From contig NZ_MLFS01000003.1 of NCBI RefSeq assembly GCF_002095485.1, positions 1 to 64,000 of the forward strand: DNA of 64,000 nt, given 5' to 3'. Origin of the DNA: Pantoea wallisii. GTDB taxonomy: Bacteria > Pseudomonadota > Gammaproteobacteria > Enterobacterales > Enterobacteriaceae. Both the position numbers and the translations under genes were made by a program. Position 1 is the first letter of the stretch. Every line of letters starts with the position of its first letter. The notes under the pieces are model-generated. The model was given only the letters and a program-made list of their open reading frames with translations. It searched no databases and had not been told where the DNA came from. Shown one piece after another: positions 1 to 64,000 of the stretch.

Positions 1-507
1 CTGGCCGGTGGCGCGCACCAGCTTCAGGCGCCCCAGCTGCACGGTGGCGTTTGGCGCATCGCCGGCATTCAGCGCGGTGATGGAGCCATCGGCCGCAATG
101 GTGATCTCTGCCCCCTGCGGAATGGCGATCGGACCGCCATCACCCATCACGGGATTGCCCTGAATGGTCAACTGACCGGTCGGGCTGATCTGCATGTTGC
201 CGTTGCGGGTGTAAGCTTCGCTGCCGTCAGCGGTACGCACCGCCAGCCAGCCATCCTGCTGCACCGCCACATCGAGCGGGCGCTCGGTGTAGTCGAGCGA
301 CCCCTGGGTCATATCCGCACCCGGCGTTGACGCCGCCACCAGAGTACGCGTCGGCAGTGACCAGCCGCTGACCGGCACCGCGCGCAACGCGTTAAGCTGA
401 GCACGGAAGCCCGGCGTCGAGGCGTTGGCGAGGTTGCTGGCGGTGACAGACTGCTGCTCCATCGTCTGACTTGCCGCGCCCATCGCGGTATATATTGCGT
501 GATCCAT
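1..507 (-). CDS. flgF: Flagellar proximal rod protein FlgF (3' end outside window)
   Basis: FlgF is one of the proximal rod proteins of the flagellar basal body; it is exported by the flagellar type III apparatus and assembles in the periplasm. The first 169 codons are visible and stay open to the window edge, so the gene is partial. The N-terminus starts MDHAIYTAMGAASQ and contains the rod/hook-family signature SNLAN followed by TPGF at about residues 25-35. The start ATG lies 20 bp after the stop of flgE in a leftward flgBCDEF operon. The family is secure; assignment as FlgF and not FlgG rests on the N-terminus and the position directly after flgE. Confidence 0.95.
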   Translation of the reverse strand, partial: MDHAIYTAMGAASQTMEQQSVTASNLANASTPGFRAQLNALRAVPVSGWSLPTRTLVAASTPGADMTQGSLDYTERPLDVAVQQDGWLAVRTADGSEAYTRNGNMQISPTGQLTIQGNPVMGDGGPIAIPQGAEITIAADGSITALNAGDAPNATVQLGRLKLVRATGQ

Positions 508-527
508 AAAGCAATCCCGTTAGCGTA

Positions 528-1757
528 TTAACGAAGGTTGACCAGGGTGTTAAGAATCTGGTCCTGCGTTTTGATGGTCTGGCTGTTAGCCTGGTAGTTA
601 CGCTGCGCAACGATCATGTTGACCAGCTCTTTACTCAGGTCAACGTTGGATGCTTCCAGCGCGCCGGAGGTCAGGTTGCCGTAGGTACCGGTACCCGCCA
701 GGCCGACTGCCGCCTGACCAGAGGAGTTAGTGGCTGACCAGACGTTGTCACCTTCCGACTTCAGACCTTCCGGGTTAGAGAAGCTCGCCAGCACGATCTG
801 ACCCAGCAGCTGGGTTTTCTGGTTGGAGTAAGTGCCGGTGATGGTGCCGTCATCGTTGATGGTGTAGCTGGTCAGATCGCCCGGGGCATAGCCATCCTGC
901 GTCGGGTTACCGAAGTTGGTTTTGCCGGTGTTCTGCTGCAGGCTGCCGAGCACGCTTAAAGTGATCGTACCGTTAGCCGCACCGTTGGCACCGGCAATAT
1001 TCAGCGAGGCCGATGTCTGGCCTAAGGTCGTTGTTCCGCCCTGAGTCATTGACTTCAGCTTACCGCTTTCATCGAAGCTCAGCCCGAAATCGCCGGCAGC
1101 CTGACCCGTGGTGGAGTCGATAGCGTGTACGGTCCACTCGTTGTTAGCGGTTTTAACGTAGTACAGATCCAGTGCGTGGTCGTTACCCTGTGAGTCATAC
1201 ACGGTCACGGTGCTTTTGGCGTTGTAGGTATCTACGTTAGTGGTGGTGAAAGCGCCGCCGGTTGGCACTGCATCGGTTGAGTTCAGGTTAGAGACCATGG
1301 TCGCCGTGGTGGTCGCGCGCGCGGACATCTGAGTGGTAGGAATACTCAGCGCCACCGGGTTCGCACCGGTCTGGATGGTTGGCGGTGTACCGCTAGCCGG
1401 GTAGCCGGTGACGGTCAGGCCTTGAGTGTTCACCAGGTTACGGTTCTCATCCAGCGTGAACTGGCCGTTACGGGAGTAGAACACGCCGCCGCTGGCATCG
1501 GTCAGACGGAAGAAGCCGTTGCCGCTCAGCGCGACGTCCAGGCCGCGGCTGGTTGACGTGGTGGTACCGTCGTTGAAGTTCTGAATCACCGCAGCAACTT
1601 TAGTACCCATACCGACGTTAGAGCCGGCAAACATATCGGCGAAGGCGATGGTGCTGGATTTAAAACCGGCCGTGGCCGAGTTAGCGATGTTGTTACCAAT
1701 GACGTCAAGGTTGCTGGAGGCAGCGCCCAGGCCGCTCACCGCTTGTGAAAAAGACAT
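528..1757 (-). CDS. flgE: Flagellar hook protein FlgE
   Basis: FlgE polymerises into the flexible hook that joins the rod to the filament. The protein has 409 residues, close to the roughly 400 of enterobacterial FlgE. Its N-terminus MSFSQAVSGLGAASSNLDV followed by GNNIANS is the classic hook/rod signature, and the C-terminus (NMIVAQRNYQANSQTIKTQD) is the amphipathic helix that packs with it in the tube core. The middle part is rich in Thr, Ser and Gly, as usual for the exposed hook domains. It lies between flgD and flgF in the leftward flg operon, with a 25-bp gap from flgD that holds a purine-rich ribosome site. Confidence 0.98.
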   Translation of the reverse strand: MSFSQAVSGLGAASSNLDVIGNNIANSATAGFKSSTIAFADMFAGSNVGMGTKVAAVIQNFNDGTTTSTSRGLDVALSGNGFFRLTDASGGVFYSRNGQFTLDENRNLVNTQGLTVTGYPASGTPPTIQTGANPVALSIPTTQMSARATTTATMVSNLNSTDAVPTGGAFTTTNVDTYNAKSTVTVYDSQGNDHALDLYYVKTANNEWTVHAIDSTTGQAAGDFGLSFDESGKLKSMTQGGTTTLGQTSASLNIAGANGAANGTITLSVLGSLQQNTGKTNFGNPTQDGYAPGDLTSYTINDDGTITGTYSNQKTQLLGQIVLASFSNPEGLKSEGDNVWSATNSSGQAAVGLAGTGTYGNLTSGALEASNVDLSKELVNMIVAQRNYQANSQTIKTQDQILNTLVNLR

Positions 1758-1782
1758 GTAATTTCTCCTGCTAAGGGGTTAG

Positions 1783-2454
1783 TCAGAGAATCTGACGAAT
1801 TTCATCGAGGGTCGCGGAGCCCATGGTGCCGAGATCCAGTTTTGCGGTGTTATTCACGGTGCTGATGCCATTGACATAGGCGTAGTTCAGCGGCTGTGCC
1901 ACCAGTTGGGTGCTGCCATTGCTGGCGGCGAGTGAAACGGTATATTTGCCATCAGGCGCGGTGGTGCCATCGTCCAGCTTGCCATCCCAGGAGAAGGTGT
2001 GAACGCCAGCGCTCAGACCGCCGAGATCGATGCTGCGTACTACGCTGCCGTTACCGTCTTTGATGGTGACGCTGGTGGCGGTTGACGCAGTACCCAGCTC
2101 AACGCCAAACGGCGTAGTGGTGCCTTTGCCGACCAGCACCTGGCTGCCTTTGATCATCACGCCATGCCCAATCAGCGTTGAACTCTGCAGCGACTGGCTG
2201 GTACTTATCTGGCCGGAGATCGAACCCAGCGTGGTATTGAGTTTTTCAATGCCGCTCAGGGTATTGATCTGCGTCAGCTGAGTGGTCAGCTGACTGTTAT
2301 CCATTGGATTGGTCGGATCCTGGTTTTTCAGCTGGGTTACCAGCATGTTCAGGAACTGGTTCTGCAGCTCCTGCGCACTGTTCCCGGTACCGGCGCTACT
2401 GGAGCTGAGTACCGTTGGGTCGAGGTTGTCTTTAATCCCTACTGCAAGACTCAT
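1783..2454 (-). CDS. flgD: Flagellar hook-capping scaffold protein FlgD
   Basis: FlgD caps the growing hook and guides FlgE assembly; it is lost when the hook is finished. The protein has 223 residues, typical for the family. The N-terminal segment FLNMLVTQLKNQDPTNPM is the conserved FlgD signature (about residues 34-51). The C-terminal half contains the FlgD Ig-like core with a turn SWDGKLDDGTTAPDG that matches the usual GxxDxG-type loop. It lies 12 bp downstream of flgC and 25 bp upstream of flgE on the same strand, so it belongs to the flgBCDEF transcription unit. Confidence 0.97.
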   Translation of the reverse strand: MSLAVGIKDNLDPTVLSSSSAGTGNSAQELQNQFLNMLVTQLKNQDPTNPMDNSQLTTQLTQINTLSGIEKLNTTLGSISGQISTSQSLQSSTLIGHGVMIKGSQVLVGKGTTTPFGVELGTASTATSVTIKDGNGSVVRSIDLGGLSAGVHTFSWDGKLDDGTTAPDGKYTVSLAASNGSTQLVAQPLNYAYVNGISTVNNTAKLDLGTMGSATLDEIRQIL

Positions 2455-2466
2455 GATGCTTCTCCG

Positions 2467-2871
2467 TTACTGACCCATGGTGAGGGTTTTCATCATCATT
2501 GACTTCACCGTGTTCAGTACTTCGACGTTTGCCTGATAGCTGCGCGACGCGGACATGGTGTTAACGGTTTCTGCCACAACATCGACGTTAGGCATTTTGA
2601 CGTAGCCTTTCTGGTCGGCCATCGGGTTACCCGGGTCGTAAACCAGTTTGGCCGGCGTTGGATCGTTCACCACACCGGCCACTTTGACGCCGCCGGTTGC
2701 CGCACCCTGCGCGGCATCGGTCTGGAAGATCACCTGCTTCGCTACGTATGGCTGGCCGTCCGGACCGGTTACGCTGTCGGCGTTGGCCAGGTTACTGGCG
2801 CTGACGTTGAGCCGCTGCGACTGCGCGGTCATCGCCGAGCCGGCGATATCAAAGATATTCAGCAATGCCAT
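2467..2871 (-). CDS. flgC: Flagellar proximal rod protein FlgC
   Basis: FlgC is a proximal rod subunit of the basal body. The protein has 134 residues, the normal size. The N-terminus [20 protein letters not shown] leads into [10 protein letters not shown], the rod-family signature, and the C-terminus carries [20 protein letters not shown], typical of FlgC. It starts 2 bp after the flgB stop codon, so translational coupling is likely. It continues into flgD after 12 bp. Confidence 0.98.
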
Positions 2872-2873
2872 GG

Positions 2874-3287
2874 TTATTGCCCCTGCAGAACACTCATCAT
2901 GCCTTTAATCTGGCTGCTGATGAGGGTGAGATCGGTTTGATATTTCAGGCTGTTATCAGCAAATTGCGTACGTTCACGATCCATATCCACGGTGTTTCCA
3001 TCCGCGGCAGGCTGATCGGGAATGCGGTACAGCAGATCCAGTGACGGCTGTGAGTTGGTTTGCGCTTCAATGTGCCGTGAAGACGTAACGTTGAGCGCCA
3101 GGCCACTGCCCGCCGCACGGCCGTTCTGCATCACCTTGCTCAGCTGGCTGGCAAAGTCGATATCACGAGCCTGGTAGCCCGGGGTATCGGCGTTGGCTAT
3201 GTTGGACGACAGGATCTCCTGACGCTGAGCCCGCAAATTTAACGCTTCAGTACCAAATCGCAGCGCGGCATCGAGTTTGTCGAGCAT
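2874..3287 (-). CDS. flgB: Flagellar proximal rod protein FlgB
   Basis: FlgB is the first rod protein of the flg operon. I take the ATG at 3287, which gives 137 residues starting [20 protein letters not shown]. It is preceded at good distance by a GGAGGA ribosome site and matches the usual FlgB N-terminus. An upstream in-frame extension to 3398 is open but would run through the flgB/flgA promoter region and lacks family character. The motif [16 protein letters not shown] (about residues 26-41) is the rod signature. This is the promoter-proximal gene of the leftward operon and is divergent from flgA. Confidence 0.97.
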
Positions 3288-3441
3288 GCTTCCTCCGCGA
3301 ATGAGAATTTCGAGCTGACAGCTTAATTGGACAAAAGCAAGGGCTATCGTCTGAATAGCAGCAAAAATCACAGCTATTTTTGACCTTGAATTTTTCACAT
3401 CGCGCGTAGACTCGGTGCCATCTTCATGTCAGGAGGCGTTC
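3288..3441. promoter_or_regulatory. Divergent flgB / flgA promoter region
   Basis: This 154-bp AT-richer interval separates the divergent flgB and flgA starts and must hold both promoters. In related enterobacteria this interval is bound by FlhDC (class II control). I cannot point to an exact FlhDC box by eye. The flgA side carries a strong AGGAGG ribosome site just before the ATG at 3442. Confidence 0.55.
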
Positions 3442-4101
3442 ATGCGCAGATCGACTTTTTTGCTGGCCACGCTTTGGCTGGCCTTTGCCGCGCCCGGCTA
3501 TGCAGCCGACCTCAGCGCGCAGCTGACGGCATTTTTTAAAGCGCGCGATCCGCAGCATGCCGCCGGCATGACGGTGGTGGTGCGGACGCCACAGACGCAA
3601 TGGCCCGCGTGCGAGACACCGCAACTGCTGCTGCCGGGCAATAGCCGCCAGTGGGGTAATCTGAGCATTGCTGCCAACTGCGGGCAGAATCGTCGCTATC
3701 TGCAGGTACAGGTGCAGGTGACCGGGCAGTATCTGGTGGCGAATCGCCAGTTAGCGCGTGGCACCAGCGTAGGCGCCAGTGACTTCCGTCTGGAGAGTGG
3801 CCGGCTGGATACGCTGCCGGCCCGCGCGCTGATCAACGCGGATAACCTGGTGGATGCCATTGCCCTGCGCGATATTCCGCCAGGCCAGCCGGTAACGACC
3901 TCCATGCTGCGTCAGCCGTGGCGGGTGAAAGCGGGTCAAAATGTGATGGTGATTGCCAGCGGAAATGGGTTTAATGCCAGCAGCGAAGGACGCGCGCTGA
4001 ACAACGCTGGCGCAGCACAAATGGTACGTGTGAGGATGGGAAATGGTCAGGTTGTTAGCGGTCGTGTCGACGCGGATGGGAATATTCTGATATCGCTATA
4101 A
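3442..4101 (+). CDS. flgA: Flagellar P-ring assembly chaperone FlgA
   Basis: FlgA is a periplasmic chaperone needed for assembly of the FlgI P-ring around the rod. I start at the ATG at 3442, 7 bp after AGGAGG; an upstream in-frame GTG at 3415 lacks a ribosome site. The 219-residue product begins with a signal peptide (MRRSTFLLATLWLAFAAPGYA, cleavage expected after GYA). The C-terminal part has the SAF-type domain features GQPVTTSMLRQPWRVKAGQN and QVVSGRVDADG typical of FlgA. It is divergent from the rod operon and followed by flgM. Confidence 0.96.
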   Translation: MRRSTFLLATLWLAFAAPGYAADLSAQLTAFFKARDPQHAAGMTVVVRTPQTQWPACETPQLLLPGNSRQWGNLSIAANCGQNRRYLQVQVQVTGQYLVANRQLARGTSVGASDFRLESGRLDTLPARALINADNLVDAIALRDIPPGQPVTTSMLRQPWRVKAGQNVMVIASGNGFNASSEGRALNNAGAAQMVRVRMGNGQVVSGRVDADGNILISL

Positions 4102-4106
4102 AGCGT

Positions 4107-4133
4107 TAAAGAACCCTGTTGTTCTGCCGATAG
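4107..4133 (+). promoter_or_regulatory. Sigma-28 (FliA) promoter of flgM
   Basis: The sequence TAAAGAAC, then exactly 11 bp, then GCCGATAG matches the flagellar sigma-28 consensus (TAAAGTTT-N11-GCCGATAA) closely. It starts a few bases after the flgA stop and lies 75 bp before the flgM start. In Salmonella and E. coli, flgM has its own FliA-dependent promoter at this place, so that FliA drives its own anti-sigma factor. Confidence 0.9.
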
Positions 4134-4207
4134 AGATATCAACAAAGCGATTACGCTATGCTGACTCAGTTGGCTAACCCCCAGCTGACCCTTACAGGAG
4201 CACTACC

Positions 4208-4512
4208 ATGAGCATCGACAGAACGCAGCCTTTGAAACCGGTTAGCACTGTACAGACCCGTGACAGCAATGACAATGCCGGCAAAGTGCGCCAGAACGCC
4301 GCGCCAGCCACCAGCACCACCACTGAAAACGGTGCGGAAGTGAAGCTGAGTGCCGCGCAGGCACAGCTGATGCAGCCGGGCAGCAAAGACATTAACACAG
4401 CACGCGTAGAGCAGCTGAAAACGCCATTCGTAATGGCGAACTGAAAATGGATACCGGTAAGATCGCCGATGCGCTGATTGCCGATACCCGGGCGTATTTA
4501 GAAGGCAACTGA
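4208..4512 (+). CDS. flgM: Anti-sigma-28 factor FlgM, broken by a one-base loss near 4423
   Basis: FlgM binds and inhibits sigma-28 (FliA) until the hook is complete, then is exported. The first 71 codons read as normal FlgM ([20 protein letters not shown], later [20 protein letters not shown]). After QLKT the frame is lost and a stop follows at 4444, giving 78 residues. Adding one G in ACGCCATT (ACGGCCATT) restores [19 protein letters not shown] and the natural end TRAYLEGN, for 101 residues against about 97 in relatives. The lost part is the C-terminal helix region that contacts sigma-28, so the protein as written would probably not inhibit it. An AGGAG site precedes the start, and flgN begins 5 bp after the natural stop. 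A sequencing error is the likelier cause (see findings). Confidence 0.93.
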
Positions 4513-4517
4513 TCCCG

Positions 4518-4949
4518 ATGGATAATCTGCTGACCACCTTAGAGAAAATGCAGGATGTGCTGGCGTCACTTACCGTGGTAATTGATGAAGAACAGCAGCA
4601 ACTTTCTGCCGCACAGATCAATGGCAACCTGCTGCAGCGCATAACAGAAGATAAAACCGCGCTGCTGACCACGTTGAATTATCTGGACGAGATGCGCCGC
4701 AAAACCGAGAAAACGCTGGGTATGCAGGCGCCGTATGGTGGTCACAGTGATATCGCCCGTCGCTGGGTGAGTATCCAGCAGCATACGCGCCGTTTGCGCG
4801 ATGCCAATAAGCATAATGGCATGCTGCTGCAACATCAGATGACGTATACCCATGACGCGCTGGCGGTGCTGAAGCCGCATCAGACCCAGGCCTTTTATGG
4901 CCCGGACGGATTGGGCAAAGGTCAGGCGACGCTGAGTCGTAAAGGGTAA
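4518..4949 (+). CDS. flgN: Flagellar export chaperone FlgN
   Basis: FlgN is the cytosolic chaperone for the hook-filament junction proteins FlgK and FlgL. The 143-residue product (MDNLLTTLEKMQDVLASLTV) is a mostly helical, Gln/Leu-rich protein, with a conserved C-terminal ALAVLKPHQTQAFYGPDG segment typical of enterobacterial FlgN. It starts 5 bp after the natural flgM stop, the usual flgMN pair, and ends before a strong terminator. Confidence 0.94.
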   Translation: MDNLLTTLEKMQDVLASLTVVIDEEQQQLSAAQINGNLLQRITEDKTALLTTLNYLDEMRRKTEKTLGMQAPYGGHSDIARRWVSIQQHTRRLRDANKHNGMLLQHQMTYTHDALAVLKPHQTQAFYGPDGLGKGQATLSRKG

Positions 4950-4974
4950 GTCTGCCACAGGCGACATACCGTGA

Positions 4975-5003
4975 GGCTGCCATCGATGATGGCGGCCTTT
5001 TTC
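4975..5003 (+). terminator. Rho-independent terminator after flgN
   Basis: The stem GGCTGCCATC / GATGGCGGCC (10 pairs, one G-T) with a 3-base loop GAT is followed directly by a T tract (TTTTT). It ends the rightward flgA-flgM-flgN transcription. Confidence 0.85.
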
Positions 5004-5094
5004 TGTTTGTCTTGCGGGCGAATTGCGGAGACGGCAGGAAAATCGCGCATCTGGCGGCCTTGTGGGCCGCCGCTAAACCACACCGCCGCCGCTA

Positions 5095-6632
5095 CTACGC
5101 GGTGGTGCGGCGGGCAAAATCGCGAGGCCGGAAGCCCATCAAACCCAGCATGACAAAGTAGGCGCCGCCGCCGACGGCACAGACCGCTGCCAGACGAATC
5201 AGCCGCCACCACATATGCCCCTCTTCCCATGCGGGCATCAGCTGCAGAATGCCCACCAGCGCCGCGGCCATGACAACCACCGCAATCAACAGGCGCACCA
5301 GGAAACGCATCCAGCCAGGCTGTGGCTGGAAGATCGCCTTCTTACGCAGCTGCCAGTACAGCAGCGCCGCATTCAGGCACGCCGCCAGACCAATCGACAG
5401 TGACAACCCGGCGTGTTTCAACGGGCCAATAAAGGCCAGGTTCATCAGCTGCGTTACAATCAGCGTCACAATCGCAATCTTCACCGGTGTTTTAATGTCC
5501 TGACGCGAATAGAAGCCCGGCGCCAGCACTTTCACCACAATCAGCCCCATCAGACCCACAGAGTAGGCGATCAACGCACGCTGCGTCATCGCTGCATCGA
5601 AAGCGGTAAATTTGCCATACTGAAACAGCGCCACGGTAAGCGGGCCGGAGAGGATGCCCAGCGCCACCGCACTTGGCAGCGCCAGCAGGAAGCAGAGGCG
5701 CAGCCCCCAATCCATCAGGCGTGAATACTCATCGTGATTGCCGCTGGCAAAACTCTTCGCCAGCGACGGCAGCAAAATGGTGCCCAGCGCCACGCCCAGC
5801 ACGCCGGAGGGGAACTCCATTAAACGGTCAGCGTAATACATCCACGACACCGAGCCCGATACCAGGAACGAGGCGAAGATGGTATTGATGATCAGCGAAA
5901 TCTGGCTCACCGACACGCGAGAATCGCCGGGCCCATCTGCCGCATCACGCGCCAGACGCCGGCATCGCGCAGGTTCAGGCGCGGTAACACCAGCATGCCA
6001 ATCTTCTTGAGGTGCGGCAGCTGATAGCACAGCTGCAACAGGCCACCGACCACCACCGCCCACGCCAGCGCCATGACTGGCGGATTGAAGTGCGGCGCAG
6101 CAAAGACGGCAAAGCCAATCATGCTGATGTTAAGGAGCGTCGGGGCAAATGCCGGTACCGAAAAACGGTTCCAGGTATTAAGAATGGCACCGGCAAGCGA
6201 GGCCAGAGAGATCAGCAGAATGTACGGGAAGGTCACGCGCAGCAGCGAACTGGTCAGCGCGAACTTGTCGGCGGTATCGGCAAAACCCGGTGCCGTGACC
6301 ACGATCACCCAGGGTGCGGCGACCATACCCAGCACGGTGACCACGGCCAGCACCAGCGTCAGCAATCCGGAGACGTAGGCGATAAACACCCGCGTGGCCT
6401 CTTCACCCTGTTTGCTTTTATATTCAGCGAGAATCGGAACGAAGGCCTGGGAGAACGCCCCTTCTGCGAAAATCCGGCGCAGCAGATTGGGCAGTTTGAA
6501 CGCCACGAAGAAGGCGTCGGTAGCCATACCGGCACCGAATACGCGCGCCACAATGGCATCACGGGCAAAGCCCAGCACGCGGGAAAACAGGGTCATCGAA
6601 CTGACCGCAGCCAGCGATTTCAGCAAATTCAT
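5095..6632 (-). CDS. murJ: Lipid II flippase MurJ (MviN), frame broken near 5918
   Basis: MurJ flips lipid II across the inner membrane for peptidoglycan synthesis and is essential in E. coli. The N-terminal part ([20 protein letters not shown], with [12 protein letters not shown]) ends in a stop right after [10 protein letters not shown]. The rest ([20 protein letters not shown] onward to FARRTTA) is open in another frame overlapping it. Restoring one base (CTCGCGTG to CTCGGCGTG on the coding strand) gives [13 protein letters not shown] and one 512-residue protein; E. coli MurJ has 511. About 14 hydrophobic segments are present. Because the gene is essential, a true break is unlikely unless another flippase exists. 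mviM lies 121 bp upstream on the same strand. Confidence 0.95.
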
Positions 6633-6753
6633 AATGAGTGGCGCATCCTGAAAAGTGTCGGATAAATGAGCAACTTAGCGCGGACATCCTGCGATGTCCG
6701 GCGATAGTCTACTGCCACGGCGGGAAATGACCAGCATTGAGTGTTACAAGGGG

Positions 6754-7674
6754 TTATTCCTGTTCGGCATCGCGCCACAGCTTCTCGACCAAACGCTGCG
6801 CCGCCAGTGCCTGTTCGCCGCTGGTTTCAGGCATCGTCTGATTTTCCACACACTGAATAAAGTGGTGCGCCGCGCCGCTAAAACCGCGCTGCGTCAGATG
6901 ACTCTGCCACGCGGGCGGCACATCGCTGCGCAGCCCGGAGAGATTCTCCTGCTGCCACTCGCGCATCTCATTAATTTCGATATAGTCGCCCTCGCAGATG
7001 GCGCTCACCACTTCACGCTGCGTCCCCGCGCGGCGATGCATGCTGGTGGTGATTTGCAGCGCCCCGGCGGAGAAGTGGTGCTCGGCATAGAGCATCGCGC
7101 CCTGTTCACTGGTTTGAATATGGCCGAGCTGGCGCGTCAGTTTGCCGCCCGCCAGCCACAGCGCGGTATCCACCACGTGCAGATAGTCATCCAGCAGGGT
7201 GAAACGCAGATCGTTGGGGCCCACGCTGTCCGCGCGATGTTTCTCGATGCGCAGCGATGCCGCCCGCCCCATCTCCGCTTTAAGCTGCTGGTAACGTGGT
7301 GCAAAACGGCGGTTAAAGGCGACCATCAGCTTGCGCTTACGCTTATCGGCCAGCGCCACCAGCGCCTCGGCCTGCTGCAGCGTCTCAGCAAGAGGCTTGT
7401 CTACACAAACATCTTTATCGGCCAGCAGCAGCGCTTTCACCACCTCATAGTGGCTGGCGGTGCTGCTGTGTACAAAGACGGCATCGCATGCGGCCGCCAG
7501 CGTATCCAGTCGGGAGAAGTAGGGTATCCGATAGCTGTCGCAGATCGGCTGGCCCTTCGCCTGATTAGGTGAAAATGCCCCAGCCAGTTGCCAGCCGCTG
7601 GCCTGCGCCAGCACCGGTAACCAGGCTTTTTGCGCAATCCCGCCTAGCCCGACCACACCAATTCGCAGCGTCAT
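6754..7674 (-). CDS. mviM: Gfo/Idh/MocA-family oxidoreductase MviM
   Basis: MviM is a conserved NAD(P)-binding oxidoreductase of the Gfo/Idh/MocA family, encoded next to murJ in enterobacteria; its substrate is unknown. The 306-residue protein starts MTLRIGVVGLGGIAQKAWLP with the Rossmann GxGGxA loop at residues 9-14. It contains CVDKPLAETLQQAE, the family's conserved EKP-type motif with D in place of E. The ATG at 7674 follows the yceH stop after one base, and the yceH end supplies GGAGG as ribosome site, so the two genes are coupled. Confidence 0.94.
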   Translation of the reverse strand: MTLRIGVVGLGGIAQKAWLPVLAQASGWQLAGAFSPNQAKGQPICDSYRIPYFSRLDTLAAACDAVFVHSSTASHYEVVKALLLADKDVCVDKPLAETLQQAEALVALADKRKRKLMVAFNRRFAPRYQQLKAEMGRAASLRIEKHRADSVGPNDLRFTLLDDYLHVVDTALWLAGGKLTRQLGHIQTSEQGAMLYAEHHFSAGALQITTSMHRRAGTQREVVSAICEGDYIEINEMREWQQENLSGLRSDVPPAWQSHLTQRGFSGAAHHFIQCVENQTMPETSGEQALAAQRLVEKLWRDAEQE

Positions 7675-7675
7675 C

Positions 7676-8308
7676 TTAAACCTCCCTCTGCAGCAGCTGT
7701 TCCAGCTGTGCCTGTAACTGCGCCACGCGCTCCTCAAGCTGCGCCACGCGCGACGGTAAATCATCGCTCTCCGGTGCGCCCGTACTCTCTTCCGCTACTT
7801 CGCCTCCGAACAGGTGCATGTAGCGGCTTTCCCGCTTGCCTGGCTCACGCGCCAGCCGCACCACCATCGGGCCGTCATCGCGGCTTATCAGGCCGTTCAG
7901 GGTCTGTTCCACTTCGGCCATCTCGCTAAACTCATGCAGACGCCCGCTGCGGGTGCGCAGTTCGCCCGGCGTTTGTGCCCCGCGTAAAAACAGCAGCGTC
8001 AGCACCGCCACTTCGGCACTGTTGAGCTGTAAATTGCCAAAGGCGGAGTTACAAAAACGCTGTTCATATTTACTGACGCGCTGACCAAAACCGCTGTTAG
8101 CGGTCACCAGGTGCTTTTTTACCAGCTCATCGAGCTGCATCTGCACCTCGTTTTCGCTCAGGTTCATGACAGGTTCACGGTTGGATTTCTGATTACAGGC
8201 AGTGACAACGCCATTGAGGGATAACGGATACTGCTCCGGCGTTGTGACCTGCTTCTCCAGCAGGCAACCGATCACGCGCAGCGCCTGCGCGGATAAAGCC
8301 ATCTTCAT
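7676..8308 (-). CDS. yceH: YceH family protein (DUF480)
   Basis: YceH belongs to a conserved gammaproteobacterial family with tandem winged-helix-like folds; its function is not established. The 210-residue product begins [20 protein letters not shown], has the family segment [20 protein letters not shown] (about residues 27-46), and ends in a Leu/Gln heptad segment ([20 protein letters not shown]) that should form a coiled coil. AAGGA lies 7 bp before the start. It sits between rimJ and mviM on the same strand, as in E. coli. Confidence 0.94.
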
Positions 8309-8329
8309 CTCATATTCCTTTTATTATTT

Positions 8330-8916
8330 TTAACGTCGATCCGGGGTCCATTCGCGCCAGGTGAGCGCCGTCAGCACGTGATCCTGCCAGCGTCCGTCAA
8401 TCAGGAGATAATCCTTGGCATAGCCTCTTTTTCAAACCCCAGGCGGGCCAGCAGATCGCCACTGCGCTGATTGTGCGGCATGTAGTTTGCCATGATGCGG
8501 TGGATACGCTGCTGACGCTGCATATAGCGTATGGCGCTCTGCAGCGCTTCAAACATCATGCCCTGCCCCTGCCACTTCTCCCCGAGGGAGTAGCCGAGAT
8601 AGCAGGCGTGAAAGGAGCCGCGCAGCACGTTACTGAAATTCGCCACACCGCGTACCTCGTGCTCTTCAGGGTCCATCAGTACAAAATAGAACGCGCTCCC
8701 CTGCTTATGCATATCCGCAATCAGCCCCAGCCGCGCCTGCCAGCCGGAGGGGTAACAGTGGCTCTCATCGCGTACCGGTTCCCAGGGTTTTAAAAAGGTG
8801 CGGTTCTCAGCGTAGTAGTCCGCCAGTCGCCAGGCGTCGCGCTCGTGGACTAAACGGACGACCAGACGGTCGGTGGTGAGCCGCACGCGCGGGCCGGCAG
8901 AGCGATAGCCAAACAT
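8330..8916 (-). CDS. rimJ: Ribosomal protein S5 N-acetyltransferase RimJ, frame broken near 8424
   Basis: RimJ is a GNAT enzyme that acetylates the N-terminal alanine of ribosomal protein S5. I choose the second of two adjacent ATGs (8916), which has AGGAG at proper distance and gives the usual MFGYRS start. The reading frame shows the GNAT core ([20 protein letters not shown], then [16 protein letters not shown]) but stops after PRIIS. Restoring one G (GAGGCTATG to GAGGGCTATG) gives [18 protein letters not shown] and a natural end at 8330, for 195 residues against 194 in E. coli. The missing tail includes part of the GNAT fold. Confidence 0.93.
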
Positions 8917-9159
8917 CATGACTCCTGAAATCCATAACGAAAGAAAGATGTACGCCAGCGGCGACACTTCTCACTATAACCGCCACTCCGGCTGCGGTAA
9001 AACCCCGCGCAGCGTCGCGCAGAATTGATTCCTGATGAGGATTAATTTTTCTTCAGCCTGGATAAAAAAATATCATCCTGAAAACGCTATTTTTCCCCCA
9101 CGGCCAGGCAGAGAATGGACCAACTGGTCACTTCTTCTTCATTTTGCTCAGGATTCAGC

Positions 9160-10361
9160 ATGTCACGGGTTGCGCGGGCACGACGCCTTGGAAAAACGTT
9201 TCTTTTAGTGGATAACATGTTGGTGGTGCTGGGGTTCTTCGTCGTCTTTCCCCTGATCTCCATCCACTTTGTTGAACAGCTCGGCTGGGCGGCACTGATG
9301 GTCGGTATTGCGCTCGGCCTGCGTCAGTTCGTGCAGCAGGGTTTTGGCATTTTCGGCGGTGCAATCGCCGATCGCTTTGGCGCCCGCCCGCTGATCGTCA
9401 CCGGCATGCTGATGCGCGCGGCCGGTTTCGCCTGTATGGCGCTGGCCCATGAACCCTGGGTACTGTGGCTGGCCTGTCTGCTTTCAGGGCTGGGCGGCAC
9501 GCTGTTTGATCCACCGCGCAGCGCGATGGTGATTAAGCTGGTGCGCGCCCGTGAACGCGGCCGGTTCTTCTCACTGCTGATGATGCAGGACAGCGCTGGC
9601 GCCGTGCTGGGTGCGCTGATCGGTAGCTGGCTGCTGGCCTGGGATTTCCGCCTGGTGTGCTGGGTGGGTGCAGCGGTCTTTGTGGGTGCGGCGCTGTTCA
9701 ATGCGCTGTGGCTACCGGCCTGGCGCCTCTCAACTGAGCGTATTGCCATGCGCGAAGGTCTGCAGCGCGTGTGGCGCGATAAGCGTTTCCGCCGGTACGT
9801 ACTGACACTGACCGGTTATTACATTCTGGCAGTGCAGGTGATGCTGATGCTGCCGGTGATGGTCAATCAGGTCGCGGGCGCCCTGCCGCGGTGAAATGGA
9901 TGTACGCCATTGAGGCGCTGCTGTCGCTTAGCCTGCTCTATCCGCTGGCGCGCTGGAGTGAAAAGCGTTTCCGGCTGGAAACCCGCCTGATGGCCGGCTT
10001 GTTCCTGATGACGTTCAGCCTGTTACCGGTGGGCATGACGGACTCCCTGCCCTCGCTGTTTCTGCTGATTGCGGTGTTCTATCTCGGATCGATTATCGCT
10101 GAGCCGGCACGCGAAACCCTGAGCGCATCGCTGGCGAGCGCGCGTGCTCGCGGCAGCTATATGGGCTTTAGCCGGCTGGGGCTGGCCATAGGCGGACTGA
10201 TTGGCTACTCCGGCGGCGGCTGGATGTTCGATCTGGGGCAGCAGATGGCGCTGCCGGAGCTGCCGTGGATGCTGCTGAGCAGCGTGGGTCTTATCACCCT
10301 GTTCGCGCTGTGGTGGCAGTTCCAGCCGCGCCCGGTAGCACCGGTGATTTTCAGCAGTTAG
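9160..10361 (+). CDS. mdtH: MFS multidrug transporter MdtH, frame broken near 9882
   Basis: MdtH is a 12-helix major facilitator drug/proton antiporter. I start at 9160 ([20 protein letters not shown]), with AGGA upstream. The first frame stops at 9894 after [10 protein letters not shown]; the rest ([20 protein letters not shown] onward) is open in the next frame. Restoring a C in the run at 9881-9883 gives [15 protein letters not shown] and one 400-residue protein; E. coli MdtH has 402. MFS loop motif DRFGARPL (about residues 72-79) and [17 protein letters not shown] are conserved. It is divergent from rimJ, as in E. coli. Confidence 0.93.
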
Positions 10362-10450
10362 TTTGCCCCTTCAGGTGATCTCTTCCATACTTCCCGCACG
10401 ACCGGAAAAAGGGTGACGGTTGTCACCCTGAGAACCAGAGGAGAAACGGG

Positions 10451-11098
10451 ATGAAACTCTACATCTACGATCACTGCCCATTCTGCGTTAAAGCCCGCAT
10501 GATTTTTGGATTAAAAAACCTGCCGGTTGAGCTGATTGTGATGCTCAATGACGATGAAGCGACGCCAAAAAGATTAATTGGTCAGAAGATGGCACCCATC
10601 CTGCAGAAAGAGGATGGCAGTGCCATGCCGGAGAGCCTGGATATCGTACGCTGGGTCGATAAGCAGGATCGCGAACCGCTACTGAACGGCAAAAATAATC
10701 CGGCCATCAGCGACTGGCTGCGTCACGTTAACGGTTACATCAATAAGCTGCTGATTCCGCGTATCGCGGAGGCCGCGTTTGCGGAATTTGCCACGCCGGA
10801 AGCGCGTAATTACTTCCGCGAGAAGAAGCAGGCCAGCATCGGTGATTTCGCCGAACTGCGTAAGCATGCGCCGGGTTTGATTAAAAACATCAGCGACGAT
10901 CTCCGCCAGCTCGACAAACTGATCGTCAAACCCAACGCCGTTAACGGCGAGCTTTCGGAAGATGACATCCATCTGTTCCCGCTGCTGCGCTCACTGACGC
11001 TGGTCGCGGGTATCGAGTGGCCCAGCCGGGTAGCGGATTACCGCGATAATATGGCGAAACAGACCCAGGTAAACCTGCTGTCATCAATCGCTGCATAA
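10451..11098 (+). CDS. grxB: Glutaredoxin 2
   Basis: GrxB is the large GST-like glutaredoxin that reduces protein disulfides with glutathione in the cytosol. The 215-residue product starts MKLYIYDHCPFCVKARMIFG, with the active-site CPFC at residues 9-12, and has the GST-type helical C-terminal domain. GAGGAG precedes the start. A hairpin (GATGAGAAGCGCA / TGCGTTTCTCATC, about 11109-11137) lies just after the stop but has only a pyrimidine-rich tail, so it is a possible terminator. Confidence 0.97.
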   Translation: MKLYIYDHCPFCVKARMIFGLKNLPVELIVMLNDDEATPKRLIGQKMAPILQKEDGSAMPESLDIVRWVDKQDREPLLNGKNNPAISDWLRHVNGYINKLLIPRIAEAAFAEFATPEARNYFREKKQASIGDFAELRKHAPGLIKNISDDLRQLDKLIVKPNAVNGELSEDDIHLFPLLRSLTLVAGIEWPSRVADYRDNMAKQTQVNLLSSIAA

Positions 11099-11210
11099 TC
11101 CCTCCTCCGATGAGAAGCGCAGCGTGCGTTTCTCATCTCTCTCCTGGTGACACCTGGCCCTGATTCAGGCACGCTTAGCGCTGTTTTGCCGTACCGTTCA
11201 GGATGAGGAC

Positions 11211-11777
11211 ATGATGAAAAAGGCGTTTTGTGGGCTGTGCGCCCTGTTTTTTGCCGTGCTGTTGAGCGGCTGTAACCAATTGACGCAATACACGATCAGC
11301 GAGCAGGAAGTGAACCAGGCGCTGCAAAAGCGCAACAATTATGAAAAAGATATCGGCGTCTCTGGCCTGGTCAATGCGCATATCGTTCTGAGCGATCTGA
11401 GCAGCCAGATTGGCCGTGAAGAGCCCAGCAAAGTTACCCTGTCCGGCAAAGCCAACATTAATGTCAGCTCCCTGTTCGGCCCGCAACAGGCGGAGATGCT
11501 ATTAAAGATGAAGGCTCAGCCGGTGTATAACGCTCAGGAAGGCGCAATCTATCTGCAGGATCTGGAGATCATTGATGCGCAAGTGCAGCCAGAGAAGATG
11601 GCGTCGATCATGAAAACCCTGACGCCCTATCTTAATGAGTCACTTAAGCGCTACTTTAACGAGAAACCGGCTTACGTGCTGAGCTCGGATCGCAGTAAGG
11701 GCGAAGCGCTGGCGAAGAAACTGGCGAAAGGGCTGGAAGTTAAACCGGGTGAGCTGGTGATTCCGTTCACGGATTAA
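11211..11777 (+). CDS. yceB: Outer-membrane-type lipoprotein YceB (DUF1439)
   Basis: YceB is a conserved lipoprotein of unknown function with a SMP/BPI-like fold. The 188-residue product has a lipoprotein signal peptide with lipobox LLSGC at about residues 17-21, followed by NQLTQYTISEQEVNQALQKR. It keeps the family blocks SQIGREEPSKVTLSGKAN and the end KPGELVIPFTD. Two adjacent ATGs (11211 and 11214) are possible; the second is slightly better spaced from GAGGA. It stands alone between grxB and pyrC. Confidence 0.93.
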   Translation: MMKKAFCGLCALFFAVLLSGCNQLTQYTISEQEVNQALQKRNNYEKDIGVSGLVNAHIVLSDLSSQIGREEPSKVTLSGKANINVSSLFGPQQAEMLLKMKAQPVYNAQEGAIYLQDLEIIDAQVQPEKMASIMKTLTPYLNESLKRYFNEKPAYVLSSDRSKGEALAKKLAKGLEVKPGELVIPFTD

Positions 11778-11828
11778 ACGTGACGGACAGGGGCAGATCG
11801 CGTGGCCTGCAGGCTTCTTTAGTGCTGA

Positions 11829-12239
11829 TTAAACTGCACCCGGAGCGGCGACCCGCTGTACCGCCAGTGCACCGAAAGTGTATTCAGTTCTGGCGGCCTT
11901 GCGGGTCGCCACTCCGAAAGTCAACCGCGTTAGGTGCTCAGACATAGCAACGATGATGATAAAGCGAAGAAGAGAGCGTGAGGTAAGCCCGGACGTCATC
12001 CGGCAGCGATAAATTGTGCGGGGGGATTTGCCAGCCTGCGTTTCATCCCATCGAAAGACAAAGCGAGCCCGCTTTTGCGCCATAGCGGCACGCAGGGTTA
12101 CCCGAAGAACACGCCTCACCCAATCCGCAGACGAAAACTCGCGTTCCCCCTGGCGACCAAACGTATTATTTACCTGATAAAATCCCGTGCAAACGGTTGC
12201 TTGCCCCCTTATGATTACTCCCCGGCCTAAACGCGCCAT
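11829..12239 (-). CDS. Unrecognised leftward ORF between yceB and pyrC
   Basis: This 136-codon frame fills most of the 490-bp interval between yceB and pyrC. I do not recognise a domain. The product is Arg- and Ala-rich (RRVLRVTLRAAMAQKRARFV, later ATRKAARTEYTFGALAVQR), lacks a signal peptide or clear membrane helix, and its 5' end overlaps the pyrC promoter on the other strand. A GGGG purine run precedes the ATG only weakly. The C-terminal wording feels like small proteins found in phage-satellite or repeat contexts in enterobacteria, but I cannot establish that. It could be a non-coding repeat sequence that happens to be open. Confidence 0.3.
   Translation of the reverse strand: MARLGRGVIIRGQATVCTGFYQVNNTFGRQGEREFSSADWVRRVLRVTLRAAMAQKRARFVFRWDETQAGKSPRTIYRCRMTSGLTSRSLLRFIIIVAMSEHLTRLTFGVATRKAARTEYTFGALAVQRVAAPGAV
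12187..12202. promoter_or_regulatory. PurR operator in the pyrC promoter
   Basis: GTGCAAACGGTTGCTT matches the PurR consensus ACGCAAACGTTTGCGT at most core positions (GCAAACGGTTGC). It sits where the -35 element of pyrC should be: a TATGAT -10 lies at 12210-12215. E. coli pyrC is repressed by PurR at the same place. Confidence 0.75.
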
Positions 12240-12268
12240 TTCGTTTCATCTCAGCCGGAGCCCTTTGA
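12210..12268 (+). promoter_or_regulatory. pyrC -10 element and leader with start-site-switch hairpin
   Basis: TATGAT (12210-12215) is followed after 4 bases by a C-run and GG (CCCCGG, about 12220-12225), where transcription should start. GCCGGAG just before the ATG can pair with the 5' CCGGC and would hide the ribosome site. In E. coli pyrC, choice between C and G start points under changing CTP/GTP decides whether such a hairpin forms. The same elements are visible here; use of the mechanism is inferred. Confidence 0.6.
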
Positions 12269-13315
12269 ATGACAGCCCAACCCCAGCACATCACGATTCG
12301 CCGCCCTGACGACTGGCACATCCATCTGCGCGATGGTGCAATGCTCAACGCCGTATTGCCTTATACCAGCGCAGTCAATGGCCGTGCGATTGTCATGCCA
12401 AACCTGGTGCCGCCGGTAATCAGCGTCGATGCTGCCGTGGCGTATCGTGAACGTATTCTTGCTGCGCTGCCCGCTGAGCATGCCTTCACGCCGCTGATGA
12501 CCTGCTATCTCACTGACTCACTGGACCCGGATGAGATTGAACGCGGTTTCCGTAACGGCACTTTTACCGCGGCAAAGCTCTATCCGGCCCATGCCACGAC
12601 CAACTCCAGCCATGGCGTAACAAACATCGCCTCAATTGCCCGCGTACTGGATCGCATGCAGCAGATTGGTATGCCGATGCTGGTGCATGGCGAAGTCACC
12701 GATGTGCATATTGATATCTTCGATCGCGAAGCGCGCTTTATTGAAACTGTGCTGCACCCGCTACGCGAACAGTTTCCGGCGCTGAAAGTGGTTATGGAGC
12801 ACATCACCACGAAAGAGGCGGCCGACTATGTGGCGGACGGAAATGCGCTGTTAGGCGCTACCATTACCCCGCAGCACCTGATGTTCAACCGCAACCATAT
12901 GCTGGTTGGTGGCGTACGTCCGCACCTCTACTGCCTGCCGATTCTTAAGCGCAATACCCACCAGGAAGCGTTGCGTAAACTGGTAGCAAGCGGTAACCGT
13001 CGGGTATTCCTCGGTACCGATACGGCCCCGCATCTGCGTCATCTGAAAGAGGCGAGCTGTGGCTGCGCCGGCGTGTTTAATGCGCCGACCTCACTGCCCG
13101 CTTACCTGACGGTATTTGAAGAGCTCAATGCGCTGGACCATTTTGAAGCCTTCTGTTCAGAGAACGGCCCGAACTTCTACGGCCTGCCGCTTAATGAAGG
13201 CACCCTGACGCTGGTGCGTGAATCCTGGACCGTGCCAGAGCGTATCGCCCTCGCTGACGATACGCTGGTGCCCTTCCTCGCCGGCGAAACGCTGAACTGG
13301 CGTATCAAAGAATAA
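12269..13315 (+). CDS. pyrC: Dihydroorotase
   Basis: PyrC converts carbamoyl aspartate to dihydroorotate in pyrimidine synthesis. The 348-residue zinc amidohydrolase has the metal-binding HxH near the N-terminus ([13 protein letters not shown], about residues 13-25). It also has the carboxylated-lysine segment [21 protein letters not shown], the [14 protein letters not shown] histidine block and FLGTDTAPH. Length equals that of E. coli PyrC. The start at 12269 has GGAG 10 bp upstream, part of the regulatory hairpin. Confidence 0.98.
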
Positions 13316-13344
13316 ATTTTTGCCGCTTGCCTTCGGGGTAATAA

Positions 13345-13364
13345 TACTGTACAAATAAACAGTA
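13345..13364. promoter_or_regulatory. LexA box (SOS operator) of dinI
   Basis: TACTGTACAAATAAACAGTA contains CTGT-N8-ACAG and matches both ends of the LexA consensus TACTGT...ACAGTA. It lies 19 bp before the dinI start and just after pyrC, so dinI should be SOS-induced as in E. coli. Confidence 0.93.
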
Positions 13365-13383
13365 AATTACTCCGGAGGCGTGT

Positions 13384-13629
13384 ATGCGTGTTGAAATTAC
13401 CGTAGCAAAAACTAAGCCCCTTCCTGACGGTGCGCTTGATGCGCTCAGCGCCGAACTGACGCGCCGTATCACACACGATTTTCCTGACGATAACCATCAC
13501 GTAAAAGTCCGTTACGCCGGCGGCAACCAGCTTAGCGTCTTCGGCGGCTGCAAAGAGTCCCGGGATCGCATTACCGATATCCTGCAGGAGACCTGGGAGA
13601 GCGCCGACGACTGGTTTATTACCGATTAA
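13384..13629 (+). CDS. dinI: DNA damage-inducible protein I (RecA modulator)
   Basis: DinI binds RecA filaments and modulates RecA coprotease activity during the SOS response. The 81-residue product (MRVEITVAKTKPLPDGALDA) has the family size, the DFPDDNHHVKVRYAGGNQLS strand/turn region, and the acidic C-terminal helix ILQETWESADDWF that mimics DNA. A CCGGAGG ribosome site precedes the ATG, and a LexA box controls it. Confidence 0.97.
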   Translation: MRVEITVAKTKPLPDGALDALSAELTRRITHDFPDDNHHVKVRYAGGNQLSVFGGCKESRDRITDILQETWESADDWFITD

Positions 13630-13648
13630 CCGCCACTGTGCCGTTTTT

Positions 13649-13676
13649 GCCGGGTTTCGCCACCCGGCTTTTTTTG
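13649..13676 (+). terminator. Terminator after dinI
   Basis: GCCGGGT / ACCCGGC stem with loop TTCGCC, followed by a seven-T tract, 20 bp after the dinI stop. Confidence 0.9.
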
Positions 13677-13775
13677 TTTCTGTTTCCCTCTCGCCAGAAA
13701 AACAGCCGCCATCTAGACTGATGTTAAACGATCCCCTATTCTTGCCTCGCCATGCTTACAGGAGATGTTTGACTC

Positions 13776-14045
13776 ATGACCAATGAAAAACCAGAAGAGG
13801 CAATGACGTTTGGCGAATTACTGGCCTTCATTGCCGAGCAGCAGCGCCGGTTAACCGTACTGGAGAATGCCTTCGCCAGCCTCACCTTCTGTCTGGACGA
13901 CCGTGCCAGCCAGTTACTGGTGCATAATCTGTTACTTGAAGCGCAAAACCAGAACTATGACGCACAGTTACAGCAGCATTTTGCCCGTCTGGCGGAGGAG
14001 ATTCAGAAGCGTAATGGTCAGCTGCCCGCTGAGCCGCAAGCCTGA
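13776..14045 (+). CDS. Small helical protein of unknown function, possibly IraP-like
   Basis: The 89-residue product (MTNEKPEEAMTFGELLAFIA) is predicted by eye to be almost wholly helical, with Leu/Ala heptads in RLTVLENAFASLTFCLDD and a charged tail. It is soluble, with no signal peptide. ACAGGAGATG gives a good ribosome site. Upstream, TCTAGACTGA at 13712-13721 looks like a stationary-phase (sigma-S) -10 element, and a hairpin follows the gene at 14141. The pattern of a LexA/LExx helix followed by polar residues is faintly like IraP, the anti-adaptor that stabilises RpoS, but similarity is too weak to name it. E. coli has no counterpart between dinI and bssS that I recognise. Confidence 0.75.
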   Translation: MTNEKPEEAMTFGELLAFIAEQQRRLTVLENAFASLTFCLDDRASQLLVHNLLLEAQNQNYDAQLQQHFARLAEEIQKRNGQLPAEPQA

Positions 14046-14140
14046 ATTCAGACATTTTACCTCTCCCCTGACGGCCTAAAGTTTTATCCTTAAATAGCCG
14101 ATAATCCTGTTGAAGTGATGCACCGGTAACACAATAAAAT

Positions 14141-14168
14141 GCCCGACAGCGCGGGCGTTTTATTATTT
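14141..14168 (+). terminator. Hairpin terminator after the small helical gene
   Basis: GCCCG-ACAGCG-CGGGC followed by GTTTTATTATT. The stem is short but GC-only, and the T-rich tail is present. Confidence 0.6.
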
Positions 14169-14333
14169 GCCAAAAGCTCACTTTACGAAGCATTTATTTT
14201 GTTCTCTTTTTAATCGCCACACTTTTTCACTAATGCACTGTTAATTTCATGTTATAATTAACCCGCTAGTGCAAGTAACAGCCGCATTGAACCTCAAGAA
14301 GCACTTCGTTTAACGAGTAATAAGGAGGTTATA

Positions 14334-14588
14334 ATGGACAGAAATAAAGACGTCATTCAGACTCATCCGCTGGTGGGATGGGATATCAGCACCGTTGACA
14401 GTTATGACGCCATGATGATCCGCCTGCACTCGCTATCATCGCAGGATCAGAAAGAAGAAGAAGCTGACGTGGGCCCAACATACTGGCTTACCACCGACGT
14501 AGCCAGACAGTTCATCTCTATACTCGAAGCTGGCATTGCAAAGATTGAGTCCACTGAGCAATACCTACGCGATAATCAAAAGCACTAA
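14334..14588 (+). CDS. bssS: Biofilm formation regulator BssS
   Basis: BssS is a small enterobacterial protein that influences biofilm formation and catabolite/indole responses; its mechanism is not defined. The 84-residue product carries the family core THPLVGWDISTVDSYDAMMI (residues 11-30) and GPTYWLTTDVARQFISILEA, as in E. coli. TAAGGAGG is an excellent ribosome site. The 288-bp upstream region is AT-rich and should hold the promoter. A strong terminator follows. Confidence 0.96.
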   Translation: MDRNKDVIQTHPLVGWDISTVDSYDAMMIRLHSLSSQDQKEEEADVGPTYWLTTDVARQFISILEAGIAKIESTEQYLRDNQKH

Positions 14589-14603
14589 TCTCTGCCATCG
14601 CGT

Positions 14604-14632
14604 GAAAGGGCACCCAACAGGGTGCCTTTTTC
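14604..14632 (+). terminator. Terminator after bssS
   Basis: GGCACCC-AACA-GGGTGCC stem followed by TTTTT, 20 bp after the bssS stop. Confidence 0.92.
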
Positions 14633-14694
14633 ATGGGCCCTCTCTTTTGGTATGCTGTTGAAAAATTTCGCCGTTTTGCAGGAGTAGTGTCGTC

Positions 14695-15810
14695 ATGATT
14701 TATGATCTGATTGTGGTGGGAAGTGGTTCAGTGGGCGCGGCTGCCGGGTTTTATGCGACTCAGGCGGGGTTATCGGTGCTGATGATCGACAGCGCCCATC
14801 CTCCTCATAATCAGGGAACACATCATGGCGAAACCCGCCTGATTCGCCATGCCTACGGCGAGGGCGAGCGGTATGTGCCGCTGGTGCTGCGCGCGCAGGC
14901 GTTGTGGGATGCGCTGGAGCGCCAGAGCGGCGAGCGCATTATGCATCGCAGCGGCATTCTTAATCTCGCCCCGCTCACCTCCTCCTTTATTCAAAACGTT
15001 ATCGATAGCGCGAAAGCCTGGCAGCTGGATGTAAAGATCCTGCAGGCTGATGAAGTGCGCAAACGCTGGCCGCAGTTCAGCGTGCCGGATGGTTATATTG
15101 GCGTATTTGAACCCAACTCCGGTTTTCTGAAGTGTGAACAGGCGGTGCGCAGCTGGGTCCAGCTGGCAGAGCAAGCGGGCTGTGCGCAGCTGTTTAACTG
15201 CCCGGTCACTGAAATTGGTCGCGAGGGCGATTTGCAGCAGGTTACCACCAGTGATGGCGTCTTCCGCGCGCGTAAATTGCTGATCAGCGCCGGCACCTGG
15301 GTAAGCCAGCTGGTCAGCGATTTGCCTGTTACTCCGGTACGTAAAATTTTCGCCTGGTATCAGGCCGATGGGCGCTACAGCGAAAATAATCAGTTTCCGG
15401 GTTTTACCGTTGAGATGCCCAACGGCAGCCATTTCTACGGCTTCCCGGCGGATAACAATGCGCTGAAAGTGGGCCGGCACGATGGTGGTCAGCAGATGCA
15501 AACGCCAGCGGACCGCAAGCCGTTTGGCACGGTAGCGGCTGACGGCAGTGAAGCGTTCGGCTTCCTGCGTCAGTTCCTGCCCGGCGTTGGCGTCTGCCTG
15601 CACGGTGAAGCGTGCAGTTATGACAATACGCCCGATGAGGATTTCATCATTGATACGTTGCCAGGCGAACCAAACCGCTTAATCATCACCGGTCTCAGCG
15701 GCCACGGCTTTAAATTCGCCAGCGTTTTGGGTGAGCTGGCCAGTGAGTTTGCGCAGAATAAACCCTTCTCCTTTGATTTATCGCCCTTCTCATTAACGCG
15801 TTTTGCCTGA
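14695..15810 (+). CDS. solA: N-methyl-L-tryptophan oxidase (FAD)
   Basis: SolA is a monomeric-sarcosine-oxidase-type flavoenzyme that oxidises N-methyl amino acids, with covalently bound FAD. The 371-residue protein begins [20 protein letters not shown] with the dinucleotide-binding GxGxxG at residues 9-14. It has [20 protein letters not shown] near residue 45 and [14 protein letters not shown] near residue 305, where the flavin-linking Cys is expected. Length and neighbours (bssS, yceJ) match E. coli. Confidence 0.95.
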
Positions 15811-16105
15811 AATGGCGCCGCCGGTGCGTCTGACGCATCGGCTCCTTTACTTTTATTGACCGCCACTGACAAAAATTGACACTTGAGCCCGTTTTTTGCC
15901 GCATTTGGTGTAGTAATGTCCGGTATTTATTATTCCGTTGCCGGTACGTTACTGGCTATTCAGAAAAACTGAATTAAACCGCAAATTATTACCTCTTAAT
16001 TCTGAACACGCGCTTTTGAATTTATAGAAAAGTAAGGCCGGTTGCTTTTTTATTTCAGGTTGTAGATTCTCATTACCACTTATTTCACTCATACGGCTTT
16101 ATATT

Positions 16106-16678
16106 ATGTGGCGCAATTCTCCACAGCACTATGGTGCGCTCACCCTGCTTTTACACTGGACAATGGCGCTGACTATTTACGGTATGTTTGTGCTGGGTTT
16201 ATGGATGGTAGGTTTGGGATATTACGATGGCTGGTATCACAGCGCGCCGGAAATTCATAAAGGCATCGGTATTATCCTGTTTGCGGCACTGCTGCTGCGC
16301 CTGTGCTGGCGCGTGATATCCCCTGTGCCCGCACCGCTCGCCAGCTACTCTCCCACCGTCCGTCGTGCTGCAACGGCCGCACACGGCTTGCTCTACGTGT
16401 TGCTGCTGGTACTGCTGCTTAGCGGCTACCTGATTTCAACCGCTGACGGCAAGCCAATCTCTGTATTTGGCTGGTTTGAGGTGCCGGCACTGTTCAGCGG
16501 TGCCGGACAGCAGGCGGATCTGGCGGGCGATATCCATTTGTGGCTGGCCTGGAGCCTGGTACTGCTCTCTGCGCTGCACGCGCTGGCAGCACTGAAACAC
16601 CATTTTGTCGATCGCGACACTACGCTAAAACGGATGCTCGGTTATCGCATCCCCTTAACCTCTGAAAAGGAGAAGTAA
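16106..16678 (+). CDS. yceJ: Cytochrome b561 family membrane protein YceJ
   Basis: YceJ is a di-haem cytochrome b561-type inner-membrane protein of unknown electron partner. The 190-residue product has four hydrophobic helices with paired histidines, for example LLLHWTMAL (about residue 17), [14 protein letters not shown] and HLWLAW / [14 protein letters not shown]. It starts [20 protein letters not shown]. The stop is one base before the yceI start, so the two are one operon, possibly acting on the same redox lipid. The 295-bp region upstream shows no gene. It contains TTGACA-like sequence around 15870 but I cannot fix the promoter. Confidence 0.95.
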
Positions 16679-16679
16679 C

Positions 16680-17255
16680 ATGATCAGGAAAACCCTGCTG
16701 GCAGTGAGCGCGGCTGCGCTGCTGGCCACCAGCCTCAACGCCAGTGCGGCGGAGTATAAGTTTGATAAAGAGGGGCAGCATGCGTTTGTCCAGTTCCGCA
16801 TTCAGCATTTGGGTTACAGCTGGTTATACGGCAGCTTTAAAGATTTCGATGGCGGCTTTACCTTTGATGAAGCCAATCCGTCCGCAGATAAAGTCAACGT
16901 AACCATCAATACCACCAGCCTGGATACTAATCATGCCGAGCGTGATAAACATCTGCGCAGCGCTGATTTCCTCAACACGGCAAAATTCCCGCAAGCGACA
17001 TTCACCTCAACGGAGGTAAAAAAAGAGGGTAAAGATTATAAAATCACCGGTAATCTGACTCTTAACGGTGTGACGAAACCTATCACGCTTGATGCGCACC
17101 TGATGGGCGAAGGCAAAGATCCGTGGGGCGGTTACCGTGCTGGTTTTGAAGCGAGCGGCGAAGTGGTACTGAAAGAGTTTAATATCAGCAAAGATTTGGG
17201 TCCGGCTTCACAGAAGGCCGAGCTGATTATTTCCGTAGAGGGCGTGCGTCAATAA
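16680..17255 (+). CDS. yceI: Periplasmic YceI-family lipocalin-like protein
   Basis: YceI proteins are periplasmic beta-barrels that bind isoprenoid chains; E. coli YceI is induced by alkaline/osmotic stress. The 191-residue product has a signal peptide ([20 protein letters not shown], cleavage after ASA). It then has the family pattern [40 protein letters not shown] and [21 protein letters not shown] precedes the ATG. It is cotranscribed with yceJ. Confidence 0.96.
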
Positions 17256-17262
17256 CGGAATC

Positions 17263-17290
17263 AGCCTGACGCAATGTGTTGCGTCAGGCT
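17263..17290. terminator. Bidirectional hairpin between yceI and trhO
   Basis: AGCCTGACGCAA / TTGCGTCAGGCT is a perfect 12-bp stem with loop TGTG, placed exactly between two convergent genes. T tracts are weak on both sides, but position and strength suggest termination in both directions. Confidence 0.7.
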
Positions 17291-17298
17291 ATGTTGCA

Positions 17299-18354
17299 TT
17301 AATTTTTATCCGGCGCAGGAATTGCCATGGTCATGTTTAGCAGGCCACGCGACTTATTAAACACCTTGTTGCCGTTCTCACGGCCGGCGCGACGGGCGCG
17401 CTGCTCTTCCGGTGAGAGTTTCGCCTCTTCCATGCAGATTGGACTACAGCAGTTGTGATACTTCTCAGCACAGCTCGGGCACTGAATAAACAGCAGATGG
17501 CAACCGTCATTGACGCAGTTGGTGTGGCTGTCGCACGGCGTGCCGCACTGATGGCAGCTGGAGAGAATATCCTCCGTGATGCGCTCGCCCATACGCTCAT
17601 CGAATACAAAGTTTTTACCTTTGAAGCGCACCGGTAAACCCTGCTCACGCGCGCGGCGCGTGTACTCAATGATCCCGCCTTCGATGTGATAAACGTCATC
17701 AAAGCCGTTGTGCTTCATCCACGCACTGGCCTTCTCACAGCGAATCCCGCCGGTGCAGTACATGACGATCTTTTTATCTTTTTGATCCTGCAACATATCC
17801 ACGGCCATCGGCAGCTGATCGCGGAAGGTATCGGCCGGCACTTCCAGCGCATTATCAAAATGGCCCACTTCGAACTCATAGTGGTTGCGCATATCCACAA
17901 ATACCGCATCAGGATCGTCCAGCAGTGCGTTAACCTGGTCCGCTTTCAGGTAGTTACCGACGTTACTGGCATCAAAGCTGCTGTCGTCAATACCGTCAGC
18001 CACGATGCGGTCGCGCACTTTCAGGCGCAGCACCCAGAAGGATTTGCCGTCATCATCCAGCGCGATGTTCATGCGCAGGTTATCCAGCGCCGGATCAAAG
18101 GCATAGAGCATCGCTTTCATCGCCTCAAAGCGACTGGCAGGTACGCTGATCTGGGCATTGATCCCTTCATGCGCCACGTAAACGCGGCCAAAGACTTTAA
18201 GCTGGGTTAATGCGATATAGAGACGATCGCGGAAGGCCCGTGGATCGGCAATCTGGAAATATTTATAAAAAGAGACTGTGGTACGCGGCTCGGTCTCGGC
18301 CAGCATACGATCTTTCAGCTCTTTATTGGAAACGAGGTTGTGTAACACTGGCAT
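17299..18354 (-). CDS. trhO: tRNA uridine(34) hydroxylase TrhO (rhodanese family)
   Basis: TrhO (YceA) uses O2 to form 5-hydroxyuridine at position 34 of certain tRNAs. I start at the ATG at 18354 ([20 protein letters not shown]), preceded by AGGTG; an in-frame GTG lies 9 bp upstream. The 351-residue product has an N-terminal ferredoxin-like part ([20 protein letters not shown]). The central rhodanese domain has catalytic loop CTGGIRCEK (about residue 198), and the C-terminal part is Cys-rich ([14 protein letters not shown]) and may bind zinc. It is divergent from lpxL, as in E. coli. Confidence 0.96.
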
Positions 18355-18620
18355 GGTGAACACCTGTTAGCAATCAGAGAAATTTAGCGCGCACATGATA
18401 CCTGAATTACACAGGATGCAAAGTCCCTGGTGCAATTCTCCTGCCGATGAGAGGTAAGTACGTTTTTCTGCGCTATGATTGCAGTTTCGTGCGCAAACAT
18501 GCTGCTGTGCGCCTGACTGCAGGCGATGGCGGATTTCAGTCAGCGAGAAAAAATGGCATAATCGCGCCAAATAACAGAAACCGGACTCTCTGGCACAAGA
18601 CGCAGGATACTGACATTTCC

Positions 18621-19544
18621 ATGACGCAACTTCCGCAATTTTCCCGTGAACTTCTTCATCCGCGCTACTGGCTGACGTGGATTGGCATCGGTTTTCTCTA
18701 TCTGCTGGTCCTGCTGCCCTATCCTGTGCTGCACACCATTGGCTGCGGACTGGGGCGCATCGCCATGCGGTTTATGACGCGTCGCGTAGAAGTTGCGCAG
18801 CGCAATCTGGCGCTGTGCTTTCCGGATATGCCCACCAGCGAGCGTACCTCGATGGTAAAACACAATTTTGAGTCAGTCGGTATGGGGCTGATCGAGACCG
18901 GCATGGCGTGGTTCTGGCCAGACTGGCGCATCCGTAAATGGGTAGCCACCAGCGGACTGGAGCATGTGGCGAACGCCCTGGCGGAGAAGCGCGGCATTTT
19001 GCTCATCGGCATGCACTTCCTCACGCTGGAGCTGGGCGCACGCGTTTTCGGCATGCACAATCCGGGAATTGGCGTCTATCGCCCGAACGACAATAAACTG
19101 CTCGACTGGCTGCAAACCTGGGGCCGGATGCGCTCCAACAAGAGCATGCTGGATCGTAAAGACCTGAAAGGCATGATTCGCGCCATGAAGAACAACGACA
19201 TCATCTGGTACGCGCCCGATCACGATTACGGCCCGCGCAGCAGCGTGTTCGCCCCGTTCTTCGCCGTGCAGGAGGCTGCCACCACAACCGGTACCCATAT
19301 GCTGATCCGCCTCGGCAACCCCAGCGTGATACCGTTCCTGGCGCGCCGTCTGCCGAACGCGCGCGGCTACGAGCTGAAGATGATGCCGGACATCCGCGCG
19401 AAGTTCTCTCTGGAGAGCGAGCTGGATACCGCTACCGTGATGAACAAGGTGGTAGAAGAGACTGTGCTGCTGGCACCGGAACAGTATATGTGGCTGCACC
19501 GCCGTTTCAAAACACATCCGGAAGGTCAGCCTTCACGCTATTGA
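18621..19544 (+). CDS. lpxL: Kdo2-lipid IVA lauroyltransferase LpxL (HtrB)
   Basis: LpxL adds the first secondary acyl chain (usually laurate) to Kdo2-lipid IVA in lipid A synthesis at the inner membrane. The ATG at 18621 gives 307 residues ([20 protein letters not shown]), one more than E. coli. An N-terminal membrane anchor is present, and the acyltransferase HX4E motif is seen in [14 protein letters not shown] (about residue 132). [18 protein letters not shown] and [11 protein letters not shown] are conserved. A long in-frame upstream extension to 18447 has no family similarity and no ribosome site. Confidence 0.97.
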
Positions 19545-19550
19545 TGTGGC

Positions 19551-19573
19551 GCGGAGCACAACCTGTGCTCCGC
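19551..19573 (+). terminator. Terminator after lpxL
   Basis: GCGGAGCACA-ACC-TGTGCTCCGC is a perfect 10-bp stem six bases after the lpxL stop, followed by CTCTTACTCTCT. Confidence 0.75.
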
Positions 19574-20085
19574 CTCTTACTCTCTGCGCACGGTTACAAC
19601 AGCGTTGAGACTGCAATCCGATTAATCCTGGCGAGATAAAAACGAAGCTGCGGTGCCATTTTTTTTCAGACAACAGCAGCAAATTCTCTCTGTAAGGATC
19701 AATTATTTTATGCTTTCCGGCGGAATAGAATAATAACGCGCTACCTTTAATAAGCTATTTCGTTATTCGCTAAAGTCTGCTTTATCATTCACGTTACTCT
19801 GCTGCGGTCCTGTTTTACTTTAAATCCAGGCCTTTTCCTATTTAACAATGCTTGATGATGTGAGCCTGCTAATCAATGCAATAAAATTAACTGAATAAAC
19901 AGAGGGTTGCTCTGATATCTTCGTCACATATTCTTTTTAACTTCAAGAGAACATTTCTTTATGCATTTCTGGAATTGGTTCATGAAATCGATTGCAGTTA
20001 ATTTCGGAAGCGACAGTTATTTAATAACTGCACATTTAAAAATTATAAAAAGATTACACACAGCATATCTCTCAGGACACATAAT
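19574..20085 (+). other. AT-rich interval in the place of mdtG; no firm gene
   Basis: In E. coli, mdtG lies between lpxL and msyB. Here the 512 bp after the lpxL terminator are clearly more AT-rich than the flanks and have no convincing gene. A 42-codon frame (19961-20089, MHFWNWFMKSIAVNFGSDSY) overlaps the next start as ATGA but has no good ribosome site. The region probably carries the promoter of the small gene at 20086. Confidence 0.5.
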
Positions 20086-20352
20086 ATGAATAAAGGCATC
20101 TATTACTACGTAACGATCGCTACCGATCAGGAAGGTTATCACTTACTGCATCGGCAAGAGTGTAAACGTCTGCCCGCTAAGCAGGACATGATATTTATCG
20201 GCACGCTCTATAATTTAAATCAGGCGTTATCGACCGCGCGCATTAATTTTAAAAAGGTGAAGCCCTGTATTAAATGCTGTATTCGTTATTCGTCGCCGGT
20301 TATTCGTGAATCTGTCCGCCCGGTACATCACTTTCCGCAAAAAATGATTTAG
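20086..20352 (+). CDS. Small Cys/His protein, unknown function
   Basis: The 88-residue product (MNKGIYYYVTIATDQEGYHL) is not a family I can name. It has H22-x3-C26 (HRQECKRLP) and, after a hydrophobic stretch IFIGTLYNLNQALSTARINF, C61-x2-C64-C65 (PCIKCCIR). This spacing suggests one Zn-type metal site, as in small Ada-like or zinc-ribbon modules. The N-terminus lacks a signal peptide. AGGA lies 8 bp before the ATG. It sits in AT-rich sequence where E. coli has mdtG, and a hairpin (CGGGCG...CGCCCG, about 20357-20387) follows, so it is a separate accessory gene. Confidence 0.7.
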   Translation: MNKGIYYYVTIATDQEGYHLLHRQECKRLPAKQDMIFIGTLYNLNQALSTARINFKKVKPCIKCCIRYSSPVIRESVRPVHHFPQKMI

Positions 20353-20471
20353 CCGGATCGGGCGGATGGTTTTTATCCATTCGCCCGCTCTTTGTCGCTC
20401 CCTGCCCTGCGCGCCGCGATTTTTCGTCTATCCTTCTGAGAAATCCCCTTTAAACAGACACGGAGTTGATG

Positions 20472-20870
20472 ATGAGCCTGTTCAGTACCTTAGAAGAAGC
20501 GATTGAAGCTGCACGCGAAGAGTTCCTTGCCAGCCAGCCGGATGTGGCCGAAGAGGATGCCAGCGTTAGCCAGTTTGCGCTGCAGAAGTACGTTATGCAG
20601 GATGGCGATATCATGTGGCAGGCAGAGTTCTTTGCCGATGAAGATGAACAGGGTGAGTGCCTGCCGATATGCAGTGGTGAAGCCGCGCAGGCGGTGTTTG
20701 ATGGCAACTTCGATGAGATCGAACTGCGCCAGGAGTGGCAGGCGGAAAATACTCTGCACGAATGGGATGAGGGTGAGTTCCAGCTGGAGCCGCCGCGTGA
20801 CCTTGAAGAGGGTGAAGCCGCAGCGCAAGAGTGGGAAGACGACAACAGCCCGTCTGATAACCGGGCGTAA
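20472..20870 (+). CDS. msyB: Acidic protein MsyB
   Basis: MsyB is a very acidic cytoplasmic protein that suppresses certain secretion mutants when over-produced; its physiological role is unclear. Of the starts TTG 20466, ATG 20469 and ATG 20472 I prefer 20472, which has GGAG at 6 bp. The 132-residue product keeps the family blocks FALQKYVMQDGDIMWQAEFF, GECLPICSGEAAQAVFDGNF and EWDEGEFQLEPPRD. The excess of Glu and Asp throughout is typical. It is convergent with yceK (stop codons 1 bp apart). Confidence 0.95.
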   Translation: MSLFSTLEEAIEAAREEFLASQPDVAEEDASVSQFALQKYVMQDGDIMWQAEFFADEDEQGECLPICSGEAAQAVFDGNFDEIELRQEWQAENTLHEWDEGEFQLEPPRDLEEGEAAAQEWEDDNSPSDNRA

Positions 20871-20871
20871 T

Positions 20872-21099
20872 TTATTCGTACGGGCCGTGATGGGCATCTA
20901 CCGGCAGTAGCAGGGTGTCCATCACCAGCGAAAGCGGCAGATCAAGGATGGTCAGCACGCGCCATGGCCCGTCGCGCACATCCCACTGTACGCCGGGATA
21001 GTATTGATTGCCGTGCCCCTGTCCGGGAAGCGTGCGGCTAATGATGCTACCGCAGCCGCTCAGCAGCAGCATCGCAGCACACAGGGCAATTGATTTCAT
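20872..21099 (-). CDS. yceK: Lipoprotein YceK (DUF1375)
   Basis: YceK is a small lipoprotein of unknown function. From the ATG at 21099 the 75-residue product is MKSIALCAAMLLLSGCGSII, with lipobox LLSGC, then PGQGHGNQYYPGVQWDVRDG, which is almost identical to E. coli YceK, and the end PVDAHHGPYE. An in-frame GTG at 21111 is possible but neither start has a strong ribosome site. It lies downstream of opgH on the same strand, beyond a terminator. Confidence 0.93.
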   Translation of the reverse strand: MKSIALCAAMLLLSGCGSIISRTLPGQGHGNQYYPGVQWDVRDGPWRVLTILDLPLSLVMDTLLLPVDAHHGPYE

Positions 21100-21245
21100 G
21101 AATGGATTCACAATCTGTACTCACAATGAACTGGCGCCAGTTTACCCGCCACACCAGAAAAAGGTATATCCCGGCGCGTAAAGATTGTGTCAGGCAACGC
21201 TTCGCTCCACGCTGCACTGCTTAACGCACGGTCGGGAAAATGAGA

Positions 21246-21276
21246 CAAAAAAAAGCGGCATCTCTGCCGCTTTTTC
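21246..21276. terminator. Bidirectional terminator after opgH
   Basis: AGCGGCA-TCTC-TGCCGCT stem flanked by an A tract on the left and a T tract on the right. It can end the leftward opgGH transcript. Confidence 0.92.
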
Positions 21277-21290
21277 CATACTGCCGGTCA

Positions 21291-23843
21291 TCAGGTACGC
21301 TGAGGCAGCGCCTGAGGGTTCAGCTTCAGCTTCTGATAGCTTTCAACCCACTGATGGTACTTCCCGGCACTCTCCCACAAACGTGAATGCACGCGCGCCA
21401 GTACTACCGGGTCGCTAATCAGCTGCAAACGCTGCTCGCGATTCAGCTTCTCCGGCGCATCGCTCAATGCCTGATCGACACGGCGATCGCGTGCGTGATC
21501 CAGCAAGGTGCTCTGCTTATGGCGTGATGTTGCCATGGCCGTCGCCAGCGCATTAAACGCCGGGTTGAACAGCGCGTGCATAAAGCCGTTTTTCAGTGCA
21601 CGTTCGCGGTTCAGCTGCAGATAGTGGTCAGTATCAACCAGCTCTTTCGGCGGCTCAAACTCTTCCGGAATCAGGAACAGCTTCGCTTTGCGACTCTTCA
21701 GGCCGACCGTTGCCCGGCTGGACATCACCGAAACGAATGGCGACAGAATCAGTGAGAACACGATGGGTGACAGCCACCACAGGAAGTTGAGATCCAGCAC
21801 GCCCATACCGACTGCCCAGACAATACCCAGCAGCATCTGTGAGCCGTGACGGCGGAACGCTTCACTCCACGGCGTAGCATCATCGTCACGCTGTGGAGAG
21901 TTCCACACTACTTCCCAGCCGAGGAAGGCGCTAACCACAAACACGGTGTGGAACAGCATACGCACCGGCGCCAGCAGCACGGAGAACAGCATCTCCAGCA
22001 GCAGCGAGACAAACAGACGGAACGCCCCACCATACTCTTTCGCCCCTTTACACCAGATCAACACGACGCTGAGCAGCTTCGGCAGGAACAGCAGCACCAG
22101 CGTGGTCGAGAACAGCGCAATCGCCAGATCGGGACGCCACTGCGGCCACACCGGGAACAGCTGGCGCGGCTGCAGGAAGTAGGTCGGCTCCATTAGCGTA
22201 TGTACCACCTGCAGCGCAGTAGAGAGCGCCAGGAACATAAACCACAGCGGTGCGGAGAGATAGGACATAACGCCGGTCAGGAACACCGCACGGTGCACCG
22301 GGTGCATGCCTTTTACCAGGAACAGGCGGAAGTTCATCAGGTTACCGTGGCACCAGCGACGGTCACGCTTGAGCTCATCCAGCAGATTCGGTGGCAGCTC
22401 CTCATAGGAACCCGGCAGATCGTAAGCGATCCACACGCCCCAGCCCGCACGGCGCATCAGGGCCGCTTCTACGAAGTCGTGCGACAGAATCGAACCGGCA
22501 AACGAACCCTCGCCGGGCAGCGGTGCCAGCGCACAGTGCTCAATAAACGGCTGCACGCGAATAATGGCGTTATGGCCCCAGTAGTGCGATTCGCCCAGCT
22601 GCCAGAAGTGCAGACCGGCCGTAAACAGCGGACCATACACGCGCGTAGCGAACTGCTGGCAGCGTGCATAGAGCGTATCCATTCCCGATGCTTTCGGCGA
22701 AGACTGGATAATCCCGGCGTTCGGGTTAGCTTCCATCATGCGCACCAGGCCGCTCAGGCACTCACCGCTCATGACGCTATCGGCGTCCAGCACAACCATG
22801 TAGCTGTAGTTGCTGCCCCAGCGACGGCAGAAGTCATCGATGTTGCCGCTTTTACGCTTCACGCGACGACGACGGCGGCGATAGAAGATCTTGCCGGCTC
22901 CGCCCACATCACGCACCAGCTCCATCCACGCTTTCTGCTCGGCAATGGCGATATCGGCATCGTAGCTGTCGCTCAGGATGTAGACATCAAAGTGCTCCGC
23001 ATTGCCGGTGCGCTTCACCGATTCCCATGTCGCGCGCAGCCCCGCAAACACGCGCTCCACGTCCTCATTGCAGATCGGCATGATCAGCGCAGTGCGGTGG
23101 TCCGGGTTCAGCGGCTCATCGCCGGTGGTAGAGTAAGAGATGCTGTACTTGTCGCGGCCAATCAGCAGCTGCAGGAAGCCCATCAGCGCGGTCCAGAAAC
23201 CGGCCGAGACCCAGCAGAACAGGATGGCAAACAGGAACAGGATCCCGGTTTGCAGGATGTACGGCAGAATCAACTCCACCGACTGTAGCCAGTTCTGGTT
23301 AAACAGCTCGACGGGATCGAGCAGCGTCCAGCCCTGATACGGCAGAATAGTCTTCATGTACCAGGTTGCGACCACGGTCTGCAAAATGGTCAGAATCAGC
23401 AGCACGTAGCGACGCATTGAGCCGACATGACGCCACTTATCTTCCGCCCTCTGTTCTTCAACCGTGGCATAACGCGGATTAGCCTTCTGTCCGCGCAGCG
23501 AATCCCAGGCGCGCGCAATCGGGTTGGTGCGCCAGGCTTCCGGGAACATCAGCGAACGCTTTACGGGCGGCATCGCCTTCAGCGTGGTGCGATCAAGATA
23601 ATCCTTACTGAGCTGCTGACCGCCGGCAAGGGAGTCCGGCCAGGCCATCTCAACCCGGGATGAGACCGATTGCAGCGGCGCATCATCCGGGCGTTCGCTG
23701 GCGGCAATATCATGCCCCAGCAGCGTATGGATCGCGTGGAACGCCTGCGCGTTCTGCAGCGAGGCGCTGAGACGCGCGCGCCCTGCCGCATCAAGCGGCA
23801 GCGCCTCCACGTATGATTGAGGTAAAAAAGTCGATTTATTCAT
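21291..23843 (-). CDS. opgH: Glucan biosynthesis glucosyltransferase H
   Basis: OpgH polymerises beta-1,2-glucan chains from UDP-glucose and moves them to the periplasm (osmoregulated periplasmic glucans); in E. coli it also links UDP-glucose level to cell size. The 850-residue protein has N-terminal soluble sequence, two membrane helices, and a GT2 catalytic domain with [15 protein letters not shown] (DxD). Further on come [16 protein letters not shown]-type acceptor loop residues (SHDFVEAAL), [12 protein letters not shown] (the QxxRW-type motif) and then several more helices. It starts inside the end of opgG (8-bp overlap), so the two are coupled. Confidence 0.98.
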
Positions 23844-25400
23844 TGGCAGGTAACTGATAGCTCCAGGTTTCCGTCAATGTCTTGTCGCCGCTCACCAGCG
23901 CCGCACGCATTTCGGTCGGCTGCTTGTTATCTTTCACGCGCAGACGCAACACCAGACGCCAGCCTTTGGTCACCGGATTGTAGCGAACGCTCTGCTCCAC
24001 CACGTCAGCGTTATTGCCTACGCTAACCTGCGGTGCAACCTGCGTATCTTCCGGCAGCGTGCTCATCTCTTTACCGGTAAAGTCAACGGTGAAAGCGATA
24101 GAGCCGTCAGGCTGACGCACCAGATTTGACTGCTTCACATCGCCAGCGGAACGCAGCGTATCCTTCACCCAGGCGACATCATCCTGGTGCAGCTGATTCT
24201 CATCACGTGTGAAGTGCAGGCGATACTGGAAGTTCATCTCTTTGCCCGGCTCTGGCAGGCTCTCCGGCGTCCAGAACGCAACGATGTTGTCGTTGGTTTC
24301 GTCGGCAGTTGGAATCTCAACCAGCTCTACACGGCCTTTGCCCCAGTCACCCTGTGGCTCAACCCAGCCGCTCGGACGCAGATCGTAACGATCGTCAAGA
24401 TCCTGGTAGTGGCTGAAATCGCGGCCGCGCTGCAGCAGGCCAAATCCTTTTGGATTTTCCACGGTAAAGGTGCTTACCGCCAGGTGGCGCGGGTTATTAA
24501 GCGGACGCCAGATCCACTCGCCGTTACCGGCGTGGATCGACAGACCGTTTGAGTCATGCAGCTCCTGACGGAAATTGCTGACCGGCGAAGGCTGATTAGC
24601 GCCGAACAGGAACATGCTGGTCAGCGGTGCCACGCCAAGCTTGCCAACGTTATCGCGCAGATAGATTTTAGACTGCACATCAACGGTCGAGGCTTTGCCC
24701 GGTTTAATAGTGAAGCGGTATGCACCGGCAGCACGCGGCGAATCCAGCAGCGCATAGATCACCAGCTGTTTGTCCTGCGGTTTCGGACGCTGGATCCAGA
24801 ACTCTTTAAAGCGCGGGAACTCTTCGCCCGATGGCAGCGCGGTATCGATAGCCAGACCACGCGCGGAGAGACCATAAACCTGGCCTTCACCGATGACGCG
24901 GAAATAGCTTGCGCCCAGGAAGCTGGAAATTTCGTCGTCTTTACCCTTTTTATTCAAAGGATAGAGAACCTTAAACCCGGCAAAGCAAGGTTTTTAACGG
25001 CATCGGCATCGTGCTTAACGTTGCCGAAGTTGAAATAATCAGGGTTATATTTGATTTCACGGACGGACGACGCGGTAACCTCATTGATTTTTACCGGCGT
25101 GTCGAAATACATCCCCTGATGATAGAATTCGAGCTTAAACGGCGTACGCAGTTTGCCCCAGTATGCTTTGTCGTGGTTAAACTGGATCTGCTGATAATCA
25201 GCAAATTTCATTTCACGAAACTGAGAGGGTAAATTGCTTTTTGGCGCTTCAAAACCTTTTCCTGCCAGTGTCTTAGCCTGTTTCGCCACATCATCAATAG
25301 TAAACGCCCAGCTGTTGTTGGCGTACAACGCCAGCAGAACTGCAGCACTTGTCCAGCGCATCTTCACCAGCCCGCCTTTATTTTTCACTTTAGTCAGCAC
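23836..25400 (-). CDS. opgG: Glucan biosynthesis protein G (OpgG), frame broken near 24986
   Basis: OpgG is a periplasmic protein that adds branches to the glucan backbone made by OpgH. The N-terminal frame has a signal peptide ([20 protein letters not shown]) and [20 protein letters not shown], then stops after GLRFSIL. The remainder ([20 protein letters not shown] onward) is open in another frame. Restoring one G (CTTGCTTT to CTTGGCTTT on the coding strand) gives [20 protein letters not shown] and one protein of about 510-521 residues; E. coli OpgG has 511. Starts are possible at GTG 25400 (after a G-rich run) or GTG 25367, which fits E. coli OpgG better. It heads the opgGH operon, divergent from opgC. 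Confidence 0.95.
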
Positions 25401-25648
25401 ATCCCCCCCTTTCGTGTGCTTAGATCAAACCCATTTATCTTAAAGGATTATTCGGTTTTCCGACAGCTTATGTAAAAGATTGTTCCGCTGATTCGTAAGC
25501 CAAAAGTGTACTTTTCAGATAATTAAACCCGGAAGATCAAGAACCAGATTCACCTGATAGTATACGCTGTTTACAGCCGCCAGAATTTGAGCCGGCATAA
25601 TCCGGTTTCAGGGTGAAACCGGCAAGTAAACTGACCAACCGGAAGCTT

Positions 25649-26776
25649 ATGAGTTCAGCAAAACCCGAACGTGAATATTTTCTCGACTCGATTCGAGCCT
25701 ATTTAATGCTGTTGGGCGTGCCATTTCACGTCTCCCTGATTTACTCCACCCAACGCTGGTCGGTAAACAGCCATGATGCTTCGTTGTGGCTGACGGTGTT
25801 TAATGATTTTATTCACGCCTTCCGCATGCAGGTGTTCTTTGTTATTTCAGGCTATTTTTCCTACATGCTCTACCTGCGCTATCAGCCAAACCGCTGGCTG
25901 AAGGTGCGCATGGAGCGTGTGGGCATACCACTGCTTACTGCCGTGCCGCTCATTACGCTGCCGCAGTTTTTCCTGCTGAAAAATCTCACGGATAAGGTCG
26001 GCGACTGGTCACGCTTCTCTCTGTACGAGAAGTACAACGCACTGATGTGGGATCTGATTTCACATCTATGGTTTTTGCTGGTGCTGGTGATCCTCACTGC
26101 GCTGGGCATGCTGACGTTCCGCTGGCTGCGCCAGCAGCAGCACCGTATCGATTATCATCAGGTTGGCTGGGGCAAACTGACGCTGGCGCTGCTGGCTTAC
26201 GCCCTGCTATGGTGCGCCTTCCGCCGCATAATCTTCTACTTTGCGCCGGCCCTGCTGATGGATGGTCTGTTCAGCATCGCCGTGATGCAATCCCTGTTCT
26301 TCCTGCCGTTCTTTATGCTGGGCGCGCTGAGCTGGAAACATCCGGCCCTGAAGGCGCTGTTTGTGCGCTTTAATCCGGTGATGTGCTTTGGGGCCATTGT
26401 GGTCTTTATCGCGTACTGCCTGAATCAGCGCTACAGCAGCGGTGAAGGGTGGCTGTATGAGATGGATGCGCTTATCTCTACGCTGATGGGATTGTGCATG
26501 CTGAATGTCTGCTTCAGCTTTGGTCACAAGCTGCTGAACAGCCATTCGCCCCGCATCATGTATCTGGTGAATGCTTCGCTGTTTATCTATCTGGTGCACC
26601 ACCCACTCACTATCCTGTACGGTATTTTCGTCACTCCGCACATCAGCAACAATACGCTGGGCTTTTTCACCGGCCTGGTAATGGTGTTCGGTATCGCCTT
26701 TTTACTGTACGAAATCCATCTGCGTATTCCGCTGCTGCGTTTTCTGTTTTCAGGCAAACCTCAGCAGCCGAAGTAA
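25649..26776 (+). CDS. opgC: Glucan succinyltransferase OpgC
   Basis: OpgC is an inner-membrane acyltransferase-3 family protein that succinylates periplasmic glucans. From the ATG at 25649 (GGAAG upstream) the 375-residue product starts [20 protein letters not shown], with the acyltransferase-3 signature [18 protein letters not shown] and the conserved His in VPFHVS. About ten hydrophobic helices follow ([21 protein letters not shown]). It is divergent from opgGH, as in E. coli. Confidence 0.95.
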
Positions 26777-26821
26777 CGGAATGAATGGCGGCCCTGACCG
26801 GTCGCCAGCCATCCCGCAGCC

Positions 26822-28282
26822 TTACAGCAGCCACTCTACCGGCAGCCGCCACACTAACCTGACCAGCAAACGCTGCAGCCACGTACACTGCGGCTCATGT
26901 TTATGCACCACTTCGCCGGTTTCATCACCGTACTCCACCCAGTTAACCCGGCCCCACTTATCCAGCCGCAGTGCCCAGGCGCGATCGCGCATGCCGTGAC
27001 TAAAGCGCTGATGCGTCTGCTGCGCCAGCGCTTCACTCTCAATCACCAGCCCCATCTCGGTATTCAGCACCGCTGAGCGGGGATCAAAGTTAAATGAGCC
27101 AATAAACACCTTGCGGTTATCGACGGTGAAGGTCTTCGCGTGCAGGCTGGAACCTGAGTTACCGGTCAGGCCGCGATCGTGTGGGGCGTCGCCGGCCCTG
27201 GCCTGCGGTTTCAGTTCATACAGGGCGATACCGTGACGTAATAGCTTCTTACGCCAGCGCGCGTAGCCGGCATGCACAATCGAGACATCATTCGCAGCCA
27301 GCGAATTAGTCAGAATGGCAATTTTTACGCCGCGCCGTTTCAGCGTTAACAGCTGCGCGACGCCGGCACGCGTTGGCACAAAATAGGCCGAGATAATATC
27401 GAACTGCTGCTGGGGCGTGCCGATAACCTCCAGCATGCGCTGCGGCAGCAGGCTGCGGCGGCGCGCTTTGCCCAGGCCTTTACGCGGATCGTCGCTCAGC
27501 AGCCGCGTATGCGCCCAGGTCATGTCGAGTGCGCCCTGCGCCATCTGGCTGACAAAGGGCGATCTCTCCAGCCGCGCCAGATAGCGCTGCACCGGTTCAC
27601 TGTGCTGCCACTCGGGCGGCAAGCGCACGGCCTCAGCGCTCCCGGCATCAATATCCACCACGCTGCGCAGCGGTGAGACCGCTTTACTGTGCCAGTAGCG
27701 TTCAAAGTCGTCGGTTACCTCTGCAACGACCGGACCGATGGCCAGCACATCCAGATCGGTAAACAGCGGCTCATTGCCGGTGCCAAAATATTCATCCCCA
27801 ATATTGCGACCGCCCACCAGCGTCACCGCGCCGTCTACCGTCAGGCTTTTGTTGTGCATGCGGCGGTTAAGGCGGGCAAAGTCAGTCAGATAGCCCAGCG
27901 CCCGCAACGTACGGAATGAGAAGGGGTTGAACAGACGCACCGCGATATTGGGATGGCGATCGAGTTCAGCCAGCGTGTCATCCAGTCCCGGAGTGTTGTT
28001 ATCATCCAGCAAAAGACGTACCCGCACGCCGCGCTGGGCAGCATCGAGTAACGCGCTGAACAGTAACCGGCCTGACATGTCGTTGTGCCAGATGTAGTAC
28101 TGCACATCAATGGTGTGCTGCGCCATGCCCATTAATAGATAACGGGCGGCAAACGCATCCAGCCCATCATTCAGCGGATGGATACCGCTCAGATCCGGAT
28201 GCTGCGCACACTGCTGCTCTACACTTTGTCGTAATTCATCGCGCGGACGCTCATCGGGCCGCTGCGTTGCCGCTTCGCTCAT
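26822..28282 (-). CDS. clsC: Cardiolipin synthase C (phospholipase D family)
   Basis: ClsC makes cardiolipin from phosphatidylglycerol and phosphatidylethanolamine. The 486-residue protein has two HKD motifs: HNKSLTVDGAVTLVGGRN (about residue 143) and HAKTFTVDNRKVFIGSFNFD (about residue 385), as in E. coli ClsC (473 residues). E. coli ymdB, whose product stimulates ClsC and which lies upstream of it, is absent here: a divergent GH1-like gene starts 154 bp away. It is convergent with opgC. Confidence 0.93.
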   Translation of the reverse strand: MSEAATQRPDERPRDELRQSVEQQCAQHPDLSGIHPLNDGLDAFAARYLLMGMAQHTIDVQYYIWHNDMSGRLLFSALLDAAQRGVRVRLLLDDNNTPGLDDTLAELDRHPNIAVRLFNPFSFRTLRALGYLTDFARLNRRMHNKSLTVDGAVTLVGGRNIGDEYFGTGNEPLFTDLDVLAIGPVVAEVTDDFERYWHSKAVSPLRSVVDIDAGSAEAVRLPPEWQHSEPVQRYLARLERSPFVSQMAQGALDMTWAHTRLLSDDPRKGLGKARRRSLLPQRMLEVIGTPQQQFDIISAYFVPTRAGVAQLLTLKRRGVKIAILTNSLAANDVSIVHAGYARWRKKLLRHGIALYELKPQARAGDAPHDRGLTGNSGSSLHAKTFTVDNRKVFIGSFNFDPRSAVLNTEMGLVIESEALAQQTHQRFSHGMRDRAWALRLDKWGRVNWVEYGDETGEVVHKHEPQCTWLQRLLVRLVWRLPVEWLL

Positions 28283-28384
28283 TGTTAATCCCTGACTGGG
28301 CTGACGTTATTATTATTGGTAGCAACTGCACCGGTTCGCAATCGGAGCCTTCCGCTTCCGCTCCCTGGTGCACCGTTAATTTAG

Positions 28385-28394
28385 TCTAGACTTA
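28385..28394 (+). promoter_or_regulatory. Possible sigma-S-type -10 element
   Basis: TCTAGACTTA resembles the extended sigma-S -10 consensus (KCTAYRCTTAA) with one internal mismatch, and lies about 36 bp before the putative transcript leader's ATG. CTAG is rare in enterobacterial DNA, which makes the match more notable. Confidence 0.4.
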
Positions 28395-28436
28395 GCCAGG
28401 CGTTCTGCATGCAGCGTTCACCGTGAGGAGAGGATT

Positions 28437-29582
28437 ATGACTCAGCTATCCCCGCGCCATCGGCCCCACCTGTTTCGCAGCTTTTTTCAGGGCAGCTTCC
28501 CCTGCTCTACCGCCTGTCGCAGCGGCGGGCGACGGATTGATATGGTGATCAGCAGCGGTCATGACATGCTGCTGGAGCGAGATTACGCCTCGCTGGCGCA
28601 GTTAGGCCTGCACACGGCGCGTGATGGCGCACGCTGGCACCTGATTGAAGCCACGCCCAATGCGTATGACTGGCGCAGTTTCCTGCCGATGGTGCACGCG
28701 GCGGCGCGGCACAATATGCAGATCATCTGGGAGCTGGCGCACTTCGGCTATCCCGATCATCTGGATATCTGGAAAGCACCGTTCGTGGATCACTTTGGAC
28801 GCTTTGCCCGGGCAATGGCGCAGCTGATGCGCGATGAGGGCATTGAGCAGCCCTTTTTCACCCCCATCAACCAAATCTCCTTCTGGTCATGGGCCGGGGC
28901 CGATGTCTCCTGGCTTGATCCCTATGCCAGTGAACGCGGCCGCGAGCTAAAGCGCCAGCTGGTGCGCGCGTCGCTGGCGGCGATGTATGCGATTCGCGAG
29001 GTCTATCCTGACGCGCGTTTCGTCCTGACCGATCCGCTGGTGCAGATCGCTGCCGATCCTGATAACCCCGACAGCAAGCCATACGCGGATAGCCAGCATC
29101 AGGCGCAGTTCGAGGCCTGGGACTGGCTGGCCGGACGGAGCGCGCCGGAGCTGGGCGGACGTGAAGATTTTCTCGATATTCTAGGCCTCAACTACTACCC
29201 GGATAATCATTGGTTCTTCTCCGGCGCCACTATTCCGCCCGATCACGCGCACTATCAGCCGCTGCATCGCCTGTTGCTGCAGTGCTGGCAGCGCTATCAG
29301 CGCCCGCTGCTGCTGGCAGAGACCGGCGCAGAGGGTGATGCGCGAGCGCCATGGTTACGTCATATCAGTGAAGAAGCGCGACTGGCGCTGGAACAGGGTG
29401 TGGCGCTGGAGGGCGTTTCCCTCTATCCGGTGATTGAGTATCCGGCGTGGGCTGACGATCGCCGCTCACCGGGAGCGCTGCTGGGTTTAGGCGATGCCAA
29501 TGGCAACCGTACGCTGCATGAAGCGCTGGCGCTGGAGCTGCGCAGCCAGCAGATTAAGTGGCAGAACCGCCAGCAGGATTAA
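28437..29582 (+). CDS. GH1-like TIM-barrel protein with Gln in place of the acid/base Glu
   Basis: The 381-residue product resembles glycoside hydrolase family 1 (COG2723). It has TARDGARWHLIEATPNAYDW (R-x-x-x-x-W early strand), IIWELAHFGYP (the L-x-H-x-x-x-P strand), DILGLNYYPDNHW (the D-x-x-G-x-N-Y-Y motif), LLLAETGAEG with E295 at the nucleophile place, and late WADD. At the usual NEP acid/base site it reads TPINQISFW (N145, Q146). The early substrate-binding Gln of GH1 is also not seen. So it may be a lectin-like or altered hydrolase; substrate is unknown. There is no signal peptide. AGGAGAGG is a good ribosome site and a sigma-S-like -10 precedes it. Not part of the E. coli region. Confidence 0.75.
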   Translation: MTQLSPRHRPHLFRSFFQGSFPCSTACRSGGRRIDMVISSGHDMLLERDYASLAQLGLHTARDGARWHLIEATPNAYDWRSFLPMVHAAARHNMQIIWELAHFGYPDHLDIWKAPFVDHFGRFARAMAQLMRDEGIEQPFFTPINQISFWSWAGADVSWLDPYASERGRELKRQLVRASLAAMYAIREVYPDARFVLTDPLVQIAADPDNPDSKPYADSQHQAQFEAWDWLAGRSAPELGGREDFLDILGLNYYPDNHWFFSGATIPPDHAHYQPLHRLLLQCWQRYQRPLLLAETGAEGDARAPWLRHISEEARLALEQGVALEGVSLYPVIEYPAWADDRRSPGALLGLGDANGNRTLHEALALELRSQQIKWQNRQQD

Positions 29583-29752
29583 GTTTGTTGAGTCGTACGT
29601 GGGACAGACGGGCAGGTTTGTACATCCAGCCCGGAATCGGCAGGCTGCCGCACATCGGTTAACCAGGTCATGGTGAAGAGGAACACGACGCCAATTAAAC
29701 AGGCAGAAAGCAGGCCGATAATTGCAATCAGTTTGTCATCGCGGGATTCCAT
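29579..29752 (-). CDS. Small membrane protein (57 aa)
   Basis: From the ATG at 29752, with AAGGAG at 6 bp, this reads MESRDDKLIAIIGLLSACLI, continues GVVFLFTMTWLTDVR, and ends after a polar tail with one Cys (VQTCPSVPRTTQQT). One membrane helix (about residues 8-31) with a charged N-terminus fits a small inner-membrane protein. I do not recognise the family. The stop overlaps the GH1-like gene's end on the other strand. It lies 33 bp downstream of another tiny membrane-protein gene in the same direction, so they may be one operon. Confidence 0.65.
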   Translation of the reverse strand: MESRDDKLIAIIGLLSACLIGVVFLFTMTWLTDVRQPADSGLDVQTCPSVPRTTQQT

Positions 29753-29784
29753 CGACATCTCCTTGCGGGCCTACGCTGCAGGCC

Positions 29785-29919
29785 TCAGCTCATCCATAGC
29801 GTTATGATCAGGACAAAGATTATAAGCGTCACCGATGTCACTGCAAGCACCACAATGGCGAAGTGCGCGTCATCAAGCGGCTGGCGTAAAGGTTCGTCAT
29901 GATCGTCGGGTGAATGCAT
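29785..29919 (-). CDS. Small membrane protein (44 aa)
   Basis: This reads MHSPDDHDEPLRQPLDDAHF followed by AIVVLAVTSVTLIIFVLIIT and LWMS. The N-terminal half is acidic and His-rich, and the C-terminal half is one membrane helix. The layout resembles the tiny accessory subunits of respiratory oxidases and other small enterobacterial membrane proteins, but I cannot name a family. The ribosome site is weak (GAGTCACC). The stop is 33 bp before the next small membrane-protein gene. Confidence 0.5.
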   Translation of the reverse strand: MHSPDDHDEPLRQPLDDAHFAIVVLAVTSVTLIIFVLIITLWMS

Positions 29920-30051
29920 GGTGACTCAATAGCAAAAGGCGAGTTTCTCAGCAGGATTGCCGCACAGAGTGTAATGGAATAGTGATTAAGTTACAGAATT
30001 ATTTCGCTATGCAATGACAGCGGCGCGTCAGGCTACGCCGCTGTCGGTTGC

Positions 30052-32244
30052 TCAGAAGTCGTAGCTCATGCTGACTTTGAGCGTACGCGGATCGCCCTGC
30101 GCCAGGTAGGTGCCGGTATCGTCCACATTCGACCAGTATTTCTCATTGGTGACGTTCTCAACGCCCACGCGCCATACCATATCATTCTGATTAACCTTCA
30201 TGCGGTAGCGCACGCCAAGATCCAGCGTTGTGTAGCTATCCAGCTTCAGGGTATTGGCAGAGTTAGCGTATTGTGAACCGCTGTGGTTGAGCAGCGCCGT
30301 GGCCGTCAGCCCCTCGATCGGTTTGATGTCATACTCAGCGCCCAGCACGTAAGTGTAGCGCGGTACGCCAATAGCCTGTTTACCGTCATAAGTGCCGCCG
30401 TTGGTTCTCTTCATCACCGGATCGATCCAAGTCGCGCTGGCATTCAGGCGCAGCCCCAGCACCGGCTCGCCGAACACATTGGCTTCCAGGCCGCGATGGC
30501 GCTGTTCACCGTCCATCACATAGACATTGTCACTGTTGATGATGCCGGAGGGTTTCTGAATCTCAAACAGACCCAGCGAGCCACCGATGCGGCCAAAATC
30601 GGTTTTCACGCCAATTTCATTCTGCTTCGAGTGAGCCACGCCCGTGACGGTACCGTAGTTAACCGCATCTTTAGGCGCGGTTTCACCCGGCTGCAGCGCT
30701 TCGGTGTGGTTAGCGTAGAACGCAACCTCTTTCCACGGCTTATACACCACGCCGTAGGTCGGCATCCAGCGGTCGTTGGTATAGCGCGAGTCGACGTTCT
30801 CGGCACCCGTGTTGTAGTTATAGCTGCGCACCACTACTTTCTGATGACGCGCACCCACGGTAAACAGCAGCGTATCGTCAAATAAGCCCAGCGTATCGCT
30901 CAGCAGATATCCCTGCGTACGGGTGCGTGAAGTGGTAAGCGGATCGGAGAATTTGCCGCCCGCGAACGTCGCGGCGGGCTCTGCCACATCGCCGCTGTTG
31001 TAAATATTAAACGGCGTGCCGACCAGCGACATGTTGTAGGCGTTTTTTGCATTTGTGGTGAGCGCAGAGTAGCCCACGTTGACTTTGTGGCTGACCCATC
31101 CCGTATGGAAATCACCGCGCAGGCCAACCATACCGCTCATGTTGTCCTGAATGCGGTTGGAGTAGAAGCTGCTGATGCTGCCGTCACCGTTACTGTTCGT
31201 AATGGTGGGCGCGCCGTAGTTACCGGTTTCATGCGCGTGCTGCGCACCAAGCCCGGCATAGGCTGTCCAGCTGTCGGTAATATCGTACTCCGCTTTGGCC
31301 ATGCCAAACTCAGATTCCATATCGCTGTACACCCATTTCTGGCTGTAGTTGTGCGAATTGGACGGTACGGCCGGGATGACGCCCGCGCCGGCAAATTTCA
31401 CCCCTTGCAAACCGCCGTGGAAGCTCTTTTTCTGGTAACCCACATCCAGTGAGGTCCGCAGCCGATCGCCACGGTAATCAAGCCCTACGGAGGCAGCCGT
31501 GGTACGTTTCTTCTCACCGTCAACGCCGGTTTCGCCTTCACGGTGTACCGCATTCAGGCGTACACCAAACTGATTGTTATCGCCGAAGCGGCGTCCCACA
31601 TCCAGCGTGCCGCCGACCTGTGATGAAGAGGTGTAATCAACGCCAACGCGCGTAATGGGCGCCTCTTCCGCATGTTTTGGCTCCAGGTTGATCATACCGC
31701 CGACGCCCGATGAGGCCGCACCGTTTACCAGACTGTTCGCGCCTTTAAAGATCTCGACGCGATCAATGAGCGAAGCATCCATCACCTGACGCGGCACAAC
31801 GCCCGCTAACCCGCCGTACGTCATATCGTCGCCGTCGAGCTCAAAGCCGCGAATGCGGTAGCTCTCAGCAAAGTTGCCGTAGCCTTTAACGTTTTGTACG
31901 CCCGCATCGTTACGCACTACATCAGCAATGGTTTGCGCCTGCTGGTCCTGAATCATCTTTGAGGTGTAGCCGATCACATTGAACGGCACATCCATGGCGT
32001 TCTGCTCACCGAGCATGCCGAGACGGCCGCCGTGTGCAATCTGTCCGTCAAGGAAAGCCGGCACTACATCATTACCGCCGGGCCTGAAATCGCTCTCTGG
32101 CGTGGCGGTTACGGTAAGCGCCTGCTGCTCTTTTTGAGTGGTGTTGGTGTGAGTTGTTGCAGCCATCACTGGCAAACAACCGGCGCTAACCATTACAGCC
32201 AGCAGCGTCGGTTTCAGTCCGGGATTGAAAGGCGGTTTGCGCAT
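30052..32244 (-). CDS. TonB-dependent siderophore receptor (FcuA/FhuA-like)
   Basis: This is an outer-membrane ferric siderophore receptor driven by TonB. The 730-residue product has a signal peptide ending VMAATTHT, and a TonB-box-like ALTVTATPE (about residue 42). A plug domain follows (QTIADVVRNDAGVQNVKGYG, SYRIRGFELDGDDMTYGG, VEIFKGANSLVNGAASSGVG), then a beta-barrel ending in aromatic SMSYDF. Overall it looks most like the ferrichrome-type receptors FcuA and relatives; a hydroxamate ligand is an inference. A Fur-box-like sequence lies 27 bp before the start. No siderophore synthesis or ABC transport genes are adjacent. Confidence 0.9.
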   Translation of the reverse strand: MRKPPFNPGLKPTLLAVMVSAGCLPVMAATTHTNTTQKEQQALTVTATPESDFRPGGNDVVPAFLDGQIAHGGRLGMLGEQNAMDVPFNVIGYTSKMIQDQQAQTIADVVRNDAGVQNVKGYGNFAESYRIRGFELDGDDMTYGGLAGVVPRQVMDASLIDRVEIFKGANSLVNGAASSGVGGMINLEPKHAEEAPITRVGVDYTSSSQVGGTLDVGRRFGDNNQFGVRLNAVHREGETGVDGEKKRTTAASVGLDYRGDRLRTSLDVGYQKKSFHGGLQGVKFAGAGVIPAVPSNSHNYSQKWVYSDMESEFGMAKAEYDITDSWTAYAGLGAQHAHETGNYGAPTITNSNGDGSISSFYSNRIQDNMSGMVGLRGDFHTGWVSHKVNVGYSALTTNAKNAYNMSLVGTPFNIYNSGDVAEPAATFAGGKFSDPLTTSRTRTQGYLLSDTLGLFDDTLLFTVGARHQKVVVRSYNYNTGAENVDSRYTNDRWMPTYGVVYKPWKEVAFYANHTEALQPGETAPKDAVNYGTVTGVAHSKQNEIGVKTDFGRIGGSLGLFEIQKPSGIINSDNVYVMDGEQRHRGLEANVFGEPVLGLRLNASATWIDPVMKRTNGGTYDGKQAIGVPRYTYVLGAEYDIKPIEGLTATALLNHSGSQYANSANTLKLDSYTTLDLGVRYRMKVNQNDMVWRVGVENVTNEKYWSNVDDTGTYLAQGDPRTLKVSMSYDF

Positions 32245-32270
32245 GGATATCCCCTAATGCAAAACATACT

Positions 32271-32290
32271 GAGAATCATTATTATTGCTG
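32271..32290 (-). promoter_or_regulatory. Fur-box-like operator of the TonB receptor
   Basis: On the coding strand CAGCAATAATAATGATTCTC shares the ATAATGAT core with the Fur consensus GATAATGATAATCATTATC. It lies just upstream of the receptor gene, which fits iron repression. Confidence 0.65.
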
Positions 32291-32434
32291 TTTGCGATTA
32301 TGCGGGGTGCGGTGCTAAATGCAAGCGAAATCCTGCAGGGAGAGATCATGAGCGTTCGCCACTGATGGCGAACGTTAATGTGGGTATCCTGGTTTTAGCC
32401 GAATGTAAGGCGATCGGTTACTGCGGTACGGCCC

Positions 32435-33805
32435 TCAACCCTGCCAGCCGCCGCCCAGCGCGCGGTAGAGATCGATCTGCGCCAGCAGCAGCGTATTTTT
32501 CACGGAGACAATATTGAGCTGCGTCGTGAACAGCGTGCGCTGCGCATCGAGTTCATCAAGATAAGAGGCGTAACCGTTCTGATAGCGGTTATGGGCAATA
32601 CGGTACGCTTCAGCCACAAAGCGCGCCTGCTGCTCCAGCTCGGTAAGCTGCTGCTCACTGCGGCGAATGGCATCCATTGCGTCATCCACTTCCGAGAAGG
32701 CGTTGCGCACCACTTTTTCATAGCCGTAAAGCGCCTGATTGCGCGAGGCCATCGCCACGTCAACCTGCGCGGTGAGCGCTTCACGATTGAGTAACGGCGC
32801 CAGCACGCTCCCGCCTATGCTCCACAGACGGAACGGATTTGCCAGCAGCTCATGCAGATGACTACTTTGCAGCGTGCCGCTGGCGGTCAGGTTGAGCGAT
32901 GGCAACAGCTGAGCCTTCGCCGAGTCCAGCGAGGCATCGGCGGCCAGCAGCTGGCGCTGCGCCTGCACGATATCCGGGCGACGATTCAGCAGCTGCGAGG
33001 GCAGCAGCGCCGGCAGCGTCTGCGGCCGGATATGATCAAACTGGCTATTGCGCGCAATGGCGCGCGGATTCATCCCTACCAGCACGCTTAGCGCGTTCTC
33101 CTGCTGCTCAATCTGATGCTGCAACTGCGGCACCTGCGCTTTGGCGGTTTGATACTCTGAGGCGGCATGCATCCACTCGAGCCGGGAGGTGTAACCCGCC
33201 TCAAACTGACGCTGCGCCAGCTTAAGCGAGTTCTCCCGCGTTGCCAGCGTCGCTTCGGTCACGCGCAGCTGCTCATCCAGCGCGCACAGGCTGAGATAGC
33301 CGGAGGCTACCGAACTGGCTACGGTCAGTTCTGCCGCAGACGCTGCGGCGCGTTGCGCATCCAGCGTAGCCTGCGTGGCGCGGATGCTGCTACTGCGGCT
33401 GCCCCACAAATCGACGTCGTAGCTTGATTGCAGCAGTCCCTGAAACACTGCGCTCTCATAGGGCTCTCCGGTCGCGGATGAGAGCGCACGCTGATGCGTC
33501 GCCGCCACGCCCGCAGAGAGCGTCGGGAAGTTATCGCCCTGTGCGGCACGCAGCTGAGCACGGTATTGATCGACGCGGGAGCGGGCGATCAAGATATCGC
33601 TGTTGTGCTGCAGCGCCTGCTCCACCAACCGGTTAAGCTGATTATCACCAAAAGCTTGCCACCACTGCGCCTCCGGCGCGGCGTGCGGCCCGACCTGCTG
33701 CCGCCAGCTATCCGGAATCGGTAGAGACGATGGCGCTCTCTCCACCTCCGTGGCGCAGCCGCTCAGCATCAGCGCGCTAAGCGAGGCCAGCAGTAGCCGC
33801 TTCAT
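32435..33805 (-). CDS. Outer-membrane efflux lipoprotein (NodT/OprM family)
   Basis: This is the outer-membrane channel of a tripartite exporter. The 456-residue product has a lipoprotein signal (MKRLLLASLSALMLSGCATE, lipobox LSGC) and two repeats of the TolC-type alpha-barrel, with the typical NRRPDIVQAQRQLLAADASL segment (about residue 275) and NRYQNGYASYLDELDAQRTL near the end. It begins inside the end of the HlyD-family gene (ATGA, 4-bp overlap) and is the last gene of the marR efflux operon. Confidence 0.92.
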   Translation of the reverse strand: MKRLLLASLSALMLSGCATEVERAPSSLPIPDSWRQQVGPHAAPEAQWWQAFGDNQLNRLVEQALQHNSDILIARSRVDQYRAQLRAAQGDNFPTLSAGVAATHQRALSSATGEPYESAVFQGLLQSSYDVDLWGSRSSSIRATQATLDAQRAAASAAELTVASSVASGYLSLCALDEQLRVTEATLATRENSLKLAQRQFEAGYTSRLEWMHAASEYQTAKAQVPQLQHQIEQQENALSVLVGMNPRAIARNSQFDHIRPQTLPALLPSQLLNRRPDIVQAQRQLLAADASLDSAKAQLLPSLNLTASGTLQSSHLHELLANPFRLWSIGGSVLAPLLNREALTAQVDVAMASRNQALYGYEKVVRNAFSEVDDAMDAIRRSEQQLTELEQQARFVAEAYRIAHNRYQNGYASYLDELDAQRTLFTTQLNIVSVKNTLLLAQIDLYRALGGGWQG

Positions 33806-34893
33806 GGCGCATCCTTGTGCGGTTCAGCCGCAGTATCAATGTTCACTTCCACAGACATACCGGGGCGCAACTGCTGCAGGTCATCACCCAGAATTCTGAT
33901 CCGTACCGGAATACGTTGGGCAATTTTGACAAAGTTACCGGTGGCGTTATCCGGCGAAATGGCGCTGAACTCTGAACCGGCCGCGGGCGAAATAAACTCA
34001 ACGCGGCCATCAAAGCGTCTCCCCTCCAGCGCGTCCACGCGGATGGTCACCGGCAGGCCGGGACGCACCCGCGCCAGCTGCGTCTCTTTGAGGTTAGCGA
34101 TAATCCATTTGTTATCCGGAACGACAGAGGTCAGGCGCGTGCCAGCGGTAACCCAGGTTCCCTTGCGTACTGAAAGCTGCCCCAGCTGGCCGCTGTCCGG
34201 CGCAATAATCCGCGTGTTCGCCAGATCGATCCGGGCCAGCTCCAGGGCGGCTTTCGCGCTGGCAACGTCACCCTCCAGCGAGGCGCGATTGACGATGACC
34301 GTTTGCAGATTCTGCTGCGACACGGCCACCTGCGCTTCCGCCTGACGCATCTGCGCCTGGCCCTGCGCATTGGCGGCGCGTGATGCATCGCGCTCGCGTA
34401 CCGAGAGCGAGCCGTCAGCAGCCAGATTTTCCACACGTTTGAGATCGAGGCCGCTTTTCAGCGCCTGGGCTTTGGCATTCTCCAGCGCGGCTTTATTACT
34501 GGCAATGGTCGCCTCAGCGCTGCGGCGCTGCTGCTGGTTATTGTTCAGCGCGGCGATTTTCATGTCGAGCTGCGCCTGGGCCTGATGCACCCGCTGGCGG
34601 TAGATGCGATCGTCAATGGTCATCAGCAGCTGGCCTTTGGTCACCGGTTGTAGATCCACCACATTCACCTCTGTAAGGTAACCACTCACCTGCGGGCTGA
34701 TAAAGGTTACCTGCCCGCGCACATAGGCGTTCTCCGTTGACTGAACGGTGCTGGTGAACGGCCACAGCTGCCAGGCATAGAGGATAACCAGTACGCCGAC
34801 AATCACGATACCGCTGCCTGCGGCAATGGAGAGAATGCGCCGCCGGTTAGTGCGCTCGCGCTCTGCAGCCTGAAGATCGTCCTGTTGACTCAT
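33802..34893 (-). CDS. EmrA/HlyD-family periplasmic adaptor
   Basis: This is the membrane-fusion protein that links the inner-membrane pump to the outer-membrane channel. The 363-residue product has a short cytoplasmic start, one membrane helix (RILSIAAGSGIVIVGVLVIL), the lipoyl half-motif ENAYVRGQVTFISPQVSGYL, a long Ala/Gln coiled-coil hairpin, the second half (IIAPDSGQLGQLSVRKGTWV) and the beta-barrel domain. It overlaps the genes on both sides by 4 bp, so the three pump parts are translationally coupled. Confidence 0.93.
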   Translation of the reverse strand: MSQQDDLQAAERERTNRRRILSIAAGSGIVIVGVLVILYAWQLWPFTSTVQSTENAYVRGQVTFISPQVSGYLTEVNVVDLQPVTKGQLLMTIDDRIYRQRVHQAQAQLDMKIAALNNNQQQRRSAEATIASNKAALENAKAQALKSGLDLKRVENLAADGSLSVRERDASRAANAQGQAQMRQAEAQVAVSQQNLQTVIVNRASLEGDVASAKAALELARIDLANTRIIAPDSGQLGQLSVRKGTWVTAGTRLTSVVPDNKWIIANLKETQLARVRPGLPVTIRVDALEGRRFDGRVEFISPAAGSEFSAISPDNATGNFVKIAQRIPVRIRILGDDLQQLRPGMSVEVNIDTAAEPHKDAP

Positions 34894-36575
34894 GATGTCT
34901 CCGTTCGGTTTTCTGAAGTCGCCTGCTGGCGCTGTTCAATGAGGTTGTGGCGCGCCTGCCGCCAGTTGAGATAGCGCTGACGCGTCAGGCGCCACAGCAC
35001 CCACATCAGCGTGATCAGCGCCAGCGCGGCGGTCAGCAGATAAGTATCGTTATACGCGAGCACATTCGCCTGCAGCGTGGCGATGGTCTGCAGCTGGCTG
35101 GTGCTCTGCGCCGTGAGCAGCGCACTGTCGGTTAGCTGATTACGGAAGAGCGCGCTGTATTGACTGAGTCGATCAACGACGTTGGGATCAAGTTGCGACA
35201 GCTGATCGCCCAGCAGGCTGGAGTGATACTTTTCACGCCACGTCTGGAAGGTGCCGAGAATCGCCGATCCAATCAATCCGCCGAGGTTCTGGCTCATGCC
35301 AAACAGCACCACAAAACTGACCAGGTTTTTGGGCTGCGTCACCACCCCGCCGATACCCAGCAGCATAGCCGGCGCAAGGAAAAAGGCGCTGCTAAAGCCG
35401 AGCAGGAACTGACTGATATAGAGATTATTCGCGCGCGTCAGCGGACTGGATTGCGCATCCATCAGCGAGGCGACAATCATGATGGCGAGCGAGGTCACAA
35501 TCGGCCAGCTGAGGTGGTTAGGCTTGATGGTCAGGGCGCTAGCGACCATGCCGCAGATCACCCCGGAAATGATGGCCAGCGCCAGCCCCTGCATCTGGTC
35601 GTTAAGCAACCCGAGCTGCTGCAGGAAACCCACCGCGCCGGTATTCTGCTCCGCCAGCACAATGCGCATCATGATCATGACAATGCCCAGCCGCACCATC
35701 ATGCCGTTACTCAGCCAGCGGGTATTGATCAGCGGATTGGCGCGATTATGTTCCACCACCACCGCGGCGACAATCAGCACCAGCGAAAGCGCCAGGCAAA
35801 CGCCAAGCCATGGCGTGCTGAACCACCACTCAATGCGCCCCAGAGACAGCACGCCGCACAGCAGCGCCATGCCCGGCGCCAGCAGCATGAAGGTGACAAA
35901 ATCCATTTTTTCGAACGCTTTGATGCGATCGCCGGGCGGCAGCTTCACTACCAGTACGCAGCCCAGCGCAATCAGCGCCAGCCCGAGCTCAAACAGATAC
36001 AATCCGCGCCACTCCTCCAGCTGGAGCAGCTCGGTTGAGAACAGCCGCGCCAGCGGGATGGCCAGCTGCGAAGCGGTAATCCCGATGACCAGCGCCTTCA
36101 GCCGGTGCTTTGCCGGCCACGCCTGAATCTGATAATAGATCCCCAGCGAACTGAGCGCCGCGCCCACCATACCGTGTGCGGTGCGCACAATGATCGCCGA
36201 GCTGAGATCGTTGGCCAGGATATGGAAAAACGCCACGATGACATACAGCACCAGAAAGGCTTCGGTGAACAGGCGCAGGCCAAACTGCTGGCGGAATTTC
36301 ACCAGCAGCAGGTTAATAGAGATATTGCCCATGACATACACCGCCGGCAGCCAGGCAATCTCATTGGTGTAAGCGGCAAAGGTGCCCTGCAGGTTGGTAA
36401 GGTTGGCGGTGACCAGCGCGTTACTCAGCGCGCCGGTGATTGAGATGAGCAAGCCGATCAGGCCAAAGGCCACGCGCTTTGTCGGCGAGTGCAAAGGGGT
36501 TGACGGCGATCCCGGCAGCATCGGTTTTTCATGTGGCAGCCACTCACGCTGCGCATAGGGATTGCGCTTCGCCAC
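34890..36575 (-). CDS. EmrB-like DHA2 family MFS efflux pump
   Basis: This is a 14-helix drug:H+ antiporter of the DHA2 family. The 561-residue product starts with GTG at 36575 (VAKRNPYAQREWLPHEKPML), 2 bp after the marR stop. It has a 40-residue polar N-terminus, then helices with the family's AYTNEIAWLPAVYVMGNISI (helix 2 region), and a late FLLGFSSAFFLAPAMLLGIG. Sequence character is closer to the larger EmrB/aromatic-acid type pumps than to E. coli EmrB itself. Substrates cannot be told from sequence. Confidence 0.92.
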   Translation of the reverse strand: MAKRNPYAQREWLPHEKPMLPGSPSTPLHSPTKRVAFGLIGLLISITGALSNALVTANLTNLQGTFAAYTNEIAWLPAVYVMGNISINLLLVKFRQQFGLRLFTEAFLVLYVIVAFFHILANDLSSAIIVRTAHGMVGAALSSLGIYYQIQAWPAKHRLKALVIGITASQLAIPLARLFSTELLQLEEWRGLYLFELGLALIALGCVLVVKLPPGDRIKAFEKMDFVTFMLLAPGMALLCGVLSLGRIEWWFSTPWLGVCLALSLVLIVAAVVVEHNRANPLINTRWLSNGMMVRLGIVMIMMRIVLAEQNTGAVGFLQQLGLLNDQMQGLALAIISGVICGMVASALTIKPNHLSWPIVTSLAIMIVASLMDAQSSPLTRANNLYISQFLLGFSSAFFLAPAMLLGIGGVVTQPKNLVSFVVLFGMSQNLGGLIGSAILGTFQTWREKYHSSLLGDQLSQLDPNVVDRLSQYSALFRNQLTDSALLTAQSTSQLQTIATLQANVLAYNDTYLLTAALALITLMWVLWRLTRQRYLNWRQARHNLIEQRQQATSENRTETS

Positions 36576-36577
36576 GG

Positions 36578-37009
36578 TTATACGCTTCCTAACCGGTCAA
36601 GCAGCTGCTGCAACACCTTCTCGGTTATCGCCAGCTCTGCCGGTTCGACATCCTTCAGCAACTGCGCCCGCAGCGCGTCCGCCTGCGTTTTTACTTCAGC
36701 GAAGGCCACGCTGCCCTGTTCGGTCAACACCAGCAGGCGTTTACGTCGGTCCTCTTTTGGCTGTACGCGCGCCAGCAGCTGCTGTTTCACCAGCCGATCC
36801 ACCAGCGGCACCACGCTGGCCTCCTCCAGGCCCAGCAGCTGCGCCAGCGCTTTCTGCGTGGGAGGCTCTGTGGCGGTGGCTACGCTGGCGATGGCCAGCC
36901 AGCTGCTCATACTGAGGCCGCTCTCTTTGAGGCGACGATCAACCGCTAACCGCCAGGCGTGCGCGGTCAGATGAAGCAGACGTGAGAAGGGTTGAGGATA
37001 ATCGCTCAA
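36578..37009 (-). CDS. MarR-family repressor of the efflux operon
   Basis: The 143-residue winged-helix protein (MSDYPQPFSRLLHLTAHAWR) has the MarR core QKALAQLLGLEEASVVPLVD (helix-turn-helix, about residues 53-72) and the wing VQPKEDRRKRLLVLTEQG with the conserved D-x-R. It is the first gene of the operon marR - MFS - HlyD - OM factor, 2 bp before the MFS start. MarR repressors encoded this way usually control their own operon and release DNA on binding an aromatic substrate of the pump. A palindrome lies upstream. Confidence 0.93.
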   Translation of the reverse strand: MSDYPQPFSRLLHLTAHAWRLAVDRRLKESGLSMSSWLAIASVATATEPPTQKALAQLLGLEEASVVPLVDRLVKQQLLARVQPKEDRRKRLLVLTEQGSVAFAEVKTQADALRAQLLKDVEPAELAITEKVLQQLLDRLGSV

Positions 37010-37026
37010 AGCGTAGCGGCCTAATG

Positions 37027-37040
37027 GTTAGAGGTCTAAC
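37027..37040. promoter_or_regulatory. Likely MarR operator
   Basis: GTTAGA-GG-TCTAAC is a perfect inverted repeat 18 bp before the marR start, the place expected for an autoregulatory operator. Confidence 0.6.
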
Positions 37041-37344
37041 TAAATATGTGCGTAATTATAATCGAACGCCGGCACGAAAGAAAAGCGCATCTCTCCTGTG
37101 CAAATTTAGTCGCCCCTGAACTGAATTGCCAATTTGACTTAAGCACAAAAAAACGCCATTTTTCAGTGTTGTACACGTTGTGTGTATAAGTTTTATTGTA
37201 AATAATTACTCATTCAATTCATATAGATAGTAAAATAAGCACAAAATGCTCACGCTCTCCATTGTACAAGTTACCCGACATTGTATAACTTTCTCCGCCA
37301 TGAATCGGATAACGATTCAGTAACGAATGATGCACGTTGCGTCG
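37041..37344. other. AT-rich divergent control region between marR and the ariR-like gene
   Basis: No gene is visible. The segment is markedly AT-rich (37140-37290) with many TGTATAA/TTGTACA-like stretches, such as ACATTGTATAACTTT around 37280. It must hold the promoter for the marR operon and for the rightward transcript that meets the hairpin at 37345. Confidence 0.5.
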
Positions 37345-37390
37345 CCTCTGAAGGTGCTGTGGATTTCCACCTTCAGAGGTGTCTTTTTTG
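37345..37390 (+). terminator. Strong hairpin plus T tract upstream of the ariR-like gene (sRNA end or attenuator)
   Basis: CCTCTGAAGGTG / CACCTTCAGAGG is a perfect 12-bp stem with an 11-base loop, followed by TGTCTTTTTTG. It is a complete rho-independent terminator about 100 bp before a rightward gene, with no gene between it and the promoter region to its left. It therefore ends either a small RNA of roughly 100 nt or a leader. Confidence 0.8.
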
Positions 37391-37491
37391 TTGGTGTGAT
37401 GCGTTGGTTTTTTCGCGCCTGTCCGCGCGCAAATTTCTCATCATGGAACTGAAGGTGCCCGCCACCCTCGGCCAATCTAAAGGGCTTACAC

Positions 37492-37749
37492 ATGCAAAAT
37501 GCCGCTAACAGCAGCGCAGACATCGCCGACTATTTCAAACAGGCGGGAAACAGCGAAATCAGCGAGATGGAAGTTTTTGGTCAGCTGATTGCCGAAATTC
37601 TGCAGGCCGGTATGCCGGTCACCAATAAAGCCATTATTACCGCACTGATTGCCCGCATGGAGCAGGAGAGCGATGTGGTACAGCTGGATATCTATCGCCA
37701 TCTGCTTGAAATGGTCGTGAATAAAACACCCGACGATTTTTCGGTGTAG
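37492..37749 (+). CDS. AriR/YmgB-YcgZ family connector protein
   Basis: The 85-residue product matches the YmgB/AriR family (small helical dimers that affect Rcs signalling, biofilm and acid resistance in E. coli). The core ADYFKQAGNSEISEMEVFGQ and TNKAIITALIARMEQESDVV followed by DIYRHLLEMVVNKTPDDF aligns over the whole length with AriR. AAGGG lies about 8 bp before the ATG. In E. coli these genes are induced by cold and blue light with ycgZ and ymgA; only one copy is present here, preceded by an unusual terminator. Confidence 0.85.
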   Translation: MQNAANSSADIADYFKQAGNSEISEMEVFGQLIAEILQAGMPVTNKAIITALIARMEQESDVVQLDIYRHLLEMVVNKTPDDFSV

Positions 37750-37903
37750 CCGCACCGGATTCCAGGGACGGAATCGAACTTCTCTGCCGCGTTTTGCTGG
37801 CATCTGGCATCATCGCCCGGTAACATCCTCTGCGTTTACTATCCCGACGGTTACTGCCGTGCCGTGACGGCATGCGCATCATAATAAAAGAGCCTGCAAA
37901 TCT

Positions 37904-39403
37904 ATGAGTCATCCGAGCGATCCTGCTGCTGCGGCGGCAAGCGATATCACGGTCGGACGCGTCTTGCGTTCGCCCGCCCTGCTAACCCGTGAGTGTCTGG
38001 CCGGCGTCATTACCGCACTGGCGTTAATTCCTGAAGTCATCTCGTTCTCCGTTATCGCAGGCGTTGATCCCAAAGTCAGTCTGGTGGCTTCGGTGGTGCT
38101 GTGCCTCACGCTGTCGATCCTGGGCGGCCGTCCGGCGATGGTGACCGCAGCCGCCGGTTCGGTGGCGCTGGTGATTGGCCCGATGGTGCACGCCCACGGC
38201 GTTGAGTACATTCTGCCGGCAGTGATTCTTGGCGGTATCATCCAGATTATTTTTGGCGTGGCCGGCCTGTCGCGCATGATGCGCTATATTCCGCGCTCAG
38301 TGATGATCGGATTCGTGAATGCGCTGGGGATACTGATCTTCTTTGCCCAGGTGCCGCACGTCTGGGGTCAATCCGGCCTGGTGTGGGCGCTGTTTGCGGT
38401 GACGCTGGCGATTGTTTTGTTACTGCCGAAGGTGCTGAAAAGCTTGCCGTCACCGCTGGTGGCGATTGTAGCCGTCACCGCCGTGGCGCTGCTGCTGGGC
38501 TACCGCGTGCCGAACGTGGGTGATGAAGGTCCGATGACCGCCGGCCTGCCCGATTTCACCACCCTGCTGGTGCCGTTCAACCTGGATACGCTGCAGATTG
38601 TCTGGCCGACCGCGCTCTCTATTGCCTTCGTTGGCCTGATGGAGTCGCTGCTCACTGCCAAACTGGTGGATGATCTGACCGATACGCCTTCCGGCAAACG
38701 CCGTGAATCCTGGGCACTGGGCGTAGGCAACATCCTGGCCGGTTTCTACGGCGGTATCGCCGGCTGCGCCATGATCGGTCAGACCATCGTCAACGTTGAG
38801 CTGGGGAGAGCACGCACCCGCGTCTCAACCGTGGCGGCGGGTATCGTGCTGCTGCTGCTGGTTACCGGCCTGAGCCAGATCATGGCGCAAATCCCGATGG
38901 TGGTGCTGGCTGGCATTATGATGGTGGTGGCAGTGAAGACCGTTAACTGGCACAGCCTGCAGCCGGCAACGCTGAAGCGCATGCCCTGGTCAGAGACCGC
39001 AGTGATGGTAATAACCGTTGCCGTCACCGTCTGGACCGGCAATCTGGCACTCGGCGTGCTGATTGGCGTGATCCTCGCGATGATGCTCTTTGCCCGCCGC
39101 ATCGCGCACGTGATCCACGCAGAACGTCAACTCAGTGAAGACGGTGAACAGGTGCATTACACCGTCCGCGGCCCCCTGTTCTTCGGCAGCAGTAACGATC
39201 TGTTTGAACATTTTGATTATGGTCACGACCCAAAAACGGTGACCATCGATCTAACCCATGCGCAGATCTGGGACGCCTCCAGCGTAGCGGCACTCGATGC
39301 CATTGAGTACCGCTATCAGCGTCACGGCGCGACGGTGACCTTTATCGGCCTGGACAACCGCAGCAGCGACTTCCGCGATCGCCTGAGCGGCAATCTCGGC
39401 TGA
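37904..39403 (+). CDS. SulP-family anion transporter with STAS domain
   Basis: The 499-residue membrane protein belongs to SulP (SLC26) transporters. It has the N-terminal family signature ECLAGVITALALIPEVISFS (about residues 26-45), about 12-14 hydrophobic segments, and a C-terminal STAS domain with VTIDLTHAQIWDASSVAALD. The substrate (sulfate, bicarbonate or a dicarboxylate such as with E. coli DauA) cannot be told; the wording of the core is nearer to the bicarbonate/sulfate branch. The ribosome site is weak. It is convergent with rclA across a terminator. Confidence 0.9.
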   Translation: MSHPSDPAAAAASDITVGRVLRSPALLTRECLAGVITALALIPEVISFSVIAGVDPKVSLVASVVLCLTLSILGGRPAMVTAAAGSVALVIGPMVHAHGVEYILPAVILGGIIQIIFGVAGLSRMMRYIPRSVMIGFVNALGILIFFAQVPHVWGQSGLVWALFAVTLAIVLLLPKVLKSLPSPLVAIVAVTAVALLLGYRVPNVGDEGPMTAGLPDFTTLLVPFNLDTLQIVWPTALSIAFVGLMESLLTAKLVDDLTDTPSGKRRESWALGVGNILAGFYGGIAGCAMIGQTIVNVELGRARTRVSTVAAGIVLLLLVTGLSQIMAQIPMVVLAGIMMVVAVKTVNWHSLQPATLKRMPWSETAVMVITVAVTVWTGNLALGVLIGVILAMMLFARRIAHVIHAERQLSEDGEQVHYTVRGPLFFGSSNDLFEHFDYGHDPKTVTIDLTHAQIWDASSVAALDAIEYRYQRHGATVTFIGLDNRSSDFRDRLSGNLG

Positions 39404-39412
39404 TCGCGCCAC

Positions 39413-39437
39413 CCGGACGCCGGAGACGGGCGTCCGG
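39413..39437. terminator. Terminator between the SulP gene and rclA
   Basis: CCGGACGCC / GGGCGTCCGG stem with a short GAGAC-type loop lies 10 bp after the SulP stop and is followed by TCAGGCTTATTTT. It separates two convergent genes. Confidence 0.75.
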
Positions 39438-39443
39438 TCAGGC

Positions 39444-40768
39444 TTATTTTACCAGTGCGAACAGATCGTTAAGGGATTCACTCATCGAGGGGTGAGTAAA
39501 TATCTGGTCGCGCAGCACGGTATAAGGCAGCCCGGCATCCATCACCGTTTTGACGATATTGATCACTTCATGTGAATCCACCGCCAGCAGTGCCATGCCG
39601 ATAATCTGCTGATTCTGCCTGTCCACCACGCTTTAAGCACGCCACGCGTATCGTTTACCACCCGCGCCCGCGGTATGGCCGCGACCGGCAGCGATACCAC
39701 CTGAATATCCCTGCCCTGCTCGCGCGCCTGCGCTTCTGTCAGGCCGATACGCGAGAGCGTGGGCGTCATAAAGACCGACCAGGGGATATTAGCGCGATCG
39801 TCGGTGCTGCGTGTTCCCTTGCCAAGCAGCTGATCGTACACGATGCGATAATCATCCAGCGAGATATAGGTAAACTGCGGGCCGCCGGTGACATCGCCCA
39901 TCGCCCAGATATGGTCCACTGAGGTTTTCAACTGCCTGTCCACGCTGACCGCCCCGCGCGCATCCAGCATCACGCCCGCGTTCTCCGGTTTCAGCTGTCG
40001 GGCAGCCGGACGACGGCCCGTCGCCACCAGCAGCACATCCACCTGACGATCGCCCTGCGCGGTATGCAGCGTCACGCTGTCGCTGCTGCTGCTCACGGCA
40101 TTGACGGTGGTATGGAGCGCCATGCGTATCCCCTGATCCTGCAGTATTGTCTGCACCGCCGCGCTGATATCCGCATCCTCCCGCGGCAGAAACTGCGGCG
40201 CGCTATCAAACAGGGTCACTTCGCTGCCAAAGCTGGCAAACATAGCGGCAAACTCGATACCAATATAGCCACCGCCAAGAATGCCCAGACGTTTGGGCAG
40301 CGCCGTGAGGTTCAGGATGCCGCTGCTATCGACAATGCGCGGCCCGGGCTGCAGGCCACTGATGGAGGGGAATATCGCTTCTGCTCCGCTATTGATAAAG
40401 ATTTTGTCAGCATAGATAGCCTGTGCGCCCTGATCGGAAACGATGTTCAGGGTATGCGCATCCGCAAACTCTGCCCGGCCATCAATGATATCGACCTGCT
40501 CAAGGTGAGCGAGATTAAGGTAGTTCTTCTCACGCAGAAAGCTGACAACCTCACTTTTACGCTGCATCGCGGCAGCGAAATCGCTGGCTGTCTGGGCCTC
40601 ATGCACCAGGGTTTTGGTGGGAATACAGCCCACATTGATGCAGGTACCGCCATACATCGCGGACGATTGCTCGATAAGGGCTACGCGCCAGCCCGCACGC
40701 CCCAGTGCTGCCGCCAGCGTTTTACCCGCCTTGCCAAAGCCAATGATTGCTGCCTGATAATGTTTCAT
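39444..40768 (-). CDS. rclA: Reactive-chlorine resistance flavoenzyme RclA, frame broken near 39630
   Basis: RclA is a lipoamide-dehydrogenase-like flavoprotein that reduces Cu(II) and protects E. coli from hypochlorous acid. I start at 40768 (MKHYQAAIIGFGKAGKTLAA), with GGAGAGGAG upstream. FAD site GFGKAG, redox disulfide GGTCINVGCIP and NAD site GILGGGYIGIEFAAMF are clear. The frame is lost after GVLKA and ends wrongly; the conserved tail (VDSHEVINIVKTVMDAGLPY, then DQIFTHPSMSESLNDLF) is open in another frame. Restoring one base (AAAGCGTGG to AAAGCGGTGG or AAAGCCGTGG) gives 441 residues, the length of E. coli RclA. Confidence 0.93.
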
Positions 40769-40913
40769 GCTCTCCTCTCCTGAACGTAGCCTGTGAAGAA
40801 TGTCAGGCATCAGATTACGCAGCATCGCCGCAGGCTTTTTTGCTGTAACGCTGGCTTTTTTGTCTGTGCGTCTGAATGATAAGTGCCTGCGGAGATGGTC
40901 ATCAGGAATCAGC

Positions 40914-41774
40914 ATGGACCCACTGAGTAATTTACTGCTGCTGCATAATCCCCGGGGCAGCATTGATAAGAACTGCGTGTTGAGCGGCGAGTGGCAGTTG
41001 CCACACCATGCCGGACATTTGAGCGCGGTGCGCTGGCATACGGTAACCGGCGGCTCCGTGCAGCTGGCGATGCCCTCCGGCGCAGAGTATGTGCTGCACG
41101 CCGGCAGCGTGGTATTTCTGCCGCAAAATGCCGCGCACCGCATCTATCAGCGACATACACAACCGGTACAGCTGGTGTGTGGGTTGCTGGAGCTGCCTGC
41201 AACGGCCCACGCCTTCCTCACGGCGCTGCCTGAGGTGCTGCTGCTGGCGCCCACGACGGAATCTCCGGAGGCACGCTGGCTTTCGGCAGTGCTGCCATGG
41301 CTGACAGACGCGGCGCCGGAGACACAACCCGGGAGCGAGGCGCTGCGTAGCCAGCAGATCAGCGCGCTGTTTACCCTTGCCGTGCGCGATGGCGTCTCTG
41401 CCACAGTGCAGCACGGTAGTTTGCTGGCGCTGTCCCTGCATTCGCGGCTTGGCCCGCTGATTGCCCAGCTGTGCGCCACACCGGATCACCCCTGGAGCGT
41501 TGCCACTATGGCGGCGCGCGTATTTATGTCACGCGCCTCCTTCGCCGCCCTGTTCCGCCAGCTGGCGGACAGCACGCCACTGGCGGTTCTCACCACGATT
41601 CGTCTGCACATAGCGGCACAGCATCTGGCGCGTGATCCGGCGCCGATCATCACTGTCGCGCTGGCGGTGGGATATGCCAGCGAGTCCTCGTTTCACAAAG
41701 CCTTTGCGCGTGAATTTGGCTGTACACCCGGCGAGTACCGGCGACGCGTGGAGCGGCTGGGAAACGGAGAGTAG
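40914..41774 (+). CDS. rclR: Reactive-chlorine-sensing AraC-family activator RclR
   Basis: RclR is activated when HOCl oxidises conserved cysteines and then switches on rclA. From the ATG at 40914 (AGGA upstream), giving MDPLSNLLLLHNPRGSIDKN, the 286-residue product has Cys21 (KNCVLSG) and Cys89 (QLVCGLLEL). These are exactly the two positions known as the redox pair in E. coli RclR. A cupin-like N-terminal domain (GSVVFLPQNAAHRI) and the AraC DNA-binding end (VGYASESSFHKAFAREFGCT) are present. It is divergent from rclA over 145 bp, which must hold the shared operator. rclB and rclC are absent. Confidence 0.95.
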   Translation: MDPLSNLLLLHNPRGSIDKNCVLSGEWQLPHHAGHLSAVRWHTVTGGSVQLAMPSGAEYVLHAGSVVFLPQNAAHRIYQRHTQPVQLVCGLLELPATAHAFLTALPEVLLLAPTTESPEARWLSAVLPWLTDAAPETQPGSEALRSQQISALFTLAVRDGVSATVQHGSLLALSLHSRLGPLIAQLCATPDHPWSVATMAARVFMSRASFAALFRQLADSTPLAVLTTIRLHIAAQHLARDPAPIITVALAVGYASESSFHKAFAREFGCTPGEYRRRVERLGNGE

Positions 41775-41882
41775 TTATTACCTGCCGCTTCGCTTGCAAA
41801 ATTACGGGTTCACGCCTTTGCTTAAGCAGGCAAGTTAATGAATATTATTGATTTATATCTGAAATAATTTAGCGGAGGATCG

Positions 41883-42053
41883 ATGCAGGGATTAATGAAA
41901 GCAGGTCTGGTAGCGGCAACGCTGATGGTGCTGGCGGGCTGTATGCAGCACAGTGATGCGGTGGGCAGCGATGGACGTCCCCATGCGCCGAGTAAGCAAT
42001 CGGTACCGGGGGCCAGTGAAGGTGAAGGTCCGGTGGGACAACCGCAGGATTGA
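41883..42053 (+). CDS. Small lipoprotein (56 aa)
   Basis: The ATG at 41883 has GGAGG at 4 bp. The product has a lipoprotein signal (MQGLMKAGLVAATLMVLAGC, lipobox LAGC at residues 17-20) and a mature part of 36 polar residues rich in Gly, Pro and Ser (MQHSDAVGSDGRPHAPSKQS). Such small Gly/Pro lipoproteins are common in enterobacteria and mostly uncharacterised. A terminator follows. Confidence 0.75.
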   Translation: MQGLMKAGLVAATLMVLAGCMQHSDAVGSDGRPHAPSKQSVPGASEGEGPVGQPQD

Positions 42054-42059
42054 TCTCAT

Positions 42060-42080
42060 GCCCGGCGGTGCCGGGCTTGA
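42060..42080 (+). terminator. Terminator after the small lipoprotein
   Basis: GCCCGGC-GGT-GCCGGGC stem followed by TTGATAATT. Confidence 0.65.
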
Positions 42081-42093
42081 TAATTAGCAGGCA

Positions 42094-42117
42094 CAAAAAA
42101 ACCGCCCTTGGGCGGTT
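42094..42117 (-). terminator. Terminator of the tRNA/pgsA transcript
   Basis: Read leftward: AACCGCCC / GGGCGGTT with a 2-base loop, then a T tract of seven. It lies after tRNA-Leu. Confidence 0.9.
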
Positions 42118-42161
42118 ACGACATTGCTTATAGTGCTTTATTTTATTTGGCTTATTCGAAA

Positions 42162-42247
42162 TGGTGCCCGGGGCGGGACTTGAACCCGCACGACCATAAG
42201 CCGAGGGATTTTAAATCCCTTGTGTCTACCGATTTCACCACCCGGGC
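42162..42247 (-). tRNA. leuZ: tRNA-Leu (anticodon TAA)
   Basis: The 86-nt gene starts GCCCGGGTGG, has D loop AATCGGTAGACAC and anticodon arm GGGATTTAAAATCCC (anticodon TAA). It has a long variable arm (class II), TGCGGGTTCAAGTCCCGC, and encoded CCA. It is in the order Gly-Cys-Leu found downstream of pgsA in enterobacteria. Confidence 0.97.
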
Positions 42248-42258
42248 AGGGTGTAAAC

Positions 42259-42332
42259 TGGAGGCGCGTCCCGGAGTCGAACCGAGGTAGACGGATTTGC
42301 AATCCGTTGCATGGCCACTCTGCCAACGCGCC
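42259..42332 (-). tRNA. cysT: tRNA-Cys (anticodon GCA)
   Basis: The 74-nt gene starts GGCGCGTTGGCAGAG, has anticodon arm CGGATTGCAAATCCG (GCA), T arm CGGTTCGACTCCG and an encoded CCA end. Confidence 0.97.
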
Positions 42333-42374
42333 TTAATGCTGATAAGTAACCCGTTTAACACGCATTACTGAAAC

Positions 42375-42450
<76 letters not shown>

Positions 42451-42599
42451 ATTACTGCACTTCACCGAACTTACTGATTTTGCTCAGCTTCTTGTAGCCT
42501 TGCTGCCGTTCGATGCGATGCATTCTACTTATCTGACGCAATGAGTCAATAAAATTATCCACACACTGCGTCTGTTTGCTGCTTTTTAAATCGCATCGA

Positions 42600-43148
42600 T
42601 CAGCTATCGAGCAGATCGCCGCGCGCCGCGCTCAGATACTGGAACATAGACCAGAAAGTCAGCACGGCGGCGATGTAGAGCGCAACCACACCAATGCCTA
42701 CAACCGTGGCATCCGGACGCCACAGCAGCGCGAAAAGCGACAGCATCTGCGCCGTGGTTTTCACTTTACCGATCCAGGAGACTGCCACGCTGCTGCGCTT
42801 GCCAATCTCCGCCATCCATTCACGCAATGCCGAGATAATAATTTCGCGTGCAATCATGGTCGCTGCCGGCAACGTGATCCACCATGCGTGGAAATACTCC
42901 GCCACCAGCACCAGCGCCATCGCCACCATCACTTTGTCGGCCACCGGATCGAGGAAGGCACCAAAACGTGTCGTCTGCTTCCAGCGACGCGCCAGAAAGC
43001 CATCAAACCAGTCAGTTACCGCAGCAATCACAAAAATCAGCGCCGTCGCGAAGGGAGCCCAGTGAAATGGCAAATAGAACGCCAGCACAAAGAAAGGAAT
43101 CAGTACGACTCGAAACAGGGTAAGACACGTCGGAATGTTAAATTGCAT
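42600..43148 (-). CDS. pgsA: Phosphatidylglycerophosphate synthase
   Basis: PgsA makes phosphatidylglycerophosphate from CDP-diacylglycerol and glycerol-3-phosphate, the first committed step to acidic phospholipids. The 182-residue membrane protein has the CDP-alcohol phosphotransferase motif [22 protein letters not shown] (D-G-x2-A-R-x8-G-x3-D-x3-D) at about residues 46-70 and four to six helices. It lies downstream of uvrC and upstream of the tRNA cluster, as in E. coli. Confidence 0.97.
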
Positions 43149-43216
43149 ATGCCAGTAACTGTCTGGTGGGAGTAGGATTTACCGTATGTTCCTACATTGC
43201 CCCCCCTGTTTCAATG

Positions 43217-45049
43217 TTAGTGTTTCAGCGAGTGGTATATTTTTTCCGCCAAAGCGAAGGAGATACCCGGTACTTTAGCGATTTCGTCAACGCTGGCGTT
43301 CATCAGCGGTTGCAGGCCCCCCATGTACTTCAGCAGCTGCTGACGACGTTTTGGACCGACCCCTTCAATGCTCTCCAGCGCGCTGGTATTTTTCACTTTA
43401 GCCCGTTTTTTGCGGTGACCGGAAATTGCGTGATTGTGAGCATCATCACGAATGTGCTGGATGACATGCAGCGCCGGTGAGTCCGGCGGCAGCGAAACGC
43501 CCTCGCCTTCCGCTTCAAAGAACAGCGTTTCCAGACCGGCTTTACGATCGCTACCTTTGGCGACACCGAGCAGAATCGGCCGATCTTTATCCCATGACAC
43601 ATCCAGCTCAGCAAATACCTGCTTCGCCTGCGCCAGCTGGCCTTTGCCGCCGTCGATCAGAATGACATCGGGGATTTTGTCCGCTTCCAGCGCTTTACCG
43701 TAGCGGCGGCGCAGCACCTGGTTCATCGCAGCATAATCATCGCCGGGCGTGATGCCCTCAATATTGTAACGCCGGTAGTCAGAACGCAGCGGACCGTCAC
43801 GGTTGAACACCACGCAGGAGGCGATGGTCTGTTCACCCATAGTGTGGCTGATGTCGAAACACTCCATGCGACCGATGCTATCCAGCTCCAGGAAGCTCGC
43901 CAGCGCAGCCAGACGCTGCTGAATGGTGGAGTGCTGGGAGAGCTTCGTGGTCAGCGCCGTGGCCGCATTGGTGCGCGCCAGCTTCAGATACCGGGCGCGA
44001 TCGCCACGCGGTTTAGTCTGAATATTCACTTTACGCCCCGCCAGCTCACTCAGCGATTCGGCCAGCAGTTCGCGCTCCGGCAGGGTGAAATCAAGCAGAA
44101 TATCTGCCGGCAGGGTGCGCGCTTCGCTCCCCTGCAGATAGAACTGCCCGACAAAGGTCTGCACCACTTCGGTCAGCTCCGTATCCGCAGGCACTTTCGG
44201 GAAGTAGCTGCGGCTGCCCAGCACTTTACCCTGTCGGATAAACAGCACGTGCAGGCAGGCCATGCCGGCATCATACGCAACACCCATGACATCAAGATCG
44301 TCACCCTGATTGGAGACAAACTGCTTTTCAGTCACACGACGTACCGCCTGAATCTGATCGCGCAGGCGTGCCGCCTCTTCAAAGCGTAATCCTTCACTGG
44401 CCTGCTCCATGCGTGCCACCAGCTGATTGATGACCTGGTCATCTTTACCCGCCAGGAACAGCCGCACGTAATCGGTCTGCTGCGCGTATTCATCCTCGCT
44501 TACCAGCCCGGCCACGCACGGACCAAGACAACGGCCTATCTGATACTGCAGACACGGGCGCGAGCGGTTGCGGTACACACTGTTTTCACACTGGCGAATC
44601 GGGAACACTTTCTGCAGAAGCGCCAGTGTTTCACGCACCGCGTAGCCATTCGGAAACGGGCCGAAATATTCGCCTTTGGCATGCTTCGCACCGCGATGCA
44701 TCGCCAGCCGCGGATGAGGATCGCCGCTAAGGAAAATATAAGGATAGGATTTATCGTCACGCAGCAGCACGTTATAACGCGGCTGGTAGAGCTTGATGTA
44801 ATTATGCTCAAGCAGCAGCGCTTCGGTTTCGGTGTGCGTTACCGTAACATCGATGGTGTGGATGTTACTGACCAGCACTTCAGTTTTGCGGCTCCCCACC
44901 TGCGTGCGGAAATAGCTACTGAGGCGCTTTTTCAGGTCTTTGGCTTTGCCGACATAGATCACCGTTCCTGCCGCGTCGTACATGCGATAGACGCCGGGCT
45001 GGCTGGTTACGGTGCTGAGAAAGGCTTTGGAATCAAAAACGTCATTCAC
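43217..45049 (-). CDS. uvrC: UvrABC excinuclease subunit C
   Basis: UvrC makes both incisions in nucleotide excision repair. The 610-residue protein (E. coli 610) has the GIY-YIG domain ([20 protein letters not shown], residues 18-37), a UVR motif ([20 protein letters not shown], near 210), the RNase-H-like EndoV domain ([20 protein letters not shown]) and tandem helix-hairpin-helix at the end ([20 protein letters not shown]). Its start overlaps the uvrY end by 8 bp, the conserved uvrY-uvrC arrangement. Confidence 0.98.
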
Positions 45050-45701
45050 TACTGATTAACGGCTCCGCATTGAACAGGCCATGTCGGATGGCCAGATGCG
45101 TTAACTCGACATCGCCACTGATGTTCAGTTTGCTGAACATACGGTAGCGATAGCTGTTAACGGTTTTGGGGCTGAGATTGAGCTGCTCGGAAATTTCCGT
45201 CACCTTTTGCCCTCGGGTGATCATCAGCATAATCTGCAATTCCCTTTCCGACAAACAGCTGAAGGGTGATTCGGCTTTTTGTGGCTCGATCTGGCTCAGC
45301 GCCATCTGCTGCGCGATATCTGAGGCAATGTAACGCTGGCCGGCGTGGACCGACCGGATTGCGCTCACGACTTCCTGTGGCGCTGCCCCTTTGCTCAGGT
45401 AGCCTGCGGCACCGGCCTGCATCACTTTGGCGGGCAGCGGGTTTTCAGTGTGAATCGTTAGCATGATGATGCGGATGTCCGGGTTGTAACGCACAATTTT
45501 GCGCGTCGCCTCCAGGCCGCCGATGCCGGGCATGTTCATATCCATCAGCACCACATCTACCGGATGATTGCGGCACCACTTCACCGCATCTTCACCACAC
45601 GCCACTTCCCCGGCAATTACCAGTCCCTTCATATCTTCCAGTATGCGACGAATACCGGCGCGTACCAGTTCATGGTCATCAACAAGAAGCAGGCTGATCA
45701 A
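45042..45701 (-). CDS. uvrY: Response regulator UvrY (GacA type)
   Basis: UvrY is the response regulator of BarA-UvrY and activates the CsrB/CsrC small RNAs. The 219-residue product has a receiver domain ([20 protein letters not shown], phospho-acceptor Asp in [13 protein letters not shown] at about residue 54, Lys in GYLSKGAAP) and a LuxR-type HTH ([20 protein letters not shown], later [16 protein letters not shown]). It overlaps uvrC, so both are cotranscribed. The sdiA/luxI pair nearby is on the same strand, further upstream. Confidence 0.97.
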
Positions 45702-46133
45702 CGGGACGTACTCCGCAGGTTAGTGAGGGGGAAATATATTACAGGGGCGTTATCTTACCGGTTTTTGGCAGGAAAAAACATCAGCGGCAACAGATAAATC
45801 CCAAATGAAATGATGCACATCAAATAGCAATCAGTAAGCGTTGTGTTTTTAGAAAAATGCAATACCATGCAAAAATAGAATTGTGAAATTGTGACTAATA
45901 TCATTACGTTATAATTTATAACTGCTTTTACTCACCCTTAGCAGCCGGATAAATAAAATATCGCTTCAGGCTAATTTCCACCTGCTGATAAATAATACAA
46001 AGGCCCATTATTCAGCAGCAAAAATCAGGCTGCTTCGTTGCCGTAAATTCTCTCGTCAAGCATATGATATACTCTGTTTTTTAGGCACAGAGAGAATCAG
46101 GCTGTGTTAAAGAACACCACCAAGGAGAAAAAG
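45702..46133. other. AT-rich interval between uvrY and yecF
   Basis: The 432 bp between the divergent uvrY and yecF genes hold no open gene. It is AT-rich at 45830-46060 (AAATAAAATATCGC and similar) and should contain both promoters. AAGGAGAAAAAG just before 46134 is the yecF ribosome site. Confidence 0.5.
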
Positions 46134-46361
46134 ATGAGTGATGAAGACTTTGTAACGTCGCGCGATACACAGGCACTGGCTGACGAAGTGGCCTGCCTGA
46201 AAATGATGATCACCCTGATTCTGAAGGGAATGGGCCAGGCGGATGCGGGTAAAGTGATCATTAACATGGAGCGCTACGTACAGAATGCGCTGGCGGATAA
46301 ACCGCAGGCTGAGGTGTTCAGTAACACCATTCGTCAAATTAAAACCGCTTATCGTCAGTAA
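46134..46361 (+). CDS. yecF: YecF family protein (DUF2594)
   Basis: YecF is a small conserved enterobacterial protein of unknown function. From the ATG at 46134 (AAGGAG upstream) it has 75 residues: MSDEDFVTSRDTQALADEVA, then CLKMMITLILKGMGQADAGK and the end TIRQIKTAYRQ, matching E. coli YecF in length and blocks. An upstream in-frame start at 46104 is less likely. In E. coli it lies between uvrY and sdiA; here luxI lies between it and sdiA. Confidence 0.93.
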   Translation: MSDEDFVTSRDTQALADEVACLKMMITLILKGMGQADAGKVIINMERYVQNALADKPQAEVFSNTIRQIKTAYRQ

Positions 46362-46369
46362 GCGGCGCT

Positions 46370-46396
46370 CCCCGCGCACCCTGCGCGGGGTATTTA
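46370..46396. terminator. Terminator between yecF and the AHL synthase
   Basis: CCCCGCGCA-CCC-TGCGCGGGG stem followed by TATTTAG; it serves the convergent yecF and luxI-type genes. Confidence 0.75.
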
Positions 46397-47008
46397 GCTG
46401 TGTGACTGCCAGTTGACCATGACGCCCAGTGAAGGCAGTACCTCCTCCGGACTAAATCGACGCGTACCGCGATACTTCTCTGCCAGCGCTGGCTGCTGAA
46501 CCGGAATACGAATAGCAAACAGATTATCTTCTGACTGAATCAACCCCGGCGACAGCGGCTCATACACCACATTATGCTGCTCAAACATCTTCTCCAGCAT
46601 TGGCGTAGCGGAACTGATCAAGTACTCCATGCCGCTCAGCTCTGCCAGCTGTACTGAGTGCCAGAGAATATTCAGCGGCAATTCGGCATCCACATCCAGA
46701 CGCGCCGAGTAGCGCGACATTTCCCACACTTTGTCCTGATCAAACGGCAGTACCATGCCTTCCGGCACTTCCGGCTCATGCCATGGCAGCAGACGTGCGC
46801 AGCCGCAAATGCCCTTACGCGCGGTCCAGGCGATAAGCCAGGTAACATCAGAGCGATCATAGCGATCGTACTCTTGACCCGGTGTGCTGAGACGCGGCGG
46901 AATCGACCAGCCTTCGCCCCGCGCAAAAACGCTGTAACGATAAGTGCCCAATTCGGCCAACAGAGAGGACGGCATATCCTTTAGCTGTGTTTGAATTATT
47001 TTCATCAT
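46394..47008 (-). CDS. Acyl-homoserine lactone synthase (LuxI family)
   Basis: This enzyme should make an N-acyl-homoserine lactone from S-adenosylmethionine and an acyl carrier. The 204-residue protein carries the LuxI invariant residues in order: R24 and F28 (YRYSVFARGEGW), W34, E46/D48/D51 (GQEYDRYD), R72 (GCARLLP), and E96/R99 (WEMSRYSA). Two adjacent ATGs (47008, 47005) follow AGGGG. It lies 120 bp downstream of sdiA on the same strand with a lux-box palindrome between. In the literature, such synthases in Pantoea and Erwinia (PhzI/ExpI types) have been proposed as the lost partner of SdiA. The acyl chain length cannot be read from sequence. Confidence 0.93.
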   Translation of the reverse strand: MMKIIQTQLKDMPSSLLAELGTYRYSVFARGEGWSIPPRLSTPGQEYDRYDRSDVTWLIAWTARKGICGCARLLPWHEPEVPEGMVLPFDQDKVWEMSRYSARLDVDAELPLNILWHSVQLAELSGMEYLISSATPMLEKMFEQHNVVYEPLSPGLIQSEDNLFAIRIPVQQPALAEKYRGTRRFSPEEVLPSLGVMVNWQSHS

Positions 47009-47099
47009 GCGCCCCTGACATCCTCATGTTTGCAATGATTTGTTAGCGCCAGCCTGGCGAAGTTTCCGGCGCAGGGTAGACAACTGATTGCGGGTAAGG

Positions 47100-47119
47100 A
47101 ACTACTAAAATTAGTAGTT
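47100..47119. promoter_or_regulatory. Lux-box palindrome upstream of the AHL synthase gene
   Basis: AACTACTAAAATTAGTAGTT has perfect 9-bp arms around a central AA and fits the LuxR-type consensus NNCT-N12-AGNN. It lies 10 bp past the sdiA stop, about 92 bp before the synthase start. With the box near -42, the transcript would begin around 47067, and TGTCTACC at 47076-47083 (leftward strand) would be the -10. This suggests SdiA-AHL control of the synthase. Confidence 0.8.
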
Positions 47120-47128
47120 GCTATTTTG

Positions 47129-47851
47129 CTAGATCAGGCCAATCGCTGCGGCATAACAGGCAATTTGCGTTTTATTGGAAACATTAAAACGCTTTTGCAT
47201 ATTTTTCTGGTGAAAATTCACCGTGTGTTCGGATATCGCCAGAATAAGCGAAATTTCCACAGAGGTTTTTCCTTCTGCGGTCCATTTCAGTATTTCCAGT
47301 TCACGCTGGCTAAAATCATTGGATAAAACCACCATCGAACTATCATTCAGCCGATCCAGCACGCGCAAACTCAGTTCCGCCAGGAAATGCAGTTGCACTT
47401 CCAGCTGAACGCGTCTTAGCTGGGTCTGGCCCGATCGTTGCGATGATATAGATAATATACCAATGGCACGATTTGACGCCATTGCCGAGCACGAAAAGCC
47501 GCTCTGCAGTCCCGCCGCATTCGCTTCTGCCCAAAAAGCGCCCGCCTCAGCAAAAACATCCTGCGTCCACTCGACGCCGCGCCCTGGCTGCTGGCACAGG
47601 ACTAATATTGGATCGATGGCGTAAAAATTTTGGCTCTCATACCGCTTTAACCACTTTTCCGGATAGGTGCTAAACAGAAAAATGCGCGGCCGGGTAAAAG
47701 GCACGGGATGCTGAACCAGAAAGGCAAACGCATCAAAACCCAGCGCTTCAATATGTGTTTGTAAAAGCGATTTCAATTCCATCACTTCCGTCAGCGCCTG
47801 AAATTGTTTTTCAGTCTCGCCGCGCCAGACGAAATAATTATCGATCGTCAT
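47129..47851 (-). CDS. sdiA: AHL-responsive regulator SdiA (LuxR family)
   Basis: SdiA is the LuxR-type receptor that senses N-acyl-homoserine lactones. The 240-residue product equals E. coli SdiA in length. The N-terminal ligand domain has QHPVPFTRPRIFLFSTYPEK and FYAIDPILV, with the conserved Y/W/D positions. The C-terminal HTH has FSQRELEILKWTAEGKTSVE, SEHTVNFHQKNMQKRFNVSN and KTQIACYAAAIGLI, nearly identical to E. coli. Position beyond uvrY-yecF also matches E. coli. The AHL synthase gene follows on the same strand. Confidence 0.95.
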   Translation of the reverse strand: MTIDNYFVWRGETEKQFQALTEVMELKSLLQTHIEALGFDAFAFLVQHPVPFTRPRIFLFSTYPEKWLKRYESQNFYAIDPILVLCQQPGRGVEWTQDVFAEAGAFWAEANAAGLQSGFSCSAMASNRAIGILSISSQRSGQTQLRRVQLEVQLHFLAELSLRVLDRLNDSSMVVLSNDFSQRELEILKWTAEGKTSVEISLILAISEHTVNFHQKNMQKRFNVSNKTQIACYAAAIGLI

Positions 47852-48417
47852 TGTTGACCTGGCGATGTTTCACGCCCTATTGCACCTTAGTATTCGTAGC
47901 GACTAATGAAAAAAATAAATTAGCCGGAGAAAAAAGAGTGATTGAAAACAGAACAACAATGCATCAGTAACGTTCAGCGGCATGTTGTCAATAAGTTAAC
48001 CAATTGATTAAGATAAGATGCTGTTATCTTGCGGCGGAACAACCCCTTTAAAACCACCACTCAGATTAGAATAGGATTTTTCTGAAGTAGTTTCAATCAT
48101 CCTCTCCATCGAAATTTATCATTAGATTGATAAATGTTTAGCATCGTCATTAACCTAAATTACCCTTTTACCGTTACGGTTACTTTAGATATCAGAAATA
48201 ATTAATCGTAAGGTGCTTTTCATTTCAGGGTTAATTCCAGTAAATGCTGGTGTCTGCGATCGGCTCAGTGCTGCCTGACGGATTTTTCTCTGCCGCTTTT
48301 TCGAGCTACGCTTAAAGCGTGAACGGGTTGATCGGTACTGCCTTTTGCCACCAGCCCTTATCGCAGCAGGCTGCAGGCGCAACGCCGCGCGTATCCGCAA
48401 ACTCAGCGAGAGTGACT
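47852..48417. other. AT-rich interval between sdiA and a DUF4396 gene
   Basis: The 566 bp between the divergent sdiA and the gene at 48418 are AT-rich from 47900 to 48210 and show no supported gene. The promoters of both neighbours must lie here. I see no lux-box-like palindrome in it. Confidence 0.5.
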
Positions 48418-49092
48418 ATGTTGAACCAGCTGGCTCTACCCTTTCTTGTCGTGGGCGTCTGCACTGCCCTGATGATCGTTAAAGACCTTTTCCGTCATCC
48501 CCATCCGGTAGCGATCATGAATATTGTCTGGCCGATAACCGGCTTATATATGCCTTTTATCGGCTGGCTTGCCTGGTGGTATCTGGGACGAAAACTTTCA
48601 CGTCAGGCGAAGCTTGCCCTGCTGATTCCGCCTGAAAAAGAGGGTTTTAACAGCTGGCAAACCATATTTATCTCAACCTCGCTCTCAGCCGCCGCCTGTA
48701 TATTTGGCGACATAATGACGTTGCCAATAATCACCCTTTTAAATCACTTCGCTATTAATCCTGCCCTGTGGTTACAGGCATTAATTTGCGTGCTGGTTTC
48801 TTTTACTGATGGGTCTGCTTTTTCAATTCATGGCCATTCGCCAGCGGGAAAAATACACTTTGTCCGCACGTTATTATTAGCCTTTAAAACGGAAATCTTT
48901 CCGCTGCTGGTTTATCAGTCCGGCATTTTTATCTTTATGGCGCTGGCCCTAAAGTTCGTGCTTAATCAGCAGCTCAATCCTCTGCTGGTGGCGTTCTGGT
49001 CTATGTTGCAGCTCGCGATGATAATCGGCTTTGTTTTCTCATGGCCGGCTAACCATTTCCTGATAAAACGCGGACTTAATCCTGCCGTCTGA
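48418..49092 (+). CDS. DUF4396-like integral membrane protein
   Basis: The 224-residue product (MLNQLALPFLVVGVCTALMI) has five to six hydrophobic helices. It carries polar residues typical of the DUF4396 family: MNIVWPITGLYMPFIGWLAW-W-Y-L-G, HGHSPAGKIH and FVFSWPANHFLIKRGL. The family is of unknown function; some members are predicted copper- or metal-related. GAGAG precedes the ATG. An upstream in-frame ATG (48319) would add 33 unlike residues. It is convergent with the extensin-like gene (1 bp apart). Confidence 0.7.
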   Translation: MLNQLALPFLVVGVCTALMIVKDLFRHPHPVAIMNIVWPITGLYMPFIGWLAWWYLGRKLSRQAKLALLIPPEKEGFNSWQTIFISTSLSAAACIFGDIMTLPIITLLNHFAINPALWLQALICVLVSFTDGSAFSIHGHSPAGKIHFVRTLLLAFKTEIFPLLVYQSGIFIFMALALKFVLNQQLNPLLVAFWSMLQLAMIIGFVFSWPANHFLIKRGLNPAV

Positions 49093-49093
49093 G

Positions 49094-49792
49094 TCAGCGG
49101 CAGAAGCCGGCACCGCGCATGCCAAGGTGAAAATGCCCGGCGTGTGCGGCGTTGTAATCGGGGCCCAACGCATTGCCAAACGTGGCGCAGCCGTTACGCC
49201 ACAATGCGTGCAGCCCGGCGGATGCCTGCGCGGGCTGCTGCCAGTTTTTTCCCACCCGTAACCACTGGCCATTTGCCAACTGGTAGCCGGTGATATCCCA
49301 GGCATCTGCCGTGGCGTGTTCGCTAAGCCGCCCCTCCTGTCGATGATAAATATTGCGGCAGGCATAGCTCCCCACATGCGTAATGCGTCGCAGCGGACTA
49401 TGGATGCCTGCCTGACGCAGCGCTGCGTTGCTCTGCACCACATACATGGTGCTGGTAACCGCCATGGGGCAGCTGGCAAGAAAACTGCTGCTCAGCGTAA
49501 CGTCTCCAAACCCGCTAATGCGCAGCGGTTGTGCGACAGGGCACTTACCCTGCATGGGCGGCACTTCGCGGAACTGCACTAACCCCTGCTCATGAGCCTG
49601 ACGCATCACGGCGAGACAGGCCGCAGGATCGCTGCTGAGCCGTTGCAGCTTGTAGCGCGCCATCCAGCCCGGCGGATCGGTCACCTGCAGCGGCGTAAAA
49701 GGGTTCCACTGCGGCGGCAGATGGGTTTTCAGCCACGGCAGGCTCCACCAGCCGCACAGCGCGAGCAGAACGACTGCCAGTAATGCGCGCAC
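49094..49792 (-). CDS. Extensin-like C-terminal domain protein (VanY-type fold)
   Basis: The 232-residue product has an N-terminal membrane anchor or signal (MRALLAVVLLALCGWWSLPW). It then has the bacterial extensin-like domain: CPVAQPLRISGFGDVTLSSS, then SYACRNIYHRQEGRLSEHAT-A-D-A-W-D-I, and at the end HAGHFHLGMRGAGFC. The S-x-H-x-x-x-x-A-x-D and H-F-H residues correspond to the zinc-binding triad of D-Ala-D-Ala carboxypeptidase-like enzymes. A cell-wall peptidase role is inferred. It stands alone. Confidence 0.85.
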   Translation of the reverse strand: MRALLAVVLLALCGWWSLPWLKTHLPPQWNPFTPLQVTDPPGWMARYKLQRLSSDPAACLAVMRQAHEQGLVQFREVPPMQGKCPVAQPLRISGFGDVTLSSSFLASCPMAVTSTMYVVQSNAALRQAGIHSPLRRITHVGSYACRNIYHRQEGRLSEHATADAWDITGYQLANGQWLRVGKNWQQPAQASAGLHALWRNGCATFGNALGPDYNAAHAGHFHLGMRGAGFCR

Positions 49793-50076
49793 GACGCCTC
49801 ACTTTATGAAGAGAAAGGAGTAGCAAGTGTAGAAGCCCGTCCCCCATAACGGAGAATAAAAGGCTTATTTGCTGAAGATTTACGCAAAATGACGGTCGCG
49901 CCTGCCATGTAAATATTTTCTGACAGAGCAAAGCGCGTAAAAGGTCACAAATGTTTAAAAACCATTACCGAGAGTTGCTGCCTTTCCACTATCTTATGCC
50001 CTCTTGCCCTGTGCAATAGCACGTCATCTAACAGCCATCAGAGCTGACACAACATCAAGACAGGAAAGATATTTTT

Positions 50077-51469
50077 ATGGTTGATCACTCAAAAGAGGCG
50101 CTCGTCGAGGCCGAACAGCCGGAAAAACTCCGGCGCAACCTGCATAACCGTCATATCCAGCTTATCGCCATCGGCGGTGCCATCGGTACCGGCCTGTTTA
50201 TGGGCTCCGGTAAAACCATCAGCCTGGCCGGTCCCTCGATCATCTTCGTGTATATGATCATCGGTTTTATGCTGTTCTTCGTGATGCGCGCCATGGGCGA
50301 GCTGTTGCTCTCCAATCTGGAGTATAAGTCGTTCAGCGATTTCGCCGCCGATCTGCTGGGGCCATGGGCGGGCTATTTTACCGGCTGGACTTACTGGTTC
50401 TGTTGGGTGGTGACCGGCATCGCCGATGTGGTGGCGATCAGCGCCTACTTCCAGCTGTGGTTCCCGGATTTCTCTATCTGGATGAGTGCCCTGCTCTGCG
50501 TGTTCGTGTTCCTGGCCCTGAATATCGCTACGGTGAAGCTGTTTGGCGAGATGGAGTTCTGGTTCGCGATTATTAAAATCGTCGCCATTGTGGCCCTGAT
50601 CATTACCGGCATCGTGCTGGTCAGCATGCACTATCCGTCACCTGGCGGCAGTACAGCGGCCCTGAGCAACATCTGGGACCACGGCGGCATGTTCCCGAAA
50701 GCTGAGCGGTTTCTTTGCCGGCTTCCAGATTGCGGTCTTCGCTTTCGTGGGTATCGAACTGGTGGGTACCGCCGCCGCGGAAACCAAAGATCCGCACAAA
50801 GTGCTGCCGCGCGCCATCAATGCAATACCGTTGCGTATCATCATGTTTTACGTGCTGGCGCTGCTGGTGATCATGGCGGTGACGCCGTGGAATCAGGTGC
50901 TGCCGAATCGCAGTCCGTTTGTTGAGATGTTCGTGCTGATTGGCCTACCTGCGGCGGCCAGTATCGTTAACTTTGTGGTGCTGACGTCGGCAGCTTCGTC
51001 CGCGAACAGCGGCATCTTCTCCACCAGCCGCATGCTGTACGGTCTGGCAGAACAGGGCGTGGCGCATAAGTCGTTTGGCCGTCTTTCAGCGCGTGCCGTG
51101 CCGACTACCGGCCTGTTCTTCTCCTGCCTCTGTCTGCTGGCTGGCGTTGCGCTGATCTATCTGATCCCGGATGTGATGACGGTGTTTACCATGGTAACGA
51201 CGGTCTCTGCGATTCTGTTTATGTTCGTCTGGACCATTATCCTGTGCAGTTACCTGGCGTACCGTAAACAGCATCCGCAGCGCCATGCGGAATCAAACTT
51301 CAAAATGCCGCTGGGCAAACTGATGTGCTGGGTATGCATGGCGTTCTTCGCCTTCGTGCTGGTCCTGTTGACGCTGCAGGAGGATACCCGTCAGGCGCTG
51401 ATGATCACGCCGTTGTGGTTTGTGGTGCTGACCATGGGATGGCTGCTGCGCCGCCGTAAAGCGCAATAA
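50077..51469 (+). CDS. cycA: D-serine/D-alanine/glycine permease CycA, frame broken near 50700
   Basis: CycA is the APC-family proton symporter for glycine, D-alanine and D-serine. The N-terminal frame reads as CycA (NRHIQLIAIGGAIGTGLFMG, SKDFSFAAD-type loop) up to GGMFPKA, then runs out of frame to a stop at 50925. The rest (FAGFQIAVFAFVGIELVG onward) is open in the next frame. Restoring two bases (AAAGCTGAGC to AAAGGCCTGAGC) gives FPKGLSGFFAGFQ, exactly the E. coli wording, and one product of about 464 residues with 12 helices. This is the only break that needs two bases, both in neighbouring GG and CC pairs. A GGAAAG ribosome site precedes the start. Confidence 0.92.
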
Positions 51470-51474
51470 CCGCC

Positions 51475-51502
51475 CGTTAGCCGCCCCGTTGGGCGGCTAA
51501 CG
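51475..51502 (+). terminator. Terminator after cycA
   Basis: CGTTAGCCGCCC-CGTT-GGGCGGCTAACG is a perfect 12-bp stem six bases after the stop, followed by GCTGGCTTTG. Confidence 0.8.
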
Positions 51503-51531
51503 GCTGGCTTTGCCACCCGACAGCCCCGGAC

Positions 51532-52506
51532 TTACAGCCTTTCACGGAATTTATGCCACGCCTGAGACAGTGACGGTCGCAATGAGGGTTCCCGCTCCGG
51601 AGCAGCCGCAGGTTGCTGCGGTGTACCAAGGTTAAAGGTAAAGGTATAAGCGGGCTCCTCACCCATGCGCAGATCCGCTATCAGCGTGTTACCGTTCTGC
51701 TCGCGCATCGCATAGAACCCGTGACTGAACCACGCCACACGCTCGGCGTGCCACTGGCCTTTAAAGGCATCAAACAGTGCTGCATGGCGATCCTGCCAGC
51801 GGATGGCTAATGGCCGCCCGGGCGAAAGCAGTGACCAGTACGCTTCTCCATAGCGATCCGGCTGTATGATCACCGTGCGCCACACCAGCGTATTAAAAGC
51901 GGTGGGCGTCACCAGAATCTGCTGCGGCTGCACCGCCTGCTCCCGCAGCGACTGCTCAATATGGTGCGTCGCAATACTTTGCGCCAGCATACTCCAGCCG
52001 AGATAGAGCGTACTGACCAGCAGCCCGGCCTGGTTCCAGCGCAAACCGCGCGCATCCCGCCGCCACAGCGCCACCGCCAGTGCTATCAACAGCGGCAAAG
52101 TGTAGAGCGGATCGATGATATACATACTGCCGATAGCAAACGGGAAATCCGTCAGCGGCAGCCCAAGCTGCGTGCCGTATACCGTGGTCAGATCGAGCAG
52201 TGGATGGGTGATCAGCGCCAGCCAGATCGCCAGACACCAGCTACGCCACTGCGGTCGGCTCCGCGTGGCACCGGCCACCAGCCAACCCAGCAGCGGGGCA
52301 ATCAGCGTCAACAGCAGCAGCGCATGGCTTTCGGTACGGTGCAGCGTCATGTTGCGAATCGCATCACCGTGATCGATAAACACATCCAGATCCGGCAAGG
52401 TGCCCACCACCACCCCCACCAGCGCTGACTGCCACAGCGGCACACGCTTGCCCATAACCGCCACGGTAACCGCGGCGCCCAGCGTCAATTGCGATAGCGA
52501 ATCCAT
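51532..52506 (-). CDS. YdjM-like metal-dependent membrane hydrolase (DUF457)
   Basis: The 324-residue membrane protein belongs to the YdjM/YfhO-like metal-dependent hydrolase family. It has MDSLSQLTLGAAVTVAVMGK, GTLPDLDVFIDHGDAIRN with the metal Asp residues, LHRTESHALLL and THPLLDLTTVYGTQLGLP with the His-x6-Asp pair, then several helices. The C-terminal third is soluble and probably periplasmic. Functions of the family are poorly known. It lies 21 bp downstream of rutR on the same strand. Confidence 0.85.
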   Translation of the reverse strand: MDSLSQLTLGAAVTVAVMGKRVPLWQSALVGVVVGTLPDLDVFIDHGDAIRNMTLHRTESHALLLLTLIAPLLGWLVAGATRSRPQWRSWCLAIWLALITHPLLDLTTVYGTQLGLPLTDFPFAIGSMYIIDPLYTLPLLIALAVALWRRDARGLRWNQAGLLVSTLYLGWSMLAQSIATHHIEQSLREQAVQPQQILVTPTAFNTLVWRTVIIQPDRYGEAYWSLLSPGRPLAIRWQDRHAALFDAFKGQWHAERVAWFSHGFYAMREQNGNTLIADLRMGEEPAYTFTFNLGTPQQPAAAPEREPSLRPSLSQAWHKFRERL

Positions 52507-52527
52507 GCACTCTCCTGCTCAAAAAGA

Positions 52528-53163
52528 TCAGCGTACGCGGATCCCTTCAATAATCATGCGTTGTACGTTTTCCAGCGTCTGCGCAAAAAACGCCGGATCG
52601 TTTAGTGTCTGCCCGGTGATCGCTTCCACCTGCGAGGCAAAGTCCGCGTAGTGCTGTGTCGTAGCCCACAGCAAAAAGAACAGATGCTGTGGCTGCACGC
52701 CCGCAATGCGCCCTTCGGCTATCCACTGCTCGACGATCGCCGCTTTCTCATCCACCAGCGCTTTCAAATCACCCGCCAGTTCGCCTTTCAGCAGCGGCGC
52801 GCCCTGCAGCATCTCCAGACAGAACAGCCGGGAAGCCTGCGGGTGATCGCGCGAAACCTCCAGCTTAAGGCGGATATAGTTACCAATGGCCGTCAGCGGA
52901 TCGTGATCGTGACGCAGCGCACGCAGTGGCGCCAGCCACACATCCAGAATCTCTTTTAACACTGCGACATACAGCACTTCTTTGGAGGGATAGTAGTAAA
53001 GCAGGTTGGTTTTCGATACGTCGGCGCGCTCCGCCACTTTATCCAGGCTGGTGCCGTGAATACCGTACTGCGAGAAGAACGCTAACGCTGCCTCCAGAAT
53101 CGCCGCCCGCTTTGCGGCGACGGCACGTGAACGGCGGCCCGGTTGTTTTTCATCGCTTTTCAC
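52528..53163 (-). CDS. rutR: Pyrimidine-responsive TetR-family regulator RutR
   Basis: RutR represses the rut operon and other pyrimidine genes until it binds uracil or thymine. The 211-residue protein has the TetR HTH AALAFFSQYGIHGTSLDKVA followed by ADVSKTNLLYYYPSKEVLYV (residues about 25-65), and a ligand domain close to E. coli RutR (YIRLKLEVSRDHPQASRLFC, WATTQHYADFASQVEAITGQ). It is divergent from rutA. Confidence 0.96.
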   Translation of the reverse strand: MKSDEKQPGRRSRAVAAKRAAILEAALAFFSQYGIHGTSLDKVAERADVSKTNLLYYYPSKEVLYVAVLKEILDVWLAPLRALRHDHDPLTAIGNYIRLKLEVSRDHPQASRLFCLEMLQGAPLLKGELAGDLKALVDEKAAIVEQWIAEGRIAGVQPQHLFFLLWATTQHYADFASQVEAITGQTLNDPAFFAQTLENVQRMIIEGIRVR

Positions 53164-53278
53164 ACTATTACCTCATCCATTTGGCGAACGGGCATCATAA
53201 CAAAGCCTGTCCGCGCGGCCTAATGTTGCCCCTGCACCTTTTTTGACCACGGCACGCCTGAATAGCGTGCACACAGTT

Positions 53279-53303
53279 TTGACCAAACGGTCCGAAACGG
53301 ACC
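53279..53303. promoter_or_regulatory. RutR operator-like site with nested inverted repeat
   Basis: TTGACCAAACGGTCCG keeps the left half and the GGTC core of the RutR consensus TTGACCA-NN-TGGTCAA. It overlaps GGTCCG-AAA-CGGACC, a perfect inverted repeat ending at 53303. A second TTTTGACCAC lies at 53241-53250. The position between divergent rutR and rutA fits RutR binding. Confidence 0.6.
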
Positions 53304-53355
53304 ACTTACTCCACTCAAAAAAATAACCTGTTGATTGTATTCATTATTTAAAGAG

Positions 53356-53370
53356 TGGCACAGCTCTTGC
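53356..53370 (+). promoter_or_regulatory. Sigma-54 promoter of the rut operon
   Basis: TGGCAC-AGCTC-TTGC matches the -24/-12 sigma-54 consensus at every fixed position and leads to a transcript start about 75 bp before rutA. In E. coli the rut operon is activated by NtrC under nitrogen limitation. Confidence 0.9.
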
Positions 53371-53458
53371 ACATTTAATCCTGAGCGCCGCCCACAGGAG
53401 GTGTGCAGGAAGCAGCGCAGCGCGTGAAGCAATCCCCTTCGATGCAGAGAGGTTTCAC

Positions 53459-54550
53459 ATGAAAATTGGCGTTTTCGTTCCGATTGGCAACAACGGCTGG
53501 CTCATCTCTACCCATGCGCCGCAGTATCAGCCGACCTTTGAACTCAATAAAGCCATTGTGCAGCGCGCCGAGCACTATCACTTCGATTTTGCGCTCTCCA
53601 TGATCAAGCTGCGCGGCTTTGGCGGTAAAACCGAATTCTGGGATCACAATCTGGAGTCTTTCACGCTGATGGCGGGCCTGGCCGCTGTAACGTCCCGCAT
53701 TGAAATCTACGCCACGGCCGCCACGCTGACGCTGCCGCCGGCCATTGTCGCGCGCATGGCCGCGACCATCGACTCCATCTCAGGCGGCCGTTTTGGCGTT
53801 AACCTGGTTACCGGCTGGCAAAAGCCGGAGTACGAGCAGATGGGCTTGTGGCCAGGCGATGAGTATTTTGCCAGCCGCTATCACTATCTGACGGAGTACG
53901 TCACCGTGCTGCGCGATTTATGGGGCAGCGGAAAGAGCGATTTCAAAGGCGAGTTCTTTACCATGAACGACTGCCGGGTCAGTCCGCAGCCGCAGAAGCC
54001 AATGAAAGTGATCTGTGCCGGACAGAGCGATGCGGGCATGGCCTTCTCGGCGCAGCACGCCGATTACAACTTCTGTTTTGGCAAAGGCGTGAATACCCCG
54101 GCGGCGTTTGCCTCCACCGCCCTGCGCATGAAGCAGGCGGCTGACGTGGCCGGGCGCGAGGTCGGCTCTTACGTGCTGTTTATGATCATCGCTGCTGAAA
54201 GCGATGAGGCGGCACGCGCCCGATGGGAGCACTACAAAGCGGGAGCGGACGATGAGGCCCTTGCCTGGCTGACCACGCAAAGCCAGCAGGATACGCGATC
54301 CGGCAGCGACACCAACGTGCGTCAAATGGCCGATCCTACCTCTGCCGTCAATATCAATATGGGCACGCTGGTAGGGTCCTGGGCGAGCATCGCGCGCATG
54401 CTGGATGAGGTGGCCCAGGTAGAGGGTACGCAGGGCGTACTGCTGACCTTTGATGACTTCCTGCAGGGGATTGAAGATTTTGGCGAGCGCATTCAGCCGC
54501 TGATGCAGTGCCGTCGCGAACTGCTCACCGCGCAGCAGGAGGTGGCGTAA
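53459..54550 (+). CDS. rutA: Pyrimidine monooxygenase RutA
   Basis: RutA is an FMN-dependent monooxygenase of the luciferase-like family that opens the uracil ring between N3 and C4. The 363-residue protein starts [20 protein letters not shown] and has [20 protein letters not shown] and [20 protein letters not shown], as in E. coli RutA of the same length. GATGCAGAGAGG gives a fair ribosome site. Its stop overlaps the rutB ATG (TAATG). Confidence 0.97.
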
Positions 54551-55260
54551 TGTCTATCGTCGTATGTGCCCATACCACTACCTCGCCGCACATCACCCTG
54601 CCTGCGCGACCGGAAGCTATTGCGCTGCCGCCGTCCCGGAGTGCGCTGATCGTCGTGGATATGCAGAACGCCTATGCCACGCCAGGCGGTTACCTTGATC
54701 GCGCCGGCTTTGATGTCTCTGCCACGCAGCCGGTAATCGGCAAGATTCATCAGGCGGTGACGGCGGCGCGCGCAGCGGGCATGCAGATCATCTGGTTCCA
54801 GAACGGCTGGGACGATCGCTATATCGAAGCTGGCGATGCAGGGTCGCCTAACTTTCACAAATCCAATGCGCTGAAAACCATGCGTAAGCAGCCGGAACTG
54901 CAGGGCACGCTGCTGGCAAAGGGCAGCTGGGACTACGCGCTGGTGGATGAGCTGGTGCCGCAACCGGGCGATATCGTGCTGCCGAAGCCGCGCTATAGCG
55001 GCTTCTTTAACACGCCGCTCGATAGCATGTTACGCAGCCGCGGCATTCGTCATCTGGTCTTCACTGGCATCGCGACCAACGTGTGTGTGGAATCGACCCT
55101 GCGCGATGGCTTCTTCCTGGAGTATTTCGGCGTGGTACTGGAAGACGCCACCTATCAGGCCGGACCAGCGTTTGCTCAGCAGGCCGCTCTTTTTAACATC
55201 GAAACCTTTTTCGGCTGGGTCAGCGACACCGCAACCTTTTGCGAAGCGCTGCAAAACTGA
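54550..55260 (+). CDS. rutB: Ureidoacrylate amidohydrolase RutB
   Basis: RutB, an isochorismatase-like hydrolase, splits (peroxy)ureidoacrylate to carbamate and aminoacrylate. From the ATG at 54550 (overlapping the rutA stop) the 236-residue product has the catalytic Asp in [20 protein letters not shown] (about residue 40), Lys in [13 protein letters not shown] (about 145), and Cys in [18 protein letters not shown] (about 182). GCAGGAGG lies before the start. Confidence 0.96.
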
Positions 55261-55295
55261 CGTGCCGTTCACCTGCCACCCTGAGGAGTAAAGTG

Positions 55296-55691
55296 ATGCC
55301 CAAAAGTGTGATTATCCCCGCCGGCACCGGCACGCCCATCGCGCCGTTTGTTCCCGCTACGCTGGCCGATGGCGTGGTGTATGTATCCGGAACGTTGCCG
55401 TTTGATGCCGACAATAACGTTGTGCACGTTGGCGATGCCGCGGCCCAGACCCGGCATGTGCTGGAGACCATCAAAAAGGTGATTGAAACAGCCGGAGGCT
55501 GTATGGCCGATGTGACCTTCAACTCCATCTTCATCACCGACTGGCAGCACTACGCCGCGGTTAATCAGGTTTATGCCGACTACTTCCCCGGTGAAAAACC
55601 GGCCCGCTTCTGTATTCAGTGCGGGCTGGTCAAACCGGATGCGTTAGTTGAGATCGCCAGCGTGGCGCACATCGGCAAACGGGAGGCATGA
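55296..55691 (+). CDS. rutC: RutC (Rid family aminoacrylate deaminase)
   Basis: RutC belongs to the YjgF/Rid family and speeds removal of aminoacrylate in the Rut pathway. From the ATG at 55296 (GAGGAG upstream) the 131-residue product has the Rid pattern [40 protein letters not shown] and the C-terminal [20 protein letters not shown] with the conserved Arg. Its stop codon overlaps the rutD start region. Confidence 0.95.
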
Positions 55692-56491
55692 TGCAACTGG
55701 ACATGCATGGCTTAACGCACGCGGATGCGCCAACGCTGGTGTTGTCATCGGGTCTTGGCGGCGTTGCCGGCTTCTGGCAGCCGCAGCTGGCGGCGCTGAC
55801 ACCGCACTACCGCGTGGTGACTTACGACCAGCGCGGCACCGGCCGCAGTGCCGATACGCTGCCAGAGGGTTACAGCATGGCAATGATGGCGCGCGAGCTG
55901 GCCGATGCGCTGGCCCGGCACGGCATTACCCGCTACGACATCGTCGGCCATGCGCTGGGTGGGCTGATTGGCCTGCAGCTGGCGCTGGATTACCCGCAGC
56001 AGGTGGGTCGCGTAGTGGTGATCAATGGCTGGCTGGCGCTAAGTGACCATACCGCGCGCTGCTTCCGGGTTCGTCAGGATCTGTTAATGCACGTAGGGGT
56101 TGAGGCATTTGTGCGTGCCCAGCCGCTGTTTCTCTATCCGGCGGAGTGGCTGGCACAGCATCAGACGCGGATTACGGCGGAGGATGCGCATCACGTCACG
56201 CATTTCCAGGGCATGGAGAATCTGCTGCGGCGCCTGCACGCATTAAAAAGCGCCGATTTCCGTCCGCATGCCGCACGCATTACCCAGCCGGTTCTGGCCC
56301 TGTGCAGTCAGGACGATCTCCTGGTACCGTGGAGTTGCTCGGCGCAGCTGGCACAGGCGTTGCCCAACGGCAGCCTGATTGAGATGGCCTGGGGCGGACA
56401 TGCGATGAGTGTGACCGACAGTGACAACTTCAACGCGCTGCTGCTGCAGTGGCTGGCAGAAACAGCAAAGCCTGCGCGTCAGGCGAGCTAA
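55688..56491 (+). CDS. rutD: RutD alpha/beta hydrolase
   Basis: RutD is an alpha/beta hydrolase-fold protein of the Rut pathway thought to speed carbamate or aminoacrylate hydrolysis. The 267-residue product has [40 protein letters not shown] and [20 protein letters not shown] at the nucleophile elbow, where G-H-A-L-G replaces the usual Ser by Ala, as in E. coli RutD. ATGs at 55688 (overlapping rutC stop) and 55691 are both possible after GGGAGG. Confidence 0.95.
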
Positions 56492-56507
56492 AGACGGGAG
56501 AATTACC

Positions 56508-57031
56508 ATGAGCGTACTTGAACTGCCGGCGCTGGCCGGGGTGCAGCAGCAGGATTTCCGCAACGCGATGGCCTCACTGGGCGCTGCGGTGAACATCATC
56601 ACCACTGACGGTCCGGCCGGAAGGGCCGGGTTTACGGCCACGGCAGTGTGCAGCGTAACGGATGCGCCGCCCACGCTGCTGGTGTGCCTGAATCGCAACG
56701 CGTCGGTGTGGCCGCTCTTCCGCACAAACGGTGTGCTGTGTGTGAATACGCTCGCCGCCGGTCAGGAGGCGCTGTCCACCCTGTTTGGTGGCAAAACCGC
56801 CATGGACGAACGCTTCGCCGCCGGCGACTGGCACGCCCGTCCCGGCGGCGGGGCGCGCGGCTGGAGGGGGCTCTGGTGGCATTCGACTGCACCATTACAC
56901 AGGTTGTCAGCGCGGGCACGCATGACGTGCTGCTATGTGAAGTCGTTGCGCTGGCGCGCAGCGAGGCACAGCACGGTCTGGCGTGGTTTGACCGCAGCTA
57001 TCACCCGCTGCTGCGGCAGGATGCCCGTTAA
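56508..57031 (+). CDS. rutF: Flavin reductase RutF, frame broken near 56856
   Basis: RutF reduces FMN to supply RutA. The ATG at 56508 follows [25 protein letters not shown] and the flavin reductase core ([38 protein letters not shown]) read well, then the frame is lost. The rest ([20 protein letters not shown] onward, ending LLRQDAR) is open in another frame. Restoring a C in GGGGCGCGCGG (GGGGCGCCGCGG) gives [15 protein letters not shown] and a 174-residue protein. It follows rutD after 16 bp; rutE is absent between them. Confidence 0.93.
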
Positions 57032-57073
57032 CGCCGCAACAGCGGCCCGCTTTCCCCTGCTCTGGAGAAGATA

Positions 57074-58399
57074 ATGGCGAGTTCCTGGTTTCCCCGCTGG
57101 CAGAAAAAGTCAGCAATGAACGATGACGGGCTGATCGCGCCGGACGAAACGCTGCCTGCCGGGCAGACGCTGATTCTTGGCCTGCAACATGCCGTGGCGA
57201 TGTTTGGCGCGACGGTGCTGATGCCGTTACTGATGGGCCTGGACCCTAATCTGGCCATTTTGGTTTCGGGTATAGGTACGCTGCTGTTTTTCATCATCAC
57301 CGGTGGTCGTGTGCCCAGCTATCTTGGCTCCAGCGCGGCCTTTGTCGGCGTGGTCATTGCCGTTACCGGATTTAGCGGACAGGGGCTGAATCCGCACATG
57401 GCGCTGGCGCTTGGCGGCGTAATCGCCTGCGGGGCGCTCTACACGCTGATTGGCCTGATCGTCATAAAAATCGGTACCGGCTGGATAGAGCGACTGATGC
57501 CGCCCGTGGTAACCGGCGCCGTTGTCATGGCGATCGGCCTTAATCTGGCGCCCATCGCCGTGCACAGCGTCTCATCTTCGATGTTTGATAGCTGGATGGC
57601 CGTGGTAACGGTGCTGTGCATTGGATTGGTCGCGGTGTTTACTCATGGACTGCTGCAACGGTTGCTGATTCTGGTCGGGCTGCTGATGGCCTGGGCGATC
57701 TATGCGCTGCTCACTAACGTTATGGGCTTCGGCAAACCGGTGGATTTTAGCGGCGTGGCTGGCGCGGCCTGGTTTGGGCTGCCGCATACCACCGCGCCGG
57801 TGTTTGATGTACAGGCAATGGTGATGATCGCGCCTGTCGCTATCATCCTGGTGGCGGAGAATCTTGGGCACATTAAGGCAGTCGCCGGCATGACCGGGCG
57901 TAACCTCGATCCATGGATGGGCCGCGCGTTTGTCGGGGATGGACTGGCCACCATGCTCTCCGGCACCCTGGGCGGCAGCGGCGTAACCACCTATGCCGAG
58001 AATATCGGCGTAATGGCGGTGACGAAGGTCTACTCAACGCTGGCGTTTGTCGCAGCGGCAATCATCGCGCTGGTACTGGGCTTTTCACCCAAGTTTGGCG
58101 CCTTGATTCATGCCATTCCCGGCCCGGTGATTGGCGGCGCATCGATTGTGGTGTTTGGATTGATTGCGGTAGCGGGCGCGCGTATCTGGCTGCAAAACCA
58201 GGTAGATTTGAGCCAGAACAGCAATCTGATCATGGTCGCCACCACGCTGGTGCTGGGTGCCGGTGATTTTGCCCTGAAGATCGGCAGCTTCACGCTGGGC
58301 GGCATCGGTACGGCAACATTCGGCGCTATCTTTCTGAACGCCCTGCTGCAAAAGCGTCGTGCCGCGCCGGAAAAGCAGGCGGCACGCCAGCACCCTTAA
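57074..58399 (+). CDS. rutG: Pyrimidine permease RutG (NCS2 family)
   Basis: RutG imports uracil and related bases for the Rut pathway. The 441-residue product has the NCS2 family LILGLQHAVAMFGATVLMPL near the N-terminus, PVVTGAVVMAIGLNLAPIAV, VILVAENLGHIKAVAGMTGR and GDGLATMLSGTLGGSGVTTY-A-E-N-I-G, the NCS2 signature, all close to E. coli RutG. GGAG precedes the ATG. It is the last gene of the operon and its stop overlaps the end of the convergent DMT gene. Confidence 0.96.
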   Translation: MASSWFPRWQKKSAMNDDGLIAPDETLPAGQTLILGLQHAVAMFGATVLMPLLMGLDPNLAILVSGIGTLLFFIITGGRVPSYLGSSAAFVGVVIAVTGFSGQGLNPHMALALGGVIACGALYTLIGLIVIKIGTGWIERLMPPVVTGAVVMAIGLNLAPIAVHSVSSSMFDSWMAVVTVLCIGLVAVFTHGLLQRLLILVGLLMAWAIYALLTNVMGFGKPVDFSGVAGAAWFGLPHTTAPVFDVQAMVMIAPVAIILVAENLGHIKAVAGMTGRNLDPWMGRAFVGDGLATMLSGTLGGSGVTTYAENIGVMAVTKVYSTLAFVAAAIIALVLGFSPKFGALIHAIPGPVIGGASIVVFGLIAVAGARIWLQNQVDLSQNSNLIMVATTLVLGAGDFALKIGSFTLGGIGTATFGAIFLNALLQKRRAAPEKQAARQHP

Positions 58400-59310
58400 G
58401 GCTCCTGCGGTGCCTCAACCGGCACCGTTTTTTTACGGCGTAGCCGCAGTTCGCTGACAATCACTCCGCAGACAATCAGCGCCCCGCCCAGCAGAGCCGC
58501 TGCCGGCAAGCGCTCGCCGGCAATGCGCCCCACTACGCCGGCCCATACCGGCTCTCCGGCATAGATAACCGTGGCGCGCGTAGGCGACACGCTGCGTTGT
58601 GCCCAGTTCATGGTGACCTGAATCAGGGCGCTGGCCGCCCCTAAGCCTAACGCGCTGAAGAGCAGCGGCGCTGACATGGCTGGCAGTGACTCCCCGTTCG
58701 GGATCATCAACAGAAACGCACAGAGGGATGCCACCATCAGCTGAATCAGCGTTACCCGGCGCACATCGACCTGCCCGGCATAGCGGCTGATCAGGATAAT
58801 CTCTGCCGCAATCGCCAATGTACTCAGCAGCGTGGCAATCTCTCCGGCATTGAGCGTCAGGTTGCCGTCCTGCGGGCCCGCCACCAGCACCAGACCAATA
58901 AACGCCAGCGTGATGCCAATCCAGGCCATCAGGCCAGGCGGACGGCGCAGAAACAGCCACTGCAGCAGCGGCACAACCGGCACATACAGCGCAGTTAAAA
59001 ATGCCGACTGGCTGCTGGAGATGGTTTGCATGCCCCAGGTCTGCAGGCCATAACCGCCGGCGATGGCGAGGCCAATCAGCACGCCAGCTTTTATCTCCAG
59101 CCGGGTCACCTGGCGCAGATAGCGGCGGAAGAACACGGCCAGCAGCAGTGAGGCCGCAGCAAAGCGCAAGCCCACAAAAAAGAAGGGGCCTGAGTGTGCC
59201 ATTGCCCGGTGCACCACCAGGAACGTGCCACCCCACACCATGGTAATAAAGATAAGCACCAGCTCCTGCCGGGTAATACGCAGGCTGAGACGAGAAGTAG
59301 AAGCGGACAT
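58396..59310 (-). CDS. EamA/DMT-family exporter
   Basis: This is a 10-helix drug/metabolite transporter with two EamA repeats. From the ATG at 59310 the 304-residue protein starts MSASTSRLSLRITRQELVLI, then has FITMVWGGTFLVVHRAMAHS and GPFFFVGLRFAAASLLLAVF (repeat 1) and GEIATLLSTLAIAAEIILIS with ATVIYAGEPVWAGVVGRIAG (repeat 2), then a basic tail (RLRRKKTVPVE). Substrate unknown. A long in-frame extension to 59571 reads through the ymdF gene region and is rejected. Confidence 0.9.
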   Translation of the reverse strand: MSASTSRLSLRITRQELVLIFITMVWGGTFLVVHRAMAHSGPFFFVGLRFAAASLLLAVFFRRYLRQVTRLEIKAGVLIGLAIAGGYGLQTWGMQTISSSQSAFLTALYVPVVPLLQWLFLRRPPGLMAWIGITLAFIGLVLVAGPQDGNLTLNAGEIATLLSTLAIAAEIILISRYAGQVDVRRVTLIQLMVASLCAFLLMIPNGESLPAMSAPLLFSALGLGAASALIQVTMNWAQRSVSPTRATVIYAGEPVWAGVVGRIAGERLPAAALLGGALIVCGVIVSELRLRRKKTVPVEAPQEP

Positions 59311-59367
59311 AACGCACCAGATTAGATAACCGGCGGCTATTTTTGCTGATCGGGGACGGATAATGCA

Positions 59368-59402
59368 ATGTTTGTTACCGCCGGGCATGCCCGGCGGCGG
59401 GG
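59368..59402. terminator. Palindrome between ymdF and the DMT gene
   Basis: CCGCCGGGCATGCCCGGCGG is a perfect 20-bp palindrome 20-50 bp from the ymdF stop. Neither side has a clear T tract, so termination is likely but not certain. Confidence 0.5.
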
Positions 59403-59419
59403 AGCAATCGGGGACAGCG

Positions 59420-59584
59420 TTACTTCTTGCTGCGACTGCGTCCCCCTTTTTCACCTGCTGCGGCAGCGCGTTGCGGATCGTTCCTGAAATTACCGCCGCT
59501 GTTTTTACCGCCTTTCCGGCCCGCTTCTGCCGCCCTTTCACGATCCTCGGCAAAATTGCCTGATCCTCCACGATGTTGAGCCAT
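59420..59584 (-). CDS. ymdF: KGG-repeat general stress protein YmdF (con-10 family)
   Basis: YmdF is a small hydrophilic stress-induced protein with KGG repeats, like YciG and con-10. From the second of two ATGs (59584, GGAGG at 5 bp) it reads MAQHRGGSGNFAEDRERAAE, AGRKGGKNSGGNFRNDPQRA and AAAGEKGGRSRSKK: two A-x-x-A-G-x-K-G-G repeats in 54 residues. In E. coli ymdF lies between rutG and wrbA, as here, which supports the name. Confidence 0.92.
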   Translation of the reverse strand: MAQHRGGSGNFAEDRERAAEAGRKGGKNSGGNFRNDPQRAAAAGEKGGRSRSKK

Positions 59585-59850
59585 CATTTCCTCCAGGGAG
59601 TTAGTCTCTGTGGGATGGGCTTTTCACTCAGGTTAGGTGAAAAGCAGGAGGCGTACGTTCACGCCACCAGGTTAAAGAGTAGCCAGGAGAGACGATCTTC
59701 TACCGCGTGTTCATACTTTGAAACACATATCCCGCTGCTTTACATGCGCATTTCCACATAAAGCACCAGTTTACAGAGGGTTATCGGCATATAAACCGCA
59801 GCGGTGGTGCTGATTGGTCAGCCACTGTCCAGCACCTTGCGCAGCCTCTT

Positions 59851-59858
59851 CTATACTT
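59851..59858 (+). promoter_or_regulatory. Sigma-S-type -10 element of wrbA
   Basis: CTATACTT matches the core of the sigma-S -10 consensus (CTATACTT) and lies 35 bp before the wrbA start. E. coli wrbA is RpoS-dependent. The rest of the 308-bp ymdF-wrbA interval holds no gene I can support. Confidence 0.65.
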
Positions 59859-59892
59859 CCTTCTACTCACCACACCCAACAGGATGGAAGCA

Positions 59893-60492
59893 ATGGCAAA
59901 AATTCTGGTGCTTTACTATTCGATGTACGGCCATATTGAAACCATGGCGCAGGCTGTCGCGGAGGGCGCTAAAGGCGTGGACGGCGCAGAGGTGACTATT
60001 CTGCGCGTGCCCGAGAGCATGGACCCCGAGCGCTTTGCACAGGTGGGCGGCAAGGTAAATCAGACGGCTGCGGAAGCGACGCCTGATGTATTGCCGCAGT
60101 ATGACGCCATTATCGTGGGCACGCCGACGCGCTTTGGCAACATGTCCGGACAGATGCGTAACTTCTGGGATCGCACCGGCGGACTGTGGGCATCCGGTGC
60201 GCTGTACGGCAAGATTGCCAGCGTTTTTGCCTCCACCGGGACCGGTGGTGGTCAGGAGCAGACCATAACCTCGGTGTGGACCACCCTTGCGCATCACGGC
60301 ATGGTGATTGTGCCGATTGGTTATGGCACCAAAGAACTTTTTGATATTTCTCAGGTGCGCGGCGGTACGCCTTACGGCGCAACCACGCTCGCCGGCGGCG
60401 ATGGCTCACGCCAGCCGTCAGCTGAAGAGCTGGAGATTGCCCGTTATCAGGGCCGATACGTCGCCGGACTGGCGGTAAAACTGAAAGGATAA
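59893..60492 (+). CDS. wrbA: NAD(P)H:quinone oxidoreductase WrbA
   Basis: WrbA is a flavodoxin-like FMN protein that reduces quinones to quinols. From the ATG at 59893 (GGAAG-like site; an ATG 9 bp upstream is possible) the 199-residue product starts [20 protein letters not shown] with the FMN phosphate loop. It has [20 protein letters not shown] and [20 protein letters not shown], all as in E. coli. yccJ follows after 18 bp in one operon. Confidence 0.97.
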
Positions 60493-60510
60493 CCCCAACA
60501 GGAGACAGGT

Positions 60511-60741
60511 ATGACGACAGAACAGTCTAAAGCACATCATGTGGGCGAATGGGCCACCCTGCGCCACACCTCACGCGAAATTGCCGAGGCCATTTTTGAA
60601 GTTGCGAATTACGATGAGCGCCTGGCCGAGGAGATCTGGCGGCAGCAAGGCAGTGACGATGTATTACTCCGCGCCTTTGAAAAGACCGATCAGGATGTCC
60701 TGACGTGGGATGATAAGACCGTCGAACGCAAAAACGTGTAA
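60511..60741 (+). CDS. yccJ: YccJ family protein
   Basis: YccJ is a small soluble protein of unknown function, cotranscribed with wrbA and controlled with it in E. coli. The 76-residue product has [20 protein letters not shown] and [20 protein letters not shown] followed by [13 protein letters not shown], the family pattern. GGAGACAGGT lies before the ATG. Confidence 0.95.
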
Positions 60742-60795
60742 TCCGCAGGCGGGCCCGTCCCGCCTTGTTTTTCAGGAGTGACCAGGGAGGCTTGT

Positions 60796-62169
60796 ATGTC
60801 CGCCTATCAAAGTATCAACCCCGCTAATAATCAACTGCTAAAAGAGTGGCCCGCACACGATGATGCCTATGCGCAGCAGGCGCTGCACACTGCTGATGCG
60901 CTGTACCACTCTGCATGGAGCAAAGGAGATATTCAGCCGCGCCTGCAGGTGCTGCATCGGCTGGCGGATTTGATCGATCAGCGTGCTGAAGAGCTGGCAA
61001 CCATAGCCAGTAAAGAGATGGGTAAACTGATTGGGCAAAGCCGTGGTGAAGTGAAAATCTGCGCCAGTATTGCGCGCTACTATGCCGAACACGCTGCGAC
61101 CTTTTTACAGGCACAGCCTTACCCGAGTGAAGTGGGTGATGCGTGGCTGGAGTACCATCCGATTGGCGTGATTGTAGCGGTTGAACCGTGGAACTTCCCC
61201 TATTATCAGCTGATGCGCGTTCTGGCGCCGAATCTGGCGCTGGGCAACCCGGTGCTGGCGAAGCACGCAAACATCGTGCCGCACTGTGCCGATGTGTTTG
61301 AAAAGCTGGTGCTGGAAGCCGGCGCGCCGCAGGGTGCCTGGACCAATCTGTTTATCTCCAGTGAGCAGGTTGCGGATCTCATCGCCGACTCACGCGTTCA
61401 GGGTGTTGCCCTGACCGGCTCAGAGCGCGCAGGTAGCGCTGTGGCAGAACAGGCGGGTAAGCATCTGAAAAAATCGACGCTGGAGCTGGGCGGTAACGAT
61501 GTGTTCGTGGTGCTGGATGACGCAGACATCGACGAAGCCGTACGCCAGGGTGCACAGGGGCGTCTGAGCAACTGTGGCCAGGTGTGCACCGCCGCGAAGC
61601 GCTTTATCCTGCATGAGAAGATTGCCGATCAGTTTATGGCGAAATTCAGCGCAGCGATGCAGTCCGCGATACCGGGCGATCCGCTTGATGAAAAAACCAC
61701 CCTGGGGCCGCTATCATCCAAAGATGCGCGTGACCGCCTGGCAAAACAGGTTGATGACGCAGTGCAGCACGGTGCAAATCTGGTATTTGGCGGTAAAGTG
61801 ATTGAGGGCGTTGGCTGCTATTACCAGCCCACGGTCCTTACCGGATTGACGCCCGAGAACCCGGCTTACTATCAGGAGTTTTTCGGGCCGGTGGCGCAGG
61901 TGTACGTTGTGGCGGACGATCGCGCCGCGATCGCGCTGGCGAACGACTCCCACTATGGCCTTGGCGGCTCAGTCTGGACCCGCGATATCACACGCGGCCG
62001 CAACATGGCTTCGCAGATTGAGACCGGTATGGTGTTTATCAATTCACAGAGCGATACCGCAGCCGAGCTGCCGTTTGGCGGCGTGAAGCGCTCTGGCTAC
62101 GGTCGGGAGCTGTCCGATCTCGGTCTGAAAGAGTTTGCCAACCAGAAACTGGTGGTTGTCGCCGGTTAA
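60796..62169 (+). CDS. Succinate-semialdehyde dehydrogenase-type enzyme (Sad/GabD family)
   Basis: This is an NAD(P)-dependent aldehyde dehydrogenase. From the ATG at 60796 (GGGAGG upstream) the 457-residue protein has the cofactor loop VAVEPWNFPYYQLMRVLAPN (about residue 133) and GSERAGSAVAEQAGKHLKKS. The catalytic Glu is in STLELGGNDVFVVLDDADID, and the catalytic Cys is in SNCGQVCTAAKRFI (about residue 262). The NCGQVC-x-A-x-x-R wording and length match the succinate semialdehyde dehydrogenase Sad/GabD2 branch. It follows yccJ in the same direction; its substrate is inferred. Confidence 0.88.
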   Translation: MSAYQSINPANNQLLKEWPAHDDAYAQQALHTADALYHSAWSKGDIQPRLQVLHRLADLIDQRAEELATIASKEMGKLIGQSRGEVKICASIARYYAEHAATFLQAQPYPSEVGDAWLEYHPIGVIVAVEPWNFPYYQLMRVLAPNLALGNPVLAKHANIVPHCADVFEKLVLEAGAPQGAWTNLFISSEQVADLIADSRVQGVALTGSERAGSAVAEQAGKHLKKSTLELGGNDVFVVLDDADIDEAVRQGAQGRLSNCGQVCTAAKRFILHEKIADQFMAKFSAAMQSAIPGDPLDEKTTLGPLSSKDARDRLAKQVDDAVQHGANLVFGGKVIEGVGCYYQPTVLTGLTPENPAYYQEFFGPVAQVYVVADDRAAIALANDSHYGLGGSVWTRDITRGRNMASQIETGMVFINSQSDTAAELPFGGVKRSGYGRELSDLGLKEFANQKLVVVAG

Positions 62170-62174
62170 ACCAC

Positions 62175-62203
62175 ACAAAAAACCCCGCCGCGGCGGGGTT
62201 TTT
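62175..62203. terminator. Bidirectional terminator between the sad-type gene and agp
   Basis: AACCCCGCCGCGGCGGGGTT is a perfect palindrome flanked by A and T tracts, between two convergent genes. Confidence 0.92.
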
Positions 62204-62218
62204 ACATGGCGCTGTCGC

Positions 62219-63835
62219 TTAGTTACTGGCGGCAACTGGCTGCTGGGCCGGTTTGGCTTCAGCCTGTGACTTCTCTGGCACCGCATCCGCCTGAGCTTTC
62301 TGTGCCGCAGAGGCATCGGCTTTCGCCTTCTCTTCAGCCGCTTTCTGCGCAGCGGCCTTCTCTGCTTTAGCTTTATCGTCAGCGGCTTTAGCAGCTTTTG
62401 CTTTATCCTCGGCGGCTTTATCTGCTGCGGCTTTGTCAGCAGCCGCTTTGTCAGCAGCCGCTTTGTCCGCGGCGGCTTTGTCGCTGTTCGCGCTCTCTGC
62501 CGCCGGGCGATCGCTCTTCTCCGGCGTCTGCTCTGCTGGGGCGGCAGCCGGTGCTGGCTGTGCCGCAGGTGCCGCTGGCTGCAGTGGCGTGCCCTGCAAC
62601 GCCGTGTTCAGCGCAGCGGTAAACTGATCCCAGCTGCAATAGCCGTTCGCATCGGTATCGCAACCGGCCAGCTGCAGCGTTACGCGCTTCGGCGGATTTT
62701 TCAGGCTCAGCACATCAGCGTTACGCAGCTGATCGGCCGTCTGATAGACGTATTCCACTTTCAGCAGATCTTTATTGTTTTTCGCATCGTGCCAGCGCTC
62801 AAACACCACCTGACCACCGATAGGCGTTTTCTCATCGTTGCCCGGCAGTTCATAAGGTTTCACCTGAAGCGCGCTGAGCAGTGAAGCGATGTTGGAGTCG
62901 TGACCCACCATCAGCGTCACTTTTGGCGCACTGGCTTTGTCCTGATCGACTAACTGGCTGCGGATATAATCCACCAGCGGAGCCGCGACTTCACGCGAGA
63001 CGGTCGGTGAGGTGAACAGTGCATCCTGATAGCCGTTTTTGATAGCGGCCAGCTCTTTCCACTGCTCCGGGGTTTTGATCTGGCCCCAGGCAACCTGATC
63101 CGCCGGGAAACCTTCGTAATATTGCAGCGTAAAGGCATCCACCAGCGAATTACCAATCTTCAGCGGGCCGTTTACGCCAGGCTCTTTGCCGTTTTCAGCA
63201 GTAAAGGTGTTATCGCTGCTGCTGAGGTCGCACTGCTTTTTACCGTTGCAGGCCGGTGAAGCTTTGTAATCAACAATCTTTTCCAGGCGCTGCAGCGCCG
63301 GCTTCAGCGCCAGTTTCTCATTGGCAGCCGTCATTGCCGCCAGCGCCTTTTTGTTGAACGCTTCACTGTCATCGGTAATGACCGGGTTAAAGATGGGATC
63401 CATCGTGCCCATCGCATCCTGATGGGTTACCGCAACGTCGCAGCCCGGGAAGGCGCCGGTGACAAAGTACTGCGCGGTGGCCACGGTACGTTGCAGGCTG
63501 TTGGCGTAGACAAAGATGTTACTGCTATCCGGACAGGTCCCTTTCTCTACCAGGCCCTGCTGTGCCAGCCACTGACGGGTATAGTTACCCATATAGACTT
63601 CCAGCACGCCGCCTTTGGTGGTCAGCTCGCCACCGGCTACATCCCACTGCGGCCAGCTCTTCTTCGTGGATTGCTCCAGCACGCTGCCATTGTTAGCCAG
63701 CGGCGCACGCAGATTGTGACGACTCAGCATCAGTACCTGCTGAAGTTGCATATCCCCATCCGCAGCGTAAGCGGTCATGCCCACCGGAAGCGCCGCGATA
63801 ACTGACAACGCGCAAAGACTCAGTTTCTTGATCAT
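62219..63835 (-). CDS. agp: Glucose-1-phosphatase Agp with a long Ala/Lys/Asp repeat tail
   Basis: Agp is a periplasmic histidine acid phosphatase acting on glucose-1-phosphate and, in relatives, phytate. From the ATG at 63835 ([20 protein letters not shown], signal peptide ending in AYA) the catalytic domain has the RHN motif in [20 protein letters not shown] and the distal [13 protein letters not shown], with Cys residues as in E. coli (413 residues). This product has 538 residues. After ALNTALQGT comes a Pro/Ala linker and then about 70 residues of DKAAA-type repeats, as in TolA domain II, ending [15 protein letters not shown]. The tail is not frame-shifted and has normal codons. No TonB-like or LPxTG end is seen. 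Confidence 0.95.
62398..62485. repeat. Tandem 15-bp repeats coding DKAAA in the agp tail
   Basis: On the given strand GCTTTGTCAGCAGCC and close variants follow one another about five times. On the coding strand each unit encodes Asp-Lys-Ala-Ala-Ala. Two neighbouring units are identical, so the number of copies could change by slippage. Confidence 0.85.
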
Positions 63836-64000
63836 TGTGCCTATTCCATAATTCATCAGTGAAACACTCTGGCTTTCAAACGATTAGCCGGCCAAAGAGC
63901 GAATTACCGCACAGTGTAACTCAGCTTGCATCGGAAAATCGCCAGATGTTTGCAAAAACCGTGACTGGACTATAGCAGCAAACGCGTCTGCCGTTAGGTG
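63836..64000. other. agp upstream region to the window end
   Basis: The last 165 bp are upstream of agp and hold no gene. AGGCACA before the ATG is the only ribosome-site-like run. Confidence 0.5.

Follow-up and report, generated by a model that had tools for sequence, protein, structure and literature searches.

The window, a stretch of 64,000 nucleotides forming part of a 4.65-Mb draft genome of Pantoea wallisii, carries an intact LuxI-like gene between yecF and sdiA, in the order uvrY (-), yecF (+), luxI-like (-), sdiA (-) (Table 1), as stated in the first-pass annotation of this DNA. E. coli K-12 has the same gene order, with the stops of yecF and sdiA 67 bp apart and without the synthase; the annotation had called the gene "inserted", a word that presumes a direction of change. 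Pfam and orthologue-profile searches of the window genome yielded one PF00765 and one PF03472 match, both at the sdiA locus, together with a single orthologue-profile match, and found no other LuxI or autoinducer-binding LuxR. Seven loci outside the core Pantoea clade (L074, positions 5604-6023; L078, L083, L088, L092, L099 and L102) have a conserved gap of 404-437 bp separating synthase and yecF, whose opposite strand codes for a GlpM-family membrane protein (PF06942, run on L083) that looks broken in L092. In L076, L087 and L091 this gap is of intermediate length, and the window and its near relatives have a far shorter one.

Table 1. Genes and candidate regulatory elements at the sdiA locus, in window coordinates.
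Feature	Position	Strand	Basis
uvrY (sirA/gacA) response regulator, conserved neighbour	45042-45701	-	NCBIfam UvrY/SirA/GacA 434 bits (cut-off 280)
yecF (DUF2594), convergent with the synthase	46134-46361	+	NCBIfam PRK10613 123.6 bits (cut-off 100)
phzI-type LuxI-family synthase, 204 aa	46394-47008	-	PF00765 28.1 bits; model closest to TofI/BjaI/LasI/RpaI; clade
Putative -10 element TACCCT, 21 nt after box	47073-47078	-	Exact TACCCT in 55 of 62 boxed loci; inferred promoter role
lux-type box AACTACTAATTTTAGTAGTT, 20 bp, proposed SdiA operator	47100-47119	-	Conservation, spacing
sdiA (phzR), LuxR-type receptor/regulator, 240 aa	47129-47851	-	PF03472 103 bits, GerE 69.5 bits; NCBIfam SdiA 276.6 bits

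The regulator carries autoinducer-binding and GerE domains that both exceed their Pfam cut-offs, and aligns over its full length with the NCBIfam SdiA model PRK10188 at a score below that model's cut-off of 350. Its matches among solved structures are an engineered RhlR (E = 3.7e-64), E. coli SdiA (9.9e-63) and natural RhlR (8.9e-50), with QscR (2.4e-28) and LasR (2.6e-22) further away, and its gene adjoins the uvrY/sirA region, the position by which SdiA orthologues are defined in PMC3474713. By place and similarity, rather than by the NCBIfam model, we assign it as an SdiA/PhzR orthologue. SdiA diverges faster than the synthase, with identities to the window proteins of, for example, 81% versus 94% in L004 and 59% versus 80% in L010.

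The synthase retains R24, F28, W34, E46, D48, D51, R72, E96, S98 and R99, positions that we take to be the catalytic residues of the LuxI family. In an alignment of 38 rows, R24, F28, W34, E46, D51, R72, S98 and R99 are invariant and D48 and E96 are conserved at 90% or above, bearing out the earlier claim of a complete LuxI-family gene with its conserved positions kept. PF00765 itself is passed only narrowly (cut-off 24), over positions 7-109 of 183 and thus in the N-terminal part only; among solved chains the synthase is most similar in sequence to TofI (E = 1.9e-15). An AlphaFold model built from 38 orthologues (pLDDT 79.5) returned TofI, BjaI, LasI and MesI as its first eight Foldseek matches (E = 2.7e-10 for TofI), and in structural re-alignment AHL synthases reached Z-scores of 14.3-15.6, a narrow margin over the 13.9 of the best GNAT of another kind. 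On this model the protein is of the GNAT-fold AHL-synthase type, with a predicted AHL product. Because the first codon is ATA in three of 66 relatives (L085, L091, L095), its start is probably the second Met codon, at 47005.

In a tree of 54 rows, RhlI not knowingly being among them, the window synthase and 21 other synthases from sdiA loci form one clade of 22 rows with 100/100 support and a stem of 3.18 changes per column, and 12 second LuxIs of the same bacterial family form another clade apart from it; because the tree brings long branches together, we rely on it for the clade alone. The synthase is thereby placed with the PhzI/ExpI type of a 2012 proposal and not with the EsaI type. Its members stand at the sdiA locus in Pantoea, Mixta, Erwinia, Winslowiella and Izhakiella. 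Among 392 genomes of the GTDB family, SdiA (E <= 1e-40) is present in 123 and a strong synthase orthologue in 20, of which 16 also have SdiA and four have the synthase alone; ten more genomes carry only weak LuxI relatives. Within the window's genus 59 of 61 genomes contain a synthase match (one, of 2.4 Mb, as broken fragments only), the two without being of 2.9 Mb and 1.4 Mb, and in an Erwinia-type genus the match is found in 36 of 37 genomes, the exception being of 3.4 Mb. Such orthologue counts (20/392, 36/37 and 59/61) argue that the synthase does not stand beside sdiA by chance. Relatives were first collected by conserved peptide patterns, which missed divergent orthologues later found by the search of the Erwinia-type genus, and the counts use the orthologue profile or protein because PF00765 misses some clade members (it gives no match in G353). 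Outside the family, weak matches occur in nine of 368 other genomes of the class (best E = 1.9e-12), from which no origin can be read.

A LuxI homologue beside an SdiA orthologue near sirA/uvrY is the arrangement described as PhzR/PhzI of Pantoea and ExpR/ExpI of Erwinia (PMC3474713), and the pair is also covered in the available text of a 2025 review (PMC12086679). The proposal that PhzI/ExpI are partners of SdiA, which the first-pass annotation had invoked, thus exists (Sabag-Daigle and Ahmer 2012, PMC3474713), and because the window pair is this published pair, described already in 2012, the core claim is not new. New here are one more species, a candidate SdiA operator and a set of lineages with the synthase only.

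Between sdiA and the synthase, 9 bp beyond the sdiA stop, lies the box AACTACTAATTTTAGTAGTT, a 20-bp dyad in which nine of ten pairs match in the window. It recurs within two mismatches in 62 of the 63 loci with a near-full-length sdiA match (62 of 66 named loci plus the window), where the symmetric pattern AMCTRCYANNNNTRGYAGKT is exact in 56, has one mismatch in four and two in two, and where all 62 boxes start at -108 to -119 from the synthase start as aligned. The sole locus of the 63 with an open sdiA and no box is that of Pantoea sp. 1.19 (L098); the recognition helix of its SdiA has TVNYHQKNMQKRLN where the window has TVNFHQKNMQKRFN. Because AMCTRCYANNNNTRGYAGKT was drawn from these same loci, other tests of it are the fair ones. 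Searched genome-wide, it matches exactly once in each of nine sdiA-bearing genomes (nine of the 16 paired genomes, L098's being outside the set), always at this site, and has no exact match in the two sdiA-less genomes searched of five. A second, overlapping set of 38 loci from 37 genomes (36 Erwinia-type and one reduced Pantoea; L236 and L254 belong to one genome), sharing many species with the first and with sdiA counted by match length rather than by stops, has the box within two mismatches in all 33 that have an sdiA match above 200 aa. The upstream flanks of the 66 named loci, 316,800 bases in all, contain no match to within two mismatches; being homologous, these flanks are not independent of one another.

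Downstream of the box, 58 of 62 loci have a TTGTYTAC block at 16 nt, and 55 of 62 have TACCCT as the hexamer at 21 nt; if TACCCT is the -10 element, the box covers about -53 to -34. In LuxR-activated promoters, according to the available text of PMC4471428, the lux box is centred near -42.5 of the start site, and the arrangement of box, TTGTYTAC block and TACCCT would be that expected of a class II LuxR-activated promoter. An earlier description of the box at this locus was not found in the open-licence literature, as far as the available text of, for example, PMC4338825, PMC10134790 and PMC4471428 extends, subscription papers being mostly outside this scope.

A wider SdiA regulon read from the box was rejected, and none is named, on the counts of sites with at most one mismatch: five in the window genome, including the true one, against three for a reversed-pattern control, and 23 over 11 genomes, including nine true ones, against 60 (1-5 per genome for the pattern, 2-12 for the control). 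A second box-like site of the window genome (G000:C26:49890-49909, L169) is ACCTGCCAGATTTAGTAGTC, with one mismatch. With a stricter pattern across the 392 genomes, exact matches occur in 51 of 107 solo-SdiA genomes versus 19 of 127 SdiA-less genomes of at least 3.5 Mb (Fisher 7e-8), the reversed control giving 55 of 107 versus 59 of 127 (Fisher 0.5); this comparison, with sets chosen by eye, left out the 16 paired, four synthase-only and all smaller SdiA-less genomes, and its p-value is untrustworthy because hits cluster by genus. In eight of 12 loci inspected the site falls in the 3' end of what we take to be an MFS-type transporter gene, near genes we label ygaZ or mprA where visible, and coding conservation may be the cause of these sites; E. 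coli K-12 has no site in the corresponding transporter gene. The enrichment is accordingly treated as a lead only. A recurrent dyad, CCTGCTAAYTTTAGCAGG, often near a contig start, is present in the SdiA-less genomes G024, G035, G173, G253, G255, G379 and others, and is perhaps an unrelated repeat element.

Among eight hand-chosen E. coli stretches, a copy of the box with one mismatch lies 83-102 nt before gadW (L256:9202-9221), in a promoter fragment (-258 to -1) whose activity is raised by SdiA according to the available text of PMC7286202. Its PWM score is 15.3, whereas the best score per shuffle of the 52 kb examined averaged 5.5 over 60 shuffles and reached 16.2 at most. Judged by sequence alone, such a match is uncommon yet could still arise by chance, and it is its place in an SdiA-activated promoter that counts. 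The other reported E. coli targets of SdiA (uvrY, ftsQ, fliE, fepE and rmf, as given in sources including the available text of the review PMC12086679) yielded no match closer than three mismatches in the stretches searched. At the E. coli sdiA locus neither a box (best, four mismatches) nor a synthase remnant was found, and 17 solo sdiA loci, E. coli and 16 others, have no synthase match and no box under four mismatches. Just past the stop of ten of 17 solo sdiA genes (L129-L145 without L131; E. coli L115) stands a motif, CTGCGTG[CT]CAGA, that forms an imperfect dyad.

Five loci have an open synthase and no sdiA: those of Erwinia endophytica (L092) and E. psidii (L095), where sdiA pieces are recognisable, and those of a MAG (L100), Erwinia sp. 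OLFS4 (L102) and genome G086 (L033), where none were found. The box is absent in all five, E. psidii having a three-mismatch site near the expected place. On a tree of 68 loci with these five counted as without sdiA, explaining its distribution takes four changes, of which starred branches force at least three; sdiA has therefore been lost at least three times with the synthase kept, the reverse of the case in E. coli. On average, box and sdiA agree in 2.9 of 3 independent pairs (median p = 0.25), an association that cannot reach significance because the losses are few. The box stands at one mismatch beside a broken sdiA in L248 (G792, pieces on different frames) and L073, which recent loss would explain, sequencing error also being possible; L073 is the locus of the stink-bug symbiont Pantoea sp. 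Eser. Overall, sdiA is not fully open in three of the 62 boxed loci, L073, L071 (P. stewartii CCUG 26359, 222 aa) and L062 (no usual start).

Decay of the receptor-less synthase is not supported, since synthase reading frames are open in all 66 named loci and pairwise dN/dS is low, at 0.08-0.14 in six pairs with an sdiA-less member versus 0.04-0.09 in three computable comparison pairs, with dS near saturation (infinite in four of 13 pairs) and part of the divergence predating sdiA loss. The somewhat higher ratio is perhaps a sign of relaxed constraint. A second LuxI/LuxR pair is kept in four of the five sdiA-less genomes (G086, G293, G064 and E. psidii), whereas in the fifth, G031, we found an EsaR-type LuxR but no second LuxI. 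None lies downstream of the EsaR-type luxR of G031, the position that the second luxI takes in G293; upstream of this luxR is a CRISPR-like array (L162, about 880-3700, some 45 repeats at 61-nt spacing). Tentatively, and on the doubtful side of possible, cells of several Erwinia and relatives might speak the signal and no longer hear it via SdiA; their product, one to which common AHL biosensors would be blind, might act in trans on an EsaR-type receptor or on other species.

We consider it very probable that the locus encodes a complete SdiA(PhzR)-PhzI quorum-sensing pair, in which signal-bound SdiA at the box activates phzI in a positive feedback. The observed part of this circuit consists of the genes, fold, clade, box and spacing, the uniqueness of the box in the genomes searched and its absence where sdiA decayed. 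In the proposed mechanism, PhzI, as a GNAT-fold AHL-type synthase, would make an acyl signal; SdiA would bind it and thereupon the 20-bp dyad, located 9 bp past the sdiA stop codon; at class II spacing (about -42) SdiA would recruit RNA polymerase to phzI, and this activation would feed back positively on signal production. We infer the binding of SdiA to the box, activation rather than repression, and the chemistry of the signal. A working pair is supported because a lux-type box precedes the synthase and is absent where sdiA decayed, and since the box is present in 62 of 63 loci with sdiA versus none of five without, is unique in nine of nine genomes and has a copy at gadW, SdiA most likely activates its own synthase. 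Published mutant phenotypes in relatives also favour this reading: per the available text of PMC4989142, phzI is needed for symplasmata in P. eucalypti and was complemented with its native promoter, and per that of PMC4863597, insertions in phzI and upstream of sdiA/phzR render P. ananatis susceptible to grazing.

The annotation's overall reading, of SdiA with its own synthase in the ancestral state, is supported in part: it holds for a cognate-looking pair, given box and clade, while the ancestral state is one of two histories compatible with the data, in which the synthase either was lost on the branch to E. coli or was gained in Erwiniaceae. Gain of the synthase beside an already solo sdiA, somewhat improbable in our estimate, draws on the disparity between 20 strong synthase orthologues and 123 SdiAs in the 392 genomes, on named carriers that are all Erwiniaceae or whose names are suggested to be mistaken by 93-94% identity to Pantoea, and on the lack of any synthase match or box under four mismatches at the 17 solo loci. 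The window SdiA is, however, nearest to RhlR among solved structures, and the partner gene of RhlR is a luxI, in a rhlR-rhlI layout that the sdiA-synthase tandem resembles. PhzI was likewise placed nearest to RhlI in PMC3474713, again against gain. Chance landing of an unrelated, recently moved luxI beside sdiA is by comparison highly improbable, and nothing was found in its favour: one clade holds the sdiA-locus position throughout the five genera listed above and is near-universal in two genera, and the idea that the synthase groups with unrelated moved luxI genes is refuted for the sdiA-locus clade by its 100/100 support in the 54-row tree. It is also very unlikely that the box is the site of a LuxR other than SdiA, for instance the EsaR type of many Erwiniaceae; a second LuxR/LuxI pair does exist in many of these genomes, but no second autoinducer-binding LuxR was found in the window genome, and genomes that retain an EsaR-type LuxR after decay of sdiA (G086, G293, G064, G031 and E. 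psidii) lack the box.

More germane to the signal itself, the circuit may be a non-canonical one built from LuxR/LuxI parts, its product not being a usual short- or medium-chain AHL, a reading we hold to be rather unlikely. In E. pyrifoliae, as reported in the available text of PMC2827408, a gene pair that fits this locus, one member being 45% identical to SdiA, was accompanied by no activation of CV026 or NTL/pZLR4, and an unknown signal was proposed. With the biosensors SP19 and CV026, a pagI mutant of P. agglomerans 9Rz4 is reported to show a defect in AHL production (available text of PMC10364316), and both P. agglomerans loci in our set (L059, L103) carry phzI. These two published results hint that the synthase product is no common short-chain AHL, and the very weak PF00765 score (28.1 bits) and the long stem (3.18 changes per column) of the sdiA-locus synthases point the same way. 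Against this, the synthase keeps its catalytic residues and its model sits among AHL synthases, phzI may have been silent in those assays, and oxoC6 is assigned to the PhzI-type pair, by citation, in PMC3474713.

Returning to SdiA as activator of phzI, a near-invariant single candidate operator, a natural control in lineages where it is gone after sdiA long decayed, and the gadW match together make the SdiA binding site, self-regulation and the original signal directly testable in laboratory E. coli. The box suggests where this sensor family may bind DNA, and the lineages without sdiA suggest that a quorum-sensing pair can lose either of its halves.

Compared with known systems, the locus is closest to PhzR/PhzI and ExpR/ExpI, the window synthase being 85% identical to the synthase at the same place in P. 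ananatis LMG 2665 (L069) and 97% identical to the P. dispersa DSM 30073 orthologue; the operator, promoter spacing, per-genome uniqueness and sdiA-less lineages are absent from the main text of PMC3474713, and the window genome differs in that no second LuxI was found there. The solo SdiA of E. coli occupies the orthologous place, is similar over its full length to the window SdiA (44%; E = 9.9e-63) and has a like recognition helix, but has neither synthase nor box beside its gene, with 67 bp to yecF. RhlR chains are, besides SdiA, the nearest solved relatives of the window SdiA, and the box has the CT-N12-AG form of las-rhl boxes, whereas the nearest solved relative of the synthase is TofI, RhlI standing outside the tree. 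The second pair common to the same Erwiniaceae genomes, which we label EsaI/EsaR type, is distinct, its LuxIs scoring 127-253 bits on PF00765 versus about 31 or less for the sdiA-linked synthases.
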